Below, in pieces: positions 1-64,000 of a stretch of 64,000 nucleotides of DNA. Numbering within the stretch: position 1 is the first letter of the stretch; each line of letters starts with the position of its first letter. Position numbers and translations under genes: made by a program. A model generated the notes under the pieces. That model did no database searches and was not told the DNA's origin. It was given only the letters and a program-made list of their open reading frames with translations. Origin of the DNA: Silvibacterium bohemicum (GTDB lineage: Bacteria > Acidobacteriota > Terriglobia > Terriglobales > Acidobacteriaceae); assembly GCF_001006305.1 (NCBI RefSeq), contig NZ_LBHJ01000020.1, positions 186,001 through 250,000 on the forward strand, given 5' to 3'.

Positions 1-970
1 TCGGACTCCAGACCGCCATGACAGCAAAGGCTCCCGTAGCATCCTTTGCGAACTGAATACCGATTGTGGAGAATCTGTCTTGATCTGCCTTGAAACTATG
101 GTCAGGGTTGAGATACAGGGAGTTATTCGCCAAATCAAGCACAACGATAAATTGCCTTAGAAAATCACTCCCCAGTAGACCGTCAACCCCGGGATCGGCA
201 AAGAAGCCGACGGACGTCGGTGGCTGTACCCTCATTGGCAGATTCCGATAGGAAGTGTGTCCAATAGTCACCTGTTGGATACACACCAACTTAGAAGTCA
301 CCGATGTGCCCGGTGAACGAACACCATCGATGAGCGAGACTATTGTTTTGTTCTGGTTCAGTTTCGCCCATCCGCTTTGTGACAGAGCGCTGAAGTTCGT
401 GCCTGTATCAAGCAGGAAGTTCAACGGTACTCCCCCGAAGTTCAGGTACGCGAAATATCGATTTCCAACGCTACGCAGCTTGATGGGAAGACCATGATGC
501 GTACCGAATGAATGGTCGAACGTAACGGACCCTGCAGAATAATCAAATGTGACCGTAAATCTGCGAAGGAAATCATTTCCCACGACACCATCGATGTGTA
601 CCCCAAGCGCTCTGGAATTTGCTGTCAAATCATCCGTCAAAACCCTTAGATTTCTGCTGTGAATGGATAGGGTGTCGAGATCAGTTACGAGCATAACCTC
701 GGTCTTATCCGAGGAGTAAGGTCTCAGAATATCCGCGTTTCCAACCGGGTGGAGACCAAGTCGCTCTGCGAACTCTCGATCAAGAAGAGAGTGCTCTGCA
801 CCTGTGTCGAGAAGTAGAATAGCCGGCGATCCATTCACTCTGGCATCTACCAAGAACGTACCGTCGATGTTATGCGACTGCGCATCCGCCGCCCTAATAA
901 GAATTCCGTTCAGGACGCTGAGACATATGAACAGCAGCATTCTTCCGAGAACTCGTGGTGTGGATTTCAT
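1..970 (-). CDS. Retropepsin-like aspartic protease, two catalytic lobes (3' end outside window)
   Basis: The minus frame is open from ATG at 970-968 to the window edge, giving at least 323 residues; the C-terminus lies outside. The N-terminus has a basic start and a hydrophobic run ending near ADAQS, which looks like a signal peptide, so an envelope location is likely. Two similar lobes each carry an aspartic-protease DTG motif: LLLDTGAEHSLLD around residues 61-73 and FLLDTGTNFSALS around residues 185-197. Each lobe is followed by a hydrophobic GxxGxDFL-like segment (VVGNDFL, LLGSDFL), as in clan AA pepsin/retropepsin proteins. The start lies 38 bases downstream of the copper ATPase stop on the same strand, so it may be the last gene of that transcript. 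The substrate is unknown. The family call is from the motifs; a role in copper stress is only inferred from position. Confidence 0.8.
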   Translation of the reverse strand, partial: MKSTPRVLGRMLLFICLSVLNGILIRAADAQSHNIDGTFLVDARVNGSPAILLLDTGAEHSLLDREFAERLGLHPVGNADILRPYSSDKTEVMLVTDLDTLSIHSRNLRVLTDDLTANSRALGVHIDGVVGNDFLRRFTVTFDYSAGSVTFDHSFGTHHGLPIKLRSVGNRYFAYLNFGGVPLNFLLDTGTNFSALSQSGWAKLNQNKTIVSLIDGVRSPGTSVTSKLVCIQQVTIGHTSYRNLPMRVQPPTSVGFFADPGVDGLLGSDFLRQFIVVLDLANNSLYLNPDHSFKADQDRFSTIGIQFAKDATGAFAVMAVWSP

Positions 971-1008
971 GCAGTGTGCGAGTGTGAATGCGATCAATAT
1001 CCCACCAT

Positions 1009-3375
1009 CTACCGTTTGAGTGAACTTGTTCGTAGCCTTAAGGAGTTCGCGATAACTGAGACTGAGCTGAAACTCATGGCTGCGGCCGCAATCATGGGAT
1101 TCAGCAGCAATCCAAAGAACGGGTACAGAACACCTGCCGCAAGCGGCACCCCCAGAGCGTTGTAAAAAAACGCGAAAAACAGGTTCTGGCGAATATTGCT
1201 CATCGTGCGTTGACTTAGCCGTCTGGCTTTCACAATCCCGCGAAGATCGCCTTTCACGAGCGTGATGCCTCCTGTCTCCATCGCCACGTCCGTCCCTGTT
1301 CCCATGGCGATTCCTACATGCGCCTGTGCGAGTGCTGGCGCATCGTTTACCCCATCACCGGCCATAGCGACAATTGCCCCTTGTGACTGGAGCCTCTTGA
1401 CGACCTCCGCCTTTTTCTCGGGCAACACATCTGCCTCAAACTCGATTCCGAGCCTTCGGGCGACGGCAGCGGCGGTTGTGTGGTTGTCACCCGTGACCAT
1501 GACGACCTTAATGCCTTCTTGCTTCAACTGCTGAATGGCCTCAAGGGCCGATTTCTTGATAGGGTCAGCGACCGCAATAAGACCAGCGCACTGACCGTCA
1601 GATGCGACAAACATAACCGTCTGGCCCTCCTTGCGAAGACTTTCCGCCCGTTCTTGTAGCGTGTCGGAAGAGGCACCAAGATCCTGCATAAGAGCAGCGT
1701 TTCCGACTCCAATTCGCCTGCCCATTAAGGTTCCAGTGACACCTTTTCCCGTAATCGACTGAAACTCTCCCACTGCGATTAACTCGATATTCTTCTCCTT
1801 GGCTCCAGCAATAATGGCCGCAGCAAGCGGATGCTCGCTGGCCTTTTCGAGGCTGGCTACCGACTGGAGGAGCGGGGCTTCTTCGAAACCTTCTACCGAG
1901 ACAATCGCCGTGAGGCGCGGCTTTCCTTCGGTGAGGGTGCCGGTTTTGTCCACGACAAGGGTGTCCACCTTCTCAAAAATCTCCAGCGCCTCAGCATTGC
2001 GGATCAGTATTCCCTCGCTGGCCCCGCGGCCTGTGCCGACCATGATGGCCATCGGGGTAGCCAGTCCGAGAGCGCAGGGGCAGGCAATAATCAGCACAGC
2101 TACCGCATTCACCAGTGCGTGCGCATAGTGGGGCGGAGGCCCGAAGATTGCCCATATAACAAACGTAATGGCAGACGCGACTATGACCGCGGGAACGAAA
2201 TAATAAGCGACAGTATCTGCAAGCCGCTGAATAGGAGCGCGTGTCCTCTGTGCTTCACTCACCATTTTTACGATTTGCGAGAGCAGCGTATCGGCACCAA
2301 CCCGCTCCGCATTCATCACGAAACTTCCGGTTCCGTTAATCGTGCCGCCGACTACCTTTGCGCCCTCTGTTTTCTCGACCGGAATTGGCTCGCCACTCAC
2401 CATCGACTCGTCTACAGAGCTGCGTCCTTCGACTACAGAACCATCCGTTGGAATCTTTTCTCCTGGACGCACACGAAGGTGATCTCCAACTTGAATCTCA
2501 CTAAGAGCGACATCGGCTTCGTTTCCATCTTCGGAGACTCGACGAGCAGTCTTTGGCGCAAGCCCTAGGAGAGCTTTGATCGCGCCGCTGGTTTGGCTGC
2601 GGGCCTTCAACTCCAATACCTGGCCGAGTAGAACCAGTATCGTGATGACCGTTGCCGCCTCGAAGTAGAGGCCGAGACTGCCGGACATGTCGCGGAACGT
2701 GGCAGGAAAGATACCAGGCGCAACAACGGCAGCGACACTGTAGAGATAAGCAGCACCTGTACCAATCGCAATCAGTGTGAACATATTCGGGCTACGGTGA
2801 ACGATCGAAGCCCAGCCACGCTCAAAGAATGGCCAACCTGCCCACAAAACCACTGGTGTCGCAAGCGCAAGCTCAATCCATCCGAGCAACTGGCTCGTCA
2901 GGAGATGCTGAAGCGGATGGAAGGGCAGAATATCTGAAACCATGACGGCAAGCAGTGGAAGAGTGAGAGCGCTACCGATCCAAAAGCGTCGCATCATACT
3001 GAGCAATTCAGGATTCGCCGCGTCAGCCGATACATTGCGGGGTTCAAGCGCCATGCCGCAGATGGGACATTGCCCCGGCCCGTCGCGTACGATCTGTGGG
3101 TGCATGGGACAGGTGTATTTTCCTTGTGTGGATGCAGAGGCAACTGGCTTGATAGCCGCTTGCGCCTCGGCGTCGGGCTGAAGAAGGGGAAGCCTTGCGT
3201 CCGACTGCGCATACTGCGTAGGGTTGAGATCGAATTTCTTCTTACATCCGGGTGAGCAGAACGAGTAAGTCACCCCTTGATACGGACTCTGTCCTGCCGC
3301 TTTCGCAGGATCGACCTGCATACCGCATACGGGATCCTTCACAAGGCTTGCCGATGTTTCTGAACGGTGACCCAT
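1009..3375 (-). CDS. copA: Copper-translocating P1B-type ATPase with YHS and heavy-metal-binding domains
   Basis: A 788-residue inner-membrane ATPase that exports Cu(I) (or Ag) from the cytoplasm at the cost of ATP. The order is an N-terminal YHS domain ([10 protein letters not shown] near residue 15, then CSPGCKKKF), a second metal-binding segment [10 protein letters not shown]...[10 protein letters not shown] near residues 88-113, then the P-type core. In the core I see the TGES-type actuator loop ([13 protein letters not shown]), the CPC transport motif ([12 protein letters not shown]), the phosphorylation site [12 protein letters not shown], the HP motif (SEHPLAAA) and the hinge [10 protein letters not shown]. 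There is no classical CxxC HMA domain; the YHS/CPICG pair takes its place. It lies 90 bases downstream of the molybdopterin oxidoreductase gene in the copper block. CPC and DKTGT make the family certain; specificity for copper is by family and neighbourhood. Confidence 0.95.
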
Positions 3376-3465
3376 ATCTTTCTCCTGACTTCCCTATCAC
3401 TGCTGGCGCATAATGCCGCCGGATCTTATAGGCTCTAGTTGTAGCTCTCCCACGGTCCGAGATCG

Positions 3466-4440
3466 CTAGAGACCAGCGTAGTAGTCGTATCCCTGTTCAT
3501 GCCAATAGTCGCGCGGCCTCGTGTTCGTGTAAGTGATTCGACCTATCTGTTTGATCTGCTTGACGCCGTATTTGAGGGGTGTCACCAGCCGAAGGGGAGC
3601 ACCGTGGTCCGGTGTCAGAGCTTGACCGTTCAGCTCATAGGCAAGCAATGTCTGTGGATGCAGCGCAACCTGGCGTTCGATACCAACGTAATACTGACCG
3701 TCCGGCGTCTCGAAGGCGATGTACTCAGGAAGGCCCGCCACAAATTCGGTGGAATAGAGTTGGCTGGCGCTCTCGATATGCGGCGGAAACGCGGCGAGAA
3801 GGTCACGCAGACGCACTCCGCTCCAGTAAACGATCTCGCTCCAGCCCTCAATGCACTTGAATTCCGTGACCATTTCGACGTGTGGGAGTTTCTTCACATC
3901 CGCCATCGTGAGCAGTAGCCCCGGAATACTTCGATGAGCCTTCTCCGGCATCTCCATCGGTTTCATAGTCACATCAGCGCCTTTGGCATCGTCCTCGTGT
4001 GTGACCAGTTTCTTAGGCACCCCGGTACCTGTGTCTACGGACTCTGCGGTCGAAGGGTTGGTTCCGTACATCCATAAGGTGATGTCTTTGCTGTACTGCA
4101 CGTAAGAAGCAGGGTGCTCAACACCGACGAGCTGAAGTCTCCAATCCTCAATCTTCAGATCGGCGAGTCCAATGTCCCCGTTACGACGGAAGGAGCGCAC
4201 CGCCTTCGACCGCTCGTATTCTGGGGCACGAGTTCCTTCTCGGAAGAGCCCTCGTGCGATTGCGGCGTTAAAGTCCAGAACTTTTCTGAAAGGCGCATTG
4301 AGGCCGTCGATCCGGGACCAGCTATTGAGCCATTTCCAGAGCCCCCCACCTATGGCGGCTGCGGCTCCAGCGATCAGGAGACTACGGCGAGTACGACGGG
4401 GGATTTCACCGGGTTCAATGTCAAGGGGCGTCTTGTCCAC
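3466..4440 (-). CDS. Tat-exported molybdopterin-dependent oxidoreductase (sulfite oxidase/MsrP-like fold)
   Basis: A 324-residue protein from a GTG start at 4440. A strong GGGAGGAGG Shine-Dalgarno lies just upstream; the longer ATG at 4539 has no such site and would overlap the previous gene by 119 bases. The N-terminus RRTRRSLLIAGAAAAIGGG is a twin-arginine export signal, so the protein folds with its cofactor before export. The body matches the oxidoreductase molybdopterin-binding fold of sulfite oxidases and MsrP/YedY; KCIEGWSEIVYWSG near residue 200 holds the probable Mo-ligand cysteine. The start overlaps the cytochrome b561-like gene by 20 bases, so the two are almost surely translated together and may form an electron-transfer pair like MsrPQ, which repairs oxidised methionine in periplasmic proteins. 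Methionine-sulfoxide repair here is inference; sulfite or another substrate is possible. Confidence 0.85.
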   Translation of the reverse strand: MDKTPLDIEPGEIPRRTRRSLLIAGAAAAIGGGLWKWLNSWSRIDGLNAPFRKVLDFNAAIARGLFREGTRAPEYERSKAVRSFRRNGDIGLADLKIEDWRLQLVGVEHPASYVQYSKDITLWMYGTNPSTAESVDTGTGVPKKLVTHEDDAKGADVTMKPMEMPEKAHRSIPGLLLTMADVKKLPHVEMVTEFKCIEGWSEIVYWSGVRLRDLLAAFPPHIESASQLYSTEFVAGLPEYIAFETPDGQYYVGIERQVALHPQTLLAYELNGQALTPDHGAPLRLVTPLKYGVKQIKQIGRITYTNTRPRDYWHEQGYDYYAGL

Positions 4441-5317
4441 TGGAGACCTCCTCCCGTTTAGTCGCCTGGGCTGGTACAACCTGATACCCGATAAGCATGG
4501 CGCGAAAGTTGTTCCATCCAGCTCGAATGACCTGCGCAACGTGCATCAGGAAAAAGCCAACGTAGGAGAGCGTCAGCCAGAAGTGGAACCATCGGGCCAT
4601 CTCATAGCCGCCGAGCAGGGCTGTGATGATATGAAGCTGAGTTGGCTTGTAGATGGCGAGTCCGGTCAGCAGCGAACCCACACCCATTAGAACTACACCC
4701 GTGTATGCGATCCGTTGCGCATCATTGAATTTCTGTTCTGGCAATGGACGCTTGCTGAGACCGAGATCATGCAACACGACATGAAATGCCCCTGCGAGTG
4801 AATGCCGCGTCGGCACTAAGTTACGCCATTCTCCAGACAAAACGGTATAGAGAACATAAGCGATTCCATTAAGCGCGAAAAACCACATGAAGAAGAAGTG
4901 GTATGCCAACCCCTGCGCAAGCTGATATTTGAGATTTAGATTGTTGTAAAACCACCTCGGGAAGAATCGGAACAGCGTCCAGTCTCCAATTCCAATACGG
5001 TAGACGTGGTGGGCATTGAGCCCTTCGTGCTGCGAGTCGGCCCAATAGATGAGAATGCCCGAGTAGATCATTACGAACAGCAATGGGAAGTTGATCCAGT
5101 GCATCCAGCGGGTTGCAAGCGAATGCTTGTACTCGACCCTAACCGTCGTCCGCTTTCGTTCAGCAGGCTTAGGTTCTTGGTCAGCGTTCGATTCTTCTGC
5201 CTGCACACCAAGAGCAGGAGCGTCAGTCTCGATAACCTGACGCTCCCCAGGCAGAGATGATTTTTCTGGTGGCGGATTCGATGAATCGTCTAGTCGTATC
5301 CCGTTGCTCTCGTCCAT
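4421..5317 (-). CDS. Cytochrome b561-type (Ni,Fe-hydrogenase/thiosulfate reductase cytochrome b) membrane subunit
   Basis: A 298-residue protein. The first ~65 residues are polar and charged, rich in Glu and Pro. About four transmembrane helices follow, with histidines placed for heme b: SLATRWMHWINFPLL near residue 67, GLAYHFFFMWFFALN, and RWFHFWLTLSYVGFFLMHV near the end. It starts 13 bases after the upstream adaptor gene stop and overlaps the downstream molybdopterin oxidoreductase gene by 20 bases, so it sits inside the copper operon. It probably passes electrons from quinol to the periplasmic molybdoenzyme; that partnership is inferred from the overlap. The long acidic N-terminal tail is not usual for the family. 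Confidence 0.85.
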   Translation of the reverse strand: MDESNGIRLDDSSNPPPEKSSLPGERQVIETDAPALGVQAEESNADQEPKPAERKRTTVRVEYKHSLATRWMHWINFPLLFVMIYSGILIYWADSQHEGLNAHHVYRIGIGDWTLFRFFPRWFYNNLNLKYQLAQGLAYHFFFMWFFALNGIAYVLYTVLSGEWRNLVPTRHSLAGAFHVVLHDLGLSKRPLPEQKFNDAQRIAYTGVVLMGVGSLLTGLAIYKPTQLHIITALLGGYEMARWFHFWLTLSYVGFFLMHVAQVIRAGWNNFRAMLIGYQVVPAQATKREEVSSGQDAP

Positions 5318-5330
5318 GACCTTACCGCCT

Positions 5331-6641
5331 CTACAGTTCGGGATGCTGACGTATAGCTTCGGCCTTGAGGATGAAGCTGCCTTCCTTGACTACTTCGTCA
5401 TTGAGTTTCAGCCCGTCCAGAACGGGATAGAAACCGTTTGACACAGGGCCAAGTTTGACTTGCCGGACGGCAAAGCTACCTTCGCTGTCACTGACTGGAA
5501 GGAAGACATAACGCTTCTCGCCGATGTCCTGCACCGCCGAGTCGGGAACCGTGAGACCTTTGCCGCCCGCGGACATGAATGTGACATCCACATACATAGC
5601 GAGCCGCAAGCTCTCGTCGGGATTCGCAACCTCGATTCGAGCCTGCGCCGTGCGAGTGCTGGGATCTACCTGGGGCTGGATGTAGACAACACGGCCTTTC
5701 CAGACTCGGCCCGGATAGGCGGGGGCTGTTACCTCAGCAGTTGTTCCGACATGAATCGTCGAGAAGTCCTTCTCGTTGATGCTTGCCATCACCCATACCG
5801 TTGATAGGTCCGCCACCGTAAACAGTTCCTGCGCCATGTTCGTAACCAGCCCCAGGTTTGCGGTGCGTGTCAGCACGATGCCGTTGATGGGCGCCGGCAC
5901 AGAGAGATTCGCGTCAATTTGTTCGGCTTGTTTCAACGCGGCTATCTGGCGGTCGCTCGCACCCAACAAATGCAGCTTCTCCAGCGCAGCGCGCACATGG
6001 GCTTCGTGTGCAAGATGATCTGCTGTCACCTCTTCCTCTTCCTGCTGGCTGGCGGCTCCGAGCTTGACGAGGTTCTCGGTACGTAGCAGCTTTTTGTGAT
6101 CTGCTTCCAGCGCAGCCATCATCGCGAGATACTCTGTTTCGGCTTCCGCGAGGTCGCTGCTGAAGATCACCGCCATCGGCTGGCCGCGCCGCACATGATC
6201 GCCAAGCACCACAGGAACCTGCCTGACAACACCTCCGACTAAAGGCGTGACATGCACTTCTTTGTACTCATCCACGTTGACGACTCCAGGAACACGAAGT
6301 GTGCTGGCCGTCTCCTGCATGTCTACATGGGCGGTTTGAATCTGCGCCTTTTTTAGATCGTCCGGTCCAAGCTCTACCTGTACTCCTGCGTTGGACGGGG
6401 TTGAGTCCATTGCATCGTCGTTGGCTGGAGATGGCTTAGACGACATGGACGACATCGATGCCATATCGGACATACTGGACATGGGCGCTTCTTCCTTTGC
6501 CTTTGCCTTTGGTCTGGCAATGTGTTGTGTGCTGAACCAAATCCAGGCTCCGACAACGAGAATTACAACTGCGCCAAGGCCGATCCACATCATGCGGCGA
6601 CGCGGGGTATAGGTCGTTTCCGTCTTATCTATATTTTGCAT
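5331..6641 (-). CDS. cusB: RND efflux periplasmic adaptor, CusB/CzcB type
   Basis: A 436-residue membrane-fusion protein. A single N-terminal membrane anchor (MMWIGLGAVVILVVGAWIW) is followed by a Met/Ser-rich linker (MSSMSDMASMSSMSS near residues 54-68) that could bind Cu(I). Then come the lipoyl/barrel-sandwich half (VTPLVGGVVRQVPVVLGDHV), an alpha-helical hairpin (about residues 165-235) and the beta-barrel half (VWVMASINEKDFSTI). It bridges the inner-membrane CusA pump to the TolC-type channel across the periplasm. The start is 11 bases after the outer-membrane channel gene stop. Family membership is clear; copper or silver rather than zinc or cobalt is inferred from the Met-rich linker and the neighbouring CopA. 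Confidence 0.92.
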   Translation of the reverse strand: MQNIDKTETTYTPRRRMMWIGLGAVVILVVGAWIWFSTQHIARPKAKAKEEAPMSSMSDMASMSSMSSKPSPANDDAMDSTPSNAGVQVELGPDDLKKAQIQTAHVDMQETASTLRVPGVVNVDEYKEVHVTPLVGGVVRQVPVVLGDHVRRGQPMAVIFSSDLAEAETEYLAMMAALEADHKKLLRTENLVKLGAASQQEEEEVTADHLAHEAHVRAALEKLHLLGASDRQIAALKQAEQIDANLSVPAPINGIVLTRTANLGLVTNMAQELFTVADLSTVWVMASINEKDFSTIHVGTTAEVTAPAYPGRVWKGRVVYIQPQVDPSTRTAQARIEVANPDESLRLAMYVDVTFMSAGGKGLTVPDSAVQDIGEKRYVFLPVSDSEGSFAVRQVKLGPVSNGFYPVLDGLKLNDEVVKEGSFILKAEAIRQHPEL

Positions 6642-6652
6642 GGCTTCACCTT

Positions 6653-7996
6653 TCAGGGCAGGTTGGTTCCGACAGCTTGTTCGAGGGCAATGCGCGCCGC
6701 ATACGCGTCGAGCAAGATATCCGTATATCCGGTTTCGATATCGATGTAACGGCGCTGTTCTGCGATGACATCGAGTAGGGTAGTGCGACCGTAGCTGTAG
6801 GTCTGTCGAACGACGTCCAGGTTGTGATTTGCCTGGTCGCGGACACCACTCCGGTAGACCATAACCCGAGTCTGAGCGCCATTGAGCCGGACGAGATTTT
6901 GTGAGACCTCATGCCGAAGACTCAGGTTGACCGCCGCGACCTGACTGCGTGCCGCCTGAATCGCCGCTGTGTCCGACACGACAGCGCCTTGATTGCGATT
7001 GAAGAGCGGCAGATCGATGTTGAGTCCGAAGGTAGCATAGTTGAATGTCTGACGTATCGGAGTAAGGTTTCCCGCCGCATCGAATCCTTGCTGCGAAAAA
7101 CCGCTATCCGGGCGCTGATAACCGCCGAATATACTGGCGTCTGGCTTTGCCGTTGTCTTATCTAGACGAAGCTCTGCGTTAGCCAGAGCCTCGTTCGCTC
7201 GTTGAAATGCCAAGTCAGGTCGATGATCCATCGCCAACTGGAGAAGCAGCTTTTGGTCATAGGTGAGAGGTGCGAGTTCCAGTGCCCCTTTCAATCGGAT
7301 GGACTCCTCCGGATCTATGCCCACAGCTTCCTTAAGAGCAAGCAACGCAATCTCTGTCTTGGCCTGATAGTCAATGCGCAAGGTTTCGATGCGGTTCACT
7401 TCGACACGCGTTTCGTCTGCATCGAGCGGCGGAGTGGCACCTTCACGCACGCGATCTTCCATGAGTTTCAGGAAGTCCTGATTCACCTGAAGAAGCTGCT
7501 CGACAAACATCAGATTACGAATGGAGGCGAGTGCCTCTCCAAAACGAGTTCGCACCTCTCCCGTGAGCAGGCGCTCCTGATCGGCCACACTCTGCTGCGT
7601 GGCGTCCTCCTTGCTCTGCGCGACTTCCGTGCGGCGGGCACGTCGTCCGTAGAGTTCCAACGGCAACATGCCGCCGACGTTAAAGCTGTTATCTCCGCCG
7701 TTCACTTCCTTGAGCCCACCAAGCGTAAGCGATGGGTTCTTACGCAAATTCGCCTGCACAACGTCACCTTTCGCCATAGCGATCTGCTGACGTTGCGCCA
7801 GCAACGTGGGATTGGATGCCAGAGCCCGCGTGACAAGTTCCGACTCGGTGACCCCCTGCTGAAGATCGAGAAAATCACTCGCGGGGCGAGACGCGATGTC
7901 TGGAGGCAGAACACTCTGCGCAGAGAGTGATAGAGAGCCTGCCAACACCACCGTCATCAATAACCACGGTCGATAAGTAAATAGCAGTCGTTTCAT
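6653..7996 (-). CDS. cusC: TolC-family outer-membrane efflux channel (CusC-like)
   Basis: A 447-residue outer-membrane efflux protein. The N-terminal signal peptide (WLLMTVVLAGSLSLSAQS) is followed by two OEP repeats with long heptad-like helices (GVTESELVTRALASNPTL; LLQLAMDHRPDLAFQRANEAL) and a C-terminal repeat ending ARIALEQAVGTNLP. It forms the trimeric exit duct for the RND pump. The start is 5 bases from the FixH-like lipoprotein stop and its end is 11 bases from the adaptor, so all are one transcript. No lipobox cysteine is visible at the signal-peptide end, so it is probably not lipidated as E. coli CusC is. The cusC name is by context. Confidence 0.9.
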   Translation of the reverse strand: MKRLLFTYRPWLLMTVVLAGSLSLSAQSVLPPDIASRPASDFLDLQQGVTESELVTRALASNPTLLAQRQQIAMAKGDVVQANLRKNPSLTLGGLKEVNGGDNSFNVGGMLPLELYGRRARRTEVAQSKEDATQQSVADQERLLTGEVRTRFGEALASIRNLMFVEQLLQVNQDFLKLMEDRVREGATPPLDADETRVEVNRIETLRIDYQAKTEIALLALKEAVGIDPEESIRLKGALELAPLTYDQKLLLQLAMDHRPDLAFQRANEALANAELRLDKTTAKPDASIFGGYQRPDSGFSQQGFDAAGNLTPIRQTFNYATFGLNIDLPLFNRNQGAVVSDTAAIQAARSQVAAVNLSLRHEVSQNLVRLNGAQTRVMVYRSGVRDQANHNLDVVRQTYSYGRTTLLDVIAEQRRYIDIETGYTDILLDAYAARIALEQAVGTNLP

Positions 7997-8001
7997 ATTC
8001 C

Positions 8002-8415
8002 CTACCTCACGTTGTTGTTGAAAGTTGTGTGACCCTGGCCGTATGGCCCGCTCCAGGAGAGGGTGAAGTGCCAGGCGCCGCTCATGGCGAAGTTCGAGGT
8101 CACCTTGTAGACCCCCGTTTGGCCAGCGGGCGTGATCTCGGCATCGCCCGACATTGGACTCATGCCGGGCATGGACATGTTCGAGCCGAGTTGCACATCG
8201 CCGACATCGGCGGGCTGTCCCTGGTCATCCTTGAACTGGATGACGAATTCATTCTGCCCCTGCATCAGCTCGCCGCTCTTGTTCAGGAGCACGATGGTGA
8301 GTTTCCCGACGGTCCGGGTAGCGGCGGGCTTCAGAGAGGAAAGATTGACTTTGTTGCCGTTACAGCCAGCCAGAGCAACAATGAACGTCAATAAGATCGC
8401 ATAGAAAGTCTTCAT
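8002..8415 (-). CDS. Met-rich FixH/YtkA-like lipoprotein of the Cus operon
   Basis: A 137-residue lipoprotein. The signal ends in a lipobox (FIVALAGC, Cys near residue 18) and the mature part has an immunoglobulin-like beta fold of the FixH/YtkA type: it ends WHFTLSWSGPYGQGHTTFN and contains GVYKVTSNFAMSGAWHF. A Met cluster, SNMSMPGMSPMSGD near residues 83-96, is a plausible Cu(I) site. It lies between cusA (11 bases) and cusC (5 bases). Such a protein could hand copper to the pump, the job CusF does elsewhere; no cusF-like gene is present. The chaperone role is inference; lipidation and fold are directly suggested by the sequence. Confidence 0.85.
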   Translation of the reverse strand: MKTFYAILLTFIVALAGCNGNKVNLSSLKPAATRTVGKLTIVLLNKSGELMQGQNEFVIQFKDDQGQPADVGDVQLGSNMSMPGMSPMSGDAEITPAGQTGVYKVTSNFAMSGAWHFTLSWSGPYGQGHTTFNNNVR

Positions 8416-8426
8416 AAAACTTCTCC

Positions 8427-11400
8427 TTAGAGTGAGGTTGGAAATGCTGGAGTGGCTTGCGCTGGTTGCATCTCTTCAGCCTGACGTTTGCTTTGGCGCA
8501 GTTCACGTTCCCGGAGCCACAAGAAGATGACCGGAGTGACGATCAGGACATGGACAAGAGAGCTAACCATGCCGCCAAGTACAGGCGTTGCCAACGGACG
8601 GACTACCTCGGAGCCAACGCGCGTGCTCCAGAAGATGGGCAGCAGGCCCGCGACGATTGTAGATACCGTCATAAACTTCGGACGAAGACGGAGAAGTGCG
8701 CCCTCCATGACCGCTTCGCGTAAGTGCGCGAGGGTCAGCACACCGTGCTTGAGTCTTGCTCTCTCCACCGCCTCTTCGAGATAGATCACCATGACGACAG
8801 TTGTCTGCACCGCCGTACCGAAGAGTGCGATGAACCCGACCCAGACCGCGACGGAGAAGTTATAGTGCAGCAGCCAGAGCAGGTAGAGTCCCCCACTGAG
8901 AGCAAACGGCACGGCAAGCAAAACGTGCGCGGCTTCGAGAAAAGAGCGGTAGGTCAGATAAAGAAGGATATAGATGATGCCGATGGCGATCGGCACTACG
9001 AGCTGCAATCTCTTCTTCGCTCGGACTTCATTCTCGAACTGCCCGCTCCAGCTGTAGTAGTAGCCGGCAGGCAACTTCACTTTTGCACGGATGGCTTTGT
9101 CAGCATCGGCAATGACGCTGCCGGCGTCCCGGCCACGCGCATTCATCAACACCGAAACTTCCAGCAGCCCATTTTCGCTGTTGATCTGGGCTGGTCCGGC
9201 TACCTGACGGATATCCGCAACTTGTCCCAGTGGAATCTGTGCTCCATTTGCTCCTGTCACAAAAACGTTGGCAATATCTGCGGGATCGCTCCGAAACTCG
9301 GGTGCGTAGCGAACACGCACCGGGAACCGCTGCCGCCCTTCGATCGTGGTAGTTAGATTGTTCTCACCGATGGCCGTCTCGATGACATTCTGAATCTCGC
9401 CAACGTCGATACCGTAGCGTGCCGCCGCCTCGCGGTTCGGTTTGATGTCGAGGTACAAGCCGCCGGTCACCTGCTCTGGATAGATATCGCTGGCGCCTTT
9501 CACCGTCCGCACGGCATCGGCGATCTCGCGAGCCTTCCCTTCGAGTTCTGTCAGATCGGCCCCAAAGACTTTGACGCCTATCTCCGACCGGATACCTGTC
9601 GTCAGCATATCGATGCGATTGATGATCGGCTGAGTCCAGACGTTGGCCACACCTGGTAAAGAGACAGCTCGATCCATCTCGCTCTTGAGCTTAGGAAGTG
9701 TCATGCCCGGTCGCCACTGGTCGTGTGGCTTGAGATGCACGATGGTCTCTGTCATGTTCAGCCCAGCCGGATCGGTCGAGGTATCCGCGCGTGCTATCTT
9801 GGCCGCGACATAGGCGACTTCGGGAAAGCTCTCCAGCACTTTGTCCTGCCGCTTCGCGTAGTCAATGTTTTGCGAAAGCGAGATGCTTGCGTCTGCGATA
9901 GGCATAAACATAATGTCGCCTTCATTGAGTGGTGGCATGAATTCGCTGCCTATACCGGAAGCCAGAACTATGGCACCACCGAGGAAGGCAACAGCTATGC
10001 CAAGTGTGATGGCGCGGTGATCCAAAGCCCAGGACAAGGCTGGCCGATAGAGACGCTGCAAAAACCGCATGACAGGGTTCTGGTCTTCCGAATGAAACTT
10101 ACCGCGGAGCAGGAGTATGCAAAGAATAGGCACCAGCGTCAGCGCAATGGCTGTCGCGCTCACCATGGCAAAGGTCTTCGCGAATGCGAGTGGATGAAAG
10201 AGCTTTCCTTCCTGTCCGGTAAGCGCGAAGACCGGGACAAACGCAAGGATGATAATCGCCATCGAGAAGAACGTCGGGCGGCCAACCAGCTTTGTGGCCT
10301 TCATGACTGTTTCAAAGACAAGCTTCCTATCGTTCGTATCTACCCCTTCCAGGTGCCGGAATGCATTTTCAGTCACAACGATGCCCGCATCGACCAGTAC
10401 TCCAATTGCGATGGCTATGCCCGCAAGCGACATTACATTCGAGGTCACATGCGCGTAGTGCATCAGTAGGAAGGAGCAGAGCACGGCAAGCGGCAACGGT
10501 ACGGTGACAACCAGAATGCTGCGGAAGTGCATCAGGAAGATGACATGCGCGAGCGTGACCAGGATGACCTCTTCGATCAACGAGTGACGAAGCGTATCGA
10601 CCGTGGCCTCGATCAGCTGTGATCGGTCATAGAACGAAACGATATGCACGCCTGGCGGCAGGCCAGGCTCTATCTCTTTGATCTTTTGCTTTACGCGGTC
10701 GATGACATCCTTCGTGTTTTCACCCGTTCGCGCGACGATCACTCCCCCAACTGCCTCGGAGCCGTTCTTCACCAGCGCGGCAGTGCGGAATGCGTCACCG
10801 ATCTTAACATCGCCTAGATCCTTCACGAAGACGGCGGTGCCATTATGCGAACCGACAACGATGTTGCGGATGTCATCGAGGCTCTCAATCAGGCCAAGCC
10901 CGCGGACAATCGACCACGATCCGTTCTCGGAGATGACATTGCCGCCCACGTTCGAGTTGCTTGCCATCACAGCGCGCATCACCATGCTGAGAGGAATCCC
11001 GTAAGTGCGTAGACGGTTAGGATCGACATCGATCTGGTATTGCTGCACCGTACCGCCGATGCTCGCTACCTCGGCAACGCCTGGGACTGAGTTAAGTTGG
11101 TAGCGCACATACCAGTCCTGCAGCGAGCGCAGGTCACGCAGATTCTTTCCTCCGCCCTCCACCGTGTACCAGAAGACGTGGCCCACTCCTGTCGCATCCG
11201 GTCCAAGCGTTGGAACGACGCCGGCGGGAAGCTGTTTCGTGACAAGATTGAGGCGCTCCAGTACCCGCGTGCGTGCAAAGTAAAGATCGACATCGTCGTT
11301 GAAGATGACGAAGATCATCGAGAAGCCGAACGCCGACGAGGAGCGCACCACCTTAACACCCGGCAGTCCTTGCAGATTGACCGTCAGCGGATATGTGATC

Positions 11401-11591
11401 TGGTCCTCCACCTCCTGCGGGCTGCGACCCTGCCAATCGGTGAAGACGATTACCTGGTTATCGCTCAGGTCGGGAATCGCATCGATAGGGGCACGAAGCA
11501 TCGCCCACAAGCCCCAGCCCGCGATGCCAATCCAGAGCATGACGACGATGAATTTGTTTTTTAGTGAGAATTCGATAAGACGGTCGATCAT
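8427..11591 (-). CDS. cusA: Heavy-metal RND efflux pump, CusA/CzcA family
   Basis: A 1054-residue inner-membrane, proton-driven pump of the HME-RND family. The start region [20 protein letters not shown] is typical, with SD GGGAGA upstream. Two sets of transmembrane helices flank two large periplasmic loops. The motif [18 protein letters not shown] in helix 4 matches HME pumps. The periplasmic segment [20 protein letters not shown] (near residue 590) and a methionine near [17 protein letters not shown] lie in the porter-domain region used for metal relay in CusA. It is the first gene of the copper block; upstream to 11800 there is no gene, so the promoter is probably there. Monovalent copper or silver is favoured by the Met-rich partners. 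Confidence 0.93.
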
Positions 11592-11800
11592 GGCAAATCT
11601 CCCTCAGCGCCGTTCATGAAACTTGCGGTCTGGACATAGGCTGGAAGATTGGGCTAGTCGCCTATTGCTCCCAGAAGTCAGGAGCTCCGCAGTAAGCAAA
11701 ACACTTACCGCGAAAGGCGCAGCTCTCGTCTCTTCCGCATAAGTCCAGGCCGGAGACACGAAGACACACGCATGCGTCTTCGCAGGAAACGAGAGCTAAA
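11592..11800. other. Intergenic region upstream of the copper efflux operon
   Basis: About 209 bases between the cusA start and the end of the first Cys-rich gene, both on the minus strand. The cusA ribosome site GGGAGA lies near 11603-11608. I see no open frame with protein-like composition and no convincing -35/-10 pair; a promoter for cusA is expected here but I cannot point to it. Confidence 0.35.
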
Positions 11801-12172
11801 TCAGATTCTTAGGATTTCAACGGACGGCGTCGGGGGGGCGTGCGGTGGCTGCCCCAGTAGATCGGGGAGAGCAACCTGCGACACCGATACGTCAGGAGAA
11901 AGACCTGCCCCCAGTATTGCTACCTGGGGAAACAGTGGAGCAGCAGCGAAGTGCGATAGATCGTTCGTGTCCGCGTCATCATGACGCTGTACGCTCGTCT
12001 GGCAACACGGATGCTTGGCCGCCATGCTCATATCGCACTGACCTGCCATCTGTTGGCAGCATGTCTTCTCCGCATCACTCATCCGCGCGTTCGGAACCAA
12101 ACAGTCCGCCCCCGATACCCCAACAAACAGCAGGAGCACGGCTACGGCGGCGACTTGGTAAAACGCCTTCAT
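11801..12172 (-). CDS. Small Cys/Met-rich secreted protein, paralogue A
   Basis: A 123-residue protein of unknown function. I chose ATG at 12172 because it aligns end to end with the 123-residue paralogue at 15735-16106. Both have a signal peptide, then a Cys motif: here CLVPNARMSDAEKTCCQQM, then QCDMSMAAKHPCCQ, in the paralogue CMVPNAEMSTQERACCRTM, then QCGQMEMPASHGCCQ. Both end in a Ser/Ile-rich tail closing with ILRI. The spaced single, double and double cysteines with methionines and histidine suggest envelope metal binding or disulfides. It lies just upstream of the cusA promoter region on the same strand. The copper link is inference from composition and neighbourhood. Confidence 0.75.
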   Translation of the reverse strand: MKAFYQVAAVAVLLLFVGVSGADCLVPNARMSDAEKTCCQQMAGQCDMSMAAKHPCCQTSVQRHDDADTNDLSHFAAAPLFPQVAILGAGLSPDVSVSQVALPDLLGQPPHAPPTPSVEILRI

Positions 12173-12373
12173 GGGACTAATGATATGCGTCCTCGACATA
12201 TTAGATTGACGAATTCTCAAAAGGTTACAGCTCTTTGGCAGAAAGACATCTGTGCGATTGGCTATCACTTCTCGTTACCTCAATGTTGACCCTTCGCCCA
12301 TGTTGAAGCCTTGTCGCAGTCTGCTGAAGATCAGCAATCTCTGTTAAGCAAGACAATGTACCAGGAGTTCATC

Positions 12374-12841
12374 CTACAAATGACCGTGCATATGAAGATG
12401 CAGGTACTCTTCGCTCCCGATGAGAATCAGAGTAGCGAGTGACAGAACTAGCTGTACTCGCTCCATACGAATCTCGTGTGGACTCAATGGCCTTTGACGC
12501 CACCGCGAAGCCGGACGATTGCGAAGATGCCGAACCTGCATGAGAACCGCCAGGTTCAATAAAGAACCGAGGAGTGCAAGCCCCAACATCGATAGTCGAA
12601 CCGAGTTTTGATGCCACCAACCTATTTCAGTTCTGACTCCGGCGCTGACGACGAGGGAACCCATCCCGATCACAAGACGGAGACCGTTGACAGTTGCAAA
12701 GAATGTGCACACGCTTTGCAGGAGCGCAAAGAAGAAGCTGGACCAGGCGATCGTGCGTTGAGCGCTGCCCAGATGACTCTCATCAGATACGGAGATTACG
12801 GCGATAGCTTCACTCAAATTCGCGCTTCTCGTCTCACTCAC
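12374..12841 (-). CDS. Small membrane protein with His-rich C-terminus, paralogue 1
   Basis: A 155-residue protein from GTG at 12841, chosen because GAGGAA lies about 5 bases upstream and the start overlaps the STAS gene stop by 8 bases. Three to four hydrophobic helices are visible (IAWSSFFFALLQSVCTFFA; LRLVIGMGSLVVSAGV; MLGLALLGSLLNLAVLM; VQLVLSLATLILIG). A conserved basic stretch, RPASRWRQRPLSPHEIRMER, and a His-rich tail, EEYLHLHMHGHL, follow. A clear paralogue is at 25532-25996. The tail could bind a metal. I do not recognise a named family; coupling to the STAS gene suggests the two act together. Confidence 0.7.
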   Translation of the reverse strand: MSETRSANLSEAIAVISVSDESHLGSAQRTIAWSSFFFALLQSVCTFFATVNGLRLVIGMGSLVVSAGVRTEIGWWHQNSVRLSMLGLALLGSLLNLAVLMQVRHLRNRPASRWRQRPLSPHEIRMERVQLVLSLATLILIGSEEYLHLHMHGHL

Positions 12842-13154
12842 ACAATTTCCTCGTATTTCGCTCTCGCGAGATCCACTCGCGAATGTAAAGCGCACAATTC
12901 ATAAGCCCTACACCTTCTAACTCGCACAATCCTAGAAAGCGCACCGTATCGGAATCCACAAGCGTCACTTCCTTAAGATCAAATGCGAAGCGATCACTGG
13001 GCACATTCATTTGGTTCCTGATCTCCCGAAGGTCGACAGACCGAATGCGACCGCTCAAACTTAATATTGTTGTCCCGTTTTCAGAGCATCGAGCGATCTT
13101 GAATGTCACAACAAATAGATATGCACTTAGGACGCCAAATGGAAAGTACTGCAT
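12834..13154 (-). CDS. STAS-domain (anti-sigma-factor-antagonist-like) protein
   Basis: A 106-residue protein whose middle reads as a STAS domain: TTILSLSGRIRSVDLREIRN near residues 28-47, then FAFDLKEVTLVDSDTVRFLG near residues 57-76, where the serine/aspartate loop is the usual phospho-switch region. STAS proteins of this type bind anti-sigma factors or work as small regulatory partners. The stop overlaps the GTG start of the small membrane protein gene by 8 bases. The ATG at 13154 has only a close AGG upstream, so the start is uncertain; a GTG at about 13109 is possible. Upstream at 13189-13230 lies a palindromic element shared with the lactonase promoter region. Confidence 0.7.
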   Translation of the reverse strand: MQYFPFGVLSAYLFVVTFKIARCSENGTTILSLSGRIRSVDLREIRNQMNVPSDRFAFDLKEVTLVDSDTVRFLGLCELEGVGLMNCALYIREWISRERNTRKLCE

Positions 13155-13188
13155 TTACCTAGCTTCGCGGCACGTATTAGTGCCGAGA

Positions 13189-13230
13189 GTCAGAATTTTT
13201 TCTGATTCTCGTCTGCTGAAATGCCGGTGA
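13189..13230 (+). promoter_or_regulatory. Palindromic element, copy 1 of 2 (possible activator site)
   Basis: A 42-base segment matching 18610-18651 at 31 of 42 positions without gaps. Its core is part of an inverted repeat, GAGAGTCAGAA (13185-13195) and TTCTGATTCTC (13200-13210) around TTTT. It lies 35 bases upstream of the STAS gene and downstream of the sigma54-activator gene. A second small inverted repeat GGCAC/GTGCC (13170-13184) lies between it and the start codon. Confidence 0.45.
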
Positions 13231-13471
13231 GGGCGTTAGCTTACTATTCCAGACCGGGGGGCTTGACACCAGCAGAAGGCGTTCAGCGAAGGGCACGAGG
13301 GCTGATGCAGCCATCAGGTCACAGCTCGATAGATCGTTCGCGAAGCGTCGAAATATTTCTGGTTCAAGCACTGCAGACCTGGATTGATCTGAACGTGCTG
13401 GCTGGTCTCGTTCCGCGAGTGCTTCCCTGCGAAAGCGTTACCAGGAATCGCGATATCTGAATATCTGTAGT

Positions 13472-15373
13472 TTACGAAGATTTGAACCGATCCTTGACGA
13501 TCCCAAGACTGACGATTTTAGAATCCAACGTCTGTCGCGGAATGCCTAGTATGGCGGCCGCACCGTGGACTCCAGCGACCCTTCCTCCACTCTTAGCTAA
13601 TGCGGTTTCAATGAGTTCTTTCTGCCGATGCGCGTCAATGCGCCCGATCCCTTTTTGGGGAGCAACTCGTGCCAGTTGATGTTGCGTCTCAAGCCGTCGT
13701 CCAGATTGGTCAAATGGAGAATTCACGCTGTCGAATCTCCTTAGCCAACGCTCGTCCACACGAAAGGTATTGTCATTGCTCAATACAACGGCTCGTTCAA
13801 TCACGTTCTGTAGTTCACGAATATTTCCTGGCCAATCGTAACTTTGAAACAGATCCATTGTTTTCCTGCTTATGCTTTTGATTTCTTTTCCGGCATTCTT
13901 TGCATATCGCTCGATGAGGTACTCAACGAGCAACGGAATGTCATCGACGCGCTCGCGCAATGAAGGCACATGGATTGGAAAGACATTCAATCGATAGAAA
14001 AGATCCTGGCGAAAACTACCAGCTTCGATAAGAGCACTAACATTACGATTTGTAGCGGCCAGGACTCGGACATCAACCGGAATCAATTGACTTCCACCAA
14101 CACGTTCGATCTCTCGTTCTTGAAGTACACGCAATAAGGCGACTTGCGTTTCTGGCGGAAGATCACCCACTTCATCGAGAAGAATTGTCCCACCATTGGC
14201 TAACTCAAATCGCCCCAGACGCCGTTGCGTCGCACCGGTGAAAGCACCCTTTTCGTGTCCGAAGAGTTCCGAAGCAATCAACGATTGTGGAATCGCTGCG
14301 CAATTTACACGCAAGAAAGGGCGATCCGAACGGCGCGAACGATTGTGAATAGCTCTGGCAATTAACTCTTTTCCTGTGCCTGTTTCGCCGGTAATAAGAA
14401 CAGTAGAGTCAGTTGGCGCTACTTTTGTTACCTGTACGAGAACCTGGCGAAGCGCATCTGAACAGCCAACAATTTCCTCAAACATCGACGCCTGATCGAC
14501 CTCTTCCTTCAGGACCAAATTCTCCTGGTACAACTGATCGCGGAGTTTCCTGACTTCGTCAAAAGCCTTCCCTCGTTCTTCTTCAGCCTGTTTACGCTCA
14601 TCGATGTCCCAGAGCAAACCATACCAACGAATAATTTCGCCAGCCTCATCTCGAAGCGGTCGGACACGACACTGGTGCCAACGATAAATTCCGTCATGCC
14701 GGAGAAGTCGAAACTCATCCTCATTTGGAGTACCTGAGGCCAGAAAACGCCTCAATTGTCCAACTTTTTCTTCTATTTCATCCGGATGCCACACGCAGGT
14801 CAGGTCTTGCAGTTGATCGAGAGTCTTGCCGCAATAACTTAATATCTGCTCATTGCAAAAATCGACTGTTCCATTGGGAAGCATCGTCCATACCAGTCCT
14901 GGCAAAACTTCGAGTGTAAGCCGTAAACTTTGTTCGCTTTGCCGCAATTGCAATTCCGCGTGACGAGTTTTGGTAATATCCGTCACCGCGCCGATATACT
15001 CAAGGTCACCTCGACCGTCTTGAACCGCATTTGCCACGACGTGAACATATTTCACAGTGCCATCGGGCATCAGCAAACGATGTTCAACATCGAAGGTAGT
15101 CCTCCCGCTCGACGCCAGATCAATAGTCTTCTGCACGAAATCCCGATCATCAGGATGAGTGCGTTGCAATATCAGGCTCACGGTAGGTTTTACCGCAAGG
15201 TCATATTCAAAGATCCGGAAGGTTTCCTCTGACCAGAAAATCTCTTCCTCCGAGATAGTCCAACCGAAGCTGCCTGTGTGACTGAGCTTTTGCGCCTCTG
15301 CCAGATATGCCCGGCTTCGCCGAAGTTCATCTACGGCACGTCCGCGATCGGTTGCGGTGGAATTAGTTGTCAT
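13472..15373 (-). CDS. PAS-PAS sigma54-dependent transcriptional activator (NtrC/NifA-like)
   Basis: A 633-residue regulator from ATG at 15373, chosen for the TAGGAG site 9-14 bases upstream. Two PAS domains come first (HTGSFGWTISEEEIFWSEET near residue 32; LPGLVWTMLPNGTVDFCNE near residue 155), then a short coiled linker and an AAA+ sigma54 activation domain. That domain has Walker A TGETGTGKELIARAIH, the GAFTGA loop (HEKGAFTGATQRRLG), Walker B GGTILLDEVGDLP, and the R-finger region. A Fis-type helix-turn-helix (AAILGIPRQTLDSKIVSLGI) ends it. There is no receiver domain, so the signal is probably sensed by the PAS domains. Likely targets nearby are the lactonase and STAS genes, which share a palindromic upstream element; that link is inference. 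Confidence 0.9.
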   Translation of the reverse strand: MTTNSTATDRGRAVDELRRSRAYLAEAQKLSHTGSFGWTISEEEIFWSEETFRIFEYDLAVKPTVSLILQRTHPDDRDFVQKTIDLASSGRTTFDVEHRLLMPDGTVKYVHVVANAVQDGRGDLEYIGAVTDITKTRHAELQLRQSEQSLRLTLEVLPGLVWTMLPNGTVDFCNEQILSYCGKTLDQLQDLTCVWHPDEIEEKVGQLRRFLASGTPNEDEFRLLRHDGIYRWHQCRVRPLRDEAGEIIRWYGLLWDIDERKQAEEERGKAFDEVRKLRDQLYQENLVLKEEVDQASMFEEIVGCSDALRQVLVQVTKVAPTDSTVLITGETGTGKELIARAIHNRSRRSDRPFLRVNCAAIPQSLIASELFGHEKGAFTGATQRRLGRFELANGGTILLDEVGDLPPETQVALLRVLQEREIERVGGSQLIPVDVRVLAATNRNVSALIEAGSFRQDLFYRLNVFPIHVPSLRERVDDIPLLVEYLIERYAKNAGKEIKSISRKTMDLFQSYDWPGNIRELQNVIERAVVLSNDNTFRVDERWLRRFDSVNSPFDQSGRRLETQHQLARVAPQKGIGRIDAHRQKELIETALAKSGGRVAGVHGAAAILGIPRQTLDSKIVSLGIVKDRFKSS

Positions 15374-15490
15374 GGTGCAATCTCCTAATGAGCAACTGAA
15401 TGCTGTTGATTGAGGTAAAGTCCTCATCTCTCAAAACGAACGCATTCAGTGCAGGTCTCCCTCTTCGTGAGAAGAAGACAGAAATCAATG

Positions 15491-15691
15491 TCAATACCTG
15501 AAAGGCCGAGGTGAGTATGCCTCCGACGGCGGCTCAGCCGTCTGCCTCACCAAGTCAGAGCCTGTACCGGCATCCCACAGAACCGACACTAGACCGACGA
15601 GAACAAGAGCTTCGGCAACCGAGTGAAAGACTCGGCGCAAACCCTTCAATCTCAGAAACGGTTCATATCGGTGGCGAATGCGGACGTGCAA
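15491..15691 (-). CDS. Possible 66-residue single-span membrane protein
   Basis: A weak candidate between the sigma54 activator and the second Cys-rich gene. It starts with TTG at 15691, 43 bases after the Cys-rich stop, and has a basic N-terminus, one hydrophobic helix (SVAEALVLVGLVSVLWDAG) and a polar tail. No ribosome site stands out and I recognise no family. It could be chance; it is listed because the helix is clean and the strand agrees with its neighbours. Confidence 0.25.
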   Translation of the reverse strand: MHVRIRHRYEPFLRLKGLRRVFHSVAEALVLVGLVSVLWDAGTGSDLVRQTAEPPSEAYSPRPFRY

Positions 15692-15734
15692 AAGCGCATA
15701 CGCTCAGCCAAACGAAGCGAGAGAAAGGAGACTG

Positions 15735-16106
15735 CTAAATTCTTAGGATGGAAATAGTCGAAGGCGGGCACTTCGGCGGCGAGTAGTCGGAGTCTTCAAC
15801 CCATCCAATGGCGGCGGAGGTTGGATTCACGAGCTCGAAAGCAGCCAACCAGATGACAGGCACCACGACCGGGTGGAACGCAACAGCCTTCGTATCCAGC
15901 GCATTATCGTGAATGTTCTGCATAGTCTTCTGGCAGCAGCCATGCGACGCCGGCATCTCCATCTGTCCGCACTGGTTCTTCATCGTGCGGCAGCAAGCAC
16001 GCTCTTGAGTGCTCATTTCCGCATTAGGAACCATGCAGGCCATCATTGGGGCTACACCGGTTACCAGCAGAAGGAACAGTACACCGAATTGGCGGAAAAA
16101 GCGCAT
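15735..16106 (-). CDS. Small Cys/Met-rich secreted protein, paralogue B
   Basis: A 123-residue paralogue of the protein at 11801-12172. It has a signal peptide (FGVLFLLLVTGVAPMMA), cysteine clusters CMVPNAEMSTQERACCRTM and QCGQMEMPASHGCCQ, a hydrophobic middle (VVVPVIWLAAFELV) and the same closing residues ILRI. The pairs CC...C...CC with Met and His suggest envelope metal binding. The function is not known. Its presence twice on either side of the STAS/sigma54 genes suggests local duplication within the metal cluster. Confidence 0.75.
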   Translation of the reverse strand: MRFFRQFGVLFLLLVTGVAPMMACMVPNAEMSTQERACCRTMKNQCGQMEMPASHGCCQKTMQNIHDNALDTKAVAFHPVVVPVIWLAAFELVNPTSAAIGWVEDSDYSPPKCPPSTISILRI

Positions 16107-16440
16107 ACCTGATTTTCATCCTATATCCCAATATCCAAGCAGAGCAACCCGTTAGCTCGCGAGTTCGTTAGATTTCGTTAAAGCCCTAGGAACTGCAAAG
16201 AAGTCTGCCGAGCCCCGCGTTCGCAGTTACCTTGCGTTGCAACTCAAGATGAACTGAACGAGCTTCCGAAATAAATGCAATGGAGGTCATTTCAGGGTAA
16301 AGCTTGGGTAAATTGCTATAAACATGTGATTCTAATTGGCTTGATGTCAATTGGGTCGGATATAAAGGTAATAGCGCGGTCCTGCACCAGCGCTAAATTA
16401 CTACTGGTAGTAGACCTGAGCAGCGAGACGTGAACATCCG
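16107..16440. other. Divergent intergenic region
   Basis: 334 bases between the divergently transcribed Cys-rich gene and the winged-helix gene. No protein-like frame is visible. A minus-strand frame (16316-16564) mostly overlaps the winged-helix gene and looks like a shadow. Promoters for both genes are expected here, but I see no clear consensus. Confidence 0.4.
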
Positions 16441-17046
16441 ATGAATGATCCTCAGCCAATCCGAGTGCGGTTTGGCGCCTTTGAACTTGATACCAGGAGC
16501 GGAGAACTATTTTCCGACGAGCCTGAACACGAGAACCGAAGAGTTCTCCTGCCGGAACAGTCATTCCGAATCCTGCGAATGCTCATTGAACTCGCAGGCG
16601 ACATTGCCAGCCGTGAAGAGATAAGGCGTAAGCTTTGGTCCGACGATACGGCAGTCGATTTTGATCACTCCATCAACGCAGCTGTGAGGACGCTCCGGCG
16701 AACACTCGGTGACTCCGCCAGTAGGCCGAAATACATCGAAACTCTTGCACGACGGGGCTATCGCCTCATGGTTCCGGTAGAGAAGATTACTGACGGCAGG
16801 ATCAAAGACAATTCACATGCCAGCGGCGGGCGTCAGGAGACGGAGGGGCTCCTGGATGAGAAATCTGCGCCGAAGCGTCATATGTGGAAATGGACCTTTG
16901 TCGCCGCACTGGTTCTCATCGCCGCCGCGGGAATGCTGGTCTTCGGGCGTTACCAGGGTGCGATGAGGCTTTCGGCAAACGAAGTCTTTCTCCTGTCCTG
17001 CCCGATCTTTTGTGTCAGTTGTATAGTTACCGTACGGCGGCGCTGA
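16441..17046 (+). CDS. CadC-like winged-helix membrane-anchored regulator, apparently truncated
   Basis: A 201-residue protein. Residues ~8-110 form an OmpR/PhoB-type winged helix: VRFGAFELDTRSGELFS at the start, LLPEQSFRILRMLIELAG, VDFDHSINAAVRTLRRTLGD, and the closing wing YIETLARRGYRLMVPV. A linker and one membrane helix follow (WKWTFVAALVLIAAAGMLVFG). Members of this acidobacterial family normally continue into a long periplasmic propeller or TPR sensor; here the frame ends about 35 residues after the helix with an unrelated tail. The 260 bases downstream hold no matching continuation, so the sensor half seems lost. DNA binding is well supported; ability to sense is doubtful. Confidence 0.7.
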   Translation: MNDPQPIRVRFGAFELDTRSGELFSDEPEHENRRVLLPEQSFRILRMLIELAGDIASREEIRRKLWSDDTAVDFDHSINAAVRTLRRTLGDSASRPKYIETLARRGYRLMVPVEKITDGRIKDNSHASGGRQETEGLLDEKSAPKRHMWKWTFVAALVLIAAAGMLVFGRYQGAMRLSANEVFLLSCPIFCVSCIVTVRRR

Positions 17047-17267
17047 GGGGCCCAGTTTTCTGTACCAAGGCCACCAACCTCGTCTCGTCAACCTGCCTAT
17101 CGCTGCAACCAAGCGAACTCGCTGACCGCCTGGCCGATTTGGGATATGCGAATGGCTCCTCGTGGTCGCAAGGCGAGAAGTATGCCGCGCTTATTGAGCA
17201 TTTATCTTTTCTATTGTCGGCCGGGTCTCGTTACCCGTTCGATTCGAGGATGGCCAAAGGAAATGGT

Positions 17268-17300
17268 GTGTGGGTCACGGCATTAAGCTGTGACCCACAC
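17268..17300. terminator. Perfect 11-bp hairpin after the lactonase gene
   Basis: GTGTGGGTCAC (17268-17278) and its exact complement GTGACCCACAC (17290-17300) around an 11-base loop. It lies 10 bases past the lactonase stop on the minus strand and downstream of the winged-helix gene, so it can serve both convergent transcripts. There is no clear U-tract. Confidence 0.6.
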
Positions 17301-17310
17301 GCCGATTATC

Positions 17311-18441
17311 TTAGAGGGCTGCGATGCCGTTCATGCCGGACGACTTGGGGAAGTCACCGACCTCTCCGAGGTTGGTGAGGCTGCCGTCCTGCTGAATGGC
17401 AAACGAGCCGATCGTACCGGTGGCAGAATTCAGTGTGTAAAGATATTTACCATCAGCGCTGACGGTAATATCCAGATTTGTGCTGCCGCTCGGATTGTTG
17501 CCGACAACTGTTCCAGACAGCGGAGTCAGAGCGCCGTTTTTCGCGATCGTAAATCCAGAGATGGTCGCGCTTCCAGCATTGGAGACGTATACCCGGCTAC
17601 CGTCCGGTGTAATGACATTCCAGCAATTCGCCGAGCCGAAGGTTGGCAGCGTCTGGCCGATCGGAGAGAGCTGACCGTTCGCCTGAATCGAGTAAGAGGA
17701 AATCGTTGATCCGTTGGTTGCGCCAGCAGGCCCGGTATCAGAAACGATAGCGGCACCATTAGGAGCAAAGGAGACCGAGAATGCTCCCGGGTTAGGACTT
17801 GGGTTCACCACGATCGGCGCTAGTGTGCCATTAGGCAGTACGTGAAACACGTCGATGTTATTTGATAGGCGCTCGGTGACAGCGAGGAACTGACCATCAG
17901 GACTGAACGCCAGAGATGCGCCGCCCGTGACATTTGCCGTAAGGAATGCGGTTGAGTTTTCGATCTGCTTGAGTTGGCCACCGAAATCCAGCGTGAACCC
18001 AACGACATTTCCCGCCCCGCCCGAATTGAGAACGTAGACGAGGTCCCGATGTTCAGCGACAGCAACGGGCTGACTGCCGCCCGACGCCACTCTATTGATC
18101 AGAGCCAGATGAGGACCATTGACGCTGAAGACGGATACATTTCCGCTGCCTGCATTGACTGCGAACAGAAGAGACTTGTCTTGACTGAGAGTCAGAGAAC
18201 CCTGAGCCTCCAGGGGATCGGTGACACCACCGGTTCCTCTGCCACCGGTCTCATATCGCTCTTCGCCCTCGAGCGTTCCGTTTTCAGCGCGCGCATAAGC
18301 AATCACCTCGTTCTTCTCTGCGCTGTTCGTCATCACGAACACTGCTCCGGAACTATTCCTGAATTGCGCGTTAGCGAGAATTGGCGACGCAATGCCAATG
18401 CCCATCATGATTATCAGCAGACAACGATTCGACCTAATCAT
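17311..18441 (-). CDS. Secreted lactonase-fold seven-bladed beta-propeller protein
   Basis: A 376-residue protein from ATG at 18441, chosen for AGGGAG upstream; an ATG at 18486 has no ribosome site. The signal peptide IMMGIGIASPILANAQF is followed by repeated blades typical of the 6-phosphogluconolactonase-like family, with recurring phrases such as SLTLSQDKSLLFAVNAGSGN, ASLAFSPDGQFLAVTERLSN and VITPDGSRVYVSNAGSATIS. Secreted members of this family are common in Acidobacteriota and mostly uncharacterised; lactonase activity cannot be assumed. A sigma54-like promoter (18543-18558) and a palindrome (18609-18628) lie upstream, suggesting control by the nearby PAS-sigma54 activator. Confidence 0.85.
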   Translation of the reverse strand: MIRSNRCLLIIMMGIGIASPILANAQFRNSSGAVFVMTNSAEKNEVIAYARAENGTLEGEERYETGGRGTGGVTDPLEAQGSLTLSQDKSLLFAVNAGSGNVSVFSVNGPHLALINRVASGGSQPVAVAEHRDLVYVLNSGGAGNVVGFTLDFGGQLKQIENSTAFLTANVTGGASLAFSPDGQFLAVTERLSNNIDVFHVLPNGTLAPIVVNPSPNPGAFSVSFAPNGAAIVSDTGPAGATNGSTISSYSIQANGQLSPIGQTLPTFGSANCWNVITPDGSRVYVSNAGSATISGFTIAKNGALTPLSGTVVGNNPSGSTNLDITVSADGKYLYTLNSATGTIGSFAIQQDGSLTNLGEVGDFPKSSGMNGIAAL

Positions 18442-18542
18442 TCCAACTAGCTCCCTGTGAGACTCAGATAGCGCTGTGACACTCATGTCCGTAGATCAAG
18501 GGTGATCCATGACCCGAAGCCAAGCAACGCGACCATCAGGTA

Positions 18543-18558
18543 GGCATTTTAAATGCCA
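18543..18558 (-). promoter_or_regulatory. Sigma54-like -24/-12 promoter for the lactonase gene
   Basis: Read on the minus strand the segment is TGGCATTTAAAATGCC, with GG and GC spaced by 10 bases as sigma54 needs; -12 reads ATGC rather than the ideal TTGC. It lies about 100 bases before the lactonase start. The segment is also palindromic (GGCATTTTAAATGCC), so it may instead be an operator. Confidence 0.4.
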
Positions 18559-18608
18559 GACCGTCCACGCCGCATTTACATAACTTTGCGGCTGGTGCGT
18601 CTTCTGAG

Positions 18609-18651
18609 CATCAGAAATTTTTCTGATGTTCAGCAGCCGAAATGCTGATAA
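18609..18651 (+). promoter_or_regulatory. Palindromic element, copy 2 of 2 (possible upstream activator site)
   Basis: CATCAGAAA and TTTCTGATG form a perfect palindrome with a 2-base centre (18609-18628). The segment 18610-18651 matches 13189-13230 at 31 of 42 positions. It lies 50-110 bases upstream of the sigma54-like promoter of the lactonase gene, the usual place for a site bound by an NtrC-type activator. Confidence 0.45.
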
Positions 18652-19631
18652 AAGTCATGAGCTTCCGTATTCCGCCCTGGGAATCTGCGTCCTAATTTGA
18701 GGGATGTAGGCAAAGGGATCCACTTCGTCCCAGTGGGTGGCAGCGAAACGGATTTCCAGCCCCGCTTCGATTGGGTGGCGGAACATCAGATGTCGGTGTT
18801 TCTGACAGACCTCTACCAGCTGCACCGACGTGACGAGAGGACCGAGTATATAGAACGGAGCTTCGAAGCAATGCTTCAGTTCTTTGTCCATGTTCGACAA
18901 CTCTCATTACCCGAGTGTCGAACAAGAGGAGAGGTATTCGAACGTGTGCGGCTTTCTGGATGACCTCTCAACAGAGCGTAAGAACGCATCAAAGATACCT
19001 TGCTGTATTGCGGTAATCGACATGCAGACCAATGACGAATTTGTGTCTAGCCAACTGGCTCCGCAATTCCTCACCTGTCGAGTGCGATTGTGAGAGGCAC
19101 TGTCACCAACAGGCAAACGGTAGAGAGGAGCAAAATCGATGCGGTCTCGGCTTCAGGCGCCTTATACTTTGCGGCAAATAATACGACGTAATCGCCATCG
19201 GAAACCTTGCGCCGCGGGCCGCTGCCTTCGAGCACCGGGTGAATGCGGTTGTCTTGTGGATGACCTGTTCGACATTTATCAGGCATTCACGGGAGCACTG
19301 CCAGCCGAACTGAAGCGCCTGCTCGACGAAGAAAAGGTCGATGCTCTGAACCTTGACCGTGAAGTCATTCCCACTAAAGCTTCGCCTTAGATCGAGCACT
19401 GACGATGGACCTCCTGTTTCCGCAGATGATTCTTAGTCAACAAACCAAGCAAACTATGGGCGAGCAATTCTAGAATCAGGTCCCGTACAGATATGTAACC
19501 TTTTGGAAGCGTCTGACTCTAACGCTACAGTACGGTCTGACACTGACACTCGAATTGGATCTAAGGGCACACTGAATCTAGGTCGTCCCGCTGAATGATT
19601 CCACAACCTGCGAGAAAGCAAAGCGAATTGA
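18652..19631. other. Gene-poor stretch with gene remnants
   Basis: About 980 bases without a confident intact gene. A minus frame at 18655-18900 (81 residues) and a plus frame at 18884-19093 (69 residues) have reasonable composition but no family I know. A minus frame at 19071-19286 carries the tail of a transporter and is listed separately. A plus frame 19139-19390 ends in an acidic stretch but lacks a good start. The stretch reads as decayed sequence between the lactonase and the porin-bufferin genes. Confidence 0.4.
19071..19190 (-). pseudogene. C-terminal remnant of an AEC-type permease
   Basis: The minus frame ends with DYVVLFAAKYKAPEAETAS followed by a membrane helix ILLLSTVCLLVTVPLTIAL. 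This resembles the last helix of auxin-efflux-carrier family transporters, where a small-residue FA.KY..EAE..S segment leads into the final helix. The upstream part of this frame is not transporter-like, so only about 40 residues remain. The family call rests on recall of the pattern and is tentative. Confidence 0.4.
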
Positions 19632-19709
19632 ATGAATGGCTGGTTAACAACGCTCATGATGAGTGCCGTGGCATCTCCTTCAAGCAGACCTGAATCGTTA
19701 CGAACCTAT

Positions 19710-21008
19710 ATGTCGCTCGCCAAAGTTTTCTATCAGAAGATTCGTTTTCGCGCCGTGCTGTTATGTTGGGAGTCCTTTGTCCTGGCGGCTATTCCAATAT
19801 GTGCTTTTGGACAAACGAGCGAGCAGCCGGGAAAGTTTGCATGGAAGCCGAGCGGGTTTGAAAACCTCGTGATTGGTGGTGCCTCCCAGGGGAGAGGCGG
19901 CGAAGCAAGCGGAAGTTCCGAATCCGAAGTCGAGCTCACTCCCCAATACAAGACGAAGTCCGGCACGGTATTTGCAGCCCGGGGTGTGCTCAATCTGCAA
20001 GCCGCCAGCAATGTCAGCGGCATCAGTTCCGGTTGGAATCTTACGGTCCCGGAGTTGAGCCTTTTCGCGATTGGCCATTTCGGACGGATCGAGATTGGAG
20101 ACCGGGCTGGATTTCCCCAGAGCTTGGTCGGCTTTACCCCATCGGAGATCGCTTTTACCAGTGCGGAGTTCGGTCCGGAATCGGGGGAGAGGCTCGATCC
20201 GAACGGTGGCCTCCCCACTGTGTTTCTTCCCCATCCCCTGGCTGACCGGATCAACGATTTGACCTATCTAGGCTATGCCGAGCGTTTCTACAGTGATCGA
20301 TCGCTAAAGCTGATCTATGTCACGCCGCGATCACGCTCCGGCTTCTACGGCGCCGCCTCCTACACTCCAACCACTGACATATCGAGCGGCTATAGCCTCA
20401 ATGGAGACACACGGACACCCGATACCGGTCTTCGAGACGCGGAGAATCCGGGTGTATTCCGCAACATCACCCAGGCAGCTTTGGTATGGACACACCGTAC
20501 CCAGAATATCGATGTATCGGCTGGCTCGACATATTCGTACGCCACCACGAGCGCCGGCAACCCCATCGTTCGCGATTCAAACTCGCTGAGCGAAGGCATC
20601 ACTGCGACAGTGCACGATGCCTGGACGTTTGGCTTGAGCGGTACTTACGATGGCTTCTCCAAACAGCGCAACGATATCACCACAGGACACTCTTCAGTTT
20701 CGCCCTACGGCGTGGTGGCCAGTGCGAATTATGTCGAGGGGCCGTGGACAGTGGGGGGGTATTATCAGCACGCCACCGCGCTCAGCGTTACTTCGCAGCC
20801 CAGTCGCGATACCGTCGACATTGGAGAGGGTGGCGTTGCTCGCCTCATCAACCGAAACCACGATCTGTTAGGCGCGGGCTTCTATACAGACGTAAAGCTG
20901 TTCGCGAGCCTCTATTACTATCGCTTTCAGGGCGCCGAATCTTCGAGCGTTCATGCCGATGAAAACGGGCCGGTCTTGCTCTTCGGCGCCCGCTTCTCAT
21001 TCTTCTAA
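19710..21008 (+). CDS. Outer-membrane porin (Gram-negative porin/Porin_4-like)
   Basis: A 432-residue beta-barrel protein from ATG 19710; the frame is open to an ATG at 19632, but the later start puts the signal peptide (AVLLCWESFVLAAIPICAFG) at the N-terminus. No ribosome site decides between them. The mature part alternates amphipathic strands, e.g. FGRIEIGDRAGFPQSLVGF, and ends LLFGARFSFF with the terminal Phe of outer-membrane barrels. It stands 63 bases upstream of the bufferin precursor gene on the same strand and may be co-transcribed. It could let small copper complexes or the finished peptide cross the outer membrane; that is inference. Confidence 0.8.
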   Translation: MSLAKVFYQKIRFRAVLLCWESFVLAAIPICAFGQTSEQPGKFAWKPSGFENLVIGGASQGRGGEASGSSESEVELTPQYKTKSGTVFAARGVLNLQAASNVSGISSGWNLTVPELSLFAIGHFGRIEIGDRAGFPQSLVGFTPSEIAFTSAEFGPESGERLDPNGGLPTVFLPHPLADRINDLTYLGYAERFYSDRSLKLIYVTPRSRSGFYGAASYTPTTDISSGYSLNGDTRTPDTGLRDAENPGVFRNITQAALVWTHRTQNIDVSAGSTYSYATTSAGNPIVRDSNSLSEGITATVHDAWTFGLSGTYDGFSKQRNDITTGHSSVSPYGVVASANYVEGPWTVGGYYQHATALSVTSQPSRDTVDIGEGGVARLINRNHDLLGAGFYTDVKLFASLYYYRFQGAESSSVHADENGPVLLFGARFSFF

Positions 21009-21071
21009 CTTCTTGCTTCCTAAAATCAAAAAGACGCTCATCAACCGAACGCCAACCGAAAGGAAATTCAA

Positions 21072-21362
21072 GTGCGAAAACCAAATACGATTAGTCTCGT
21101 TAGTTCGGCCGGTCTCCTGGCCGTCGTCGCTGCTGCCTCCTTGCATGTCGAGCATGTGAATGCCCAAGTCAATGTTCCGAAGCCAACCTATCGCTATGAG
21201 AAATGCTATGGCATAGTCAAGGCAGGCCAGAATGACTGCTTTGGTGTTGGAAATAGCTGCGGGGGAACCTCCAAGAATGACAACGATCCCCAGGCCTGGA
21301 TCTATGTGCCCAAAGGAACCTGCAGTAAGATTGTCGGCGGAAAATTGTCGCCGCCATCCTAA
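21072..21362 (+). CDS. bufA: Bufferin precursor (DUF2282, BufA1-type copper-binding RiPP)
   Basis: A 96-residue precursor from GTG at 21072 with AGGAAA just upstream. A signal peptide ([20 protein letters not shown]) is followed by the DUF2282 core with four cysteines: [20 protein letters not shown], then SCGG and [10 protein letters not shown] near the end. In characterised bufferins the core cysteines are oxidised to copper-binding heterocycles by the BufB/BufC pair, and the exported peptide buffers copper in the periplasm. The next two genes are exactly those partners, so the assignment is strong. No DoxX-like bufD gene follows. Confidence 0.92.
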
Positions 21363-21386
21363 ACTGCGGCCGAGCATTTTATCGAC

Positions 21387-22307
21387 ATGAATACCACTCG
21401 CAGTAATCCTGGGACAGCACACCGGCCTTTCGAAGATCCGAGCTCAGTTAGGCTTGAAAGGTCGGTGGGCATTGGCCTGCGCACGCCTCATAGCGAACGC
21501 TTTCTCGATCCACAGGCGCCTCCGGCGATTCCCTGGCTTGAAGTTCTTGCGGAGAATTACTTCGACCGTGGTGGCATTCGCCACCAGATGCTTTGCCGGA
21601 TAGCCGAGCGCTATCCGATCAGTGTGCATGGCGTTGCCCTGTCGCTCGGGTCTTCAGAGGGAATCGTTCCGGAGCACCTCGAGCGTCTGGCGCTTCTGGT
21701 CGAGGATGTAGAGCCGCGCATGGTCTCCGAGCATCTGGCATGGAGCCGGTCGGGAGATATCTACTATAACGATCTACTACCTCTGCCTTTGACCGAAGAA
21801 ACGCTCGATATCGTATCCACGAATGTTGACCGGACGCAGAATCGCCTGGGCCGAACGATCCTCGTTGAAAATCCTTCGGGATACCTTGCCTTCGAACAAT
21901 CGACGATGAGCGAGGCCGCTTTTCTCACTCGCCTCACGGAGCGCACGGGTTGCGGGCTGTTGCTCGATGTGAACAACCTTTTTATCAGCGGCGCCAATTT
22001 GGGCGTCGACGTCGGCGAGTGGCTTGCGGTCGTTCCTCCAGAGGTCATCGGCGAGATCCACCTCGCCGGCCATGAAGAGGGCGGTACGCCCGATCATCCT
22101 CTGCTCATCGATACCCATGGAGCGCCGGTAACCGCTGAAGTATGGCATCTATACGCCGCTGTGCTCCAGCGGATCGGTCCCCGACCAACGATGATCGAAT
22201 GGGACAGCGACGTACCGTCGCTGGACGTTCTGCTCGACGAGGCAGCGCGGGCCCAAAAGATCATGGATCGGATTGTGGAGAGTGATGCACCCTCGCATGC
22301 TTTATGA
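21387..22307 (+). CDS. bufB: Bufferin maturase BufB (DUF692/MNIO multinuclear iron oxygenase)
   Basis: A 306-residue TIM-barrel enzyme of the DUF692 (UPF0276, MNIO) family, the same family as methanobactin MbnB. Visible family marks are VGIGLRTPHSERFLD at the start, WLEVLAENYFDRGG near residue 50, ISVHGVALSLGSSEG near residue 77, MVSEHLAWSR near residue 112, VENPSGYLAFE, LLLDVNNLFIS near residue 191, EIHLAGHEEGG near residue 224 and MIEWDSDVPS near residue 274. The Glu, His, Asp and Asn residues in these patches form the iron cluster in family structures. It modifies BufA cysteines together with BufC. It starts 24 bases after bufA and overlaps bufC. Confidence 0.95.
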   Translation: MNTTRSNPGTAHRPFEDPSSVRLERSVGIGLRTPHSERFLDPQAPPAIPWLEVLAENYFDRGGIRHQMLCRIAERYPISVHGVALSLGSSEGIVPEHLERLALLVEDVEPRMVSEHLAWSRSGDIYYNDLLPLPLTEETLDIVSTNVDRTQNRLGRTILVENPSGYLAFEQSTMSEAAFLTRLTERTGCGLLLDVNNLFISGANLGVDVGEWLAVVPPEVIGEIHLAGHEEGGTPDHPLLIDTHGAPVTAEVWHLYAAVLQRIGPRPTMIEWDSDVPSLDVLLDEAARAQKIMDRIVESDAPSHAL

Positions 22308-23145
22308 TTTTCAGCGCAGCTTCGCCTCGGGGCTTCTGACAGAAAGAGCGAGAGAAGCTCCGCCTGATGGCTTGCGAGTTGATGCGCTCGGTTTTGAAGT
22401 GTACGTGCACCACGCTCGCGCATCGCTGTGCATAGCGATCGAAGAAGCCTTTCCAATTACGAAGCGGCTGGTCGGCGCCGATTTTTTTACAGCAATGGCC
22501 GGGCAATTCGTGACAGCTCACCCTCCGACGCAGGGTTGGCTTTCGTCCTACGGAGAAGCGTTTCCCCGATTTGTGGCTCAGTATCCTGCTGCGGCAGACT
22601 TGGCTTATCTGGCCGATGTGGCTCGGATAGAATGGGCTCGTGTGCGCGCGGCGAGCGCTCCAGATGATCCAGGTCTTGACCTGAAATCGTTAGCGACTCT
22701 TGATGAGGCCGCTTTAGGAAGTCTGTGTCTGAGTCTTCACGGCGCTGCCACTCTCGTCTGTTCACTTTTCCCTGTTTTCGATATCTGGCAAGCGCACCTC
22801 CACGTCGACGGCGATGACCAAGTCCCGGAGATCGATCTCGCGGCTGGTCCGCAACATGTTCTGGTCACACGGGCCGGCCCGCTGGAAGTCAACGTCTCGG
22901 TACTTTATCCCAGCGATGCAGCATTTATGGCGGCTCTGATGAAGAATGAGTCTTTCGCCGCCGCGTGTGAAGTTGCAGTTTCGACAGAGACGGATTACGA
23001 CCTCGGCTCAAGGTTAGGCGACCTCGTGTGCCGACGGGCGTTGGCGGCTTTACCCTCGCTTGGTATCCCGGGGGGAAGGACCGCGTCGCGGTTCTCTCCT
23101 CCAACGAGCATAGACCTCGATTGTGCGTGGAGTGCCCGTGAATGA
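22285..23145 (+). CDS. bufC: Bufferin maturation partner BufC (DUF2063)
   Basis: A 286-residue protein. I chose ATG at 22285 (GGAGAG just upstream) over an upstream TTG; it overlaps bufB by 23 bases. The N-terminal half is the DUF2063 domain (MLYDFQRSFASGLLTER; HHARASLCIAIEEAFPITKR; PAAADLAYLADVARIEWARV), which in MbnC/BufC-type partners binds the precursor leader and pairs with the MNIO enzyme. The C-terminal half (AGPQHVLVTRAGPLEVNVS) is the usual beta-rich extension. It is the last gene of the operon; a long hairpin spans its stop codon. Confidence 0.92.
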   Translation: MHPRMLYDFQRSFASGLLTERAREAPPDGLRVDALGFEVYVHHARASLCIAIEEAFPITKRLVGADFFTAMAGQFVTAHPPTQGWLSSYGEAFPRFVAQYPAAADLAYLADVARIEWARVRAASAPDDPGLDLKSLATLDEAALGSLCLSLHGAATLVCSLFPVFDIWQAHLHVDGDDQVPEIDLAAGPQHVLVTRAGPLEVNVSVLYPSDAAFMAALMKNESFAAACEVAVSTETDYDLGSRLGDLVCRRALAALPSLGIPGGRTASRFSPPTSIDLDCAWSARE

Positions 23146-23195
23146 GTCGTGCCAGTGGCACGATTCATTCACGGGCACAAATTACGGGCACTCCA
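23128..23195 (+). terminator. Long hairpin overlapping the bufC stop, with an alternative pairing
   Basis: The arms 23132-23153 and 23157-23178 pair over 22 bases with one mismatch and a 3-base loop, and the first arm contains the bufC stop. A third copy, ACGGGCACTCCA at 23184-23195, is the exact complement of 23128-23139, so a competing hairpin can form. No U-tract follows. It probably ends or stabilises the bufferin transcript. Confidence 0.6.
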
Positions 23196-23249
23196 GACAA
23201 CCGCTTAATAAGTTATCTTTTCTGAAGATAAAAGTTCTGGTTTCTTGAA

Positions 23250-24761
23250 CTACCGCAGACCAGCTTCTCCCCTTACCGCTGCAAACAGCAGATTTGAATC
23301 ATACCCAAGACCTTTTTTGAAAACTAGCTCGGGCTTCCTGATTACAGAAGAGTCGTGCTCAAAATCTCCGTCAAGCAGAAGGAGGTCTGCCTGCATTCCA
23401 GTTACGACTTTGCCAATCGTGTATTGTCTTCCCAGAAAGTTCGCAGCATTGCTGGTATATATCTCAACAGCTTCTGCGCTGGAGAATCCTGCTTGAATGA
23501 GCAGTTCCATCTCTCTCTGGTCACCAAAGCCAGGAAGAATGCCGCCAAAGCCGGTTGGATCACAGCCCGCCATCAACAAGCCGCCCTGCCGGACAAAGTC
23601 CCGCTCGAACTCCATTTCTTTGTGAAGTAGACGCGCAGTTACTGGGTTGTCTGTCCGATGTGCCAGAACATCCCGATTTCTCATGTAACTATCCCAGGAT
23701 GCCGCGGCCATTGCATCATGGCTCGTCTTAAGCGTCTCGATTGGAGGCTCGCCCGACTCGGACATCTCGAAGATATCTAGTGTGGAAGTGAGGGCGACAT
23801 GATGTTCCACTAGGGTATGAATCATCTTCTGGACCCGTGGATCCTGCATTTGAAGAGACTGGCCCATTTCATTTGCGGATGCTATCGCATTTGGGCAGAT
23901 ACCTGGCTGTTTCTTCGAGTAAAACTCGGTATCAACGATGATTCCATGCTCAAGATTGTCAATCCCCATCTCGGCGGCTTCTGTAAAACCAACTGAACAC
24001 AGATGACCTGTAATTTTCGCGCCGAATTGGTGTGCAGCATCAATAGACGTCTTTAGTTCTGCAGGAGTGATATGCATATACGCTTTAAAGGATGTCGCAC
24101 CTTCCCCGTGCCAATAGTCCACTGTCCTTCGCGCATCTTCTGGTCCATCCAATTCATGTACGGGAATCTGTAGAGCGGGTGGTCCTTCCAGATATGGCCC
24201 CGTCACGTCAAGATCTGGTCCAGCTTCACGCCCGGATTCAATCGCTTTTCGCAGATTCAAATCCAGATAGGGGTTAATCGAACCCGCAGTGCGGGCCGTC
24301 GTGATTCCTACTGCTAGATACAGCATTGGACCGGAATTGCCTAGCTCAGAGTACATTCCAACTTGTCCGCGAAAGCCTCCCGCAGTTGGGTAAAACAGAT
24401 GTTCGTGCATGCCAATCAAGCCCGGAAGCAGCGTTTTTCCAGTCTCATCGAGAACTTTAGTGTCCCAGGATGGGATCACCTCTTTACTGGAACCAACTGC
24501 CACAATCTTGTCATGATCGATGATGATTGTCTGATCATGTTTTGGTGGAGCTCCACTGCCATCGAATAAAGTGACGTGTTCCAAAGCGATTTTTGGTCCG
24601 TGCTCCCGCACCATGGCGTCCGCATGCACAGGGACATTTATCTGGTTTGTGGAGTCTGGAAACAGAGGTGGGGAAGGAGATTGAAACTGAGCAAGGATCA
24701 GTCTTGTTGAAAAGAATAAAGCGGATAGGGAAAGCACACGCAGGTTTTTGTAGTTAGGCAT
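23250..24761 (-). CDS. Secreted amidohydrolase-family protein (imidazolonepropionase/prolidase-like)
   Basis: A 503-residue protein with a signal peptide (LSLSALFFSTRLILAQF) and an amidohydrolase TIM barrel. The metal motif is GLIGMHEHLFYP (near residue 114) in place of the usual HxH; further marks are KITGHLCSVGFTEAAEMG, NLEHGIIVD, LLMAGCDPTGFGG near residue 401, and the C-terminal strand GKVVTGMQADLLLLDGDFEH. The family hydrolyses cyclic amides, peptides or related bonds; the substrate is unknown. It is convergent with bufC, separated by the hairpin. No partner gene is obvious. Confidence 0.88.
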   Translation of the reverse strand: MPNYKNLRVLSLSALFFSTRLILAQFQSPSPPLFPDSTNQINVPVHADAMVREHGPKIALEHVTLFDGSGAPPKHDQTIIIDHDKIVAVGSSKEVIPSWDTKVLDETGKTLLPGLIGMHEHLFYPTAGGFRGQVGMYSELGNSGPMLYLAVGITTARTAGSINPYLDLNLRKAIESGREAGPDLDVTGPYLEGPPALQIPVHELDGPEDARRTVDYWHGEGATSFKAYMHITPAELKTSIDAAHQFGAKITGHLCSVGFTEAAEMGIDNLEHGIIVDTEFYSKKQPGICPNAIASANEMGQSLQMQDPRVQKMIHTLVEHHVALTSTLDIFEMSESGEPPIETLKTSHDAMAAASWDSYMRNRDVLAHRTDNPVTARLLHKEMEFERDFVRQGGLLMAGCDPTGFGGILPGFGDQREMELLIQAGFSSAEAVEIYTSNAANFLGRQYTIGKVVTGMQADLLLLDGDFEHDSSVIRKPELVFKKGLGYDSNLLFAAVRGEAGLR

Positions 24762-24864
24762 ATATCCAATTGGTAATCAGGGTTACCCGAACAGTTTAGC
24801 TGTACTCCAAAGTCGTTGCGGACAGCACGTACAACAGATCGATCGTGATCGAGAGGAATATTTC

Positions 24865-25422
24865 TTAGACGCTTCTCTGAAATTCAAGATCCACCTCAAT
24901 TGCGGAGATGTGGTCAAAATAGTTACTGATTGTTTTCAGTCCCACGCCTACTAGCACCTCAAGAAGTTGCCCCTTCGAATACCCTGCATCGAGAAAGGCA
25001 TCTACTGTTTGCCTTGGAGCGTGTCCCCGTCGAGCTACCAATTGCCTTGTAAGGCACACAAGTGCGTTGAGTTTGGCGTCAGACAATGATTGATTGTTTT
25101 CAAGAGCGGTAACAACCTCACTCGGTACGTTCATAAAGAATTTGGCGAGTGCGCCATGAGCCGTCGTGCAATAGTGGCAATCGTTCTCTTTGCTCGCAGC
25201 CAAAAGAACGATCTGTTGTTCGGCGGCAGTCAAAGTACCACTTTGAAAACCAATATCGGCAGCGAGATATGCTCCCAAGGCGGAAGGCGAATGGGCAAGT
25301 GAAGCTAGAAAATTAGGGACGAACCCGAAGTGCCGCCTCGCCTGCTCAAGCAGACTTCTTGAAGCCAAAGGGGCATTTTCTATGAGAAGAGGGCTGAAGA
25401 GTGGGTCATCTACCATTTCCAT
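24865..25422 (-). CDS. Carboxymuconolactone decarboxylase/AhpD-like protein
   Basis: A 185-residue helical protein from ATG at 25422 (GGAG upstream). It carries the AhpD-type redox motif CHYCTTAHGAL (near residue 96) after VLLAASKENDC, and the family pattern KFFMNVPSEVVTAL and LVCLTRQLVARRGHA. Members with CxxC and a following His act as peroxidase partners. It stands alone on the minus strand, 103 bases from the amidohydrolase start. A role in oxidative stress is likely by family but the substrate is unknown. Confidence 0.85.
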   Translation of the reverse strand: MEMVDDPLFSPLLIENAPLASRSLLEQARRHFGFVPNFLASLAHSPSALGAYLAADIGFQSGTLTAAEQQIVLLAASKENDCHYCTTAHGALAKFFMNVPSEVVTALENNQSLSDAKLNALVCLTRQLVARRGHAPRQTVDAFLDAGYSKGQLLEVLVGVGLKTISNYFDHISAIEVDLEFQRSV

Positions 25423-25531
25423 TTGATCGCTCCATTCACAGTCCGGCTGACTGTGAATGGTTAGAGCCCGTTTCCAGGTAATTGGTTACAAGATGCTCGT
25501 CGTCCAGGGTTACGCAGAGGCCGAAGCAGAG

Positions 25532-25996
25532 CTACAGCTTATGAAACGTGTGAAAGTGCGTAAGTTCTTCGATTCCACTGAGGGCCAAGGTGGCAAGTGA
25601 CAAGATAAGCTGCACTCGTTCCATTCGAATTTCGTGAGAGGTTAGCTGTCTCTGGCGCCACCGTGCGGCTGGACGACTGCGGAGCCTTCGAATACGGATC
25701 AGAATCATCAGATTCAATGAGGAGCCCACGAGAGCAACTGCCATCATTGGCATCCGAATCCAATCAGTGTGAAATCGATCCCAAGCTTCTCCGACCTGGG
25801 TGATAGTAGCCAGAGACCCGATTCCGATTATTAAGCGGAGACTATCCAGAGCAGTGAAGAAGGTGCAAACGCTCTGCAGCAGGACAAAAAATAAGCTGGA
25901 CCAAGCGATTACGCTCCGCGCTCTTTCAGCTTCGCCCGACATCAGCTGCGTAGAGGCACCTTCGAACTCTAGAACTTTTGCAGGAGTAGTCGACAT
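25532..25996 (-). CDS. Small membrane protein with His-rich C-terminus, paralogue 2
   Basis: A 154-residue paralogue of the protein at 12374-12841. Shared segments include IAWSSLFFVLLQSVCTFF, LRLIIGIGSL, RPAARWRQRQLTSHEIRMER and VQLILSLATLALSG, and both end in a His-containing tail (here ELTHFHTFHKL). About four hydrophobic helices are expected. The function is unknown. It has no STAS partner here, unlike its copy. Confidence 0.7.
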   Translation of the reverse strand: MSTTPAKVLEFEGASTQLMSGEAERARSVIAWSSLFFVLLQSVCTFFTALDSLRLIIGIGSLATITQVGEAWDRFHTDWIRMPMMAVALVGSSLNLMILIRIRRLRSRPAARWRQRQLTSHEIRMERVQLILSLATLALSGIEELTHFHTFHKL

Positions 25997-26159
25997 CGAG
26001 AAACAAGCTCTTTTCTCTCTGTTCGTGATGCAGAGAACTTGCCAAACGGGCAGGTGACGCCCTGTCAGATCAACAGGATACTAAGAGTAAAAATAAACTT
26101 GTCGTTTAGTTGTCACTCGAATGTCATATCGAATAAATCATTTCGATATTATGCGATAG

Positions 26160-26510
26160 TTCCGCTTAGCAACCCTGGCTTCTGTCAGTCTCGTCCTCAA
26201 TCTCGAAGGTGAAACGACCCATTCACGCACCGTCCGTCCCGCACTTCCCACAAACGACAGACAGATCTGGATCAAGCTGATTCGCCTCGATCTCGAAGCG
26301 CACCAGCCGCAGGCCGCGATCCTTGCACTATCGCTGACGGCTGAACCCGGCGGCACAAGTAAAGTGCAACTTGGACTGTTCTCTTCTCAACTGCCGGAAC
26401 CCGCACGGCTTGATGTCATACTTGCTCACATCCGCGGGATTGTTGGCGAGAACAATGTGGGTCGCGCCGTTCTCAGAGATCCCCATCGATCCGTTCGGCA
26501 CTATCCGTGA
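26160..26510 (+). pseudogene. imuB: C-terminal remnant of an ImuB-type Y-family polymerase
   Basis: The plus frame from 26160 (preceded by TAG) to TGA at 26508 reads LATLASVSLVLNLEGETTHS, then LIRLDLEAHQPQAAILALSL, VQLGLFSSQLPEPARLDVIL, and IVGENNVGRAVLRDPHRS. This matches the C-terminal part of ImuB, the non-catalytic Y-polymerase relative in the ImuA-ImuB-DnaE2 mutagenesis cassette. About 114 residues remain and there is no start codon. The catalytic-like N-terminus and the partner genes imuA and dnaE2 are absent, so this is a relic. Confidence 0.7.
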
Positions 26511-26570
26511 GTGCAAAATCACCGAGTCACTCTTCGAGCGTGGCTGTCGCCTCAATGAGTGCGTTGCCCT

Positions 26571-26717
26571 GTGGCTGTTGAAGAAGTCACTTTCCTCCGA
26601 AAATCCAAAAAATGGGGGATAGAAAACATCTAGGCGACCCGAGAGAATCGTTTATAGGGCATCCTGACGCGACGTTATTTTGGAGTTCTTCCCGCATCAG
26701 AGTTTTTCAACAGCCAC
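26571..26717. mobile_element. 147-bp element with terminal inverted repeats (MITE-like or IS remnant)
   Basis: The left end GTGGCTGTTGAAGAA (26571-26585) is matched by the right end TTTTTCAACAGCCAC (26703-26717), complementary at 14 of 15 positions. The ends resemble those of IS elements whose termini read GGCTGTTGAAAAA. The inside codes for nothing. I see no clear target duplication. It lies between the ImuB relic and a hypothetical frame. Confidence 0.5.
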
Positions 26718-26921
26718 GCCCGGAAGCAACAACTGAGATCTCAGTTGCCGGCGGATCGCTGAACCTTGACCGACTTTTGGTTACCCATCGGATCTCGGTG
26801 AGTATCTTGGCGATCATGCACTCACCGAAATCCGCCGATTCAGATACCCCTTCAGAAGCTCGCCGGCGAAGGCGGGGTTTGCTATACAGGTCGCGACAAG
26901 GATGGCAAAGAGAATTGTCGG

Positions 26922-27302
26922 TTGGTGCTCACGGAGCCTGTGATTGACGAGCTACTCGAAGCAATTGCAAATATTCCCGATGAAGCCGTGAACGCGCGAG
27001 CACGCCCCACTTTGGAAAGACTCAAGGCATCCACGACATTGGCCACGGACCTCCAGCGTGGTCTTAAGGTGCCCAACAGTAACAAGTCATCGTTTGTCCA
27101 GATAAAGACCGTTATGGCGAATTCAGACGGCATAACGAACGAGACAATCATCGGCATGATTGCCAGGAATCCAAATGATTGGAACATCGATGCAAAGCAC
27201 AGAGTATTCGCTATGGTTCTATCCGATGTATCGGCAGAAAAAACTGAACCAGCAGCTGAAGGCTCCCAGATCAGTGAGAGCAAGGACGCGGCGCAGTCAT
27301 GA
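26922..27302 (+). CDS. Hypothetical protein of uncertain start
   Basis: A 126-residue frame from TTG at 26922; the same frame is open back to 26802 (with GGVCYTGRDKDGKENC) but offers no better start codon. The composition is natural and hydrophilic (EPVIDELLEAIANIPDEAVN; MIARNPNDWNIDAKHRVFAM) with an acidic C-terminus, ending SKDAAQS. It overlaps the methyltransferase relic on the other strand by 32 bases. I do not recognise it. It may be the 3' part of a larger broken gene. Confidence 0.4.
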   Translation: MVLTEPVIDELLEAIANIPDEAVNARARPTLERLKASTTLATDLQRGLKVPNSNKSSFVQIKTVMANSDGITNETIIGMIARNPNDWNIDAKHRVFAMVLSDVSAEKTEPAAEGSQISESKDAAQS

Positions 27303-27525
27303 TATGCACCCCTACCCTGAGGCCGAGGCGCGTTAGAGCTTCAGCATCCCGTCCAGAACCAGCGCCTACGTCAATGGCAAGCGATCCACGCTCTGGTAAG
27401 TATTTCAACCAGTGTCGATGAATCAGATCGAAATCACCGGCTTCATACCTCTGGCAGAGGTCGATAGCGGACTCACCGATATAGCCTTGAAGTCGTGACA
27501 TTTCGTTTCTAGACTGAGTCTTCAT
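27271..27525 (-). pseudogene. N-terminal fragment of a class I SAM-dependent methyltransferase
   Basis: 84 residues from 27525. GESAIDLCQRYEAGDFDLIH leads to the SAM-binding glycine loop LAIDVGAGSGRDAEALTRLG near residues 49-68, after which the reading turns into unrelated residues and stops. The rest of the Rossmann fold is missing, and a plus-strand frame begins at the break. This looks like a gene cut by rearrangement near 27300. Confidence 0.65.
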
Positions 27526-27694
27526 TTGTGTCCTATTACATCATCTATAAGGATTCCGGAATCGTCATCATCACTTCAGAAGAGGCGAGCGCTGGCGCGT
27601 GCTAGAGCAAATATGAATTGGTCACGAGAGGAATCCTTCGAACCCCTCTGGACGGGCCAACTCTCCTTTGATGTCAGCGGTGATCGACCCGAGA

Positions 27695-28300
27695 TCATAC
27701 CTTCGAATCGGGCAATGGCTCTCGTTCAGGGGCGCATACATTCCAGAGTGAGAGGACGCTAAGTCTTTCCCAACCGTAAACTCGTTCAACGGAGTGCCAG
27801 TGCGTAGGTTTGGTACGGAAGGCCAGAAATCTGTTTCGGATAGGGCTCAGAGAAAACGACGGAATTGCCTGCTCTTTGGAGCAGAACATGTGGAATCGGC
27901 CCCCACAAGATGGCGACCACCCATCGCTCAAATACAAGAACGATGCGATCGTATCCTCGTTGTCTGCGAAATCATTGTGAGTTGGGAACTCCGGCGTCTC
28001 CTCGTTCATTCTTCGGAGTTGCACTAAATTGTGTTTATCGAGCACCAGCTTTACCCCGAAGGCCGAGGAAAGAACCGAGACCGTTCTCTTGGAGTAAATC
28101 TGCCGCCAAAGGGCGGGACTTTTCAGGACCGAGAACTCTATCCTTCCGGTACCCCGATACTCGATGTCGTAGCTATAAGAATCTGCTTGGATCTCCGAAA
28201 GAGACTGCGCCAATGCGTCTTCGGGCAGGAAGTTGTCCACTATGAGATGAGGCCAGGGGTCAAGAGAAAGATTCGTGGGATGATCTACAAAAGTGTGCAA
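27695..28300 (-). CDS. 2-oxoglutarate/Fe(II)-dependent oxygenase (prolyl-hydroxylase-like)
   Basis: A 201-residue protein from TTG at 28300. The double-stranded beta-helix marks are THNDFADNEDTIASFLYLSD (near residue 107), with the His-x-Asp iron pair, then GGRFHMF, and the distal His with the 2-oxoglutarate Arg in THWHSVERVYGWERLSV near residues 166-182. The N-terminus DPWPHLIVDNFLP is typical of this group, which often hydroxylates proline or other residues in proteins or peptides. The substrate is unknown. It is the last minus-strand gene of the 28-33 kb set. Confidence 0.8.
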   Translation of the reverse strand: MHTFVDHPTNLSLDPWPHLIVDNFLPEDALAQSLSEIQADSYSYDIEYRGTGRIEFSVLKSPALWRQIYSKRTVSVLSSAFGVKLVLDKHNLVQLRRMNEETPEFPTHNDFADNEDTIASFLYLSDGWSPSCGGRFHMFCSKEQAIPSFSLSPIRNRFLAFRTKPTHWHSVERVYGWERLSVLSLWNVCAPEREPLPDSKV

Positions 28301-28341
28301 GGCCAGACCCCAGTACCTCCAATTTGGCTTAAGGAAACTTT

Positions 28342-28503
28342 CTACTTAGTGATGAGCTTGTGGACTTTGTCGTCGATCTTCTTCAGATCGCTTCCTTTAA
28401 CATCGCCCTCAACCTCTTTGCCTAGTTGCTTTACAAGCTCCGAGATATCCTTAGAGATGCTCTCGAGATCCAGCTTTTTGACCACTCCGACGTCTTTACA
28501 CAT
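28342..28503 (-). CDS. Small hydrophilic protein (53 residues)
   Basis: ATG at 28503 follows a strong GGAGG at 8 bases, so I prefer it to the longer 71-residue frame. The product is charged and helical (KKLDLESISKDISELVKQLG; DLKKIDDKVHKLITK), with no membrane segment. The family is unknown. It lies between the membrane-protein gene and the oxygenase gene on the same strand. Its size and clear ribosome site suggest a real gene. Confidence 0.6.
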   Translation of the reverse strand: MCKDVGVVKKLDLESISKDISELVKQLGKEVEGDVKGSDLKKIDDKVHKLITK

Positions 28504-28651
28504 TTGATATCCTCCATTTCCTGCTTGGCGGAAGTGATACACCAAACCTGGCTGCAATGCAACGGGAATTCAGTGTGTGTCGTACGCCTTTCTTTTCAAG
28601 AGCAACCCATCTCTCTTTCAGTTTCACAGTGCTGTCATGCGCGTCACGGAA

Positions 28652-29629
28652 CTACGGATGACCTGTCACCTGTGTGCGCACTATCTTGCGGTCGTCCGGA
28701 GTGTTGTAGACGAGTCCAAGGGGCCGCGTCCAATCTAACGTATTCAATCCAGGTATCGAAACCTGGGTGTCGGCATTGCAGGAGTTCAGTGGGATCACAA
28801 CCGCACTGGTTTTCGATCTTCCAACCATATCCACCGTAAAGCAATAATCCGTAGGAAGTGCCGCCGTGTCGTCGTCAATGGTCGCGACCAAAGTATGAAT
28901 CACGCCAGTTTTGCCGGATGCAGCAATCAGCTGCCCATAGAGAGCGAGTTCGACGTTGATGCCAACTAATAGGTCAACGGGCTGTGATGTAGCTTTCCCC
29001 TTCGACCACTCGACCACCGACCGAATTCGATTCTTATGATGATATCCACGGTCCGTTGCTACCTGGTGCACCTCTGAAGGTGAAAACACGACGTCCCGAA
29101 TATCCGCGGCCGGTGTCCTTTTCCCGCTTTGAGCCCCAGTATCAACGTTTTCCAAAAATACCGTGACCGTCTCCGGAACCCCTTGGGATTGCCATTGGAC
29201 ATCCAGCGGGTCCAAATCAACCAAGAGACCTTCAGCATCTTTGTTGACATCGGTGGGCGCCTTCACCGTTACCGATAAGGGTTGTGGCCGTGAGATGAGC
29301 CATACGCTTAAACCAACGAGACCTGCACTGACCAGCAGCACGATAACAGTAAGACCGTGTTGGAGGATAATTAGCAGGCGCAGTAGCTTCTGATCCTGCG
29401 CGTTAACCGAATCTTTGATTCGCGAATCTGATTCAACCAATTTGCCGAGTTTGGCGGGTGACAGATCTCCGTAGGCCTTCAAATCAAGGTTTGGGTTAGT
29501 GCGCAGCCTCTGGACGATATCCTTTAAGAGTTCGCCGCCGATCTTGGACTGGCCGACCCAAAGATAAGCGAAGAACCCAGCTATGCCAAGCAAAGCGGGA
29601 AGCCCACCTAAGAAGGACATGACTGACAC
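28652..29629 (-). CDS. Membrane-anchored protein of unknown function
   Basis: A 325-residue protein from GTG at 29629, with GGAGAG 6 bases upstream. One hydrophobic helix is near the start (LPALLGIAGFFAYLWVG), a short helical cytoplasmic part follows, then a second helix near residues 90-112 (HGLTVIVLLVSAGLVGLSVW). The rest, about 210 residues, is beta-rich and probably outside the cytoplasm (FLENVDTGAQSGKR; LALYGQLIAASGKTG; AVVIPLNSCNADTQVSIPG). I do not know the family. It lies 78 bases downstream of the metallophosphoesterase gene. Confidence 0.7.
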   Translation of the reverse strand: MSVMSFLGGLPALLGIAGFFAYLWVGQSKIGGELLKDIVQRLRTNPNLDLKAYGDLSPAKLGKLVESDSRIKDSVNAQDQKLLRLLIILQHGLTVIVLLVSAGLVGLSVWLISRPQPLSVTVKAPTDVNKDAEGLLVDLDPLDVQWQSQGVPETVTVFLENVDTGAQSGKRTPAADIRDVVFSPSEVHQVATDRGYHHKNRIRSVVEWSKGKATSQPVDLLVGINVELALYGQLIAASGKTGVIHTLVATIDDDTAALPTDYCFTVDMVGRSKTSAVVIPLNSCNADTQVSIPGLNTLDWTRPLGLVYNTPDDRKIVRTQVTGHP

Positions 29630-29707
29630 GGTCGACTCTCCATTTCAAAAACGAAGTAAGTCTACAGGATGAAGCAGAAAAGAAGGGATCGAACCTTGCC
29701 CGTGGGA

Positions 29708-31066
29708 TCAGCAGCGCTTGTCCCGATTTCCTGGAGACCAAGTGACTCGTCCGGTCTCATCGTAGAATGTCTCGACGAGATCGGGGCCATCAAGATCTAG
29801 CGAGACAAATCCGTTAAAGACTCTAAGGTTATCGTCGGGATCAGCGGCGTTACACTTCTCAAACCATTCAACCAGTCCGCTGTCCTGCGCGGTCTGCAGT
29901 GAGGAAGCGAATCCCCAGGGAAGGGCTCCGTGACCAAGGCAGCGGCAAAGCATCTCACTGCCCTTTAGCGGGGCATAGGCAGCTCCGACATGCTCGTGAC
30001 CGTAATACCAATAGGCTGGAGCTGGGGAGCCGGTAAAGGCGTTCATCACGTCGGTGTAGAGCTGCAGGAGCTTGTCAGTGGTCGGATCGAAGCCGCCCAC
30101 GGGGATTCCGTTGTGATGGGTGATCACGATCACTTTCTTGCCACGCTTTGCAACTTCCTGCAGAAATGCAGTCTGAGCGTTGTTGCTGCCGAGGGTACCG
30201 TCGAGATAGAGCGTTAACGCCGACGAATAGTATGCCGAGTCGAGTCCAACGACGATCCAATGATCATTTTCCAGTGCAAAGAAGCTATACGGCGATTGCA
30301 GCTTATTAAAGATAGGGCCACCCACGACCTCGTTGAAATAGGGGCCACCGCTCGAATACATCTCATGGTTTGAGTTCAATGCGAACGATCCTTTCGACCC
30401 TTGCGGCCACAGGCTTAACAACTTGCTGGACTCCTCGCTACCGGTGCCAGCATAGTAGGTATCGCCGAGATGAATCGTATAGTCCGGATTCAGTGATGGG
30501 ATGAACTTGGAAATCTTAACCGCCGGAGAGTCTCCGGAGCCGAAGTTCCCGGTACCGTAATCTCCCACCATTACAAGTCTTACCTGACTATCCATCGGCA
30601 GAATCGAAGGCGCGCCTGATGGAAACGGTTGTTTATGCAGAATATGCTCCAGCCAGACCGTACCGGCTACAAGTTCCCAACGAGGATCGAGTTGCTGATA
30701 CTTGCCGGTTCCGAGGATCTCTCCCTCGGAGCCAACCTTTATCTCGATCGCTTCGGCGGTCACCGGCGAAGCCAGGGGCTGAGCTGCGGAGAGGTTGATT
30801 GGCTGGCCCAGACTGGCCAGATGGCCATCCCAGTCACCGGTCAGATAACTTTTCATGCCTAGTGTCTGATGCGTCGACGAGTCTGGGGGCGTGCCATGCT
30901 CAACGAGAGCCGCGAGTTGTTGATGTCCGTCATCCAGCATCGGCTTCAGCGCCGCCTGGGTCGCCGGAGGGAGATTGGCCCATGCCGTCTTCAATCGCTG
31001 CAAGAGTGCATCTCTTTGCGCAACGGTGATTGATTCGTTGAAAGAAACATCAAGCTCATCGGGCAT
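29708..31066 (-). CDS. Calcineurin-like metallophosphoesterase with N-terminal helical domain
   Basis: A 452-residue protein from ATG at 31066 (AGGGGA upstream). The first ~150 residues are a helical and beta region beginning MPDELDVSF. The phosphoesterase domain follows with MVGDYGTGNFGSGD (about residue 170), HLGDTYYAGTG, LNSNHEMYS in place of GNHE, VITHHNG (about 320) and YWYYGHEH (about 350). These supply the Asp, Asn and His ligands of the two-metal site. There is no signal peptide. The next gene encodes a phospholipase-D-fold protein, so the two may act on the same phosphodiester substrate. The hydrolysed substrate is unknown. Confidence 0.85.
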   Translation of the reverse strand: MPDELDVSFNESITVAQRDALLQRLKTAWANLPPATQAALKPMLDDGHQQLAALVEHGTPPDSSTHQTLGMKSYLTGDWDGHLASLGQPINLSAAQPLASPVTAEAIEIKVGSEGEILGTGKYQQLDPRWELVAGTVWLEHILHKQPFPSGAPSILPMDSQVRLVMVGDYGTGNFGSGDSPAVKISKFIPSLNPDYTIHLGDTYYAGTGSEESSKLLSLWPQGSKGSFALNSNHEMYSSGGPYFNEVVGGPIFNKLQSPYSFFALENDHWIVVGLDSAYYSSALTLYLDGTLGSNNAQTAFLQEVAKRGKKVIVITHHNGIPVGGFDPTTDKLLQLYTDVMNAFTGSPAPAYWYYGHEHVGAAYAPLKGSEMLCRCLGHGALPWGFASSLQTAQDSGLVEWFEKCNAADPDDNLRVFNGFVSLDLDGPDLVETFYDETGRVTWSPGNRDKRC

Positions 31067-31084
31067 AACGTTAATCCCCTTTAT

Positions 31085-32914
31085 TCAGCCCCACAACTGC
31101 CGGTCCATGGAATGCAGGTCATTGGCATCAAAGTAAGAGATGGTCCATTGATCGTTCGTATCAAGAAACCATCCGGCGCTGGCAGCAGCATGAGACTTTG
31201 ATGCTGGAGGTGTCTTCTGCACGTTCTTTGCCTTCGCGCCTTTGGCCTTCGCCGCGAACTTATCCAGGAAGTCGAAGTGATCGACGAGACCTAAAGCCTC
31301 GATAGCAAAGCACTCGGCGACGTCGGAGTCGTGAATGGTGATGAGATTGTCTCCATTCTTGTTCTCGCCACTGTTCGCAAAGTTCGAGGAACCGAGATAA
31401 ACCACTGGATTTGGCCCGTTGATCCCACACACGATGAACTTATGGTGGATCTGGTGGTCCAGGCCAATACTGGCAACCTGGTTGAACGGTGATGGCAGTT
31501 GCGGTGAGCCCGGTTTGCCAGTGACCAGAACGCCGGTCTTATTGCGCGGGCTGTATAACTGGATGCCATCCGTCGTATCCGTGATGCCGTACGAGTAGAT
31601 GTCCTGGTTCTTGTGGAGCACTTTCAGTTCGTTATAGACCGTGTTTTTTCCCCCGACGAATTGCATGACCGCAAAGAGAACATTTCCGATGTACTTGCCG
31701 CTGCTCTTTTCCTCTTGGATACGCTCGACGATCGCCTCGAGGATCTGATCGGCATAGTCCTGGGTATGCGGCGAGAAAGTGATCTCCGTCTGCGGAGTCT
31801 TCGCTGACTTAATCGAGAACGGCTGCTTGGCCAGATCGGTGTTTTCGAAGGACATGGTGGCCTTGTCTGTCCAGACCTCTTCGAACACCTTCGAGTATTC
31901 AGCCGCCACCTTGGGATCGTTGAACACGATGACGTGATTCGCGTTCACATAGAGGCCAGTGACCGAAAAATTGGTCGATCCACTCAGCACCTTTGTCGGT
32001 GTCCCTGCTTTGGAGACGAGCAAGACTTTATCGTGGGCAAAACTTCCAAATTTCCCGCGGAGAATGCCGGCGTCTTTTTTGGCTGCTTTATCGAATGCCA
32101 CCTCGAATTGATCTTCCGGCTTCGTTCCGCCTGCGTTGTGATGGAGCGAAGCGTTGTCGAGCACGATTCGAATTCTGCCTGCCTTGGCGAGTTTGAGCAA
32201 AATGGTGATAAGGTCTGGTTCGGTCAGATCGTACGCGAACATGTCCAGAGTCAGCGAATCGTCATCCAGGACCTCGTTCAACAACGCGAAGACTTTTTCT
32301 CGAGCGGTATAACCTAACCACTTGTACTCCTCGTCGTAGGTGTACTGCTGCCCCTGTGCGTTGGTACCTGAAACGACAGAGGTGTCATAGATTAGGTCCT
32401 TCCCTTTGGGACGGATCAATGCCTTTTTGCCAAAGTGGTTTAGAAAGGCCTGCGACTGCACAAAGCCGCGTGTAAAACCAAGTTCCACGCCCTGCTTCAC
32501 GAAGGGGGCAACGTTTACGGTGACCGACGCGCTCAAATTCGGATCAAGCGGCAGCATGGACTCACTCGCGTCGAAGTACCGCGGTGTCACAGTATAGGTG
32601 TACGGTCCCATAAAGGGGTCTGTCCCCTGATGGAAGGATCCGGGTACATGAAGCCAGCGAAACTTTCGGAAAGGCGCGTTGATCGAGGCGCCTGCCGGCT
32701 GGCTCGCGTCCTGCGCATGGTTTTCTGGATGCTCGAACTGAAGATCGTTGAGAAGGTAGTAGGGTGGCTGCCCTTTCGGTTCACACCGAATGGTGAACCC
32801 AGCGAGATTCTTCGCTGATGTTTTGCTGGAAAAGTTGAAGGCTAACATCGTTTTTGAGTCGCCGATATAGGCTTTGACCGACAGCGAGCCCTGTGTAGCA
32901 GTCTTGAAACTCAT
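31085..32914 (-). CDS. Phospholipase D-fold protein with two HxK-type motifs
   Basis: A 609-residue protein from ATG at 32914 (GGAGAG 5 bases upstream). The N-terminal ~190 residues are beta-rich (YTYTVTPRYFDASESM). Two PLD half-domains follow: the first has FAHDKVLLVSKAGTPTKVLS and GSTNFS (about residues 295-320), the second HHKFIVCGINGPNPVVYLGS and SNFANSGENKNGDNL (about residues 495-530). The H-x-K-x4 and GSxN elements are those of phosphodiester-cleaving PLD enzymes. A flexible Lys/Ala-rich segment precedes the end. It could act on lipids or on nucleic acid. It starts the minus-strand pair with the metallophosphoesterase gene, 18 bases apart. Confidence 0.85.
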   Translation of the reverse strand: MSFKTATQGSLSVKAYIGDSKTMLAFNFSSKTSAKNLAGFTIRCEPKGQPPYYLLNDLQFEHPENHAQDASQPAGASINAPFRKFRWLHVPGSFHQGTDPFMGPYTYTVTPRYFDASESMLPLDPNLSASVTVNVAPFVKQGVELGFTRGFVQSQAFLNHFGKKALIRPKGKDLIYDTSVVSGTNAQGQQYTYDEEYKWLGYTAREKVFALLNEVLDDDSLTLDMFAYDLTEPDLITILLKLAKAGRIRIVLDNASLHHNAGGTKPEDQFEVAFDKAAKKDAGILRGKFGSFAHDKVLLVSKAGTPTKVLSGSTNFSVTGLYVNANHVIVFNDPKVAAEYSKVFEEVWTDKATMSFENTDLAKQPFSIKSAKTPQTEITFSPHTQDYADQILEAIVERIQEEKSSGKYIGNVLFAVMQFVGGKNTVYNELKVLHKNQDIYSYGITDTTDGIQLYSPRNKTGVLVTGKPGSPQLPSPFNQVASIGLDHQIHHKFIVCGINGPNPVVYLGSSNFANSGENKNGDNLITIHDSDVAECFAIEALGLVDHFDFLDKFAAKAKGAKAKNVQKTPPASKSHAAASAGWFLDTNDQWTISYFDANDLHSMDRQLWG

Positions 32915-32960
32915 CTTGACTCTCCAAACAGCGCGGATTTACTGAGTGAGTGGGAATATA

Positions 32961-33410
32961 TCAGTGATATCTCAATAGCTTTATGAATTTACAGCTTAGA
33001 AACCTTCTTTCTCTCTGCGGCCTGTAGGAATGACTTGCTTGTCTCAAAGCATCCTGGCGGCGGCAGGTCTTCAGTCCTTTCCAGAAGACTGCCGAAGCAA
33101 ACGATGTGTAGGCCTGTTTGCTTTCGGGTCTCGCGCGGCTGAATCTCTCAGTTACCTGAAGACTCGCTTCTAACAGAGCGAGTACGAAGTCAGGTTCTAC
33201 TCCGACCAACGCGCGCAGGAAAAATCGGCGTACATCACTTTCCATCTCGACTATCTTGGCGAATTCCTGAGGCGACGGAGCGCCAGGCGCCTCATCGTCT
33301 CGTGCGGATTGTCCTCTGATAGAGCAATTAGAGTATTGCTTCCAGACGGCTGCAAATTCGGTGTCAAGTTCGTCAGGCATTTTCTCAGGGCCGGGCTGGC
33401 TGCTTGTCAT
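32961..33410 (-). CDS. Hypothetical helical protein
   Basis: A 149-residue protein from ATG at 33410, with AGGAG 8 bases upstream. It holds the phrase MPDELDTEFAAVW near residue 11, echoing the MPDELDVSF start of the metallophosphoesterase two genes on. The body is helical (MESDVRRFFLRALVGVEPDF; VLALLEASLQVTERFSR) with a basic tail. The family is unknown. It is 46 bases upstream of the PLD gene on the same strand, so it may belong to the same unit. Confidence 0.5.
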   Translation of the reverse strand: MTSSQPGPEKMPDELDTEFAAVWKQYSNCSIRGQSARDDEAPGAPSPQEFAKIVEMESDVRRFFLRALVGVEPDFVLALLEASLQVTERFSRARPESKQAYTSFASAVFWKGLKTCRRQDALRQASHSYRPQRERRFLSCKFIKLLRYH

Positions 33411-33460
33411 TGAGCACACTCCTTTTCGGCATGAACATTCTTGAAGATAATTGCGTCGGT

Positions 33461-33652
33461 CTAATCCAGGTTTTTGATGGAGGAGGTTGTCTTCAGGCTA
33501 GGTATATCAGTGAGTTCTTTGCAAATTCTCTTGCTCAAACCTTTGGTGACTTCGAGGTTTTCACCGCGCAGCCGTTTGGACGCATCCAGTTCCTTTTGAA
33601 GAAGAACATGCCCGGTAGCATCGCGTAGCTGGAGGTCGATTGTAAGCACAGT
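33461..33652 (-). pseudogene. C-terminal remnant of a DUF4410-like protein
   Basis: The minus frame reads TVLTIDLQLRDATGHVLLQK, then VTKGLSKRICKELTDIPS, similar to the end of DUF4410-type lipoproteins. The upstream part of the same frame is antisense to the Vsr piece and makes no sense, so the gene is cut near 33652. The family call is tentative. Confidence 0.4.
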
Positions 33653-33860
33653 GGATGCCCGGAACATCATGCGCCGCCTAGGACAAACGCGAGCTACTGG
33701 GCAACGAAGATTCAAGGCAACAGGAGTCGAGACGAGGACACGACAGAACGGCTCCGTAGGGAAGGCTGGACTGTCTTGAGATTCTGGTCACACGAAGAAC
33801 CGCTGAGTGTGGCAACGCAGATCGCTGAGGTCGTAGCACAAACATTCGCGCGGGTAACTG
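33653..33860 (+). pseudogene. vsr: Internal/C-terminal fragment of a Vsr (very short patch repair) endonuclease
   Basis: The plus frame from 33653 reads GCPEHHAPPRTNASYWATKI, then GNRSRDEDTTERLRREGWTV, LRFWSHEEP and QIAEVVAQTF. This is the segment of Vsr after the catalytic core (WHGCPEH...P.TN..YW..KI..N..RD...L...GW.VLRFWEHE). The N-terminus with the catalytic Asp is missing and the frame runs on into antisense of the FAD-oxidoreductase relic until TAA at 33995. The piece sits between two minus-strand gene ends, so it marks an old insertion or deletion. No methyltransferase partner is present. Confidence 0.7.
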
Positions 33861-34110
33861 ACTTGCGCGCTAGGTCAATGCTCTCAGCCGTATGGTTCGG
33901 CATCAATCGGATGCTGGGAAACTCTGTGCGATGTGCCAGCGAATGCCAGTCCGGGGTTTCGCCGCTCAGGAAAAACGGCAGCCCACAGATGCTGTAATTC
34001 GGGAAATCGTCTGCGAGTACGAGTGTAATCTCACACGCCGGGTCGAGTTCGTGTGCCCGTAGTCCCGCGGCAATACCCGCATCGCTGCCGCCAATGATGA
34101 GAAAGCGCAT
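33853..34110 (-). pseudogene. N-terminal fragment of an FAD-dependent pyridine nucleotide-disulfide oxidoreductase
   Basis: From ATG at 34110 about 86 residues are intact: FLIIGGSDAGIAAGLRAHEL (FAD-binding GxGxxG-like loop) and FPNYSICGLPFFLSGE with the redox cysteine of the CoA-disulfide reductase/NADH oxidase group. After ARKSVT (about 33853) the frame turns into antisense of the Vsr piece. The gene lies 11 bases downstream of acr3, where such oxidoreductases are common partners in arsenic operons. So the locus once had a longer arsenic operon. Confidence 0.75.
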
Positions 34111-34121
34111 ACCGAATCCTC

Positions 34122-35237
34122 TCAGGCACCGATTGCAGCTTTGTCACCTTGAGGGATTGCTGCGGAGAAATAGCGTTTCCGCAGCCAGAAAGCGACGTTC
34201 ACAAGCCCGATCAGTGCGGGAACTTCTACCAGTGGGCCGATTACACCGACGAATGCCTCACCGGAGTTCAGGCCGAAGACTGCCACCGAAACCGCAATCG
34301 CCAACTCGAAGTTGTTGCCTGCTGCGGTGAACGAGAGTGTCGCCGTCTGCGCGTAGTCCGCGCCCAGCTTCCGTCCCATCCAGAAGCTCACCAGGAACAT
34401 GACGAGGAAGTAGATCACCAGCGGCACAGCAATGCGAAGCACATCAAAGGGTAGCTTCACGATGAGGTCGCCCTTGAGGCTGAACATAACGAGGATCGTG
34501 AAGAGTAATGCGATCAGCGTGAAGGGGCTGATTCGCGGAATGAACTGCGTTTTGTACCACTCCTCGCCCTTAGCGCGGAGAAGCGCAAACCGGGTCAACA
34601 TACCGGCGAGAAACGGAATGCCCAAATAGATGAAAACACTCTTGGCAATCGGCCCTATGCCGATGTTCACCACTGAACCCTTCAATCCAAACCAAGTGGG
34701 CAAAATGGTGATGAAGACCCAGGCATAGAGGCTGTAGAAGACCACTTGGAACACGCTATTCAGTGCCACCAGACCAGCAACATAATCCGTATCGCCTTCC
34801 GCGAGTTCGTTCCAGACGAGAACCATCGCAATACAGCGTGCGATGCCGATAAGAATCAGGCCACGCATATAGGCGGGGTAGCCATGCAGGAGAGTGATGG
34901 CAAGCAGAAACATCAACGCCGGGCCGATGATCCAGTTCTGTAGCAGAGAAAGCCCCAGCACCCGGCGATTGCGGAAGACCTGGCCCAGCTTCTCATAGCG
35001 AACCTTCGCCAGCGGCGGATACATCATGATGATGAGTCCGATGGCGATGGGAATGTTTGTCGTGCCCGACTGGAAGCTGTTCACGAAGGCCGCCGAACCG
35101 GGGATGAAATGCCCAAGTCCAACGCCGATAGCCATAGCGAGGAAAATCCAGAGGGTAAGGAAGCGGTCGAGAAACGATAGCTTCTTGCGCGGCATCGGTG
35201 CGCACACCTGGCCTTGGGTATAGGGGATGCTGGACAT
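34122..35237 (-). CDS. acr3: Arsenite efflux permease, ACR3 family
   Basis: A 371-residue transporter with ten hydrophobic helices. I chose ATG at 35237 (GAGG five bases upstream) over the GTG two codons before. Family marks are [20 protein letters not shown] near residue 66, the conserved Cys in [19 protein letters not shown] near residues 131-149, and [20 protein letters not shown] near residue 306, with the essential Glu. It exports As(III) with the proton-motive force. It starts 2 bases from the arsR stop, so both are read from one promoter. Confidence 0.95.
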
Positions 35238-35239
35238 AT

Positions 35240-35659
35240 TCACCTCGTAGCGAAAACAGTGGATGGTTCAACTGGCATTGGCAGCGGCGCTCCCTGTAAG
35301 GTCACGAACTTCTCCGGTGTACAGCACGCCTTGGTGAGCTTTGCCCGGTCCGACTGCATGGTCTTTTCTTCTTTGAACCATTGCAAAATTTCTTGCAGCA
35401 CTCTCGCCGCCCCTTCATTGGGCGGCATCACGATGCGGTAGTGCATCCACTTGCCATCGCGCCGAGTCGTTACGATGCCGGCATTCCGCAGGTACGCCAA
35501 GTGACGGGAGATTTTCGGCTGGGGCTGATTCAATATCTCCACGAAATAGCAGACGCAAATCTCCTGGTCCCCCATCAGGTTCAGGAGCCGCAGCCGGGTA
35601 TTGTCTCCGAGTGCCTGAAAGAATCGCTCAATATCAAAAGCCTTCTGTCTAGTCGCCAT
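35240..35659 (-). CDS. arsR: ArsR/SmtB-family arsenite-responsive repressor
   Basis: A 139-residue winged-helix repressor. [20 protein letters not shown] is the typical opening, [20 protein letters not shown] carries the ELCVC-type As(III)-binding cysteines near the recognition helix, and [20 protein letters not shown] completes the wing. Extra cysteines (ACCTPEKF) lie near residue 112. It should bind the operators at 35680-35724 and fall off when arsenite binds. The -10 box ends 6 bases before the ATG and no ribosome site exists, so its mRNA may be leaderless. Confidence 0.93.
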
Positions 35660-35665
35660 GTCGCG

Positions 35666-35693
35666 ATTATATGCGCATTGACAGATGTGTCCA
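35666..35693 (-). promoter_or_regulatory. arsR-acr3 promoter (possibly leaderless)
   Basis: On the minus strand TGGACA (35693-35688), a 16-base spacer and TATAAT (35671-35666) form a good sigma70 promoter. The arsR ATG is at 35659, so transcription would begin at or next to the start codon. Confidence 0.65.
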
Positions 35694-35724
35694 GTGGAAA
35701 TATATTCACTTTGACAGATATGTC
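35678..35724 (+). promoter_or_regulatory. arsM promoter with two ArsR operator-like repeats
   Basis: TTGACA (35678-35683), a 17-base spacer and TATATT (35701-35706) form a near-consensus promoter for arsM. The 14-base sequence TTGACAGATGTGTC (35678-35691) is repeated as TTGACAGATATGTC (35711-35724). Each contains GACA-N4-TGTC. The first overlaps the -35 boxes of both genes and the second covers the arsM start point, so a bound repressor would shut both directions. Confidence 0.7.
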
Positions 35725-35733
35725 GGAGGGCCT

Positions 35734-36651
35734 ATGACTGAGCAGTTGCTTGAATCGGTGAGATCGAAGTATGGGGCTGTTGCGGAGAGCACACTCTCCA
35801 GCAAAGATGCGGGCGTGAAGGCAGTTGCCGAAGCCTTTGGCTACAGTACGGAGGAACTGACCTCGATTCCTGCCGAAGCCAACATGGGGCTTTCGTGCGG
35901 AAACCCGACTGCGATTGCTTCCATACGTCCAGGTGAAGTGGTCGTCGATCTGGGTTCGGGCGGCGGAATGGATGTTTTTCTGGCGTCGCCTCTGGTCGGT
36001 CCCACTGGAAAGGCCATCGGCATCGACATGACGCCAGCGATGATTGAGCGCGCCCGAACAAACGCACAGAACGGCGGATACCGGAATGTTGAGTTTTATC
36101 TTGGGACCATCGACCACCTTCCCCTTGCGGATGGATCGGTCGATTGCGTCATCAGCAACTGCGTCATCAATCTTGCTCCCGACAAGCCCGCTGTCTTCCG
36201 CGAGATTGCGCGTGTCCTTAAACCAGGTGGAAGACTGGCGGTAAGCGATATTGCACTCAAGGCTGAGTTGCCGCCTGCCGTGGCGCAGAGCATGGCGGCG
36301 TATGTCGGCTGCATCGGTGGAGCGATCAAGATAGACGACTACCGCGAAGGGCTGCTCGCCGCAGGCTTTGAACACGTCGAGATTGTCGATAGCGGGGCCG
36401 ATCTGAACGCCTATGCCAAGGTCGAAAATCAGGCCGGGTGCTGCTCTCCATCAATGGATACGGCCAGTAGCTTGACGGTGCCGGCAGCCTCTTGCTGTTC
36501 TACCGATGCGTCCATGCCAGCCAGCCTCCACGAAGACCTAACCAAACTGCTCTCTGAATACGATGTCAACGCAGCCGCAGCCAGCGTCAAGGTGTATGCG
36601 GTCAAGCCTGGTGCAAACAAAAACTGCTGTGGCCCGACCTGCTGTGCGTAA
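35734..36651 (+). CDS. arsM: Arsenite S-adenosylmethionine methyltransferase
   Basis: A 305-residue enzyme from ATG at 35734, four bases after GGAGGG; longer frames have no ribosome site. It transfers methyl groups from SAM to As(III) in the cytoplasm, giving methylated, partly volatile arsenicals. Seen are LSCGNP (Cys near residue 53), the SAM loop [32 protein letters not shown] with the second As-binding Cys near residue 152, and GCIGGAIK near residue 200, the third Cys. The C-terminus has extra cysteine pairs (GCCSPS, SCCSTD) and ends NCCGPTCCA, typical of longer ArsM forms. It is divergent from arsR and followed by arsC after 24 bases. Confidence 0.95.
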
Positions 36652-36675
36652 GAGTGCAGAGGAAAGATACTGAAA

Positions 36676-37167
36676 ATGCCAACACACTACAACGTCATGT
36701 TTCTTTGTACAGGAAACTCAGCCCGCTCCATCATGGCCGAGGCGATCATGAACCGCAAGGGGCGCCCCAACTTCACCGCATATAGCGCGGGCAGCCATCC
36801 CGCTGGGTTCGTTCGCCCTGAAGCTCTCAAGCAGATCGCGGCTGCTGGACTCAGTACAGAAGGATTCTCCAGCAAGTCATGGGACGAATTCGCCAAACCT
36901 GGTACTCCACCACTCCATTTCGTCTTTACCGTTTGCGACAACGCAGCCAAGGAGGTCTGCCCGGTGTGGCCTGGGCAGCCCTTGACCGCACATTGGGGAG
37001 TGCCCGATCCTGCTGCCGTGGTGGGTACGCCCCAAGAGATCGAGCGCTCCTTCCGTGATGCGTTCTCCATTCTGGATCGCAGAATCAGCCTGTTCTTATC
37101 GCTTCCTCTTGCGACACTCGACCAGCTTGCTCTGCAAAAAGAAATCGACCAGATCGGGCATCAGTAG
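36676..37167 (+). CDS. arsC: Arsenate reductase, LMW-phosphatase (thioredoxin-coupled) type
   Basis: A 163-residue cytoplasmic enzyme that reduces As(V) to As(III). The P-loop MFLCTGNSARSIMAEAI (near residue 8) carries the nucleophilic Cys; further Cys occur in FTVCDNAAKEVCPVWPG, the pair used in the disulfide relay; WGVPDPAAV holds the general-acid Asp. AGAGGAAA upstream serves as the ribosome site. It lies between arsM and a second LMW-phosphatase-type gene. Confidence 0.93.
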   Translation: MPTHYNVMFLCTGNSARSIMAEAIMNRKGRPNFTAYSAGSHPAGFVRPEALKQIAAAGLSTEGFSSKSWDEFAKPGTPPLHFVFTVCDNAAKEVCPVWPGQPLTAHWGVPDPAAVVGTPQEIERSFRDAFSILDRRISLFLSLPLATLDQLALQKEIDQIGHQ

Positions 37168-37196
37168 GCCACAGACTTAGAAGGAGATTTATTGGG

Positions 37197-37613
37197 ATGC
37201 GTACTTATATCTTTGCCTGTATTCACAACGCTGGACGTTCGCAGATGTCGGCGGCACTCTTCAACCGGCTTGTCGATCCTGAGTTGGCTCATGCCATCTC
37301 TGCCGGAACTCATCCTGCCGAGCACGTTCACCCCGTAGTTGTGGACGCGATGCGAGAGTTGGGAATCGACCTCAACCATGCCAAGCCGCAAAAGCTCACG
37401 GCAGAACTGGCGCAGGATGCCGAACTGCTCATCACGATGGGTTGCGGGGATGAATGCCCTTACGTTCCCGGTCTCCGGCGCGACGACTGGCCGCTTCCCG
37501 ATCCCAAAGGACAAGGAATAGAAACCGTGCGTCAGACCCGCGACGAAATCAAGCAAAGAGTCCTGCATCTCTTGGAGCAGGAAAAGTTGAGCACGAACAC
37601 GATCCCAGTGTAG
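37197..37613 (+). CDS. Second LMW-phosphatase-family arsenate reductase-like protein
   Basis: A 138-residue protein with AAGGAG ten bases upstream. The P-loop reads IFACIHNAGRSQMSAALFNR near residue 5; TMGCGDECPYVPG near residue 81 supplies the two resolving cysteines; DDWPLPDPKGQ holds the acid Asp. It is shorter and diverged from the preceding arsC, as in loci with two ArsC types. It may use another reductant or be an arsenate reductase with different affinity. Arsenate reductase is the likely function. Confidence 0.85.
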   Translation: MRTYIFACIHNAGRSQMSAALFNRLVDPELAHAISAGTHPAEHVHPVVVDAMRELGIDLNHAKPQKLTAELAQDAELLITMGCGDECPYVPGLRRDDWPLPDPKGQGIETVRQTRDEIKQRVLHLLEQEKLSTNTIPV

Positions 37614-37633
37614 GCACAGCGATAAACTTAGTT

Positions 37634-38278
37634 GTGGCGCAGTCTATCCAGACCGAAGCTCATTCCAATAGCAGGACAACCTGTGCCTCTCCTCCAACGG
37701 AACCAGGCATGATTGCGTGGCTTCAGGGAATCACATTGGTATGGATGTTGGTGGAGTGCGCCGTATCCCTCTACGGAGCTATTTCCGCGCATAGCCCAGC
37801 GCTGCTGGCATTTGGCGCAGACAGCTTTGTGGAGTTGCTGTCTGCGACGGTGGTTCTGCTGGCGATTGTCCCGTCGTTCCCGCTCACAAAAGATCGCGCT
37901 GCACGGCTGGCCGGAATTCTGCTCTTTGTTCTCGCAGGAGTAGTCGCACTCGTGGCTATCCTTTCACTTCTATACCGAGTCAAGGCGGAGACAAGTTGCA
38001 GCGGCATCGTTATCACGCTTCTCGCCCTTGCCGTGATGCCGACCTTGGCTTGGGCCAAGCGTAGAACTGCGCGGCGGACGAACAATCGAGCATTAGCTGC
38101 GGACGCTGTACAGTCGGCGACCTGCGCTTACCTTGCCGCGATAACCGTGGTGGTACTTGCCATCAACGCCGTCTGGCACGTTCATTGGGTAGATTCAGCG
38201 GCTGCGATCCTGGCGTTGCCGATCCTGATCGTCGAGGGACGACGTGCCCTTCGAGGTGAGAGCTGTGGCTGCTGTTGA
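37634..38278 (+). CDS. CDF-like cation transporter with Cys tail
   Basis: A 214-residue membrane protein. GTG at 37634 is 20 bases after the arsC-like stop; ATG at 37709 is the alternative and neither has a strong ribosome site. Five to six helices are visible, with the diffusion-facilitator-type motif LLAFGADSFVELLSATVVLL near residue 57 of this reading and ALAADAVQSATCAYLAAITV near residue 154, with its metal-site Asp. The tail is GESCGCC. It follows the arsenic genes on the same strand, so it may export a metal(loid) co-selected with arsenic. The substrate is unknown. Confidence 0.75.
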   Translation: MAQSIQTEAHSNSRTTCASPPTEPGMIAWLQGITLVWMLVECAVSLYGAISAHSPALLAFGADSFVELLSATVVLLAIVPSFPLTKDRAARLAGILLFVLAGVVALVAILSLLYRVKAETSCSGIVITLLALAVMPTLAWAKRRTARRTNNRALAADAVQSATCAYLAAITVVVLAINAVWHVHWVDSAAAILALPILIVEGRRALRGESCGCC

Positions 38279-38333
38279 TGGCAATAGCTTTCCTTTGAAG
38301 GAGCGACATTGAACACCACCTCCCAAAGTCGCG

Positions 38334-38610
38334 TCACTTGGCAGGCTGAGATGGGAAACTACTGATGCCGTAGGTTTCATAATGGCAATCGGATTTGTCT
38401 TCGCGTCATGGAAGGATATGTCAAGCTGCTTCTTCTCATAGCACAGTCACAACGATTACACCGGGCTGTTTCAGCAGAGCTTTCTTGATCGTGACCGGGC
38501 AGGTATGGCAAGTCATTCCGGCACTTCGAGGGTCAACGTCTTGGGTCTAGCCCACGCCAGAGATGTGACCAGAAGCAATGCGGTGCAGGCAACATCGAAG
38601 TGTTGGCACG
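38334..38610 (-). pseudogene. merP-like heavy-metal-binding protein, frameshifted
   Basis: Read in three minus frames the segment makes a complete periplasmic metal-binding protein. A signal peptide tail (TALLLVTSLAWARP) leads to TLTLEVP; after a 1-base loss GMTCHTCPVTIKKALLKQPG with the CxxC metal site; after another shift YEKKQLDISFHDAKTNPIAI, MKPTA; and after a third FPSQPAK with the stop at 38336-38334. This is the MerP/HMA pattern. Several shifts make it dead. It lies between the arsenic operon and the island's left repeat. Confidence 0.75.
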
Positions 38611-38679
38611 GGAGGGAGGCTAATCTGAACGCCGGAGCAGGTTCCTATGAGTGACCGGAAGACCTGAAAAGGAGCTAAT

Positions 38680-38773
38680 AAAAAAGGTCCAAAAAAGGTC
38701 CAATAAGGGGATTTTTCGGTGTAATCAGTGGCGTAGAGTGTGGTCTGTACCATCTGGTTTCAATGAGTTGCGT
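38680..38773 (+). repeat. Left 94-bp direct repeat of the 15-kb island (attL-like)
   Basis: 94 bases matching 54054-54147 at 91 positions. It begins with two copies of an AAAAAAGGTCC motif and contains GGTCCAATAAGG. Another AAAAAGGTCCAATAA lies at 38874-38888. The arrangement resembles the arm sites of an integrase attachment site. No tRNA piece is seen here. Confidence 0.75.
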
Positions 38774-38947
38774 TATATTGCCGTAATGCGCAGGAAGCAG
38801 GCATCGAATCTGCGTTGCTCGATCTCATTTATTTTCTGTAGCTTGCATGTTAGCCAGAACTTATCGAAGGACCAAAAAGGTCCAATAACAGGATGTGAAT
38901 CTGTGAATGACCACCCTCATTCCCCGTTGTGACTCGAGCAAATACGC

Positions 38948-39730
38948 TCAACGTGGCCTAGAGGCTCTGTGATCTGACGAGGGAGATTGAATGGGAGTTG
39001 CCGATATTCCCGGCTCCCCCTTCGGCCCTATGGGTCCAGGAGGACCTTCAGGTCCTCTCAGAAGTTTTTGAATGTCTGGATCTTTGCGAATAGCCTTGGC
39101 TGCCGCACTGCCTGGGCTTTGGATGGAAGCACTCGCGAAACCAAGCATAGCTACCAACGCGCTCCCTGCCGCAAAGTTTCTAATCGCGGTGTGTGCTACC
39201 GCCATTTGAGTCACTTTGAAATTTACATTCTGCTCGGCGTGCAGATGGCGTTCGCAATTTCGGACTGCCAGTTGCTGATTCGTGTCGCGAGACCCAATGA
39301 TGGAAGACGGTAGAAGATCTTCGATCGTAGGCGCATGCCACGTCATTCGAGTGAGGCCCCGAATCGCTGCAATGGTTGAGCCGACTATTTGCAAATTTAG
39401 ATAGAGCAGCGCAAGCCCTGCGAGCGATCGGACCCATAAGTTGCTGTCACTCAGACCGCCGTTCACGAGAACGAATGTCCCACCTAACAGAAGGCTCGCT
39501 GTAATCGAGGTGAGGCCCAAAATGGTATTGAGTCTCGCCTCAACCCTTTCGAGACGCTCCGCCTCATAGCGCTCCAACTCGGCATATGCTTTCACAACGG
39601 ACTGCGGATCAGAATGACTGCTGACAAAATCCAGGCATTCCTGTTCCCGCTTCTTATTCAGATTGACTTCATCTGAAGACAAGGGTTCCGCGAGAGGGTA
39701 GATCCAGTCGCGTAGGGCTGCGAACCTCAT
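38948..39730 (-). CDS. Membrane protein of the graspetide locus, collagen-like C-terminus
   Basis: A 260-residue protein from ATG at 39730, overlapping the ATP-grasp stop as ATGA. A charged helical N-terminus is followed by three likely membrane helices (TILGLTSITASLLLGGTFVL; GLALLYLNLQIVGSTIAAI; FAAGSALVAMLGFASASI). The C-terminus carries Gly-x-y triplets, GPEGPPGPIGPKGEPG, near residues 228-243, then a Ser/Pro tail. The family is unknown. The 4-base overlap means it is translated with the ATP-grasp ligase, so export, anchoring or self-protection are possible roles; none is shown by sequence. Confidence 0.7.
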   Translation of the reverse strand: MRFAALRDWIYPLAEPLSSDEVNLNKKREQECLDFVSSHSDPQSVVKAYAELERYEAERLERVEARLNTILGLTSITASLLLGGTFVLVNGGLSDSNLWVRSLAGLALLYLNLQIVGSTIAAIRGLTRMTWHAPTIEDLLPSSIIGSRDTNQQLAVRNCERHLHAEQNVNFKVTQMAVAHTAIRNFAAGSALVAMLGFASASIQSPGSAAAKAIRKDPDIQKLLRGPEGPPGPIGPKGEPGISATPIQSPSSDHRASRPR

Positions 39731-40689
39731 GGAGCTTCTCCCGCCAGCCAATTTGCAATAGCCTCTGATATGCCGAGATTAAGCATGTCATCTAGCCACA
39801 GCCACTGGCCATTTGGATTGATTTCCAGAAAGAAATATTGACCATCTGGGGTCAGGACGAGATCGATGGCCCCATAACTGAGAGACAACCGCGACATCAA
39901 CTCCAAAAGCTTTTCGGCTAAGCAATTTGGGAGTTCTATCGGGAGATGTGGAAGATTGGGGTTCTTGGTCATACGCCAATCTATGCTTGCACTGGGATCC
40001 GATTGTGAGTCGATGGCCGCTGCAAACACTTTCCGCCCAACGATTGTCACTCGGACGTCATACTTTTTGGGCAAGAGTTCTTGATATATCGTGGGGCTCA
40101 AACGAGCATCTGCAAGGTCCAGGAAGTCTTCATCTTTCAGTTTTGTAGTGAAGACCGCGCATTCAACTCCATTCTTTACTACATGACCACTTCGAACAGG
40201 TTTGGCGATGAGATCCTTTACATGGAGTTGGAACTCTCGGATGCTCTCCGGCCTGTTAGATATGAGGGTCTTCGGAACCTTCAGTCCCAGATCCTTCGCC
40301 ACCTGAAGCTGGAAAGGCTTAAATTCCGCCTGCCATATTGCCGCAGGCTGGCTCATCCACCGTGCCTGCTGCCCCAGCAGGCCACCGATGAGAGCGCTAC
40401 GATTTTCGCGGACACAGAAATCGTAGGTCCCAGTATCCATCCCGTCTGGAATCGACGGAGCACGAACTCGCCGATACCAGACAGACTCGAACCACGTCTC
40501 CGCCGGTCGCTCTTTCCAAAAGATAGACTGAGAATCCTCCGCGCCGAAGGAATAACTGATCTCGGAAGCAAACGGTAAGTCTTCGGTGTTGACGCGGACC
40601 AACGGTACACCGCGAGAATTTAGGGCCTCAACAACGGAATCGGTGGCTAAATCGACGATCGTGCTGACGATAAGTACCGTTCCGCTCAT
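39727..40689 (-). CDS. ATP-grasp RiPP maturase (MvdD/graspetide ligase family)
   Basis: A 320-residue ATP-grasp ligase. The N-terminus VLIVSTIVDLATDSVVEALN and the pattern VWYRRVRAPSIPDG are typical of MvdC/MvdD-like graspetide ligases. The ATP-binding core has FKPFQLQVAKDLGLKVPKTL, LIAKPVRSGHVVKNG, and the Mg-binding end YFFLEINPNGQWLWLDDML. Such enzymes join Asp/Glu side chains to Thr/Ser (esters) or Lys (amides) in a precursor core. Its start overlaps the stop of a precursor gene (40686-40886) by 4 bases, and two further precursor genes lie upstream. Which linkages form is not visible, but the cores offer Thr and Asp/Glu and few Lys, so esters are favoured. Confidence 0.9.
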   Translation of the reverse strand: MSGTVLIVSTIVDLATDSVVEALNSRGVPLVRVNTEDLPFASEISYSFGAEDSQSIFWKERPAETWFESVWYRRVRAPSIPDGMDTGTYDFCVRENRSALIGGLLGQQARWMSQPAAIWQAEFKPFQLQVAKDLGLKVPKTLISNRPESIREFQLHVKDLIAKPVRSGHVVKNGVECAVFTTKLKDEDFLDLADARLSPTIYQELLPKKYDVRVTIVGRKVFAAAIDSQSDPSASIDWRMTKNPNLPHLPIELPNCLAEKLLELMSRLSLSYGAIDLVLTPDGQYFFLEINPNGQWLWLDDMLNLGISEAIANWLAGEAP

Positions 40690-40886
40690 CTCCAGTCTGT
40701 CGATTCAGTATTGACGGCAGTCTTCGTTTGACCTTTGCCCATGAGGTCAGAGTTCTTCCAACCAGGCACCCAAGTTCCGTTCTCATTGACCTCAGAGATC
40801 TGGCGCACTGGATCGAATCTCAGAATTGGGCCATCCTGTGAAGAGAGCGGTTGGGCAAAACGTAATAGCAAGGGTTCATTGTGCAT
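40686..40886 (-). CDS. Graspetide precursor C
   Basis: A 66-residue precursor. The leader begins MHNEPLLLRFAQPL, and a second block GPILRFDPVRQISEV resembles the DPxxQ segment of known ATP-grasp-modified RiPP precursors. The core is probably QTKTAVNTESTDWR, which aligns with the tails of the two precursors upstream (T-x-V-x-x-E-[TS]-T-D). GAGG lies about 9 bases before the ATG. The stop overlaps the ATP-grasp start (ATGA), which links it firmly to the ligase. Confidence 0.8.
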   Translation of the reverse strand: MHNEPLLLRFAQPLSSQDGPILRFDPVRQISEVNENGTWVPGWKNSDLMGKGQTKTAVNTESTDWR

Positions 40887-40897
40887 AATCAGCGGCC

Positions 40898-40978
40898 TCA
40901 GTTGTTGCTAACATCTACTTCGCTAAGAGCGATGACCATAGTGCGGGGACATAGATCACTCGTCGTCTGTGGTTTCAT
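40898..40978 (-). pseudogene. 26-codon relic of a fourth precursor leader
   Basis: Inside the tail of precursor B, ATGAAACCACAGACGACGAG opens a 26-codon frame starting MKPQTTS, ending before precursor C. The same bases (ATGAAACTACAGACGACA) start precursor B inside the tail of precursor A as MKLQTTT. So the unit 'core tail doubling as next start' occurs twice, and the second downstream leader has lost its LLRFA motif. It may be a decayed copy or a chance frame. Confidence 0.4.
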
Positions 40979-41150
40979 GCCGGACTCTTGTAAAGCGGGT
41001 ATCTCGAAGTAAACAACCTTCCAGGCGATGATCTGGCTGCCCCTCTATGTCATCTTGCCCGTGGAATGTGATGACTTTGGAGATCTCGTTCTCAAGTGGC
41101 GCGGCAAAACGTAAAAGGAATGGCGTCTTAGTTGTCGTCTGTAGTTTCAT
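40956..41150 (-). CDS. Graspetide precursor B
   Basis: A 64-residue precursor. MKLQTTTKTPFLLRFAAPLE contains the leader motif (P-[FL]-LLRFA-x-PL) shared with precursor C. The core, DTRFTRVRHETTDDE, is nearly the same as that of precursor A. The ATG lies within the last codons of precursor A in another frame (23-base overlap), so translation is probably coupled; no separate ribosome site is seen. Confidence 0.75.
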   Translation of the reverse strand: MKLQTTTKTPFLLRFAAPLENEISKVITFHGQDDIEGQPDHRLEGCLLRDTRFTRVRHETTDDE

Positions 41151-41301
41151 GTTTTACATCAGTGCAGCGTGTTCCCCGCGCCAAAGCCCCTATCGAAGTC
41201 ACTATAACTGACGCAGGCAAATCGTCTTCATCGGTGAGAAAGTCCAGATTGCGATTCGGCAATCGCGTTTCCGTCGTTGCTTGACTATCAAAATCGATCA
41301 C
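41128..41301 (-). CDS. Graspetide precursor A
   Basis: A 57-residue precursor from GTG at 41301, chosen for GGAGG 7 bases upstream; the longer frame from TTG at 41337 has none. It lacks the LLRFA leader motif but ends GTRCTDVKHETTDDN, matching the core of precursor B at V-[KR]-HETTDD. The acidic middle (FLTDEDDLPASVIV) differs from the others. It stands first, 74 bases after the PIN gene. Lack of the shared leader makes modification less certain than for B and C. Confidence 0.65.
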   Translation of the reverse strand: MIDFDSQATTETRLPNRNLDFLTDEDDLPASVIVTSIGALARGTRCTDVKHETTDDN

Positions 41302-41375
41302 GCTAATTCCTCCATAAGTCTCACCTTCACGAATCAATGATAACCGCTGGACCGTCTTGGTCCTGTGTCTTGCAT

Positions 41376-41885
41376 CTACCGCATCCCTTCGTATCGCTTC
41401 AGGTAGGCCGTCAAATCTTTCTTCGGCAGATGCACCGCCGGGTCGACCGCGAATTGGGACAGGATGGCGTGGAGTGAATTAGCGGTAGAGAGTTGGTTCC
41501 TCAGTAACTCGTCGAATACCCAGAGGATTCCGTGAACCTCCATCTGGTTTTCGTCTGCAAGGGCGCGCAATTGCGAATCACCCGTTAACAGGATGCATCC
41601 GGGATGAGACTCCGCCAGAACGTAGGCGAACCCGTCATGTATTGAAAGCCGCGGCTTGGCACGAATCACATCTCTCGCTCGGGAGACCTGAGCGCCAGGA
41701 AGATCGACGACCTTCAGGCCGCCGCCGAGCAGCTCCTGCTTCTCAAGATCAGTGAAGCTGAGCAACTCGTCCTCGAAGAGGGTATTCGGAATCATGATCT
41801 CGAACGGCAATCGCAAGAATATAGCGAGTAAATCAGCCTTGCGAAGATCGATGAGACAGCTGCTATCACTGATGATGATCCGCAT
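41376..41885 (-). CDS. PIN-domain putative RNase, toxin-like
   Basis: A 169-residue PIN-fold protein. The first acid is in IIISDSSCLIDLRKADLL near residue 3; MIPNTLFEDELLSF provides the second; SIHDGFAYVLAES the third; and CILLTGDSQLRALADENQME (TGD near residue 100) the fourth. It would cut RNA with divalent metal. Its start overlaps the XRE-ImmA gene by 20 bases, and such pairs behave as toxin-antitoxin-like or mobile-element regulators. It lies upstream of the precursor genes on the same strand. Confidence 0.8.
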   Translation of the reverse strand: MRIIISDSSCLIDLRKADLLAIFLRLPFEIMIPNTLFEDELLSFTDLEKQELLGGGLKVVDLPGAQVSRARDVIRAKPRLSIHDGFAYVLAESHPGCILLTGDSQLRALADENQMEVHGILWVFDELLRNQLSTANSLHAILSQFAVDPAVHLPKKDLTAYLKRYEGMR

Positions 41886-42966
41886 ACTGCTCTTGCGGTC
41901 CTTTCAAGCCGGCTTCAACTTTGGGTAAGGAGATACGCAGTAATTCAGCAGCTTTGCTTAGGGAAACGAAATCCTCAGCTAAGGCTCGATAGCAAAGACG
42001 TTCGAAGCGTAGCGGGCATTCGCGTTGGCCTCTTTCGGAGGGAGGTTCAAGCTCATGTGGCTCTTGAGTCCGCCATCCGCGAGCGATGGTTTGAAACGCG
42101 TAGGTTAAGGTCGATTCACTGATGATGCCCACTTGTCTAAGGCGCATCACCAACGCTGCGCCGCTGACTCGATAAAGCCTCTTAAGGTCAATCAGCTCTC
42201 TGTAACCGAGGGCATTGCGTTGTTTGCCTGCTTCGCGCATCAAGTGCTCTCGCGGCATTAGGAACGCCCCTGCGAAGAGGTTCGCCGCCTTCTCTTCATC
42301 TTTGTCCGACAGGCAATCAGTGTCGATTAACCTGTGTAGCAATTCGTGCGCGAGGGTGAGACGTCGGCGCTCCAATGAGAACTTGCGATTGATCACAATC
42401 ACGGGAAGGCGGGGCTCTCCTTCTTCCCGAGACACCATACAAGTGAACCCTGACACCCGATCAGGAAGAGGAACGATCAGAACCTTCAGACCCTTTTCCT
42501 CGAGCAGTTCGGTCATGTTGGGGATCGGATCGATCCCGAGTTTCCATCTCTCTCTCACTTCTTTCGCGAGATCTTCCGCATCTGCGGGCGCATTCAATAC
42601 CTTCAGAGAGGCAAACGGAGACTTCCACTCCGCGCTGTCGAGTTCGAGCACATGCTCGATTTGGAGATACCGTTCGATCCATTCGAGCACCTCGGTCTCG
42701 ACTGCGGCACGATCGGAAGAGGTGGTATTTGCTTTGGTTCGGAACTCGACGCCAGAGAGGACGAGCCCCTGAGTGTCCATCAGATAGCTGACCGTTACCT
42801 TGAGTGCCTTGGCGAGAGCCAGGAGGACGCCAGAACTCGGAATATCCTCCCCGCGCTCATATTTGCCGATTGCCTGAGGGGTGACTCTGTCGTCCATGGC
42901 AGCAGCCAGATCCCGTAAGGAAAGCCCTGCTTTGCGGCGCGCCAGGCGAATTCGGTCAGCGATCAT
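41866..42966 (-). CDS. XRE helix-turn-helix plus ImmA/IrrE metallopeptidase protein
   Basis: A 366-residue protein with GAGGAGG directly upstream. Residues 1-70 are an XRE DNA-binding domain (IRLARRKAGLSLRDLAAAMD; QAIGKYERGEDIPSSGVLLA). Residues ~150-260 hold the ImmA/IrrE peptidase with the zinc motif LTLAHELLHRLIDT and the downstream Glu region EEKAANLFAGAFLMP. A C-terminal helical part with a second HTH-like segment (DFVSLSKAAELLRIS) follows. It probably represses its own operon and cleaves a partner, and pairs with the PIN protein. It may also influence the graspetide genes downstream. Confidence 0.88.
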   Translation of the reverse strand: MIADRIRLARRKAGLSLRDLAAAMDDRVTPQAIGKYERGEDIPSSGVLLALAKALKVTVSYLMDTQGLVLSGVEFRTKANTTSSDRAAVETEVLEWIERYLQIEHVLELDSAEWKSPFASLKVLNAPADAEDLAKEVRERWKLGIDPIPNMTELLEEKGLKVLIVPLPDRVSGFTCMVSREEGEPRLPVIVINRKFSLERRRLTLAHELLHRLIDTDCLSDKDEEKAANLFAGAFLMPREHLMREAGKQRNALGYRELIDLKRLYRVSGAALVMRLRQVGIISESTLTYAFQTIARGWRTQEPHELEPPSERGQRECPLRFERLCYRALAEDFVSLSKAAELLRISLPKVEAGLKGPQEQYADHHQ

Positions 42967-43084
42967 TTGGTCCTCCTCGGTTTACATTTATCAATATAGC
43001 GTATCTATTGTAAACTAGATGCAGGCTTCCCGGCCGGGCCGCTTCATTGGTTCGATAGGAGATGCCTAAAGGTAGGCGACAGCT

Positions 43085-44875
43085 ATGAAGCCTGGTTTGT
43101 ACATCAGTTTTTCCGACCTTTTTGACCGTCGGCCTGCCATGGCTGAACTGGTTACGGTCCTCCGTGGAGTACCGCTTCGCCATGCGACACACATCCTGTC
43201 GTACATGGATCTTCTGGTGCGGGCGGCCATGCAGGAGAAGGGGTGGGAGACCTTCGCCAAAATTCAGGAGAAACTCGTAGCTGGCCATCTGGACGATGAG
43301 TGCTTCAACCGTCTCAAGCAGCGCCTCCCGTTCGCTCGCTGTGAGGATCGACCGATCTTCCTTCCTCATTGTATTTTGAACGTTTTGCGAATCGTCCTGA
43401 CGGAAGGTGACCCAGCACCGATGCCGAAGGATGAGGACGACGAGCGAATCAGGTATCTGATGGGGCGGGCCTGCTTGATGATGAACGACCTTCTCGTCAG
43501 CGTGAAGGAAGCGCAAGCCCTGGCTACTGGGACTGCGGATACGATGCGTATCGAACTTATGGTCCAGACACTGGCCGGGTTTGAACTGGCCAATGCGCCA
43601 AAATCCGACCATCTGATGCCACGGCTGGAGGTCATGTACCGCACTCTGCTGCGGGATCCGGCGGTAAAGGGCCGGATAGCCCAACAGTACCGAGGATTCG
43701 ACTTTGAATCCGAGTTTCAGAGAGGAGTTGGCATCTCCCTGGAGCGGTGGCTTCTGGTCGTGTTTGCGATCTACGCTTATTTTTCCAACATCGGTTCGCC
43801 CCTTGATGCAGATCCGAACTACATGCAGATCAATCCATCGATTTTTCGAGGAGAGTCAGGGATTACACAGGAAGAACTCGAGATTGTCCTTGGTACCATA
43901 TCGAGCACGACCGAAGAGATCCGTGCCAAGATTCTCGCAGAGGCACAGACGGATCCGCGATACGACCTGGTGTCGTTCCGTTCTGCACCTCTCGTCAGGT
44001 TAGAGCCGCAAAAGCTAGTGCCCACCGACACGACTTTTATTTTGGAGAAGTGTCACACCGGTGTGCAATGGGTACTACACGACGCCCTTCCGGCTAAGAT
44101 GCGGCAGACGCTGTTCAATGTCTGGGGCGTGCTCTTCGAAGAATACGTGCATTGGCTTTTCAAGGGCATGAAGACGACTCTTCCGATCCTGTACGTCCCT
44201 TCGCCAAGATTCGCCGAGAGTCAGAATGAGTCCTTCGACGGCGTACTGCTGAAGGAAGGCGTACTCGTGGCTTGTGAATATAAGGGAGGCTTCCTCGCCA
44301 GGAATGCGCGCTATTCTGGCGACTCATCCGTGTTCCTGCATGATCTGCACAAGAAATTCGCAGATGGCTGCAAACAGCTTGCGGCCAATATCGGTGCGGC
44401 CTTCGCTGAGGATGACAAGAGCAGAAAGAACATTGAAGGCCTGCACCTCGGAGGCATTCGCGCAGTTGTACCCATGTTGGTTCTGCAGGATCATATATTC
44501 CGAGTGCCATTCCTCAACTGGTATCTGAATCGCCAGTTCCAGGATGAGCTACGGCAGTATGCGATTCGACCCGGGGTGATAATCCGGCCACTCACCGTAG
44601 TGGGCATCCACGACCTTGAAAGCATGATTCACTCGGTCGAAGCAGAGAATTTTGATTTCATCTATGCCCTGCACAATCGAACCGTTAGGGACGAGGAGGT
44701 GCTGTCGGAACTACACGAATGGCTTTCAACCTACAAAGATTTTGGACGCAAAGCATCGCCCAGACTTGCTGCGATACTTGACAGTCTCTTTGAAACGATC
44801 ACGGGTTATCTCTTCCCAAGAGCTGGGAGAACAAATCCCAGTGGAAGTCCACCGGCAGAGAGTTCCGCCGCGTAA
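43085..44875 (+). CDS. Large protein of unknown function with PD-(D/E)xK-like motif
   Basis: A 596-residue protein with no membrane segment. The first ~280 residues are helical (MAELVTVLRGVPLRHATHIL; MRIELMVQTLAGFELANAPK). In the second half, NESFDGVLLKEGVLVACEYK, near residue 380, has the D-x(n)-E-x-K look of a nuclease core, followed by GGF and a helix. It is divergent from the XRE-ImmA gene and followed by a SEC-C protein gene. Location in an island suggests a defence or conflict role; this is inference and the nuclease call needs structural support. Confidence 0.6.
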   Translation: MKPGLYISFSDLFDRRPAMAELVTVLRGVPLRHATHILSYMDLLVRAAMQEKGWETFAKIQEKLVAGHLDDECFNRLKQRLPFARCEDRPIFLPHCILNVLRIVLTEGDPAPMPKDEDDERIRYLMGRACLMMNDLLVSVKEAQALATGTADTMRIELMVQTLAGFELANAPKSDHLMPRLEVMYRTLLRDPAVKGRIAQQYRGFDFESEFQRGVGISLERWLLVVFAIYAYFSNIGSPLDADPNYMQINPSIFRGESGITQEELEIVLGTISSTTEEIRAKILAEAQTDPRYDLVSFRSAPLVRLEPQKLVPTDTTFILEKCHTGVQWVLHDALPAKMRQTLFNVWGVLFEEYVHWLFKGMKTTLPILYVPSPRFAESQNESFDGVLLKEGVLVACEYKGGFLARNARYSGDSSVFLHDLHKKFADGCKQLAANIGAAFAEDDKSRKNIEGLHLGGIRAVVPMLVLQDHIFRVPFLNWYLNRQFQDELRQYAIRPGVIIRPLTVVGIHDLESMIHSVEAENFDFIYALHNRTVRDEEVLSELHEWLSTYKDFGRKASPRLAAILDSLFETITGYLFPRAGRTNPSGSPPAESSAA

Positions 44876-44938
44876 CCTGCAGTCAATCATCCACCGCGGA
44901 AGTTAGATTGTACGATCCGCATGGCGGAGACATCGCCT

Positions 44939-46057
44939 ATGACACAGAAGCCAGGACGCAACGACCCCTGCTGGTGCGGGTCAGGCAAGAAATATAAGAA
45001 GTGCCACATCGACCGCAAGGACCAGGAGGCTGTGCGGCCGTGGGAGGTCGATGCGCATTTTCGGAAGCGGGGCAACAAGGGCGAGTGCCTCCATGTGGGC
45101 GCGACGGCCGGAAGCATCTGCTGCCAGCCTGCGATTGGCTCTCATACCGTTGTCAGGAAGATGCTGAAACGGATCGCGAGGAACGGCCACGTCTATCACC
45201 AGTCGGCAACCATGCAAGACCTGGAAAAAGCACAGGGCAAGTTGCAGATCAAGCTGATCGGGGTCAACGATGCGTCAGTGTTGCCAATCTTCTGCGAGCC
45301 GCACGATTCGGGCGCGTTTTCCCCTTTGGAGCAGGCACCGTTTACCGGCAGCAGAGAACAATGCTTCTTGCTGGCCTACCGCGCTCTCTGCCATGAATTT
45401 ACGAAAAAACGATATGCGCTGAACTCCGTGCCCGTGCTTAAAGGATTCGACCGGGGAAAGGCATTGCCGGAGCAGGTGAAGATTCAGGCGATGTTGAGCG
45501 TCCTTGCCGAAGCATATAAAGCCTCAGTGCGCGATATGGAAACACATAAGCAGAAGTTTGACTCCATGCTCCTGGCCCACGACTATTCGGAGCTGCAAGG
45601 ATTCATGGTGACGTTTGAGGGTGCGCCCGAGATTCTGTGCGCGGGCGGCCTCTTTCCCGAATGCGACTTCGCCGGGAAACCGCTTCAATACCTGGGGGAT
45701 TTTACCAAGACGCTGGAGCAGGTTACATTTTCGCTCATCGCCACCGAGCGGGGAGGAGCATTCATTTTCGCGTGGCACGAAAGCAGCAAGGACGCTTGTC
45801 AGCCGCTGGCGGCTTCCTTGGACGCACTCCCGGACGCCGACCTGCCTCACGCCATCGTGCGATTCGTATTTGAGTTTTGCGAGAACCGTTATTTCAAGCC
45901 AGAGTGGTGGGATGGAGCGGATCAAAAAATCAAGGATGCCCTCACCGGCCGGTTCGATATCGCGGCTTCAAGCGACAAAGCCCGCTCCCCAGCCTGCCTG
46001 CTTGACGACGGTGTACGCGCCGTTTCATGGAAAGTTACTGGCAGGGCATGGCTGTAA
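44939..46057 (+). CDS. SEC-C zinc-finger protein of unknown function
   Basis: A 372-residue protein from ATG at 44939 (GGAGA 8 bases upstream; an ATG at 44921 has no site). The N-terminus is a SEC-C metal-binding motif, GRNDPCWCGSGKKYKKCH, near residues 6-23. A second Cys/His part follows (GECLHVGATAGSICCQPAIG; SHTVV). The central region (LAYRALCHEFTKKRYALN) and the C-terminal domain are uncharacterised. SEC-C domains attach to varied proteins, often to bind protein or RNA partners. The function is unknown. Confidence 0.7.
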   Translation: MTQKPGRNDPCWCGSGKKYKKCHIDRKDQEAVRPWEVDAHFRKRGNKGECLHVGATAGSICCQPAIGSHTVVRKMLKRIARNGHVYHQSATMQDLEKAQGKLQIKLIGVNDASVLPIFCEPHDSGAFSPLEQAPFTGSREQCFLLAYRALCHEFTKKRYALNSVPVLKGFDRGKALPEQVKIQAMLSVLAEAYKASVRDMETHKQKFDSMLLAHDYSELQGFMVTFEGAPEILCAGGLFPECDFAGKPLQYLGDFTKTLEQVTFSLIATERGGAFIFAWHESSKDACQPLAASLDALPDADLPHAIVRFVFEFCENRYFKPEWWDGADQKIKDALTGRFDIAASSDKARSPACLLDDGVRAVSWKVTGRAWL

Positions 46058-46064
46058 GGCGATG

Positions 46065-46688
46065 CTACTTGAGGCCAAGCAGCTCAAGGAATTTCTGCGG
46101 ATCCGAGGAAGGAGGCCGCTGCTCGACATGCGGTAAGTAGCGTGACGAGTCCGGCCCCCAGTCGAAGTACAGACCCGTTCCTGGTTCCTTGAGCGAAGCA
46201 CCGATGTCACGCGAGATCTCCAGTGTCTGCGAAAAAAGCCTCGTCTGAGCCTTGTCGCCGAGCAAGTGCGCAAACACTTCCAGCTTGTACCGTCCCTCCG
46301 TGAAATGAAAGGAATTCTCATCTCTCGGAGCAAGGAAGTGATGATTGGCTGCGATGCCTGTTTCACCCACGAACAAGCCGCTCCCCCGGACAAGCTTGTC
46401 GTCACCATAGACCCAGATGTTGAAGTTCTGGTGTGTCTCATTGCGCGAGAGCGCAATGTGCATGCTCTCGATAACGCGACCCCGCTTGGCGGTTGAGAAC
46501 AGAAGGGTGCGCAGGAAGATTTTCGGCAGAGGCGTCTCGTTTTGTGAACGAGGAGTATCAGGACCGAAGAAGATGACCGTAGGTTGGGTCATTTCGACGG
46601 TGCCACGCCGGAACAGCGTCAACCAGGCCGTCACCGATGAAACCGCGAGCGCCAAAGCAGAAACGGTGATCGAGAATGGGTCAGCCAT
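46065..46688 (-). CDS. Membrane-anchored hypothetical protein
   Basis: A 207-residue protein from ATG at 46688 with AGG upstream; the longer frame to 46889 overlaps the preceding gene and has unlikely composition. One N-terminal helix (SITVSALALAVSSVTAWLTL) precedes a beta-rich body (LRTLLFSTAKRGRVIESMHI; YKLEVFAHLLGDKAQTRLFS). The family is unknown. It starts 5 bases after the 92-residue gene upstream and converges with the SEC-C gene. Confidence 0.65.
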   Translation of the reverse strand: MADPFSITVSALALAVSSVTAWLTLFRRGTVEMTQPTVIFFGPDTPRSQNETPLPKIFLRTLLFSTAKRGRVIESMHIALSRNETHQNFNIWVYGDDKLVRGSGLFVGETGIAANHHFLAPRDENSFHFTEGRYKLEVFAHLLGDKAQTRLFSQTLEISRDIGASLKEPGTGLYFDWGPDSSRYLPHVEQRPPSSDPQKFLELLGLK

Positions 46689-46693
46689 ACGGC

Positions 46694-46972
46694 CTATCCA
46701 ACCGACTGTCGCGTGTACCGTTGGAACGCGACTTCCTTGTAGCCGTCTTCCGGTCGCTGAAGCTCGGCTGAAAAGTGCCCCTTGCGGCGGTTGAGTTCCT
46801 GTTCGATTTCTGGCCGATCCAACTCGGCAAGGATGTTGTCTTTCATGATGTCTAGGGCGGATTCTGCCGTGGCGAAGTTTCTGATCCACAGCGTTTGGCC
46901 GTTATCCTCTCGAATGACCGCCAGGGCGTGATTCTCAGGACCGTGGCTGATATAAAGACCGTCTTCGTACAT
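46694..46972 (-). CDS. Hypothetical 92-residue protein
   Basis: A small cytoplasmic protein starting MYEDGLYISHGPENHALAVI and continuing EDNGQTLWIRNFATAESALD, with a charged helical C-terminus. GAGG lies 9 bases before the ATG at 46972. It sits immediately upstream of the membrane-anchored protein gene. I recognise no family. Confidence 0.55.
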   Translation of the reverse strand: MYEDGLYISHGPENHALAVIREDNGQTLWIRNFATAESALDIMKDNILAELDRPEIEQELNRRKGHFSAELQRPEDGYKEVAFQRYTRQSVG

Positions 46973-47288
46973 GGACCGTTACCTCTATCAAATTCTCTCA
47001 TCGCGCCTGCGAAAAGGCACAACACAAGTTTATGTGTCATATGCGGAGGTACAGCGAACATTGCGTATTTCACGATCGTACTGGGACTTGCTGCAGGCCA
47101 CAAAGTAGAGTTGGCCACCAACCTGGCGTCACTCATGCTCAGCGTCAATTATATGTGTGATCGGCTAAGACAGAGGTTTCAAGTCATCGTCGCCGACTCA
47201 AGGAAATGCTGATTTCGAAGGACAACCTGGTCGGCGCAATTCCTAACATAGATCACACCCGTCGCCGAACCCAGCATGGAAAGCGATC
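46973..47288. other. Intergenic region, nothing certain
   Basis: About 316 bases. A plus frame ending at 47212 contains LCVICGGTANIAYFTIVLGL and looks protein-like, but it has no start codon outside the antisense of the 92-residue gene. I do not call it. Confidence 0.3.
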
Positions 47289-47954
47289 TCATGCCTGCGG
47301 CACGGCGTCACCGGCAAGGACCACAAACCAAAGTCCCCGCACAAACATCTCGATCTGCAAATAGGCGTCAGCCTTCGTGGGCACGATCCATGGGGCGTTG
47401 ACGATGAACTGAGCCGCGTCGTCGGTGCATACGGTGAGGACTACAAATACATTTCCAGGAAGCGACGCTTCGCCTGCGAGGTACTGGCGGATCGGTTCTT
47501 CGTGGGTGCCGAGCGACGCTGTCGTGCTCTGGCCTCTCAGGGTTTTCCATTCCTTGACCGCGCCTCGCCACGCCACGCTGAGGGCGTAGTAGGTGAGGGC
47601 CTCGATATCGACTCCCATCGAACGTCCGGAATAGACCGCAAGATTCTTATACGTCTCCATTGGCTCGGTCACCTTCATGGTATTCAACAGAGGAAAGGTG
47701 CCGCCGCGGTTAATCAGCGATAGCGCCGGTGCCTCGCCAAACTTTGCGATCCCCTCCTCGCACTCTCGGCAGAGCAAATGCGCGACCAGCTGGCGCGGGT
47801 TTTGGGTGATCAACTCAGGAGTGAAGATAATCTGCCCGCCGGGCGATTCACGATTCATCAACCGATGAATGGCTTTTCCGAGATAGTGGCTTCTGCAAAG
47901 CTGCCGGTGCCGTAAGCACAGCGCGCAGGTTCCGAGGACAGGCTTCCTGCTCAT
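47289..47954 (-). CDS. Zinc-knuckle protein (HNH-endonuclease-like, island cargo)
   Basis: A 221-residue protein. The N-terminus has two paired cysteine knuckles, GTCALCLRHRQLCRSHYLGK and LCRECEEGIAKFGEAP, with a histidine (SHYL) between, as in HNH-like zinc-binding proteins. The remaining part is mixed (YALSVAWRGAVKEWKTLRGQ) and of unknown function. No clear catalytic HNH histidine-asparagine set can be fixed by eye. It lies alone on the minus strand in the island. Confidence 0.55.
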   Translation of the reverse strand: MSRKPVLGTCALCLRHRQLCRSHYLGKAIHRLMNRESPGGQIIFTPELITQNPRQLVAHLLCRECEEGIAKFGEAPALSLINRGGTFPLLNTMKVTEPMETYKNLAVYSGRSMGVDIEALTYYALSVAWRGAVKEWKTLRGQSTTASLGTHEEPIRQYLAGEASLPGNVFVVLTVCTDDAAQFIVNAPWIVPTKADAYLQIEMFVRGLWFVVLAGDAVPQA

Positions 47955-48143
47955 AACTCATCGTCTCACGTATCGTGGATTGCATGACCCGGGTGGTAGG
48001 AACGCCAACGATGTTCGGCTGCGGATTCGGCATATCGGACGTGCGCGTTAGCTGTTGCCGAGTATAAAATCTGCCAGTATTTACCGGTCTGAAGTCTCGC
48101 AACGCCGAATACTGAGCATTCGGCCTTAATCAGGTCAAAGCGT

Positions 48144-51100
48144 TTAAAGTTTGGACCTACCGGGAACGAGCGTGAAGGTCGCACTCATCAGCTTTTCTCT
48201 GAGTGACTGGGGCACTGATGCACCCAGTCCATCGGCAACATCAATGAGAACACAGCCTAGTTCTCCTCGACCACCATGCTCCTGAATGACCTTCACAAGG
48301 CTGGCAGGACGCTGAAAATTGAAGCCGTTCGCCAAAACATAATTACTCCAGGCGTTCGCAACGATTGACGCAAACACGCTTCCAACTCCCCAGAACGGGG
48401 CAAGGGACATTGTCAACCACCTCGCCCATTTTACTTGGGCGGTCAATATGTCGACAGTGCGTTCATCTCTCACAGCGAGCAGGCCGAATGACCGGAGCAA
48501 GTTTGCAGCCTGCCCGATATGGTCCTCCGAGGCGTTCTCCTCAGAGGCAAAGTCGGCGTAGTGCAAAGTCCCGTTCCTGACGGAGTAAAGCACTCGCTGC
48601 GCTTCTTCCCAGGGTGCAGGCACGCTGGCAATTTCGCGCTGCGCAGTACAAGCTCGAACCAGTTCCTCAATACGTTCCATGCCACGCGCACGGTCATTCA
48701 AGATTTCAGCGGTTACGCCGATGAGGCTCGGCAGAAGACCCAAAATTACAGTGTTAGACTCTGTCCGCACGGGGTCAAGGGAAGGAAGACGCAGCCGGAG
48801 CAATCGCGGGTTGTCCCGAACGACGGCCTCGGGGAACTCAATTGGATCGGATTTGGCGAGGCTTCGAACTCCGTCTGCAACCGCATCTATGGCCTCACGA
48901 TAACGAGACTGTTCGAGGGCATACGGCGCGGCTTGAAGCCGGAAACCGTTGCCTTGATTCGACTGACCGAACTGCACGGCGCAGTCATACGTGGTCTGCG
49001 CCCATTCGGCAGCCTCTCTGAACCGTCCCAGCTTCTCTGCAAACCAGGTCATGTTCCCGGGCAAAACAAAGAGGATCTTGTCGGAGTAGCGGTCGGATAT
49101 GTCAGCGTAGTCCGTGATGAACATCCCGAGATCGGGTTTTACCAGAGAAGTGCCGCCGAACTCTGAATCCTGTCCGAAGCGATTCCCCCAATAAGCGGTG
49201 TGATTGGCGATGAGCACATAGATTTGTTTCCATCTTGGTGATTCCTCCCGCGCTTCAAGGGTCGCTCGGACCACATGCGTCCATTCATCGAAGAGCGCTT
49301 GCTCGCCCTCGGTAAGCCACAGAAATGTGGCGAGTTCCGCTCGCGCTCTGATTCTGCCGAGGGGCGAACGAAAATCGCCGTCTTCAGCAAGTTGAACGGC
49401 TTCATAAAATGGAGCGGCATCCGGACGACCCGCGCGATAAAGTGCATGACCGTACCGCAGTAGATTGGACTGACGATGTGGAGTGAGATGCTTCTCGTGA
49501 TATTCAACGCCTCGCCCTAGCCATGGCAATGCATCAGCCCAACGATCGACGTCCGTAAGCCAGAGTCCAGTGCCTTGGGCGACGAGGAATCGACCCGCAG
49601 CTGCATTCGGTCCTATATGGGCGGAGAAGAACGCCTCAGCTTGCCGTATGGCCTCTTCCGCATCTCCTATGTGGACGATTCGAATCGCTTGCGCTGCGCG
49701 GAGAAGTCCACCAGAGACAAGGCTGGAGTCCCAGCGAGACACCACTGTTTCGAGTTCGCCGATCAAGCGCGTCAGGCCGGCCCAGTCCCGCTTCTGTTCC
49801 GGCAGCTCCTGCTCTTCTATCCAGAGTGAATCAAACATGCGGCATGCCGATTCAGGCGCAAATCGCTCTGCCATCATTGCGCGCCGCTCTTCCTCGCTGA
49901 GAGCATCGACTGCAGCGACCCACTGTCTGACACCATCGCGGGATCGAATCTGCATGGCAACGGACCAAAAGAATTCACTGGAAGAATGGCCCCGAAACGC
50001 CTTCAAAATCCTGGGGTCTGAAATCCGAGACTGCATCTCGATCGATTCCGTGATGAACGGTAGTGCTTCGATGGGACTCTTTGAAACCAGTTGGAGTGCG
50101 ATGGCGGACAGAGATGCGAATACCATCACCGGTTCCGAGATTGTCTCCTTCGCTTTCATCAGGTCACGGAGATCTGCGAGTTGTGTGCCGTAGCCCTGTC
50201 CGCGCTGTATCGCGATGGCAACCTGCATCCCGCGGATACAAATCTTCAATCCGAGGTTCATCTGCGTCGGCAACGGCAAACCCTTCCAGAGCGACAGCAG
50301 GTTGCCTGGCTCTACATCGGGTCCCGCATTGAGTAACGAATAGAGAGCCCTAAGCAATATGCTTCCTGCTTGGTCATACTCTTCCGCAATCACCAAATGG
50401 CTGATGACAGAATTTGTTTCTAACTGGTTGAGCTTCTTGCGCGAGAGGATCCACCCGGCCACCCTCTTATGTACTTTGTTCCTGACAGCTGCGGCCAAGT
50501 TATTATCGCCAAGTGCGGCAATCAGCGGGGAGGTCCTCCACTGTGTAGTCCCTTGTTGCTGCAGCCATCGACCGGACAGCTTTGAGAGCCGCGCAAGCGC
50601 TTCTGGTATCTCTGGTTCTATACGTGCAATTTCGAGTGCCTCTGACTCGGTGAAGTCCCGCATCACAGCGTTTAGCCGGAAAAGCAGTTCGCGCGTCTTT
50701 GCAGTTTCTGTTGAAAGAAGCCTTCGCTGGACCTCGTTTTTTAGGTCAGAAGCAAACGCCTGGCCAATGAGGCCTTGCCACACGTCGTCGCTAAGAACCC
50801 ATTCATTGTCCGTCAGAAACTCTACAAGCAGTGCGGTCAAATCAGGATGGCCCTGCGTCAGACCAAGAACTACGCCCCTGAACTGGCTATGGTTCACCGC
50901 GGCTGGCGCTCCATAGGTAACGAGTAGTTCTCGCACTTCGTCATCATCATATGAGGGGACCGGCACAACTTCGAACTCCGACCGAAGCTGCAACGGGAGT
51001 GGATAAAGCGAACAACATATGAGCTTTATGTTTCCGCTAGCCGCGGCTCGGGCGAGTACAGCTAGGCGTGTGACGAAAGACGGATCGGCCGCGCTTTGGT

Positions 51101-51635
51101 CGATATTGTCGAGGACGACTGCCAGATCTTTGTCGAGTTTGCCAACAACCTTCCCAAAGTCCGGTCTTCGATTGGAGCGAAGGTTGATTTGATCCGAAAG
51201 AACGGATTCGAGTACGGAGCCGGGGCGCAGATCACCATTTGCTTGAAAATCAATCCAAATGAGACGCGTTGCTTTTTCTGTAGTCGCTCTGGCAAGCTCT
51301 GACCTCCCGGAACCGGAATCTCCTCGTAAAAGAACAGGTTTGGGCTTTGATAGAGCTCCGCTCACCAACGACGACAGGCGAGCTCTTGATATACGCCGGT
51401 TCGGTGCCGTGGGTGCACCTGTGACGATGAGATCGGCTTCCTTTTCGATCTTCGACACAGGAAGTGTGTTTGCGCCAGCCGATGCCTGAACGGCTTCAAG
51501 CACCGCAGCCAAGACTTCCGGCGGCGCGTCCTTGTCCACATTGAAGACATTGATCGTAGACGAAGCCCCATACGTCGCCTGAGCGATGTATGTCCCGGAG
51601 GCCTGTTGCGTCGATTGGAATGGCTTCTTCGGCAA
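48144..51635 (-). CDS. STAND-type NTPase with TPR-like C-terminus
   Basis: A 1163-residue protein from TTG at 51635, three bases after the 133-residue gene stop. The short N-terminus (GTYIAQATYGASSTINVFNV) resembles the tail of the small partner. The NTPase domain has Walker A KPVLLRGDSGSGRSELARAT near residue 98 and Walker B DLAVVLDNID near residue 168, with a winged-helix segment after it. From about residue 400 to the end are helical repeats, probably TPR-like sensors. The design is that of prokaryotic STAND (NLR-like) immune or apoptosis-type switches. No effector domain is seen in this chain, so the partner may carry that job. Confidence 0.75.
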   Translation of the reverse strand: MPKKPFQSTQQASGTYIAQATYGASSTINVFNVDKDAPPEVLAAVLEAVQASAGANTLPVSKIEKEADLIVTGAPTAPNRRISRARLSSLVSGALSKPKPVLLRGDSGSGRSELARATTEKATRLIWIDFQANGDLRPGSVLESVLSDQINLRSNRRPDFGKVVGKLDKDLAVVLDNIDQSAADPSFVTRLAVLARAAASGNIKLICCSLYPLPLQLRSEFEVVPVPSYDDDEVRELLVTYGAPAAVNHSQFRGVVLGLTQGHPDLTALLVEFLTDNEWVLSDDVWQGLIGQAFASDLKNEVQRRLLSTETAKTRELLFRLNAVMRDFTESEALEIARIEPEIPEALARLSKLSGRWLQQQGTTQWRTSPLIAALGDNNLAAAVRNKVHKRVAGWILSRKKLNQLETNSVISHLVIAEEYDQAGSILLRALYSLLNAGPDVEPGNLLSLWKGLPLPTQMNLGLKICIRGMQVAIAIQRGQGYGTQLADLRDLMKAKETISEPVMVFASLSAIALQLVSKSPIEALPFITESIEMQSRISDPRILKAFRGHSSSEFFWSVAMQIRSRDGVRQWVAAVDALSEEERRAMMAERFAPESACRMFDSLWIEEQELPEQKRDWAGLTRLIGELETVVSRWDSSLVSGGLLRAAQAIRIVHIGDAEEAIRQAEAFFSAHIGPNAAAGRFLVAQGTGLWLTDVDRWADALPWLGRGVEYHEKHLTPHRQSNLLRYGHALYRAGRPDAAPFYEAVQLAEDGDFRSPLGRIRARAELATFLWLTEGEQALFDEWTHVVRATLEAREESPRWKQIYVLIANHTAYWGNRFGQDSEFGGTSLVKPDLGMFITDYADISDRYSDKILFVLPGNMTWFAEKLGRFREAAEWAQTTYDCAVQFGQSNQGNGFRLQAAPYALEQSRYREAIDAVADGVRSLAKSDPIEFPEAVVRDNPRLLRLRLPSLDPVRTESNTVILGLLPSLIGVTAEILNDRARGMERIEELVRACTAQREIASVPAPWEEAQRVLYSVRNGTLHYADFASEENASEDHIGQAANLLRSFGLLAVRDERTVDILTAQVKWARWLTMSLAPFWGVGSVFASIVANAWSNYVLANGFNFQRPASLVKVIQEHGGRGELGCVLIDVADGLGASVPQSLREKLMSATFTLVPGRSKL

Positions 51636-51638
51636 GAA

Positions 51639-52040
51639 TCACTCTGTCCTGCGGTGGATAGTGACAGACGCGGTACTCTGCCGGTCCGCCTGAGCGATGT
51701 TGTTGCCATGAGCGATCTGCCCGCCATTACTGTCACCGGCCAACGAGCTGACTAATTCAAGTAACTCCGATGCCTGAAGAACAAGCTCCTGGTCTCCCGA
51801 CGCTCCGCTGCTTTGAAGCTCTTCTGCCAGTACCTGAGCATAACCCGCGGACTTAGGCTTCCGCTCGACCTTCTCCAGGGCCTCAGTGACCTCTTCATGG
51901 TGTGCATACTTCCTCTTTATGGCATTGCGCAATGCCGCGTATGCGTCCGCCAGTGCGGATTTACCTACATTCTTCGCGCCATCCAGTGCACCGGCCGCTA
52001 ACGCGCCAAGAATTGCATCACCTACAACCGAAGGGTCCAT
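51639..52040 (-). CDS. Small adaptor/effector-like partner of the STAND NTPase
   Basis: A 133-residue protein with GGGGAGAG upstream of ATG at 52040. It begins with a Gly/Ala-rich helix (VVGDAILGALAAGALDGAKN), then a charged helical region (RNAIKRKYAHHEEVTEALEK), and ends GGQIAHGNNIAQADRQSTAS, a tail of the GN-x-I-x-Q type that recurs near conflict-system adaptors. The following STAND protein begins with a similar motif, so the two tails may interact. It is separated from the NTPase by 3 bases. The role is inferred from pairing; no catalytic site is visible. Confidence 0.65.
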   Translation of the reverse strand: MDPSVVGDAILGALAAGALDGAKNVGKSALADAYAALRNAIKRKYAHHEEVTEALEKVERKPKSAGYAQVLAEELQSSGASGDQELVLQASELLELVSSLAGDSNGGQIAHGNNIAQADRQSTASVTIHRRTE

Positions 52041-52154
52041 TTATTGATCTCTCCCCAGATCGATGTTACGCCCTCCAATGAGGCATGGTTGATTGTCGTC
52101 CCAGCCCAAACGGCGCATGCGCCACCTGACCGGAAAGACCATCGATGAACATTT

Positions 52155-53987
52155 CTAGCCTTCGAGATCTACGGATTCGAGCAGTGCTGTTATCTGCAGA
52201 AGAGATTTGATGACCTCGTCGTATACGCGATCAAGTGCAAGCCCTCCCTCGGTTTTGAACTGGCCGGGGTCGATGCCGAAGTCTTTAAGCTGAGCTGATT
52301 GCGCGGTGGGCTCACCGATGAATGAGGACGCGTGGGAGTCGATAATGCGAAGGCCGTTGAGACCGAAGAGCGGCTTTAGGAAATCGAGCCGTGTATCTTT
52401 GTTCCATTTCCCAGCGACCAGCTCAGCATCTCCGATCAATCCCCAGCCTTCGTGCTTGGCGATGATTGCCAGTTGGCAGAGATAGGCGAGGAGTTTGATC
52501 CCTTCTACGCTCTTGACCTCTTTCCTGGGAACCTGCAGCTTCACTAAAAGCGCTCGCAGGGGAGCTGATTTCACACCTTCGAAAACCGAAAATATGAATT
52601 TACAACGCTCGAGAAAGTCCGGATAGCTTATCGTTCGCGGCGCGACGTTCCCGAGTCTGCCCAGTAGGCGATTAGTCCACCAACCTTTGTAGCTGATCTC
52701 GCTCTTCGACAGTCCGCCGATATCTTCTGCCGTGTACAACTCTCCTGCTGCATCACAGATTTGCGCGACTGCGTCCATGAGCGCAAGATAGGATTCCACC
52801 ACCTCTCGTGTCCGAACCCCAATGTTGCGCTCCTCAGCGTCGTTCTTGGGCACCGGCACGGACTCCTCTTTCACAGCGTAGTGGGAGTAGTGCTTGATCA
52901 CCGAAAATTGGGCATTTTCATAGAGCTTTCGCAATTCGAGCACGATGTGATCGCGACCTAGACGTTTGCAAAATCCGACAGACCACCAAGAGCCGTTGCT
53001 GACGGAACCGGCCTCAGGATTGATGTCGAACTCTAGGCCATCCTCGTACCGCTGTAGGACCTCGTCGCGAACGTAAGCTTCTTCCGCCACTCCGAATTCA
53101 CCCGTCAATATTCCGGAACCGACGATCGGCTTGGGATGATCTGGCCACACGAGTGTCTGGTCAGCATCGAGAGCCTTCACGGGCTTCAGGACCAGCCGGG
53201 TACACCAGGTATCCGAATACTGATCTCCCGCCTCGATGTGCTCTACACGCTTTAGCCAGATCTCCCGGCCTTTGAGCTTCGCATGTTGTCCTTTTGAGGT
53301 ACCCATCACGGATTCGAAGGCCGGGTCGCCAGTCGAGTAGCGGCCCTCGAACTGCGTTGCCATGGCAACGCAATCACTATCAAGCAGATAATCCTCGAGA
53401 TACTCGCGAAGGATCTCTACTCGGGCAACGTTGATTTGCTTTGGAACCCTATACACCGATAAAGGAGTTACCCGGACTACGGCGTAGGTCGGACGCGACA
53501 GATCATGCCATACCAGCGTCGGGGTGATTGCATCATCGGGGCCGGATATTGTCGCCGGCGAGAGCCCGTAGCGCTGCAGGATTCCATTGAACGGCAAGAT
53601 GATATGTCGATCGTGGATCTGCCACGACTCGACCAGGGGCTGGTATTTCTTGTGGTCCTCTCGCCCTGAATGGATCCAAAACGCCGGCAGCGGAACGCCG
53701 CTCGCGGGATCGTAGACTTCCTGCTCCGGAAGGTGGCGCATGCCATGTCCCATGCCGCCCAGTCGCGTAAGGCATTCCTCAGCCTCCGCGGCAGGCACCA
53801 TGGCGGTATACAGCAGTGTCGTGCCGGGAAAATTGTTTACCGGCTCGCTGCTGATCTCACCAACGGTGACATATTGGGAGTGGTTATTCAGGTAGGGCTC
53901 TTTGAGATGAGCCAGCGAAGCAGGCCAGAAGTCGTCGTCGAGCGAAGCCATGAACTGAATGTAGATGGCTGCGCGTCGCCCGCTCAA
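52155..53987 (-). CDS. Large island protein of unknown function
   Basis: A 610-residue protein; TTG at 53987 has a CAGG site upstream and ATG at 53951 is the alternative. There is no signal peptide or membrane helix. Recognisable features are few: EVYDPASGVPLPAFWIHSGR near residue 89, GSWWSVGFCKRLGRDHIVLE near residue 335, and a helical C-terminus. I know no family. It is the outermost gene at the island's right end, next to the repeat and the decayed integrase, and may belong with the STAND pair 115 bases downstream on the same strand. Confidence 0.55.
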   Translation of the reverse strand: MSGRRAAIYIQFMASLDDDFWPASLAHLKEPYLNNHSQYVTVGEISSEPVNNFPGTTLLYTAMVPAAEAEECLTRLGGMGHGMRHLPEQEVYDPASGVPLPAFWIHSGREDHKKYQPLVESWQIHDRHIILPFNGILQRYGLSPATISGPDDAITPTLVWHDLSRPTYAVVRVTPLSVYRVPKQINVARVEILREYLEDYLLDSDCVAMATQFEGRYSTGDPAFESVMGTSKGQHAKLKGREIWLKRVEHIEAGDQYSDTWCTRLVLKPVKALDADQTLVWPDHPKPIVGSGILTGEFGVAEEAYVRDEVLQRYEDGLEFDINPEAGSVSNGSWWSVGFCKRLGRDHIVLELRKLYENAQFSVIKHYSHYAVKEESVPVPKNDAEERNIGVRTREVVESYLALMDAVAQICDAAGELYTAEDIGGLSKSEISYKGWWTNRLLGRLGNVAPRTISYPDFLERCKFIFSVFEGVKSAPLRALLVKLQVPRKEVKSVEGIKLLAYLCQLAIIAKHEGWGLIGDAELVAGKWNKDTRLDFLKPLFGLNGLRIIDSHASSFIGEPTAQSAQLKDFGIDPGQFKTEGGLALDRVYDEVIKSLLQITALLESVDLEG

Positions 53988-54053
53988 GCAGAAACCTGAA
54001 GGCGCTAGCTATTAACTAGCCATAGCCGGGTAAGCTCTCTTGTGGGTCGATCA

Positions 54054-54147
54054 AAAAAAGGTCCAAAAAAGGTCCAATAAGGGGATTTTTGCGTGTAATC
54101 AGTGGCGTAGAGTGTGGTCTGTGCCATCTGGTTTCAATGAGTTGCGT
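54054..54147 (+). repeat. Right 94-bp direct repeat of the island (attR-like)
   Basis: 94 bases matching 38680-38773 with three differences (two adjacent at the GATTTTT end, one further on). It starts with two AAAAAAGGTCC motifs; more AGGTCCAA copies follow at 54241-54265. It lies between the last island gene and the tRNA piece. Confidence 0.75.
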
Positions 54148-54157
54148 GACGTTGCCG

Positions 54158-54204
54158 AAATGGCATGGAAGAGGTCATCGGTTCGATCCCGATCAGGTCC
54201 ACCA
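54158..54204 (+). tRNA. 3' fragment of tRNA-Ala (GGC anticodon region)
   Basis: ATGGCAT (anticodon loop context for GGC) is followed by a variable loop, a T arm with stem ATCGG/CCGAT (54177-54181, 54189-54193) around TTCGATC, the acceptor strand CAGGTCC, and ACCA (54201-54204). The 5' half with the D arm and GGACCTG is absent, so this is a fragment left by an integrase that uses a tRNA gene. Confidence 0.65.
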
Positions 54205-54274
54205 ATTCATTCAACAACTTAGACGATTTCGCGCTTTTTCAAAAAGGTCCAAGCAGGTCCAATAAGAACGTGCG

Positions 54275-54860
54275 TCATTTGGACCCCGCTTTTAGAAAGC
54301 CCGCGAGCTTTGACTGCGCCTCCCGCTTGGCCGGGGTTATCGCCTACGCGTAAACCTCAAGCGTCATCTTCACCGCGCGTGCCGCAGCAGCTCCTGCACC
54401 ACTTTGACATCTTCGCCATTGGCCTTCAGCAAGGTGGAGAAGGTGCGCCGGAAGGTGTGCCAGCCGATGTGCTTCGCGATCTTCGCCCTCCCCAGCCGCA
54501 GGACGGATATTTCACTTCAGCAGCGAGTCCGGACTGGAGAGCTGTTTCCCCTTCTTTCGCATACTGGCGAAAACCCAGTCCTTCGGCTGGTTGTAGGGCA
54601 GGCGAGCTTCCACGTCAACAGCTCCTCTTCGACCCAGGGGTCGAGCGGAACCGGCTTCCGTGAGATCTCCGTCTTGCATCGACCTATCCTTTGCCGGTAG
54701 ACCGAGCGCGTGACGGACAGCTGCAGATCCTCGAAGTTCACATCCATCCACTAGAGTCCGATCAACTCGCTGCGGCGCGCGCGGCCTGCGGTAATACACG
54801 ACCAGGTCCTGTGAGACTTGCAAGGCGTAGAGCAGCTAAGTCTGAGTTCAGCTGAAGGCA
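54275..54860 (-). pseudogene. Decayed tyrosine recombinase (integrase)
   Basis: Minus-strand pieces in shifting frames make a phage-type integrase C-terminal domain: RRSELIGL, stop, WMDVNFEDLQLSVTRSVYRQ, GRCKTEISRKPVPLDPWVEE, then YNQPKDWVFASMRKKGK, then AKHIGWHTFRRTFSTLLKAN (catalytic HxxR) and GEDVKVVQELLRHA; after a shift VKMTLEVYA, stop, AITPAKREAQSKL, ending at 54275. Two TAG codons stand where CAG is expected. The N-terminal domain is gone. It lies next to the tRNA piece and the right repeat and probably moved the island. Confidence 0.75.
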
Positions 54861-54920
54861 ACGCGAAGCCGGCCTTTGACATCAACCTCGGAAGCTGACT
54901 CCGAGAAGGAGTTTGTGTCG

Positions 54921-56471
54921 ATGTCGTGGATTCTTTCGGTTTTGATCGCGGTGAGTGTCTTGCTATCATGCTCGCCGGCGGCGGCGCAAGGCAATCCCAT
55001 TTTGCCCGGTGATCATCCGGATCCATCCATTATCCGCGCCAATGGCTTCTACTGGGCCTCAAACACATCTGCCGAATGGGCTCCCGTTTTCCCAATCTTC
55101 CGCTCCTCCGATCTGCGGAACTGGCAGACGACCGGATCAGTCTTCAGAGCGCGTCCAGATTGGGCGGTGCGAAATTTCTGGGCACCCGAACTCGTCAACG
55201 ACCGCGGCCACTTCCGCGTCTACTATGCGGCTCGAAAGAAGGATGGGCCCCTGTGCGTAGCAGTCGCGACCGCGTCCGCCCCGCAAGGACCATATGAAGA
55301 TCATGGGCCGCTTGTTTGCCAGCCTGATGGAGCAATCGATCCGGCTTTCGTCCGTGACGAATCTGGCAAGCCGTTCCTTATCTGGAAAGAGGATGCCAAC
55401 AGCATCCATCAACCGACTAAGATCTGGATACAACCGACGAGTGAAGATGGACTGCATCTTCTCGGATCACCCACCGCCATTCTGACGAACGACGCGGCTT
55501 GGGAAGGCGAAGTCGTAGAAGGACCGTACATCCTTCGGCATGGCGATTATTTCTACCTCTTCTATGCAGGTGGCGCCTGCTGCGGTGAACGCTGCAGTTA
55601 TGGCGAAGGGGTCGCTCGGGCCAGAAACTTACACGGCCCTTGGCAAAAGGACCCTTCCAATCCAATCATTGCTACCAATGCCGAGTGGAAGTGTCCCGGT
55701 CACGGCACGTTGGTACGCACTGCCAGCGGCTCCGACTACCTTATGCACCATGCCTATCCGCAGGAAAATTCGATTTTCATCGGCCGCGAGTCGGTTGTCG
55801 AGCGAGTCGCCTGGAATGCAAAGGGGTGGCCGGAGATCAACGGCGGGAAGGGCGTGCCGGGAATCTCTCGCGAAACGCACCGGATCACGCTTATCGATGA
55901 CTTCAAAGGCCCAACCCTCAGTCCCACATGGCAGTGGCCCATTGCAGATGGGCCTGGGATACGAATCGCGGATCATTCTCTGCGACTTGCTCCTCTGAAC
56001 ACCAGTGACGGAGATCCACTGGGCGCCATCGTTGCCCAGACACTGCCATCGCCGTCATTTCGCGTGACGGTGGAAGTCAGCCCCGGCAGCTCCGAGGCGC
56101 TTGCCTCCATCGCGGTTCTCGGAAGCGCCAGAGATGCGGTCGGAATCGGAATCCAACATGGCGCATTGGTGCAATGGAGAAGAGATCATGGCAGGTGGGT
56201 AAAGCTGGCCGTCAGTCCTTTGCCTAACCAGGCCAACGTTTTTCTTGGCATCGCCATGCAAGGAGAGAGGCATCTCAATACAGTCTGGAGCCAGGACGGA
56301 AAGCGCTGGCAATCTCTCGGAAAAATCTTGAAGGTAGATTCGTTACCTCCATGGGACACAGGCCTGCGGGTGGGGTTGGCGTGCGGCGGAAACGGCGGCG
56401 GGTTTGCCACATTCCAGCATTTTTCCTTGCGAACGCCGGACGTCTGGCCCGCCGGACAGACGACCAGATAG
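54921..56471 (+). CDS. Secreted glycoside hydrolase family 43 (beta-xylosidase/arabinanase-like)
   Basis: A 516-residue enzyme from ATG at 54921 with AAGGAG upstream. The signal peptide SVLIAVSVLLSCSPAAAQG precedes a five-bladed propeller with the GH43 acids: GDHPDPSIIR (base Asp, near residue 30), GAIDPAFVRDESGKPFLIWK (about residue 136, pKa-modulating Asp) and EVVEGPYILRHGDYFYLFYA (about residue 198, acid Glu). From about residue 330 a C-terminal beta-sandwich resembling a concanavalin-type domain follows (FKGPTLSPTWQWPIADGPG). It hydrolyses xylan- or arabinan-like substrates outside the cell. It is followed by an outer-membrane receptor gene on the same strand, a usual pairing for polysaccharide use. 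Confidence 0.9.
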   Translation: MSWILSVLIAVSVLLSCSPAAAQGNPILPGDHPDPSIIRANGFYWASNTSAEWAPVFPIFRSSDLRNWQTTGSVFRARPDWAVRNFWAPELVNDRGHFRVYYAARKKDGPLCVAVATASAPQGPYEDHGPLVCQPDGAIDPAFVRDESGKPFLIWKEDANSIHQPTKIWIQPTSEDGLHLLGSPTAILTNDAAWEGEVVEGPYILRHGDYFYLFYAGGACCGERCSYGEGVARARNLHGPWQKDPSNPIIATNAEWKCPGHGTLVRTASGSDYLMHHAYPQENSIFIGRESVVERVAWNAKGWPEINGGKGVPGISRETHRITLIDDFKGPTLSPTWQWPIADGPGIRIADHSLRLAPLNTSDGDPLGAIVAQTLPSPSFRVTVEVSPGSSEALASIAVLGSARDAVGIGIQHGALVQWRRDHGRWVKLAVSPLPNQANVFLGIAMQGERHLNTVWSQDGKRWQSLGKILKVDSLPPWDTGLRVGLACGGNGGGFATFQHFSLRTPDVWPAGQTTR

Positions 56472-56569
56472 AGACTGACGCTCGCCAAATAGTTCGTTGA
56501 CGCAGAATGAGCAGCTCGCAAGAAAGACGGGCTCCCTCAAGCCAGACCAAAATTTTCGGAGGCAATTCC

Positions 56570-59500
56570 ATGAAACTCCCCATCGTCCGTCGGTGCGCGG
56601 CCGTCTTTGCCGTGCTCGCTCTCAGTCTGCATTCCCCTGTGTGGGCACAATCGAACCGAGGCACAATGAGCGGCACAGTGATGGATGCATCCAACGCGGT
56701 GATTCCAAACGCGACGGTCACGGCAGTGGAGACCGGCACGAATACTACTTATACGACGAAGACCTCGGCGGAAGGCTTCTATCAATTTCCGCAGGCGATG
56801 GTGGGCACATACAAGGTGACGGCAACCGCGACGGGCTTCCAGGCTCAGGAGAAGACGGGGGTCGGCCTGCTAATCAACAGTACGACCGCGCTGAACTTCA
56901 CGCTTGCTCCAGGCGCGGCTTCGACAACAGTCACCGTCTCAGCCACGGCTCCATCTTTGGATTCTCAGACCTCCGATATTGGCGGCGTCATTACCGCGCG
57001 TCAGGTTGAGGAGCTGCCGCTGTCGCTCGGTGGCGTGGGCGCTTTTCGCTCCCCCGAAGCCTTTGCCTTCCTGCTTCCCGGCGTGGTCGGACCCGGCACC
57101 GCCAACAATGCAAACGGCGTCTACATCCAGAAAACCAGCGGCGGTCAGAACTTCGGTGACGACGTACTTCTTGACGGCACCTCCGCTCAACGTCCGGATA
57201 ACGGCTCGACCTTTGATGAGACGGCTCCGTCGGTAGAAGCGATACGCGAATACAAGGTGACCACGGCAACGCCTTCCGCCGAGTATGACCGAACCACCGG
57301 CGGCATACGGAGCTTCACCACGCGCTCGGGTTCAAACGCCCTCCACGGAACGGCCTTCGATATCCTTCGCAACACCGTGCTCGACGCGAATACCTGGTTT
57401 AACGACCTCGAGCGCGGCACCGTCGCACCTCCCGGATCGCCGAACTACGCGCAATATGCCACTCCCGAAGACATCAAGAATGATTACGGCGTCGCACTTG
57501 GCGGTCCGGTAAAAATTCCGCACCTTTATGATGGACGCGACAAGACGTTCTTCTTCTTTGCGTGGGAGCAGCTTACGTGGCCGCGTGGCGCAGTGACCAC
57601 CAGCACGCTGCCCACGGCCGCCGAGCGAACCGGTGACTTTTCCGCCATTCTTACCAACAATGTCATCGGAACCAATCCCTGCACCGGCGCTCCCGTGTAT
57701 GCAGGGCAGATCTTCGATCCCAACTCGCAGCCTTCGGCGAACGTTCTGTGCCGCGCCACGCCGTTCCAGGGAAACCAGATCCTTCCTTCCCGGATCGATC
57801 CCGTTACTGCAAAGGCCCTCAGCTATCTGCCACTGCCGAATGGTCCGGGGCTGGTGAATAACTATACCTTCCGCTCCAGCTTCCCGACCGATAACACGAG
57901 TTATACAATCCGCATCGACGAGAGCGTCAACGCCAACAACCATGTCTTCGGCTCCTACAGCACGCGCGAGAACACGCTTCTCACCGGAGGTACTCCCGCG
58001 CTTCCCGATCCAATCGACTCCAACACCTGGGATCAGGATTTCACCACGCACTATGGCCGCGGGGGATGGGATCACACCTTCTCGAGCAACATCCTCAATC
58101 ACGTAAACCTGGGATATAACCGGACCAACAGCAAGAACAATTCTGCGGCCGCGGAGACCGGGACGGACTGGGGCGCCGTGCTCGGCCTCGGCAACATCTC
58201 CGGCCGTCCCTTCCCACAATTCAATGTGAACAGCGGTTTTCCCTCGATTGGCTTCGCTAAAGGCGATGACGATGTAGCCAACGAAGCAGACGTCTTCGAC
58301 ACGCTCACGCTCACCAAAGGCAGGCACGCTCTGTCAATCGGCGGCGAGTATCGCTGGATCCAATACAACAACCTGGCCTACGACAACACCAGCGGGGCTT
58401 ATAACTTCTCCAACGCGGAGACCGCTGCTGGAACCGGCGTTCTCAACAGCCAAGGCGGCTTTGCCTTCGCCAGCTTTCTGCTGGGTCAGGTGGATAGTGC
58501 AAACCTCACCGTCTTCGCGCACTATCCGCGATACACTTCGTCCTACTACGGTCTTTTCATTCAGGACGATTACAAGGTCAGCCAGCGTCTCACTTTGAAT
58601 TTAGGCATCCGCTGGGACGTGGACGAGCCGCGCAAGGAATCGCAGAACTTCACCTCGAACTTCGATCCTGATCTGCCGAACGCCGGAGCTGGCGGCCGGC
58701 TCGGTGCTCTTGAGTTTGCCTCGAACTGCAGCGGCTGCAACCCGCGTTGGATCGATACAAATTATAAGGACGTGGCGCCCCGCGTGGGATTTGCCTTCAC
58801 TCCCTATGCCAGCGGCAAAACCGTATTCCGCGGCGGTTATGGCATTCTCTATGGCCCACTCTATTATGCGGACTTCGCAAACAGCGTCGATGCCGGATAC
58901 GCTGCTGCGCCTAGTCCGCAATCGCCGAATGGATTCAATAGCTCTTTCCTCCTGGCGGGAGGCTTCCCCGCTTATCAGACGCCTCCCATCCTCGACCCCA
59001 CTATTCGTAACAACCAGAGTGTCGATTACATCGCGCCTAACTTTAACAAGCCTCCTGTGATCCAAAGCTGGAGTCTACAAGTACAGCAGGAGCTTGCTCC
59101 CGATCTCATCTTCACACTGGGATATGTTGGCACCAAGGGACAAAACCTTCGCAGCGCCGCCGGCTTCGGGCAGTACAACAACTTTCCCCTAAGCGATCTG
59201 GCCCTCGGCCAAAATGTGCTGAATGCCGCAATCGGCTCAACCACCGCAACCGATGCTGGCATCGGCGCTCCTTATGCCGGCTTCAATGGAACGGTCGGCG
59301 ATTCTCTACGGCACTATCCGCAGTATCGGCGCTTTAACACCGATTGCTGCCTCGAGAATGATGGCATGTCCAGCTACAATGCTCTGGAAGCGACCTTGCA
59401 ACGGCGCTATCGCTCCGGCCTAAATCTGCAGGTGTCTTACACCTGGTCGAAGTCTCTCAATGATGCCGACAGTTTGCAGCCGGGCAGCAACGGCGGCGGC

Positions 59501-60154
59501 GGACTCTACCAAAATCCGTACGACCTGCATCAGGAGAAGGCGCTCAGCAGCCAAGATACACCTCATGTCGCGGTCATCAGCGGTCTTTATGATCTGCCCT
59601 TCGGAAAGGGCCGCCACTTTCTCTCGCAGGCGGGCCGGATTGTCGATTGGACCATCGGCGGCTGGCAGACGGGAGCAATTCTGCGCTACCAGAGCGGCCA
59701 GCCGCTGCCTTTCTACTGCGCAACCGGTGTAGCAGGCTGGGACAACTGCTTCCGCTTCAATCCGGTCTTCGGGGAGTCCGTATATAACCCGGCTCGCCAT
59801 CAACATGGATTCAATCCTCTTACCACTCCATATCTGAACAACGCCTATTTCCAGGATCCAAATACTAATCCGAACGTGCCGATCGTCTTTGGTTCTCTGC
59901 CGCGTGTGACGGGCTTTCGCATGGACCCGTACTACGAGGAAGACATCAACCTGATCAAGCGCTTTGCTATTCGCGAGGACACGAACTTCGAATTGCGCGC
60001 GGATGCTTTTAACGCATTCAACCGCCATGTCTTCGCGGAGCCTTTCAATCTGGGCCCGCAGCCGAACGTAGGAGCCAATGCCACATTCGGCTACGTAAAC
60101 GGGACCGTTGATGCGCCACGGGTGTTGCAGCTGGAGTTTCGCCTCAGCTTCTGA
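56570..60154 (+). CDS. TonB-dependent receptor, Oar-like with carboxypeptidase-regulatory domain
   Basis: A 1194-residue outer-membrane protein from ATG at 56570 (GGAGG nine bases upstream). The signal peptide ends SLHSPVWAQ; the carboxypeptidase-regulatory-like beta domain is GTMSGTVMDASNAVIPNATV to TSAEGFYQFPQAMVGTYKVT. Then come a plug (VDSQT-like ITARQVEELPLS; FGDDVLLDGTSAQRPDN) and a large barrel (GLFIQDDYKVSQRLTLNLGI, RSGLNLQVSYTWSKSLNDAD) ending VLQLEFRLSF with the terminal Phe. Such proteins are abundant in Acidobacteriota and take up or attach oligosaccharides or other ligands. Its place after GH43 suggests glycan fragments. Confidence 0.92.
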   Translation: MKLPIVRRCAAVFAVLALSLHSPVWAQSNRGTMSGTVMDASNAVIPNATVTAVETGTNTTYTTKTSAEGFYQFPQAMVGTYKVTATATGFQAQEKTGVGLLINSTTALNFTLAPGAASTTVTVSATAPSLDSQTSDIGGVITARQVEELPLSLGGVGAFRSPEAFAFLLPGVVGPGTANNANGVYIQKTSGGQNFGDDVLLDGTSAQRPDNGSTFDETAPSVEAIREYKVTTATPSAEYDRTTGGIRSFTTRSGSNALHGTAFDILRNTVLDANTWFNDLERGTVAPPGSPNYAQYATPEDIKNDYGVALGGPVKIPHLYDGRDKTFFFFAWEQLTWPRGAVTTSTLPTAAERTGDFSAILTNNVIGTNPCTGAPVYAGQIFDPNSQPSANVLCRATPFQGNQILPSRIDPVTAKALSYLPLPNGPGLVNNYTFRSSFPTDNTSYTIRIDESVNANNHVFGSYSTRENTLLTGGTPALPDPIDSNTWDQDFTTHYGRGGWDHTFSSNILNHVNLGYNRTNSKNNSAAAETGTDWGAVLGLGNISGRPFPQFNVNSGFPSIGFAKGDDDVANEADVFDTLTLTKGRHALSIGGEYRWIQYNNLAYDNTSGAYNFSNAETAAGTGVLNSQGGFAFASFLLGQVDSANLTVFAHYPRYTSSYYGLFIQDDYKVSQRLTLNLGIRWDVDEPRKESQNFTSNFDPDLPNAGAGGRLGALEFASNCSGCNPRWIDTNYKDVAPRVGFAFTPYASGKTVFRGGYGILYGPLYYADFANSVDAGYAAAPSPQSPNGFNSSFLLAGGFPAYQTPPILDPTIRNNQSVDYIAPNFNKPPVIQSWSLQVQQELAPDLIFTLGYVGTKGQNLRSAAGFGQYNNFPLSDLALGQNVLNAAIGSTTATDAGIGAPYAGFNGTVGDSLRHYPQYRRFNTDCCLENDGMSSYNALEATLQRRYRSGLNLQVSYTWSKSLNDADSLQPGSNGGGGLYQNPYDLHQEKALSSQDTPHVAVISGLYDLPFGKGRHFLSQAGRIVDWTIGGWQTGAILRYQSGQPLPFYCATGVAGWDNCFRFNPVFGESVYNPARHQHGFNPLTTPYLNNAYFQDPNTNPNVPIVFGSLPRVTGFRMDPYYEEDINLIKRFAIREDTNFELRADAFNAFNRHVFAEPFNLGPQPNVGANATFGYVNGTVDAPRVLQLEFRLSF

Positions 60155-60313
60155 TTGCGTTCAGACGAGAGGCGAACGGAGAATCTGGGATAATCCCCAT
60201 CGCATTCCAGATCATTGATTGCGGTGGTTATCTGGGTTCGAGTTTAATCGGTGTCCAATAAACAATTTCCGTGGGCGGCTTCTTCCACCGAATGTCTCGT
60301 CCTGACCATTCAT

Positions 60314-60353
60314 GCAAAGCAAAGCGGACCAGCTTTTTACTGGTCCGCTTTGC
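60314..60353. terminator. Convergent hairpin terminator
   Basis: GCAAAGCGGACCAG (60319-60332) pairs perfectly with CTGGTCCGCTTTGC (60340-60353) around a 7-base loop CTTTTTA. It lies between the convergent receptor and alcohol dehydrogenase genes, 25 bases from the latter's stop, and can stop both. The outer U-tract is weak. Confidence 0.75.
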
Positions 60354-60377
60354 TTGCTTGACGCATGCGCCGTGCTG

Positions 60378-61571
60378 TTACGCCACTTTGCGCTCTGCCC
60401 ATGGATCGATCACGATCTTGGTGACCTGTTCTTTCTTGTCGCGCCATACCTTGTACATCTCCGGCGCATCGTCGAGCGTGATGCGGTGGGAGATGATGTA
60501 GCTGGGATCGATTTCTCCCTTTTCAATTCGCTCCAATAGCGGCTGCATGTAGTTGTGCATGTTCGTCTGTCCCATCTTCATGGTGATGCCTTTGCCGAAG
60601 GCCGCGCCAAACGGGACCTTATCCAGCAATCCACCATAGACGCCGGGAATGGACAGCGTGCCGCCTTTACGCACTGCCTGAATCGCTTGTCGCAACACAC
60701 TTGGGCGATCGGTTTCGAGCATCAGCTTGGTCTTGACCTGATCGTAGATGCCTTGCAATTCGGTTGAGTGCGCCTCAAGACCAACCGCGTCGATGCAAGA
60801 ATCCGGCCCCGCGCCTGCGGTTAGATCCTTCAAAGCGGTCAAAACACTCACGTCGTCTTCGGAGTAATCGATTGTGATGGCGCCCACTGAGCGCGCCATA
60901 TCCAGGCGCTCAGGCAGACGATCGATGGCGATCACTCGCGCTGCGCCCAGCATGAACGCGCTCGCAATCGCGAACTGTCCCACCGGCCCGCAGCCCCAGA
61001 CGGCCACCGTGTCGCCCGGCTGGATCTGCGCGTTCTCAGCCGCCATGTATCCGGTTGGGAAAATGTCGGAGAGGAATAGAATTTTCTCGTCCGGGAGGTC
61101 GCTCTCGATTTTCAGCGGTCCCACGTTTGCGAATGGAACGCGTACATACTGTGCCTGCCCGCCGGCGTAGCCGCCCATCATGTGGGAGTAACCAAAAAGG
61201 CCGGACCCCGAATATCCGTAAGCCGCTTCCATCAAATGCGCGTTGGGATTCGTGTTGTCGCATGCGGCCCATAACTTCTTTTTGCAAAAGGAGCAGTTGC
61301 CGCAAGCGATTGTAAATGGAACCACAACGCGATCGCCGCGCTTGAGATTGGTGACGCCCCTCCCTACTTCCTCAACGATGCCCATGAACTCGTGGCCAAG
61401 AATATCTCCCGCCTCCATGGTCGGAATAAAGCCGTCATATAAGTGAAGATCCGATCCGCAGATAGCGGTTCGTGTGACCTTGATGATGGCATCGTGTGGG
61501 TTCAGCAGCTTCGGATCGTCCACTGTCAGCGTTTCCACCTTGCTCGTTCCCATCCAGCAAACTGCTTTCAT
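60378..61571 (-). CDS. Zinc-dependent alcohol dehydrogenase (formaldehyde dehydrogenase-like)
   Basis: A 397-residue medium-chain dehydrogenase. Catalytic zinc ligands are in [13 protein letters not shown] (Cys near residue 38) and [14 protein letters not shown] (His-Glu near 60); the structural zinc cluster is [17 protein letters not shown] (residues ~89-105). The NAD-binding loop is [18 protein letters not shown]. The sequence is of the glutathione-independent aldehyde/alcohol dehydrogenase type. It is the last gene of a minus-strand set with SRPBCC and SDR genes, 52 bases from the former. Confidence 0.92.
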
Positions 61572-61623
61572 CTTGTTCCCCTTTTTCGCAATGTTGGGTT
61601 AGCGTTGCTGCATTGGCCGGCGG

Positions 61624-62274
61624 TCAGCTCGCCTTGCGATCCATGGCAGGAGGAGTCTCGACCTTCTCTCCGTATAGCGATTCCTTGGCTCCGCCAACTG
61701 TTCCGCGTGGTCCATGTGGCTGCCCTTGATTCCGAGGAATTTCTCCGGTCTCCGCTAGTGCCTTGAAGTGGCGCAGATTTTCGATCACCGCCTGCTTGGG
61801 GTTGCGTCCCACAATCGTCTCCCACATACTGGCGAACTTGCCCATCCTGAATTCCTGCAGCACCGTTGCCACGGTGCCGAGTCCTCCCGGAGCGGTCTCG
61901 AAGATAACCTCGCCAGCATTGTCCGAGTCTCCCCCAGTGCTTCGCCACGCGATCCGCTCGCCTGGCTCGTCAGCCAGAATTTCTGAATCCCACTCCAAAG
62001 TTTTGTCGCCTGACTTCATCACCCAGTGCGATGTCTTGTCGCCCGTCCGGGTTACTGCCGTTATCTGTTCCTGCCATAATGGGATGGCTTCGACATCGCG
62101 CCACATTGCGTATAAATCCTGCGGTGAAGCCTGAATGAATGCGCTGGTCCGGACCCATTGCTTCCCGTCCTTGTCCACCGGAGGCGGTAGATAGCGCCCA
62201 TTCACGATCACACCCGCCCCGGCCGATTTCGGCAGAGGCTCGGCATTCGGCTTTTCTCTCAGAGCGTCCGACAT
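61624..62274 (-). CDS. SRPBCC (START-like) family protein
   Basis: A 216-residue protein from ATG at 62274, with GGAG six bases upstream. The body is the cyclase/dehydrase helix-grip fold: RTSAFIQASPQDLYAMWRDV near residue 40, TRTGDKTSHWVMKSGDKTLE near 75, IAWRSTGGDSDNAGEVIFET near 106, VATVLQEFRMGKFASMWETI near 133. It may bind a hydrophobic ligand. It lies between the SDR and alcohol dehydrogenase genes in an apparent operon seen in many stress-linked clusters. Confidence 0.85.
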   Translation of the reverse strand: MSDALREKPNAEPLPKSAGAGVIVNGRYLPPPVDKDGKQWVRTSAFIQASPQDLYAMWRDVEAIPLWQEQITAVTRTGDKTSHWVMKSGDKTLEWDSEILADEPGERIAWRSTGGDSDNAGEVIFETAPGGLGTVATVLQEFRMGKFASMWETIVGRNPKQAVIENLRHFKALAETGEIPRNQGQPHGPRGTVGGAKESLYGEKVETPPAMDRKAS

Positions 62275-62382
62275 GTTTTTCTCCTTGTCTTGTATTGTTG
62301 AGGCTGAAATTAGAGGAAACTTTGTCGCTGCCGTCTCCGTGAGGCGCACTCAACACGCAGAGCAGAGCGTCAGGAACTCGCA

Positions 62383-63174
62383 CTACTTTTCATCGAGCGG
62401 CTTTGCCATCTTCTCGTGCATCGAGCCTTTGACTGATCCGGGTACGACGTTGGCCAGCATGCCTTCGAGTTTGGTTTTGCCCGAGGCGGCATACACGTGG
62501 TCTTTGCCTGCGAGGAGCGCTTCGATGCCTTGGTGAGCAACATCATCCGGCTCGCTCTCGCTTTTGCCCTTGGAGCCGACTTCCGTGTTGTCCATGCCCG
62601 CCCGATGAAAGAAGTCAGTATTCGTAGGGCCAGGTTGAAGCGCCGTTACCGTAATGTTCGAGTCGCGCAGCTCGTACCGAACACTGTGCGCAAAAGACAG
62701 CACGAAGGCCTTCGTCGCCGCGTATACAGCTTCCCGAGGGGCCACCATTTCTCCGGCGATCGAGGCCGTGAATAGGATCTTTCCGCCATCTTGCCCCAAC
62801 ATGCTTTTGATAACATGCTTCGTCAAGTGGACAGTGCCCGTGCAGTTCAAATCAACCATTTTCAGTTCTTCATCAAGATCGGTTTCGTAAAAGAGTCCGC
62901 CCACGCCCACACCGGCATTGATGCACGCTATGTCCAATGGACGACTTGAGGCCTTTACGGCATTCCATAACTCGTCGATCCCCTCGCGCGTCGCCAGGTC
63001 GGCTTGAATCGCCTCGACCGCCGATCCGGTCGAACGCAATGTATCCGCGGCAGCTTCCAGTCGCGCTCCGGCAGAGCAGATCACAAGGTCGTAACCACGG
63101 CTGCCCAATTCTTTTGCCAGAGAAAACCCGATGCCGCTCGAAGCACCTGTCACGAGAGCAAGCTTGTTCGCCAT
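62383..63174 (-). CDS. Short-chain dehydrogenase/reductase
   Basis: A 263-residue SDR from ATG at 63174, with a G-rich ribosome site; the frame runs on to 63276 but that part overlaps the upstream repeats. The NAD(P) loop is VTGASSGIGFSLAKELGSRG near residue 8; CINAGVGVGGLF is the NAG motif; the active site is TASIAGEMVAPREAVYAATK with catalytic Ser and YxxxK; LQPGPTNTDFF follows. The C-terminus is charged. The substrate is unknown. It is the first gene of the minus-strand set. Confidence 0.9.
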   Translation of the reverse strand: MANKLALVTGASSGIGFSLAKELGSRGYDLVICSAGARLEAAADTLRSTGSAVEAIQADLATREGIDELWNAVKASSRPLDIACINAGVGVGGLFYETDLDEELKMVDLNCTGTVHLTKHVIKSMLGQDGGKILFTASIAGEMVAPREAVYAATKAFVLSFAHSVRYELRDSNITVTALQPGPTNTDFFHRAGMDNTEVGSKGKSESEPDDVAHQGIEALLAGKDHVYAASGKTKLEGMLANVVPGSVKGSMHEKMAKPLDEK

Positions 63175-63570
63175 GTCTCTAACCCCCAAACCTAAGTTTG
63201 CATACAGCGCTCTTAAGTTTGGATGCAGTCTTGCTTCACCGAGGAGCTGTATTTCCATTGCGGTTGATGCGGCCAAAAGAGCGATCGTTATTTACTCCCC
63301 CGAATGGAAATATTGCCGTCTTTCAGCGCGATATCTCCAATCAGAGAAAGCAGCTCGCGAGGATAACTACGAAGGTCTTGGGATTTTCGGCAATCTGTTT
63401 GGAACGCATCTTGCCGTCTGAACCTTTGGATGCCGGCGACGGCGTGCGTGCTGAAGGACATCAGAAACTCTGTTGTTCTTCTCGTTTGCTCTGAAATCAA
63501 ACCCCTATGACGAAACGAGCGTCCTACCGTTTGTCCAGCCAAAAGGAATCAGTCTGCCTCGGAGAGAAAT
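63175..63570. other. Divergent promoter region with 21-base-spaced direct repeats
   Basis: 396 bases between the SDR and the thiamine-diphosphate enzyme. TAAGTTTGCATACAG (63193-63207) and TAAGTTTGGATGCAG (63214-63228) are direct repeats with a 21-base period, that is two helical turns, 19 bases before the SDR start. They look like a regulator's tandem site. No convincing gene is seen; a minus frame 63288-63542 has unlikely composition. Confidence 0.45.
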
Positions 63571-64000
63571 ATGACTAACGCATCGGACATACTCGTAGAA
63601 CGTTTACTTGCTTGGGGTGTTGACACCATATTCGGCTTGCCGGGTGATGGCATTAACGGAGTCTTCGAGTCTCTGCGCAAGCAGAAAGATCGGTTAAGGT
63701 TCATTCATGTAAGGCATGAAGAGTCCGCCGCGTTCATGGCCTGCGCCTATGCCAAATTTACCGGCAAACTGGGAGTGTGTATCTCTACCTCCGGCCCTGG
63801 AGGCATTCATCTCTTGAACGGTCTCTACGACGCAAAGATGGACCATGCGCCGGTCCTTGCGATCACAGGCCTGCAGCATAGCGATCTGATTGGCACCTTT
63901 ACTCAACAGGACGTTGCGCTGGATAAGCTCTTCATGGATGTCGCGGTCTACAACGAGCGAATCATGAGCGGAGCCCATATGGAAAGCGTGGCTGATCTTG
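63571..64000 (+). CDS. Thiamine-diphosphate-dependent enzyme (pyruvate oxidase/dehydrogenase-quinone-like), 5' part
   Basis: 143 codons to the window edge from ATG at 63571 after GGAGAG. ASDILVERLLAWGVDTIFGL and PGDGINGVFESLRK open the pyrimidine-binding domain; HVRHEESAAFMACAYAKFTG carries the catalytic Glu; CISTSGPGGIHLLNGLYDAK and TFTQQDVALDKLFMDVAVYN follow. This matches PoxB-type pyruvate:quinone oxidoreductases, which give acetate and CO2. Acetolactate-synthase-like relatives share these motifs, so the exact reaction is open until the C-terminus is read. Confidence 0.85.
   Translation, partial: MTNASDILVERLLAWGVDTIFGLPGDGINGVFESLRKQKDRLRFIHVRHEESAAFMACAYAKFTGKLGVCISTSGPGGIHLLNGLYDAKMDHAPVLAITGLQHSDLIGTFTQQDVALDKLFMDVAVYNERIMSGAHMESVADL

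Follow-up and report, generated by a model that had tools for sequence, protein, structure and literature searches.

A putative graspetide operon with a membrane-protein partner in Silvibacterium bohemicum, and related loci on plasmids and phages

An ATP-grasp ligase gene of Silvibacterium bohemicum is preceded by three short genes and followed by a gene for a membrane protein, which raises the question of what this set of genes makes and what its product is for; to our knowledge, no role is known for most predicted graspetides. We analysed the locus within a window of 64,000 nucleotides (the whole stretch of DNA studied) and compared it with similar loci elsewhere. Judging from sequence, this is very probably an operon for graspetides. 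Sets with different cores have a ligase accompanied by a membrane protein of one and the same family, and such sets are found on plasmids and phages; with a constant membrane partner and mobile sets, the purpose of graspetides becomes testable through one partner protein.

Gene order, precursors and ligase

The preliminary description had pointed to three short minus-strand genes with similar C-terminal ends upstream of an MvdD-like ligase, to a leader motif in two of them and to 4-base overlaps between neighbouring genes. All of these sequence statements hold (Table 1): P-[FL]-LLRFA-x-PL is common to precursors B and C, not A, and the coordinates agree with overlaps of 4 bases both between precursor C and the ligase gene and between the ligase and membrane protein genes. 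The genes of precursors A and B overlap too, by 23 bases. Precursor A is read from a GTG start after GGAGG (a longer open reading frame begins with TTG at 41337), and the membrane protein from an ATG (the longer frame reaches 39751).

Table 1. Genes of the putative graspetide operon (window coordinates)
Feature	Position	Strand	Description
Precursor A	41128-41301	minus	57 aa; C-terminal core TRCTDVKHETTDDN; without LLRFA leader
Precursor B	40956-41150	minus	64 aa; leader TPFLLRFAAPL; core TRFTRVRHETTDDE
Precursor C	40686-40886	minus	66 aa; leader EPLLLRFAQPL; deviant core TKTAVNTESTDWR
ATP-grasp ligase, graspetide-synthetase-like	39727-40689	minus	320 aa; PF21068 and PDB matches
Membrane partner protein	38948-39730	minus	260 aa from ATG; no Pfam family above cut-off

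The window contains 559 six-frame open reading frames of 40 aa or more. Exactly three of them end in T-x(1,2)-T-x4-[EK]-xx-D, and these are precursors A, B and C; the pattern ETTDDx-stop has two matches genome-wide, both at this locus (the backward control gives 0). The leader motif Phhx(1,2)h, found in about half of graspetide precursors (PMC8939145), is present as PFLLRF and PLLLRF in two of the three precursors (B and C). No methyltransferase is encoded in the operon, and no peptidase-transporter gene was seen on reading its genes. Scanning the window for Rfam families and for tRNAs gave no matches, and a promoter/terminator scan gave 1 and 3 sites (shuffled sequences give 2.9 and 4.4). An upstream XRE-M78 and small-protein pair was considered as a co-transcribed part of the module and rejected, as the pair was seen neither upstream in one related locus (L016) nor in the 0.9 kb upstream in another (L002).

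The ligase is MvdD-like, as had been proposed. It matches PF21068 (MvdD pre-ATP-grasp) with 46.6 bits against a cut-off of 27, and six PDB sequences with E-values of 9.5e-49 to 3.9e-16, including CdnC, AMdnB and two entries named 'ATP grasp ligase', which we take to be MdnB/MdnC. The best NCBIfam model is TIGR04187 (1.2e-81; 274.3 bits, below the cut-off of 350), and the scores are below both curated cut-offs of the MvdD and MvdC equivalogs (234.2 versus 475 and 221 versus 425, respectively). A non-RiPP ATP-grasp enzyme was rejected, RimK and glutathione synthetase models scoring far lower; the ligase does not fall into such a clade.

Related loci and conservation of the cores

The same operon is found in two other acidobacterial loci (L016 and L002), with the core TRxTx[VI]xxETTDD; both share the core of precursor A. 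Among the eight cores of these three complete acidobacterial loci, six follow the motif exactly; the deviant ones (WR end; Glu replaced by Lys) are those of precursor C and L002c. In nine further loci the leader and the membrane protein are homologous to those described here and the ligase is related; these loci have 32 repeats, mostly TKTxxxxExDD-like, and lie on plasmids of Croceicoccus, Sinorhizobium, Agrobacterium and Pseudomonas, on a Leptospira phage and on other phage-labelled contigs. The leaders of the two lineages, that of precursor B among them, are homologous (hhalign 95.2% with four of the eight acidobacterial leaders, reversed control 0.1%; 95.5% with all eight whole acidobacterial precursors, reversed 0.3%), and so are the membrane proteins (hhalign 98.5%, E-value 1.7e-15, reversed 0.3-0.5%).

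Across the 12 loci, all 40 cores carry T or S as a donor at position 0 and another donor at position -2 or -3, and position +5 is E in 39 cores and K in one. An acidic residue is found at +8 in 40 out of 40 cores. As the rows were chosen by a pattern that demanded the donors, E or K at +5 and a D at either +7 or +8, this last observation is independent solely in those 27 rows where D stands at +7. The spacing to the nearest outer donor and that from +5 to the first acceptor at +7 or beyond are (2,2) in 27 and (2,3) in five of the 32 proteobacterial/phage cores, and (3,3) in seven and (2,3) in one of the eight acidobacterial cores. A joint change of donor and acceptor spacing, considered at first, was dropped after this recount: since +8 is acidic in all 40 cores, we make no claim of co-variation. 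The proposal of a graspetide with a conserved Thr-Glu/Asp core is thus borne out in part, as the ligase family fits and the Thr and Glu/Asp are kept in homologous loci, but the core is not an isolated one, given the related TKTxxxxExDD lineage.

We consider it probable that the locus is a membrane-partnered graspetide operon with two nested esters per core and a translationally coupled partner with three transmembrane segments. The ligase would bind the PxLLRFA leader and activate core carboxylates with ATP. By analogy, an inner Thr(0)-Glu(+5) and an outer Thr(-3)-Asp(+8) ester may form in each core, giving a hairpin at a loss of 36 Da per core. The coupled membrane protein would be a dedicated partner of the product, most likely one that retains the modified peptide at the inner membrane, exports it or responds to it there.

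It is highly improbable that the ligase is inactive or performs another ligation (e.g. amino-acid addition), with cores conserved for another reason: the deviant cores and the patchy distribution are in line with such a reading, but the ExNPxGQWxW region is conserved and the reading frames are intact in the aligned ligases, and donors and acceptors are conserved in the cores.

The three acidobacterial ligases form one clade (support 100/100). In the best tree they are not sisters of the proteobacterial/phage ligases, and a single clade of both lineages has a p-AU of 0.158, so that it is neither supported nor rejected. Together with the missing leader motif of precursor A and the two deviant cores, this separation speaks against the membrane-partnered, doubly esterified product outlined above.

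The membrane protein

The preliminary description mentioned the membrane protein only for its overlap with the ligase, but no partner of the module is more constant. In all 12 complete loci with these cores the genes of the membrane protein and the ligase overlap, by 4 to 20 bases (a range that depends on the start codons chosen), and the membrane protein also adjoins three ligases with other cores; in all, the family is found with TRxTxVxxETTDD, TKTxxxxExDD, YGETTxTxTREGADQ, [ST]KKxDxETGEDQKG and ETSDPDEF. Plasmid matches to the membrane protein adjoin such a ligase in five of five records for L050 and in four of four for L054, and so does the phage match for L057 (1/1); plasmid searches with the membrane proteins of the window and of L022 gave no match. 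One candidate relative (G165/L048, E-value 3.5e-4) was judged spurious, there being no fitting gene at that place.

The N-terminal part of the protein is helical and charged; the protein also has three hydrophobic segments and a collagen-like tail (GPEGPPGPIGPKGEPG). By charge bias, the N-terminal part and the middle loop are probably cytosolic and the tail outward, the latter being unsure because the K/R count of the tail in the acidobacterial proteins (8-9) is close to that of the middle loop. Structure models are weak (pLDDT 53.8 for the first and 68.8 for the second), and a fold search with the second gave no match at E<=0.001 among 329 PDB and 402 viral matches; NINJ1 (E-values of 1.3 and 2.5) was not accepted.

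A possible but doubtful alternative is an ordinary secreted graspetide (a protease inhibitor or antimicrobial), with the membrane protein acting as exporter or in producer immunity. Microviridins and plesiocin inhibit serine proteases (PMC13097080), Makarova et al. proposed a part in peptide transport for the uncharacterised membrane protein (cluster 18) that accompanies thuringinin genes (PMC8939145), and reading the operon revealed no other transporter. However, three transmembrane segments without a Pfam family above cut-off would make an unusual exporter, and neither a double-glycine cleavage site nor a protease was seen on reading.

Another alternative starts from a remote profile similarity to PycTM, the Pycsar effector, which disrupts membranes (PMC11224242). 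PADLOC PycTM models weakly match five of the nine proteobacterial/phage members (E-values of 3e-5 to 0.036, three under 0.001), and these nine align with six PycTM proteins over 151 columns (hhalign 80.3%, E-value 1.4e-5, reversed 0.3-0.9%). Such similarity, and the location of the modules on plasmids and phages, would suit a conflict- or phage-related module in which an intracellular modified peptide sets the state of a PycTM-like effector. We regard this as unlikely, as none of the five acidobacterial members matches PycTM models (their hhalign is 0.2%, and the protein of the window has no match up to an E-value of 0.1), hhalign with both lineages pooled drops to 8.9% or 2.8% (the smaller proteobacterial set alone giving 42.6% in the latter run), a HMMER profile of the nine members does not recover any of the six PycTM proteins (best E-value 2.4), three of the nine (L066, L067 and L070) have no PADLOC match, and the L050 member weakly matches AbiZ. 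PADLOC, run on six proteins of the window, matched no pyrimidine cyclase (PycC), and none was seen among the operon genes. A PycTM origin of the acidobacterial protein was dropped, having no direct support. It would be a long shot to read the graspetides of this module as intracellular, ring-locked ligands that are not secreted and control a PycTM-like membrane protein. The module would then be a mobile peptide-gated membrane switch that uses several unrelated cores and is carried by plasmids, by phages and by the chromosomes of some acidobacteria.

Comparison with known graspetide systems

It is quite possible, at somewhat less than even chances, that the core and membrane protein belong to an already numbered graspetide group or to clusters 18/40 of Makarova et al., so that the locus would add only a new member. 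Published lists hold 24 plus 19 groups (PMC13097080) and 174 families, and include two unexplained membrane-protein clusters of graspetide loci with 198 and 86 occurrences (PMC8939145). On the other hand, the strings 'Acidobacter' and 'collagen' are absent from the main text of PMC8939145, as are 'Acidobacteri' and 'Leptospira' from that of PMC13097080, and none of seven scanned precursors (three of the window and those of L050, L054, L055 and L057) matches NCBIfam or Pfam above cut-off. A literature search for motif strings retrieved no paper. Clusters 18 and 40, likened here by description, likewise have an uncharacterised membrane protein adjoining an ATP-grasp ligase (PMC8939145).

TgmA/TgmB (SAV_5884 type, TIGR04187; graspimiditides) provide the best NCBIfam model for the ligase and, by reading, a comparable leader layout, but the ligase scores below that model's cut-off, the operon has no methyltransferase, and the two Streptomyces loci read for comparison have other cores. 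The microviridin enzymes MvdC/MvdD (MdnB/MdnC) share the pre-ATP-grasp domain and a PFFARFL-like leader; here, however, the ligase is under both equivalog cut-offs, and there is no TxKxPSD core.

Plesiocin and thuringinin (graspetide groups 2 and 3) likewise have repeated cores, each repeat carrying two ester links. The plesiocin motif is TTxxxxEE and that of thuringinin TxxTxxxExxDxD. Both have the same donor-to-acceptor order as the cores described here, and the inner T-x4-E spacing is shared with plesiocin, whereas the spacing of the outer donor and acceptor differs and the acidobacterial form has one core per gene; the plesiocin and thuringinin ligases were left out of our ligase tree. With the acidobacterial cores, linked Thr and Glu/Asp would be found at a spacing that is new, and the acidobacterial form (one core per gene and a collagen-like tail on the membrane protein) is best read as a new form of the module.

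The operon and its ligase

Re-reading of the sequence bears out what the preliminary description had recorded of this operon (see the table), namely the endings of the three precursors, the likeness of two leaders, and the 4-base overlaps of precursor C with the ligase gene and of the latter with the membrane protein gene. Precursor A starts with a GTG at 41301 preceded by GGAGG, a good ribosome site. The ending T-x(1,2)-T-x4-[EK]-xx-D is found in three of 559 window ORFs (six frames, at least 40 aa), which are A, B and C; the ETTDDx-stop pattern has two matches in the 6.46 Mb genome, both within the operon locus.

Features of the window and comparison loci
Feature	Location or source	Strand	Remark
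precursor A	41128-41301	minus	
precursor B	40956-41150	minus	
precursor C	40686-40886	minus	
ligase	39727-40689	minus	
membrane protein	38948-39730	minus	
XRE-M78/small-protein pair	41376-42966	minus	
arsenic-type gene run	34122-37613		
second RiPP-type set	21072-23145		
short Cys-containing ORF	21072-21362		read by eye
1163 aa protein	48144-51635		
L016	Acidobacteria MAG, JACQZR010000159.1		two precursors, ligase (53% identical), membrane protein
L002	genome of same class as window's		three precursors, ligase (51% identical), membrane protein
L017, L045, L042	contig-end fragments		membrane protein present
L050	Croceicoccus plasmid		tblastn with ligase
L055	Sinorhizobium plasmid		tblastn with ligase
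L054	Agrobacterium plasmid		tblastn with ligase
L057	Pseudomonas plasmid		tblastn with ligase
L066	Leptospira phage, KF114876.1 56614-62561		complete precursor-ligase-membrane protein set
L067	phage-labelled gut scaffold		
L068, L069, L070	IMG/VR		

The ligase had been called MvdD-like, and it indeed scores over the cut-off of PF21068 (MvdD pre-ATP-grasp). TIGR04187 is its best NCBIfam model yet stays below its cut-off, as do the MvdD, MvdC and grasp-with-spasm models; six PDB sequences match, including CdnC, AMdnB and an 'MvdD-like pre-ATP grasp' protein. On these sequence matches the ligase is classed as a graspetide synthetase by family, over the cut-off of no curated subfamily.

Other gene sets were noticed in the window. 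The XRE-M78 protein (PADLOC RmrA match, E 7e-50) and a small protein (PADLOC PDC-S70 match, 5.5e-7), which we take to be PIN-like, are encoded by overlapping genes whose end lies 74 bases upstream of precursor A; this pair was not seen adjoining the operon in L016 or in the little upstream DNA of L002. The arsenic-type run beside the operon comprises ArsR-like, ACR3-like, methyltransferase and two reductase-like genes (by reading). The second RiPP-type set joins the short Cys-containing ORF, presumably bufferin-like, to an MNIO enzyme (PF05114, 329 bits) and a DUF2063 partner. The 1163 aa protein (weak AAA_16 match below cut-off) is STAND-NTPase-like by layout.

Two lineages of related loci

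The preliminary reading would have been refuted by a core not conserved in homologous loci; the core recurs in both L016 and L002: six of the eight acidobacterial cores read TRxTx[VI]xxETTDD, the deviating ones being window C (TKTAVNTESTDWR) and L002c (TRETRVPRKTTDDA). The ligase search (E<=1e-25) returned 12 genomes among 150 relatives and 15 among 399 class genomes (own genome in both), and the loci fetched from them hold the operon in the window's genome and that of L002 only. The membrane-protein search found these same two genomes plus one spurious match among the 399, and the own genome plus one fragment (L042) in a phylum sample of 396; both searches score just the best first-look candidates. 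The operon was seen in none of eight other sampled genomes of the genus, several of them incomplete. Such a patchy distribution is in keeping with accessory genes acquired by transfer.

L066 and L067, like the four plasmid loci, came from tblastn with the ligase. In each proteobacterial or phage locus a single precursor gene of 2 to 6 repeats (32 in total, TKT in 21) is followed by the ligase gene and by a membrane gene that overlaps it. L071 and L084 (IMG/VR) are repeats of L066, the Leptospira phage locus, to which the contig L070 is related; no literature on this phage set was among the matches listed.

Pooling 40 cores from 12 loci gives T or S at position 0, E at +5 in 39 (K in one) and a second T/S donor at -2 in 33 and solely at -3 in seven. 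All 40 are acidic at +8. Because the pattern used to pick the rows already demanded the donors, E or K at +5 and D at either +7 or +8, the +8 count is a free result just for those 27 rows whose D stands at +7. No Pfam or NCBIfam model scored above cut-off for the seven precursors scanned (the window's three, L050, L054, L055 and L057). By profile, the precursors of the two lineages are homologous (95.5%; reversed control 0.3%), and so are the leaders (95.2%; 0.1%), with proteobacterial/phage rows cut behind the first core and four of eight acidobacterial leaders in the leader test.

In the ligase tree, suggested by the preliminary description, the three acidobacterial ligases form one clade (support 100/100), and a less well supported branch (92/93) sets apart the nine proteobacterial/phage ligases, with L024 and L025 on their side. 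The two lineages do not come out as sister groups, but a single clade is not rejected by the AU test (p 0.158; earlier set 0.137). The whole set may share one descent, or its ligases may have been reshuffled.

The membrane partner

We scanned 54 fetched ligase loci for the membrane protein (duplicates excluded, window counted separately, some with little or no downstream DNA) and found it in 15; as the profiles had been built on members already known, only L022, L025 and L081 count as new. A script found the core in 10 of the 54, and an eleventh (L050) was read by hand because its ORF exceeded the filter length. The membrane protein is present in all 12 loci with the core (window included). 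It also occurs in four further loci of the scan: L017, where the upstream part is cut, and the three new ones, L022, L025 and L081. Because these last three pair it with other repeats or cores (YGETTxTxTREGADQ, [ST]KKxDxETGEDQKG, ETSDPDEF; the repeat-rich precursor of L081 lies downstream), the membrane partner is more widespread than the core. L024 has an L025-type precursor and a cut downstream gene that looks like the membrane protein by reading, with no profile match; L026, L029 and L043 have chance-like matches to the core pattern and no membrane protein. In L003, L013 and L052, other graspetide-type ligases are followed by a 340-360 aa protein, SurA/PPIase-like by reading, which may be compared with MirC, the partner of rosaritide (available text of PMC13097080).

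Homology also links the membrane proteins across the two lineages (98.5%, E 1.7e-15; reversed 0.3-0.5%). Thirteen of 14 members have three hydrophobic segments (L068 has six). The short loop joining segments 1 and 2 carries few K/R (1-3), pointing to an N-terminal part in the cytosol and a C-terminal tail on the outside; the acidobacterial tails, however, carry 8-9 K/R, which makes their outward position unsure. A Gly-X-Y tail, on which Pfam Collagen stays under cut-off, is found in all five full acidobacterial members and L042, and in none of nine others. Plasmid matches adjoin a graspetide-type ligase in 5/5 records and 4/4, as does the one phage match (this search missed the Leptospira phage).

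PycTM, the membrane effector of Pycsar, is a lead for this protein: its models weakly match five of nine proteobacterial/phage members and none of five acidobacterial ones. Against six PycTM proteins (from 6/250 class genomes, taken without a check of cyclase neighbours), hhalign gives 80.3% for the proteobacterial/phage members (42.6% with a smaller set), 0.2% for the acidobacterial members and 8.9% for both pooled; none of the six is found by a HMMER profile built on the proteobacterial/phage members (best E 2.4). The role of the membrane protein we can only infer.

Comparison with known graspetides

A search for the core motif strings found nothing in the literature within its reach (supplements and most subscription papers lay outside), and no paper on this precursor-ligase-membrane protein set was among the matches listed. 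Among known cores, plesiocin has the motif TTxxxxEE and thuringinin TxxTxxxExxDxD. In this class the ligase uses ATP to phosphorylate a carboxylate, which Ser, Thr or Lys then attacks (PMC13097080, in its available text). Fuscimiditide is described in the accessible part of PMC12291112 as a stem-loop with inner and outer esters; by analogy, the present cores would be expected to form an inner ester T(0)-E(+5) and an outer ester T(-3)-D(+8).
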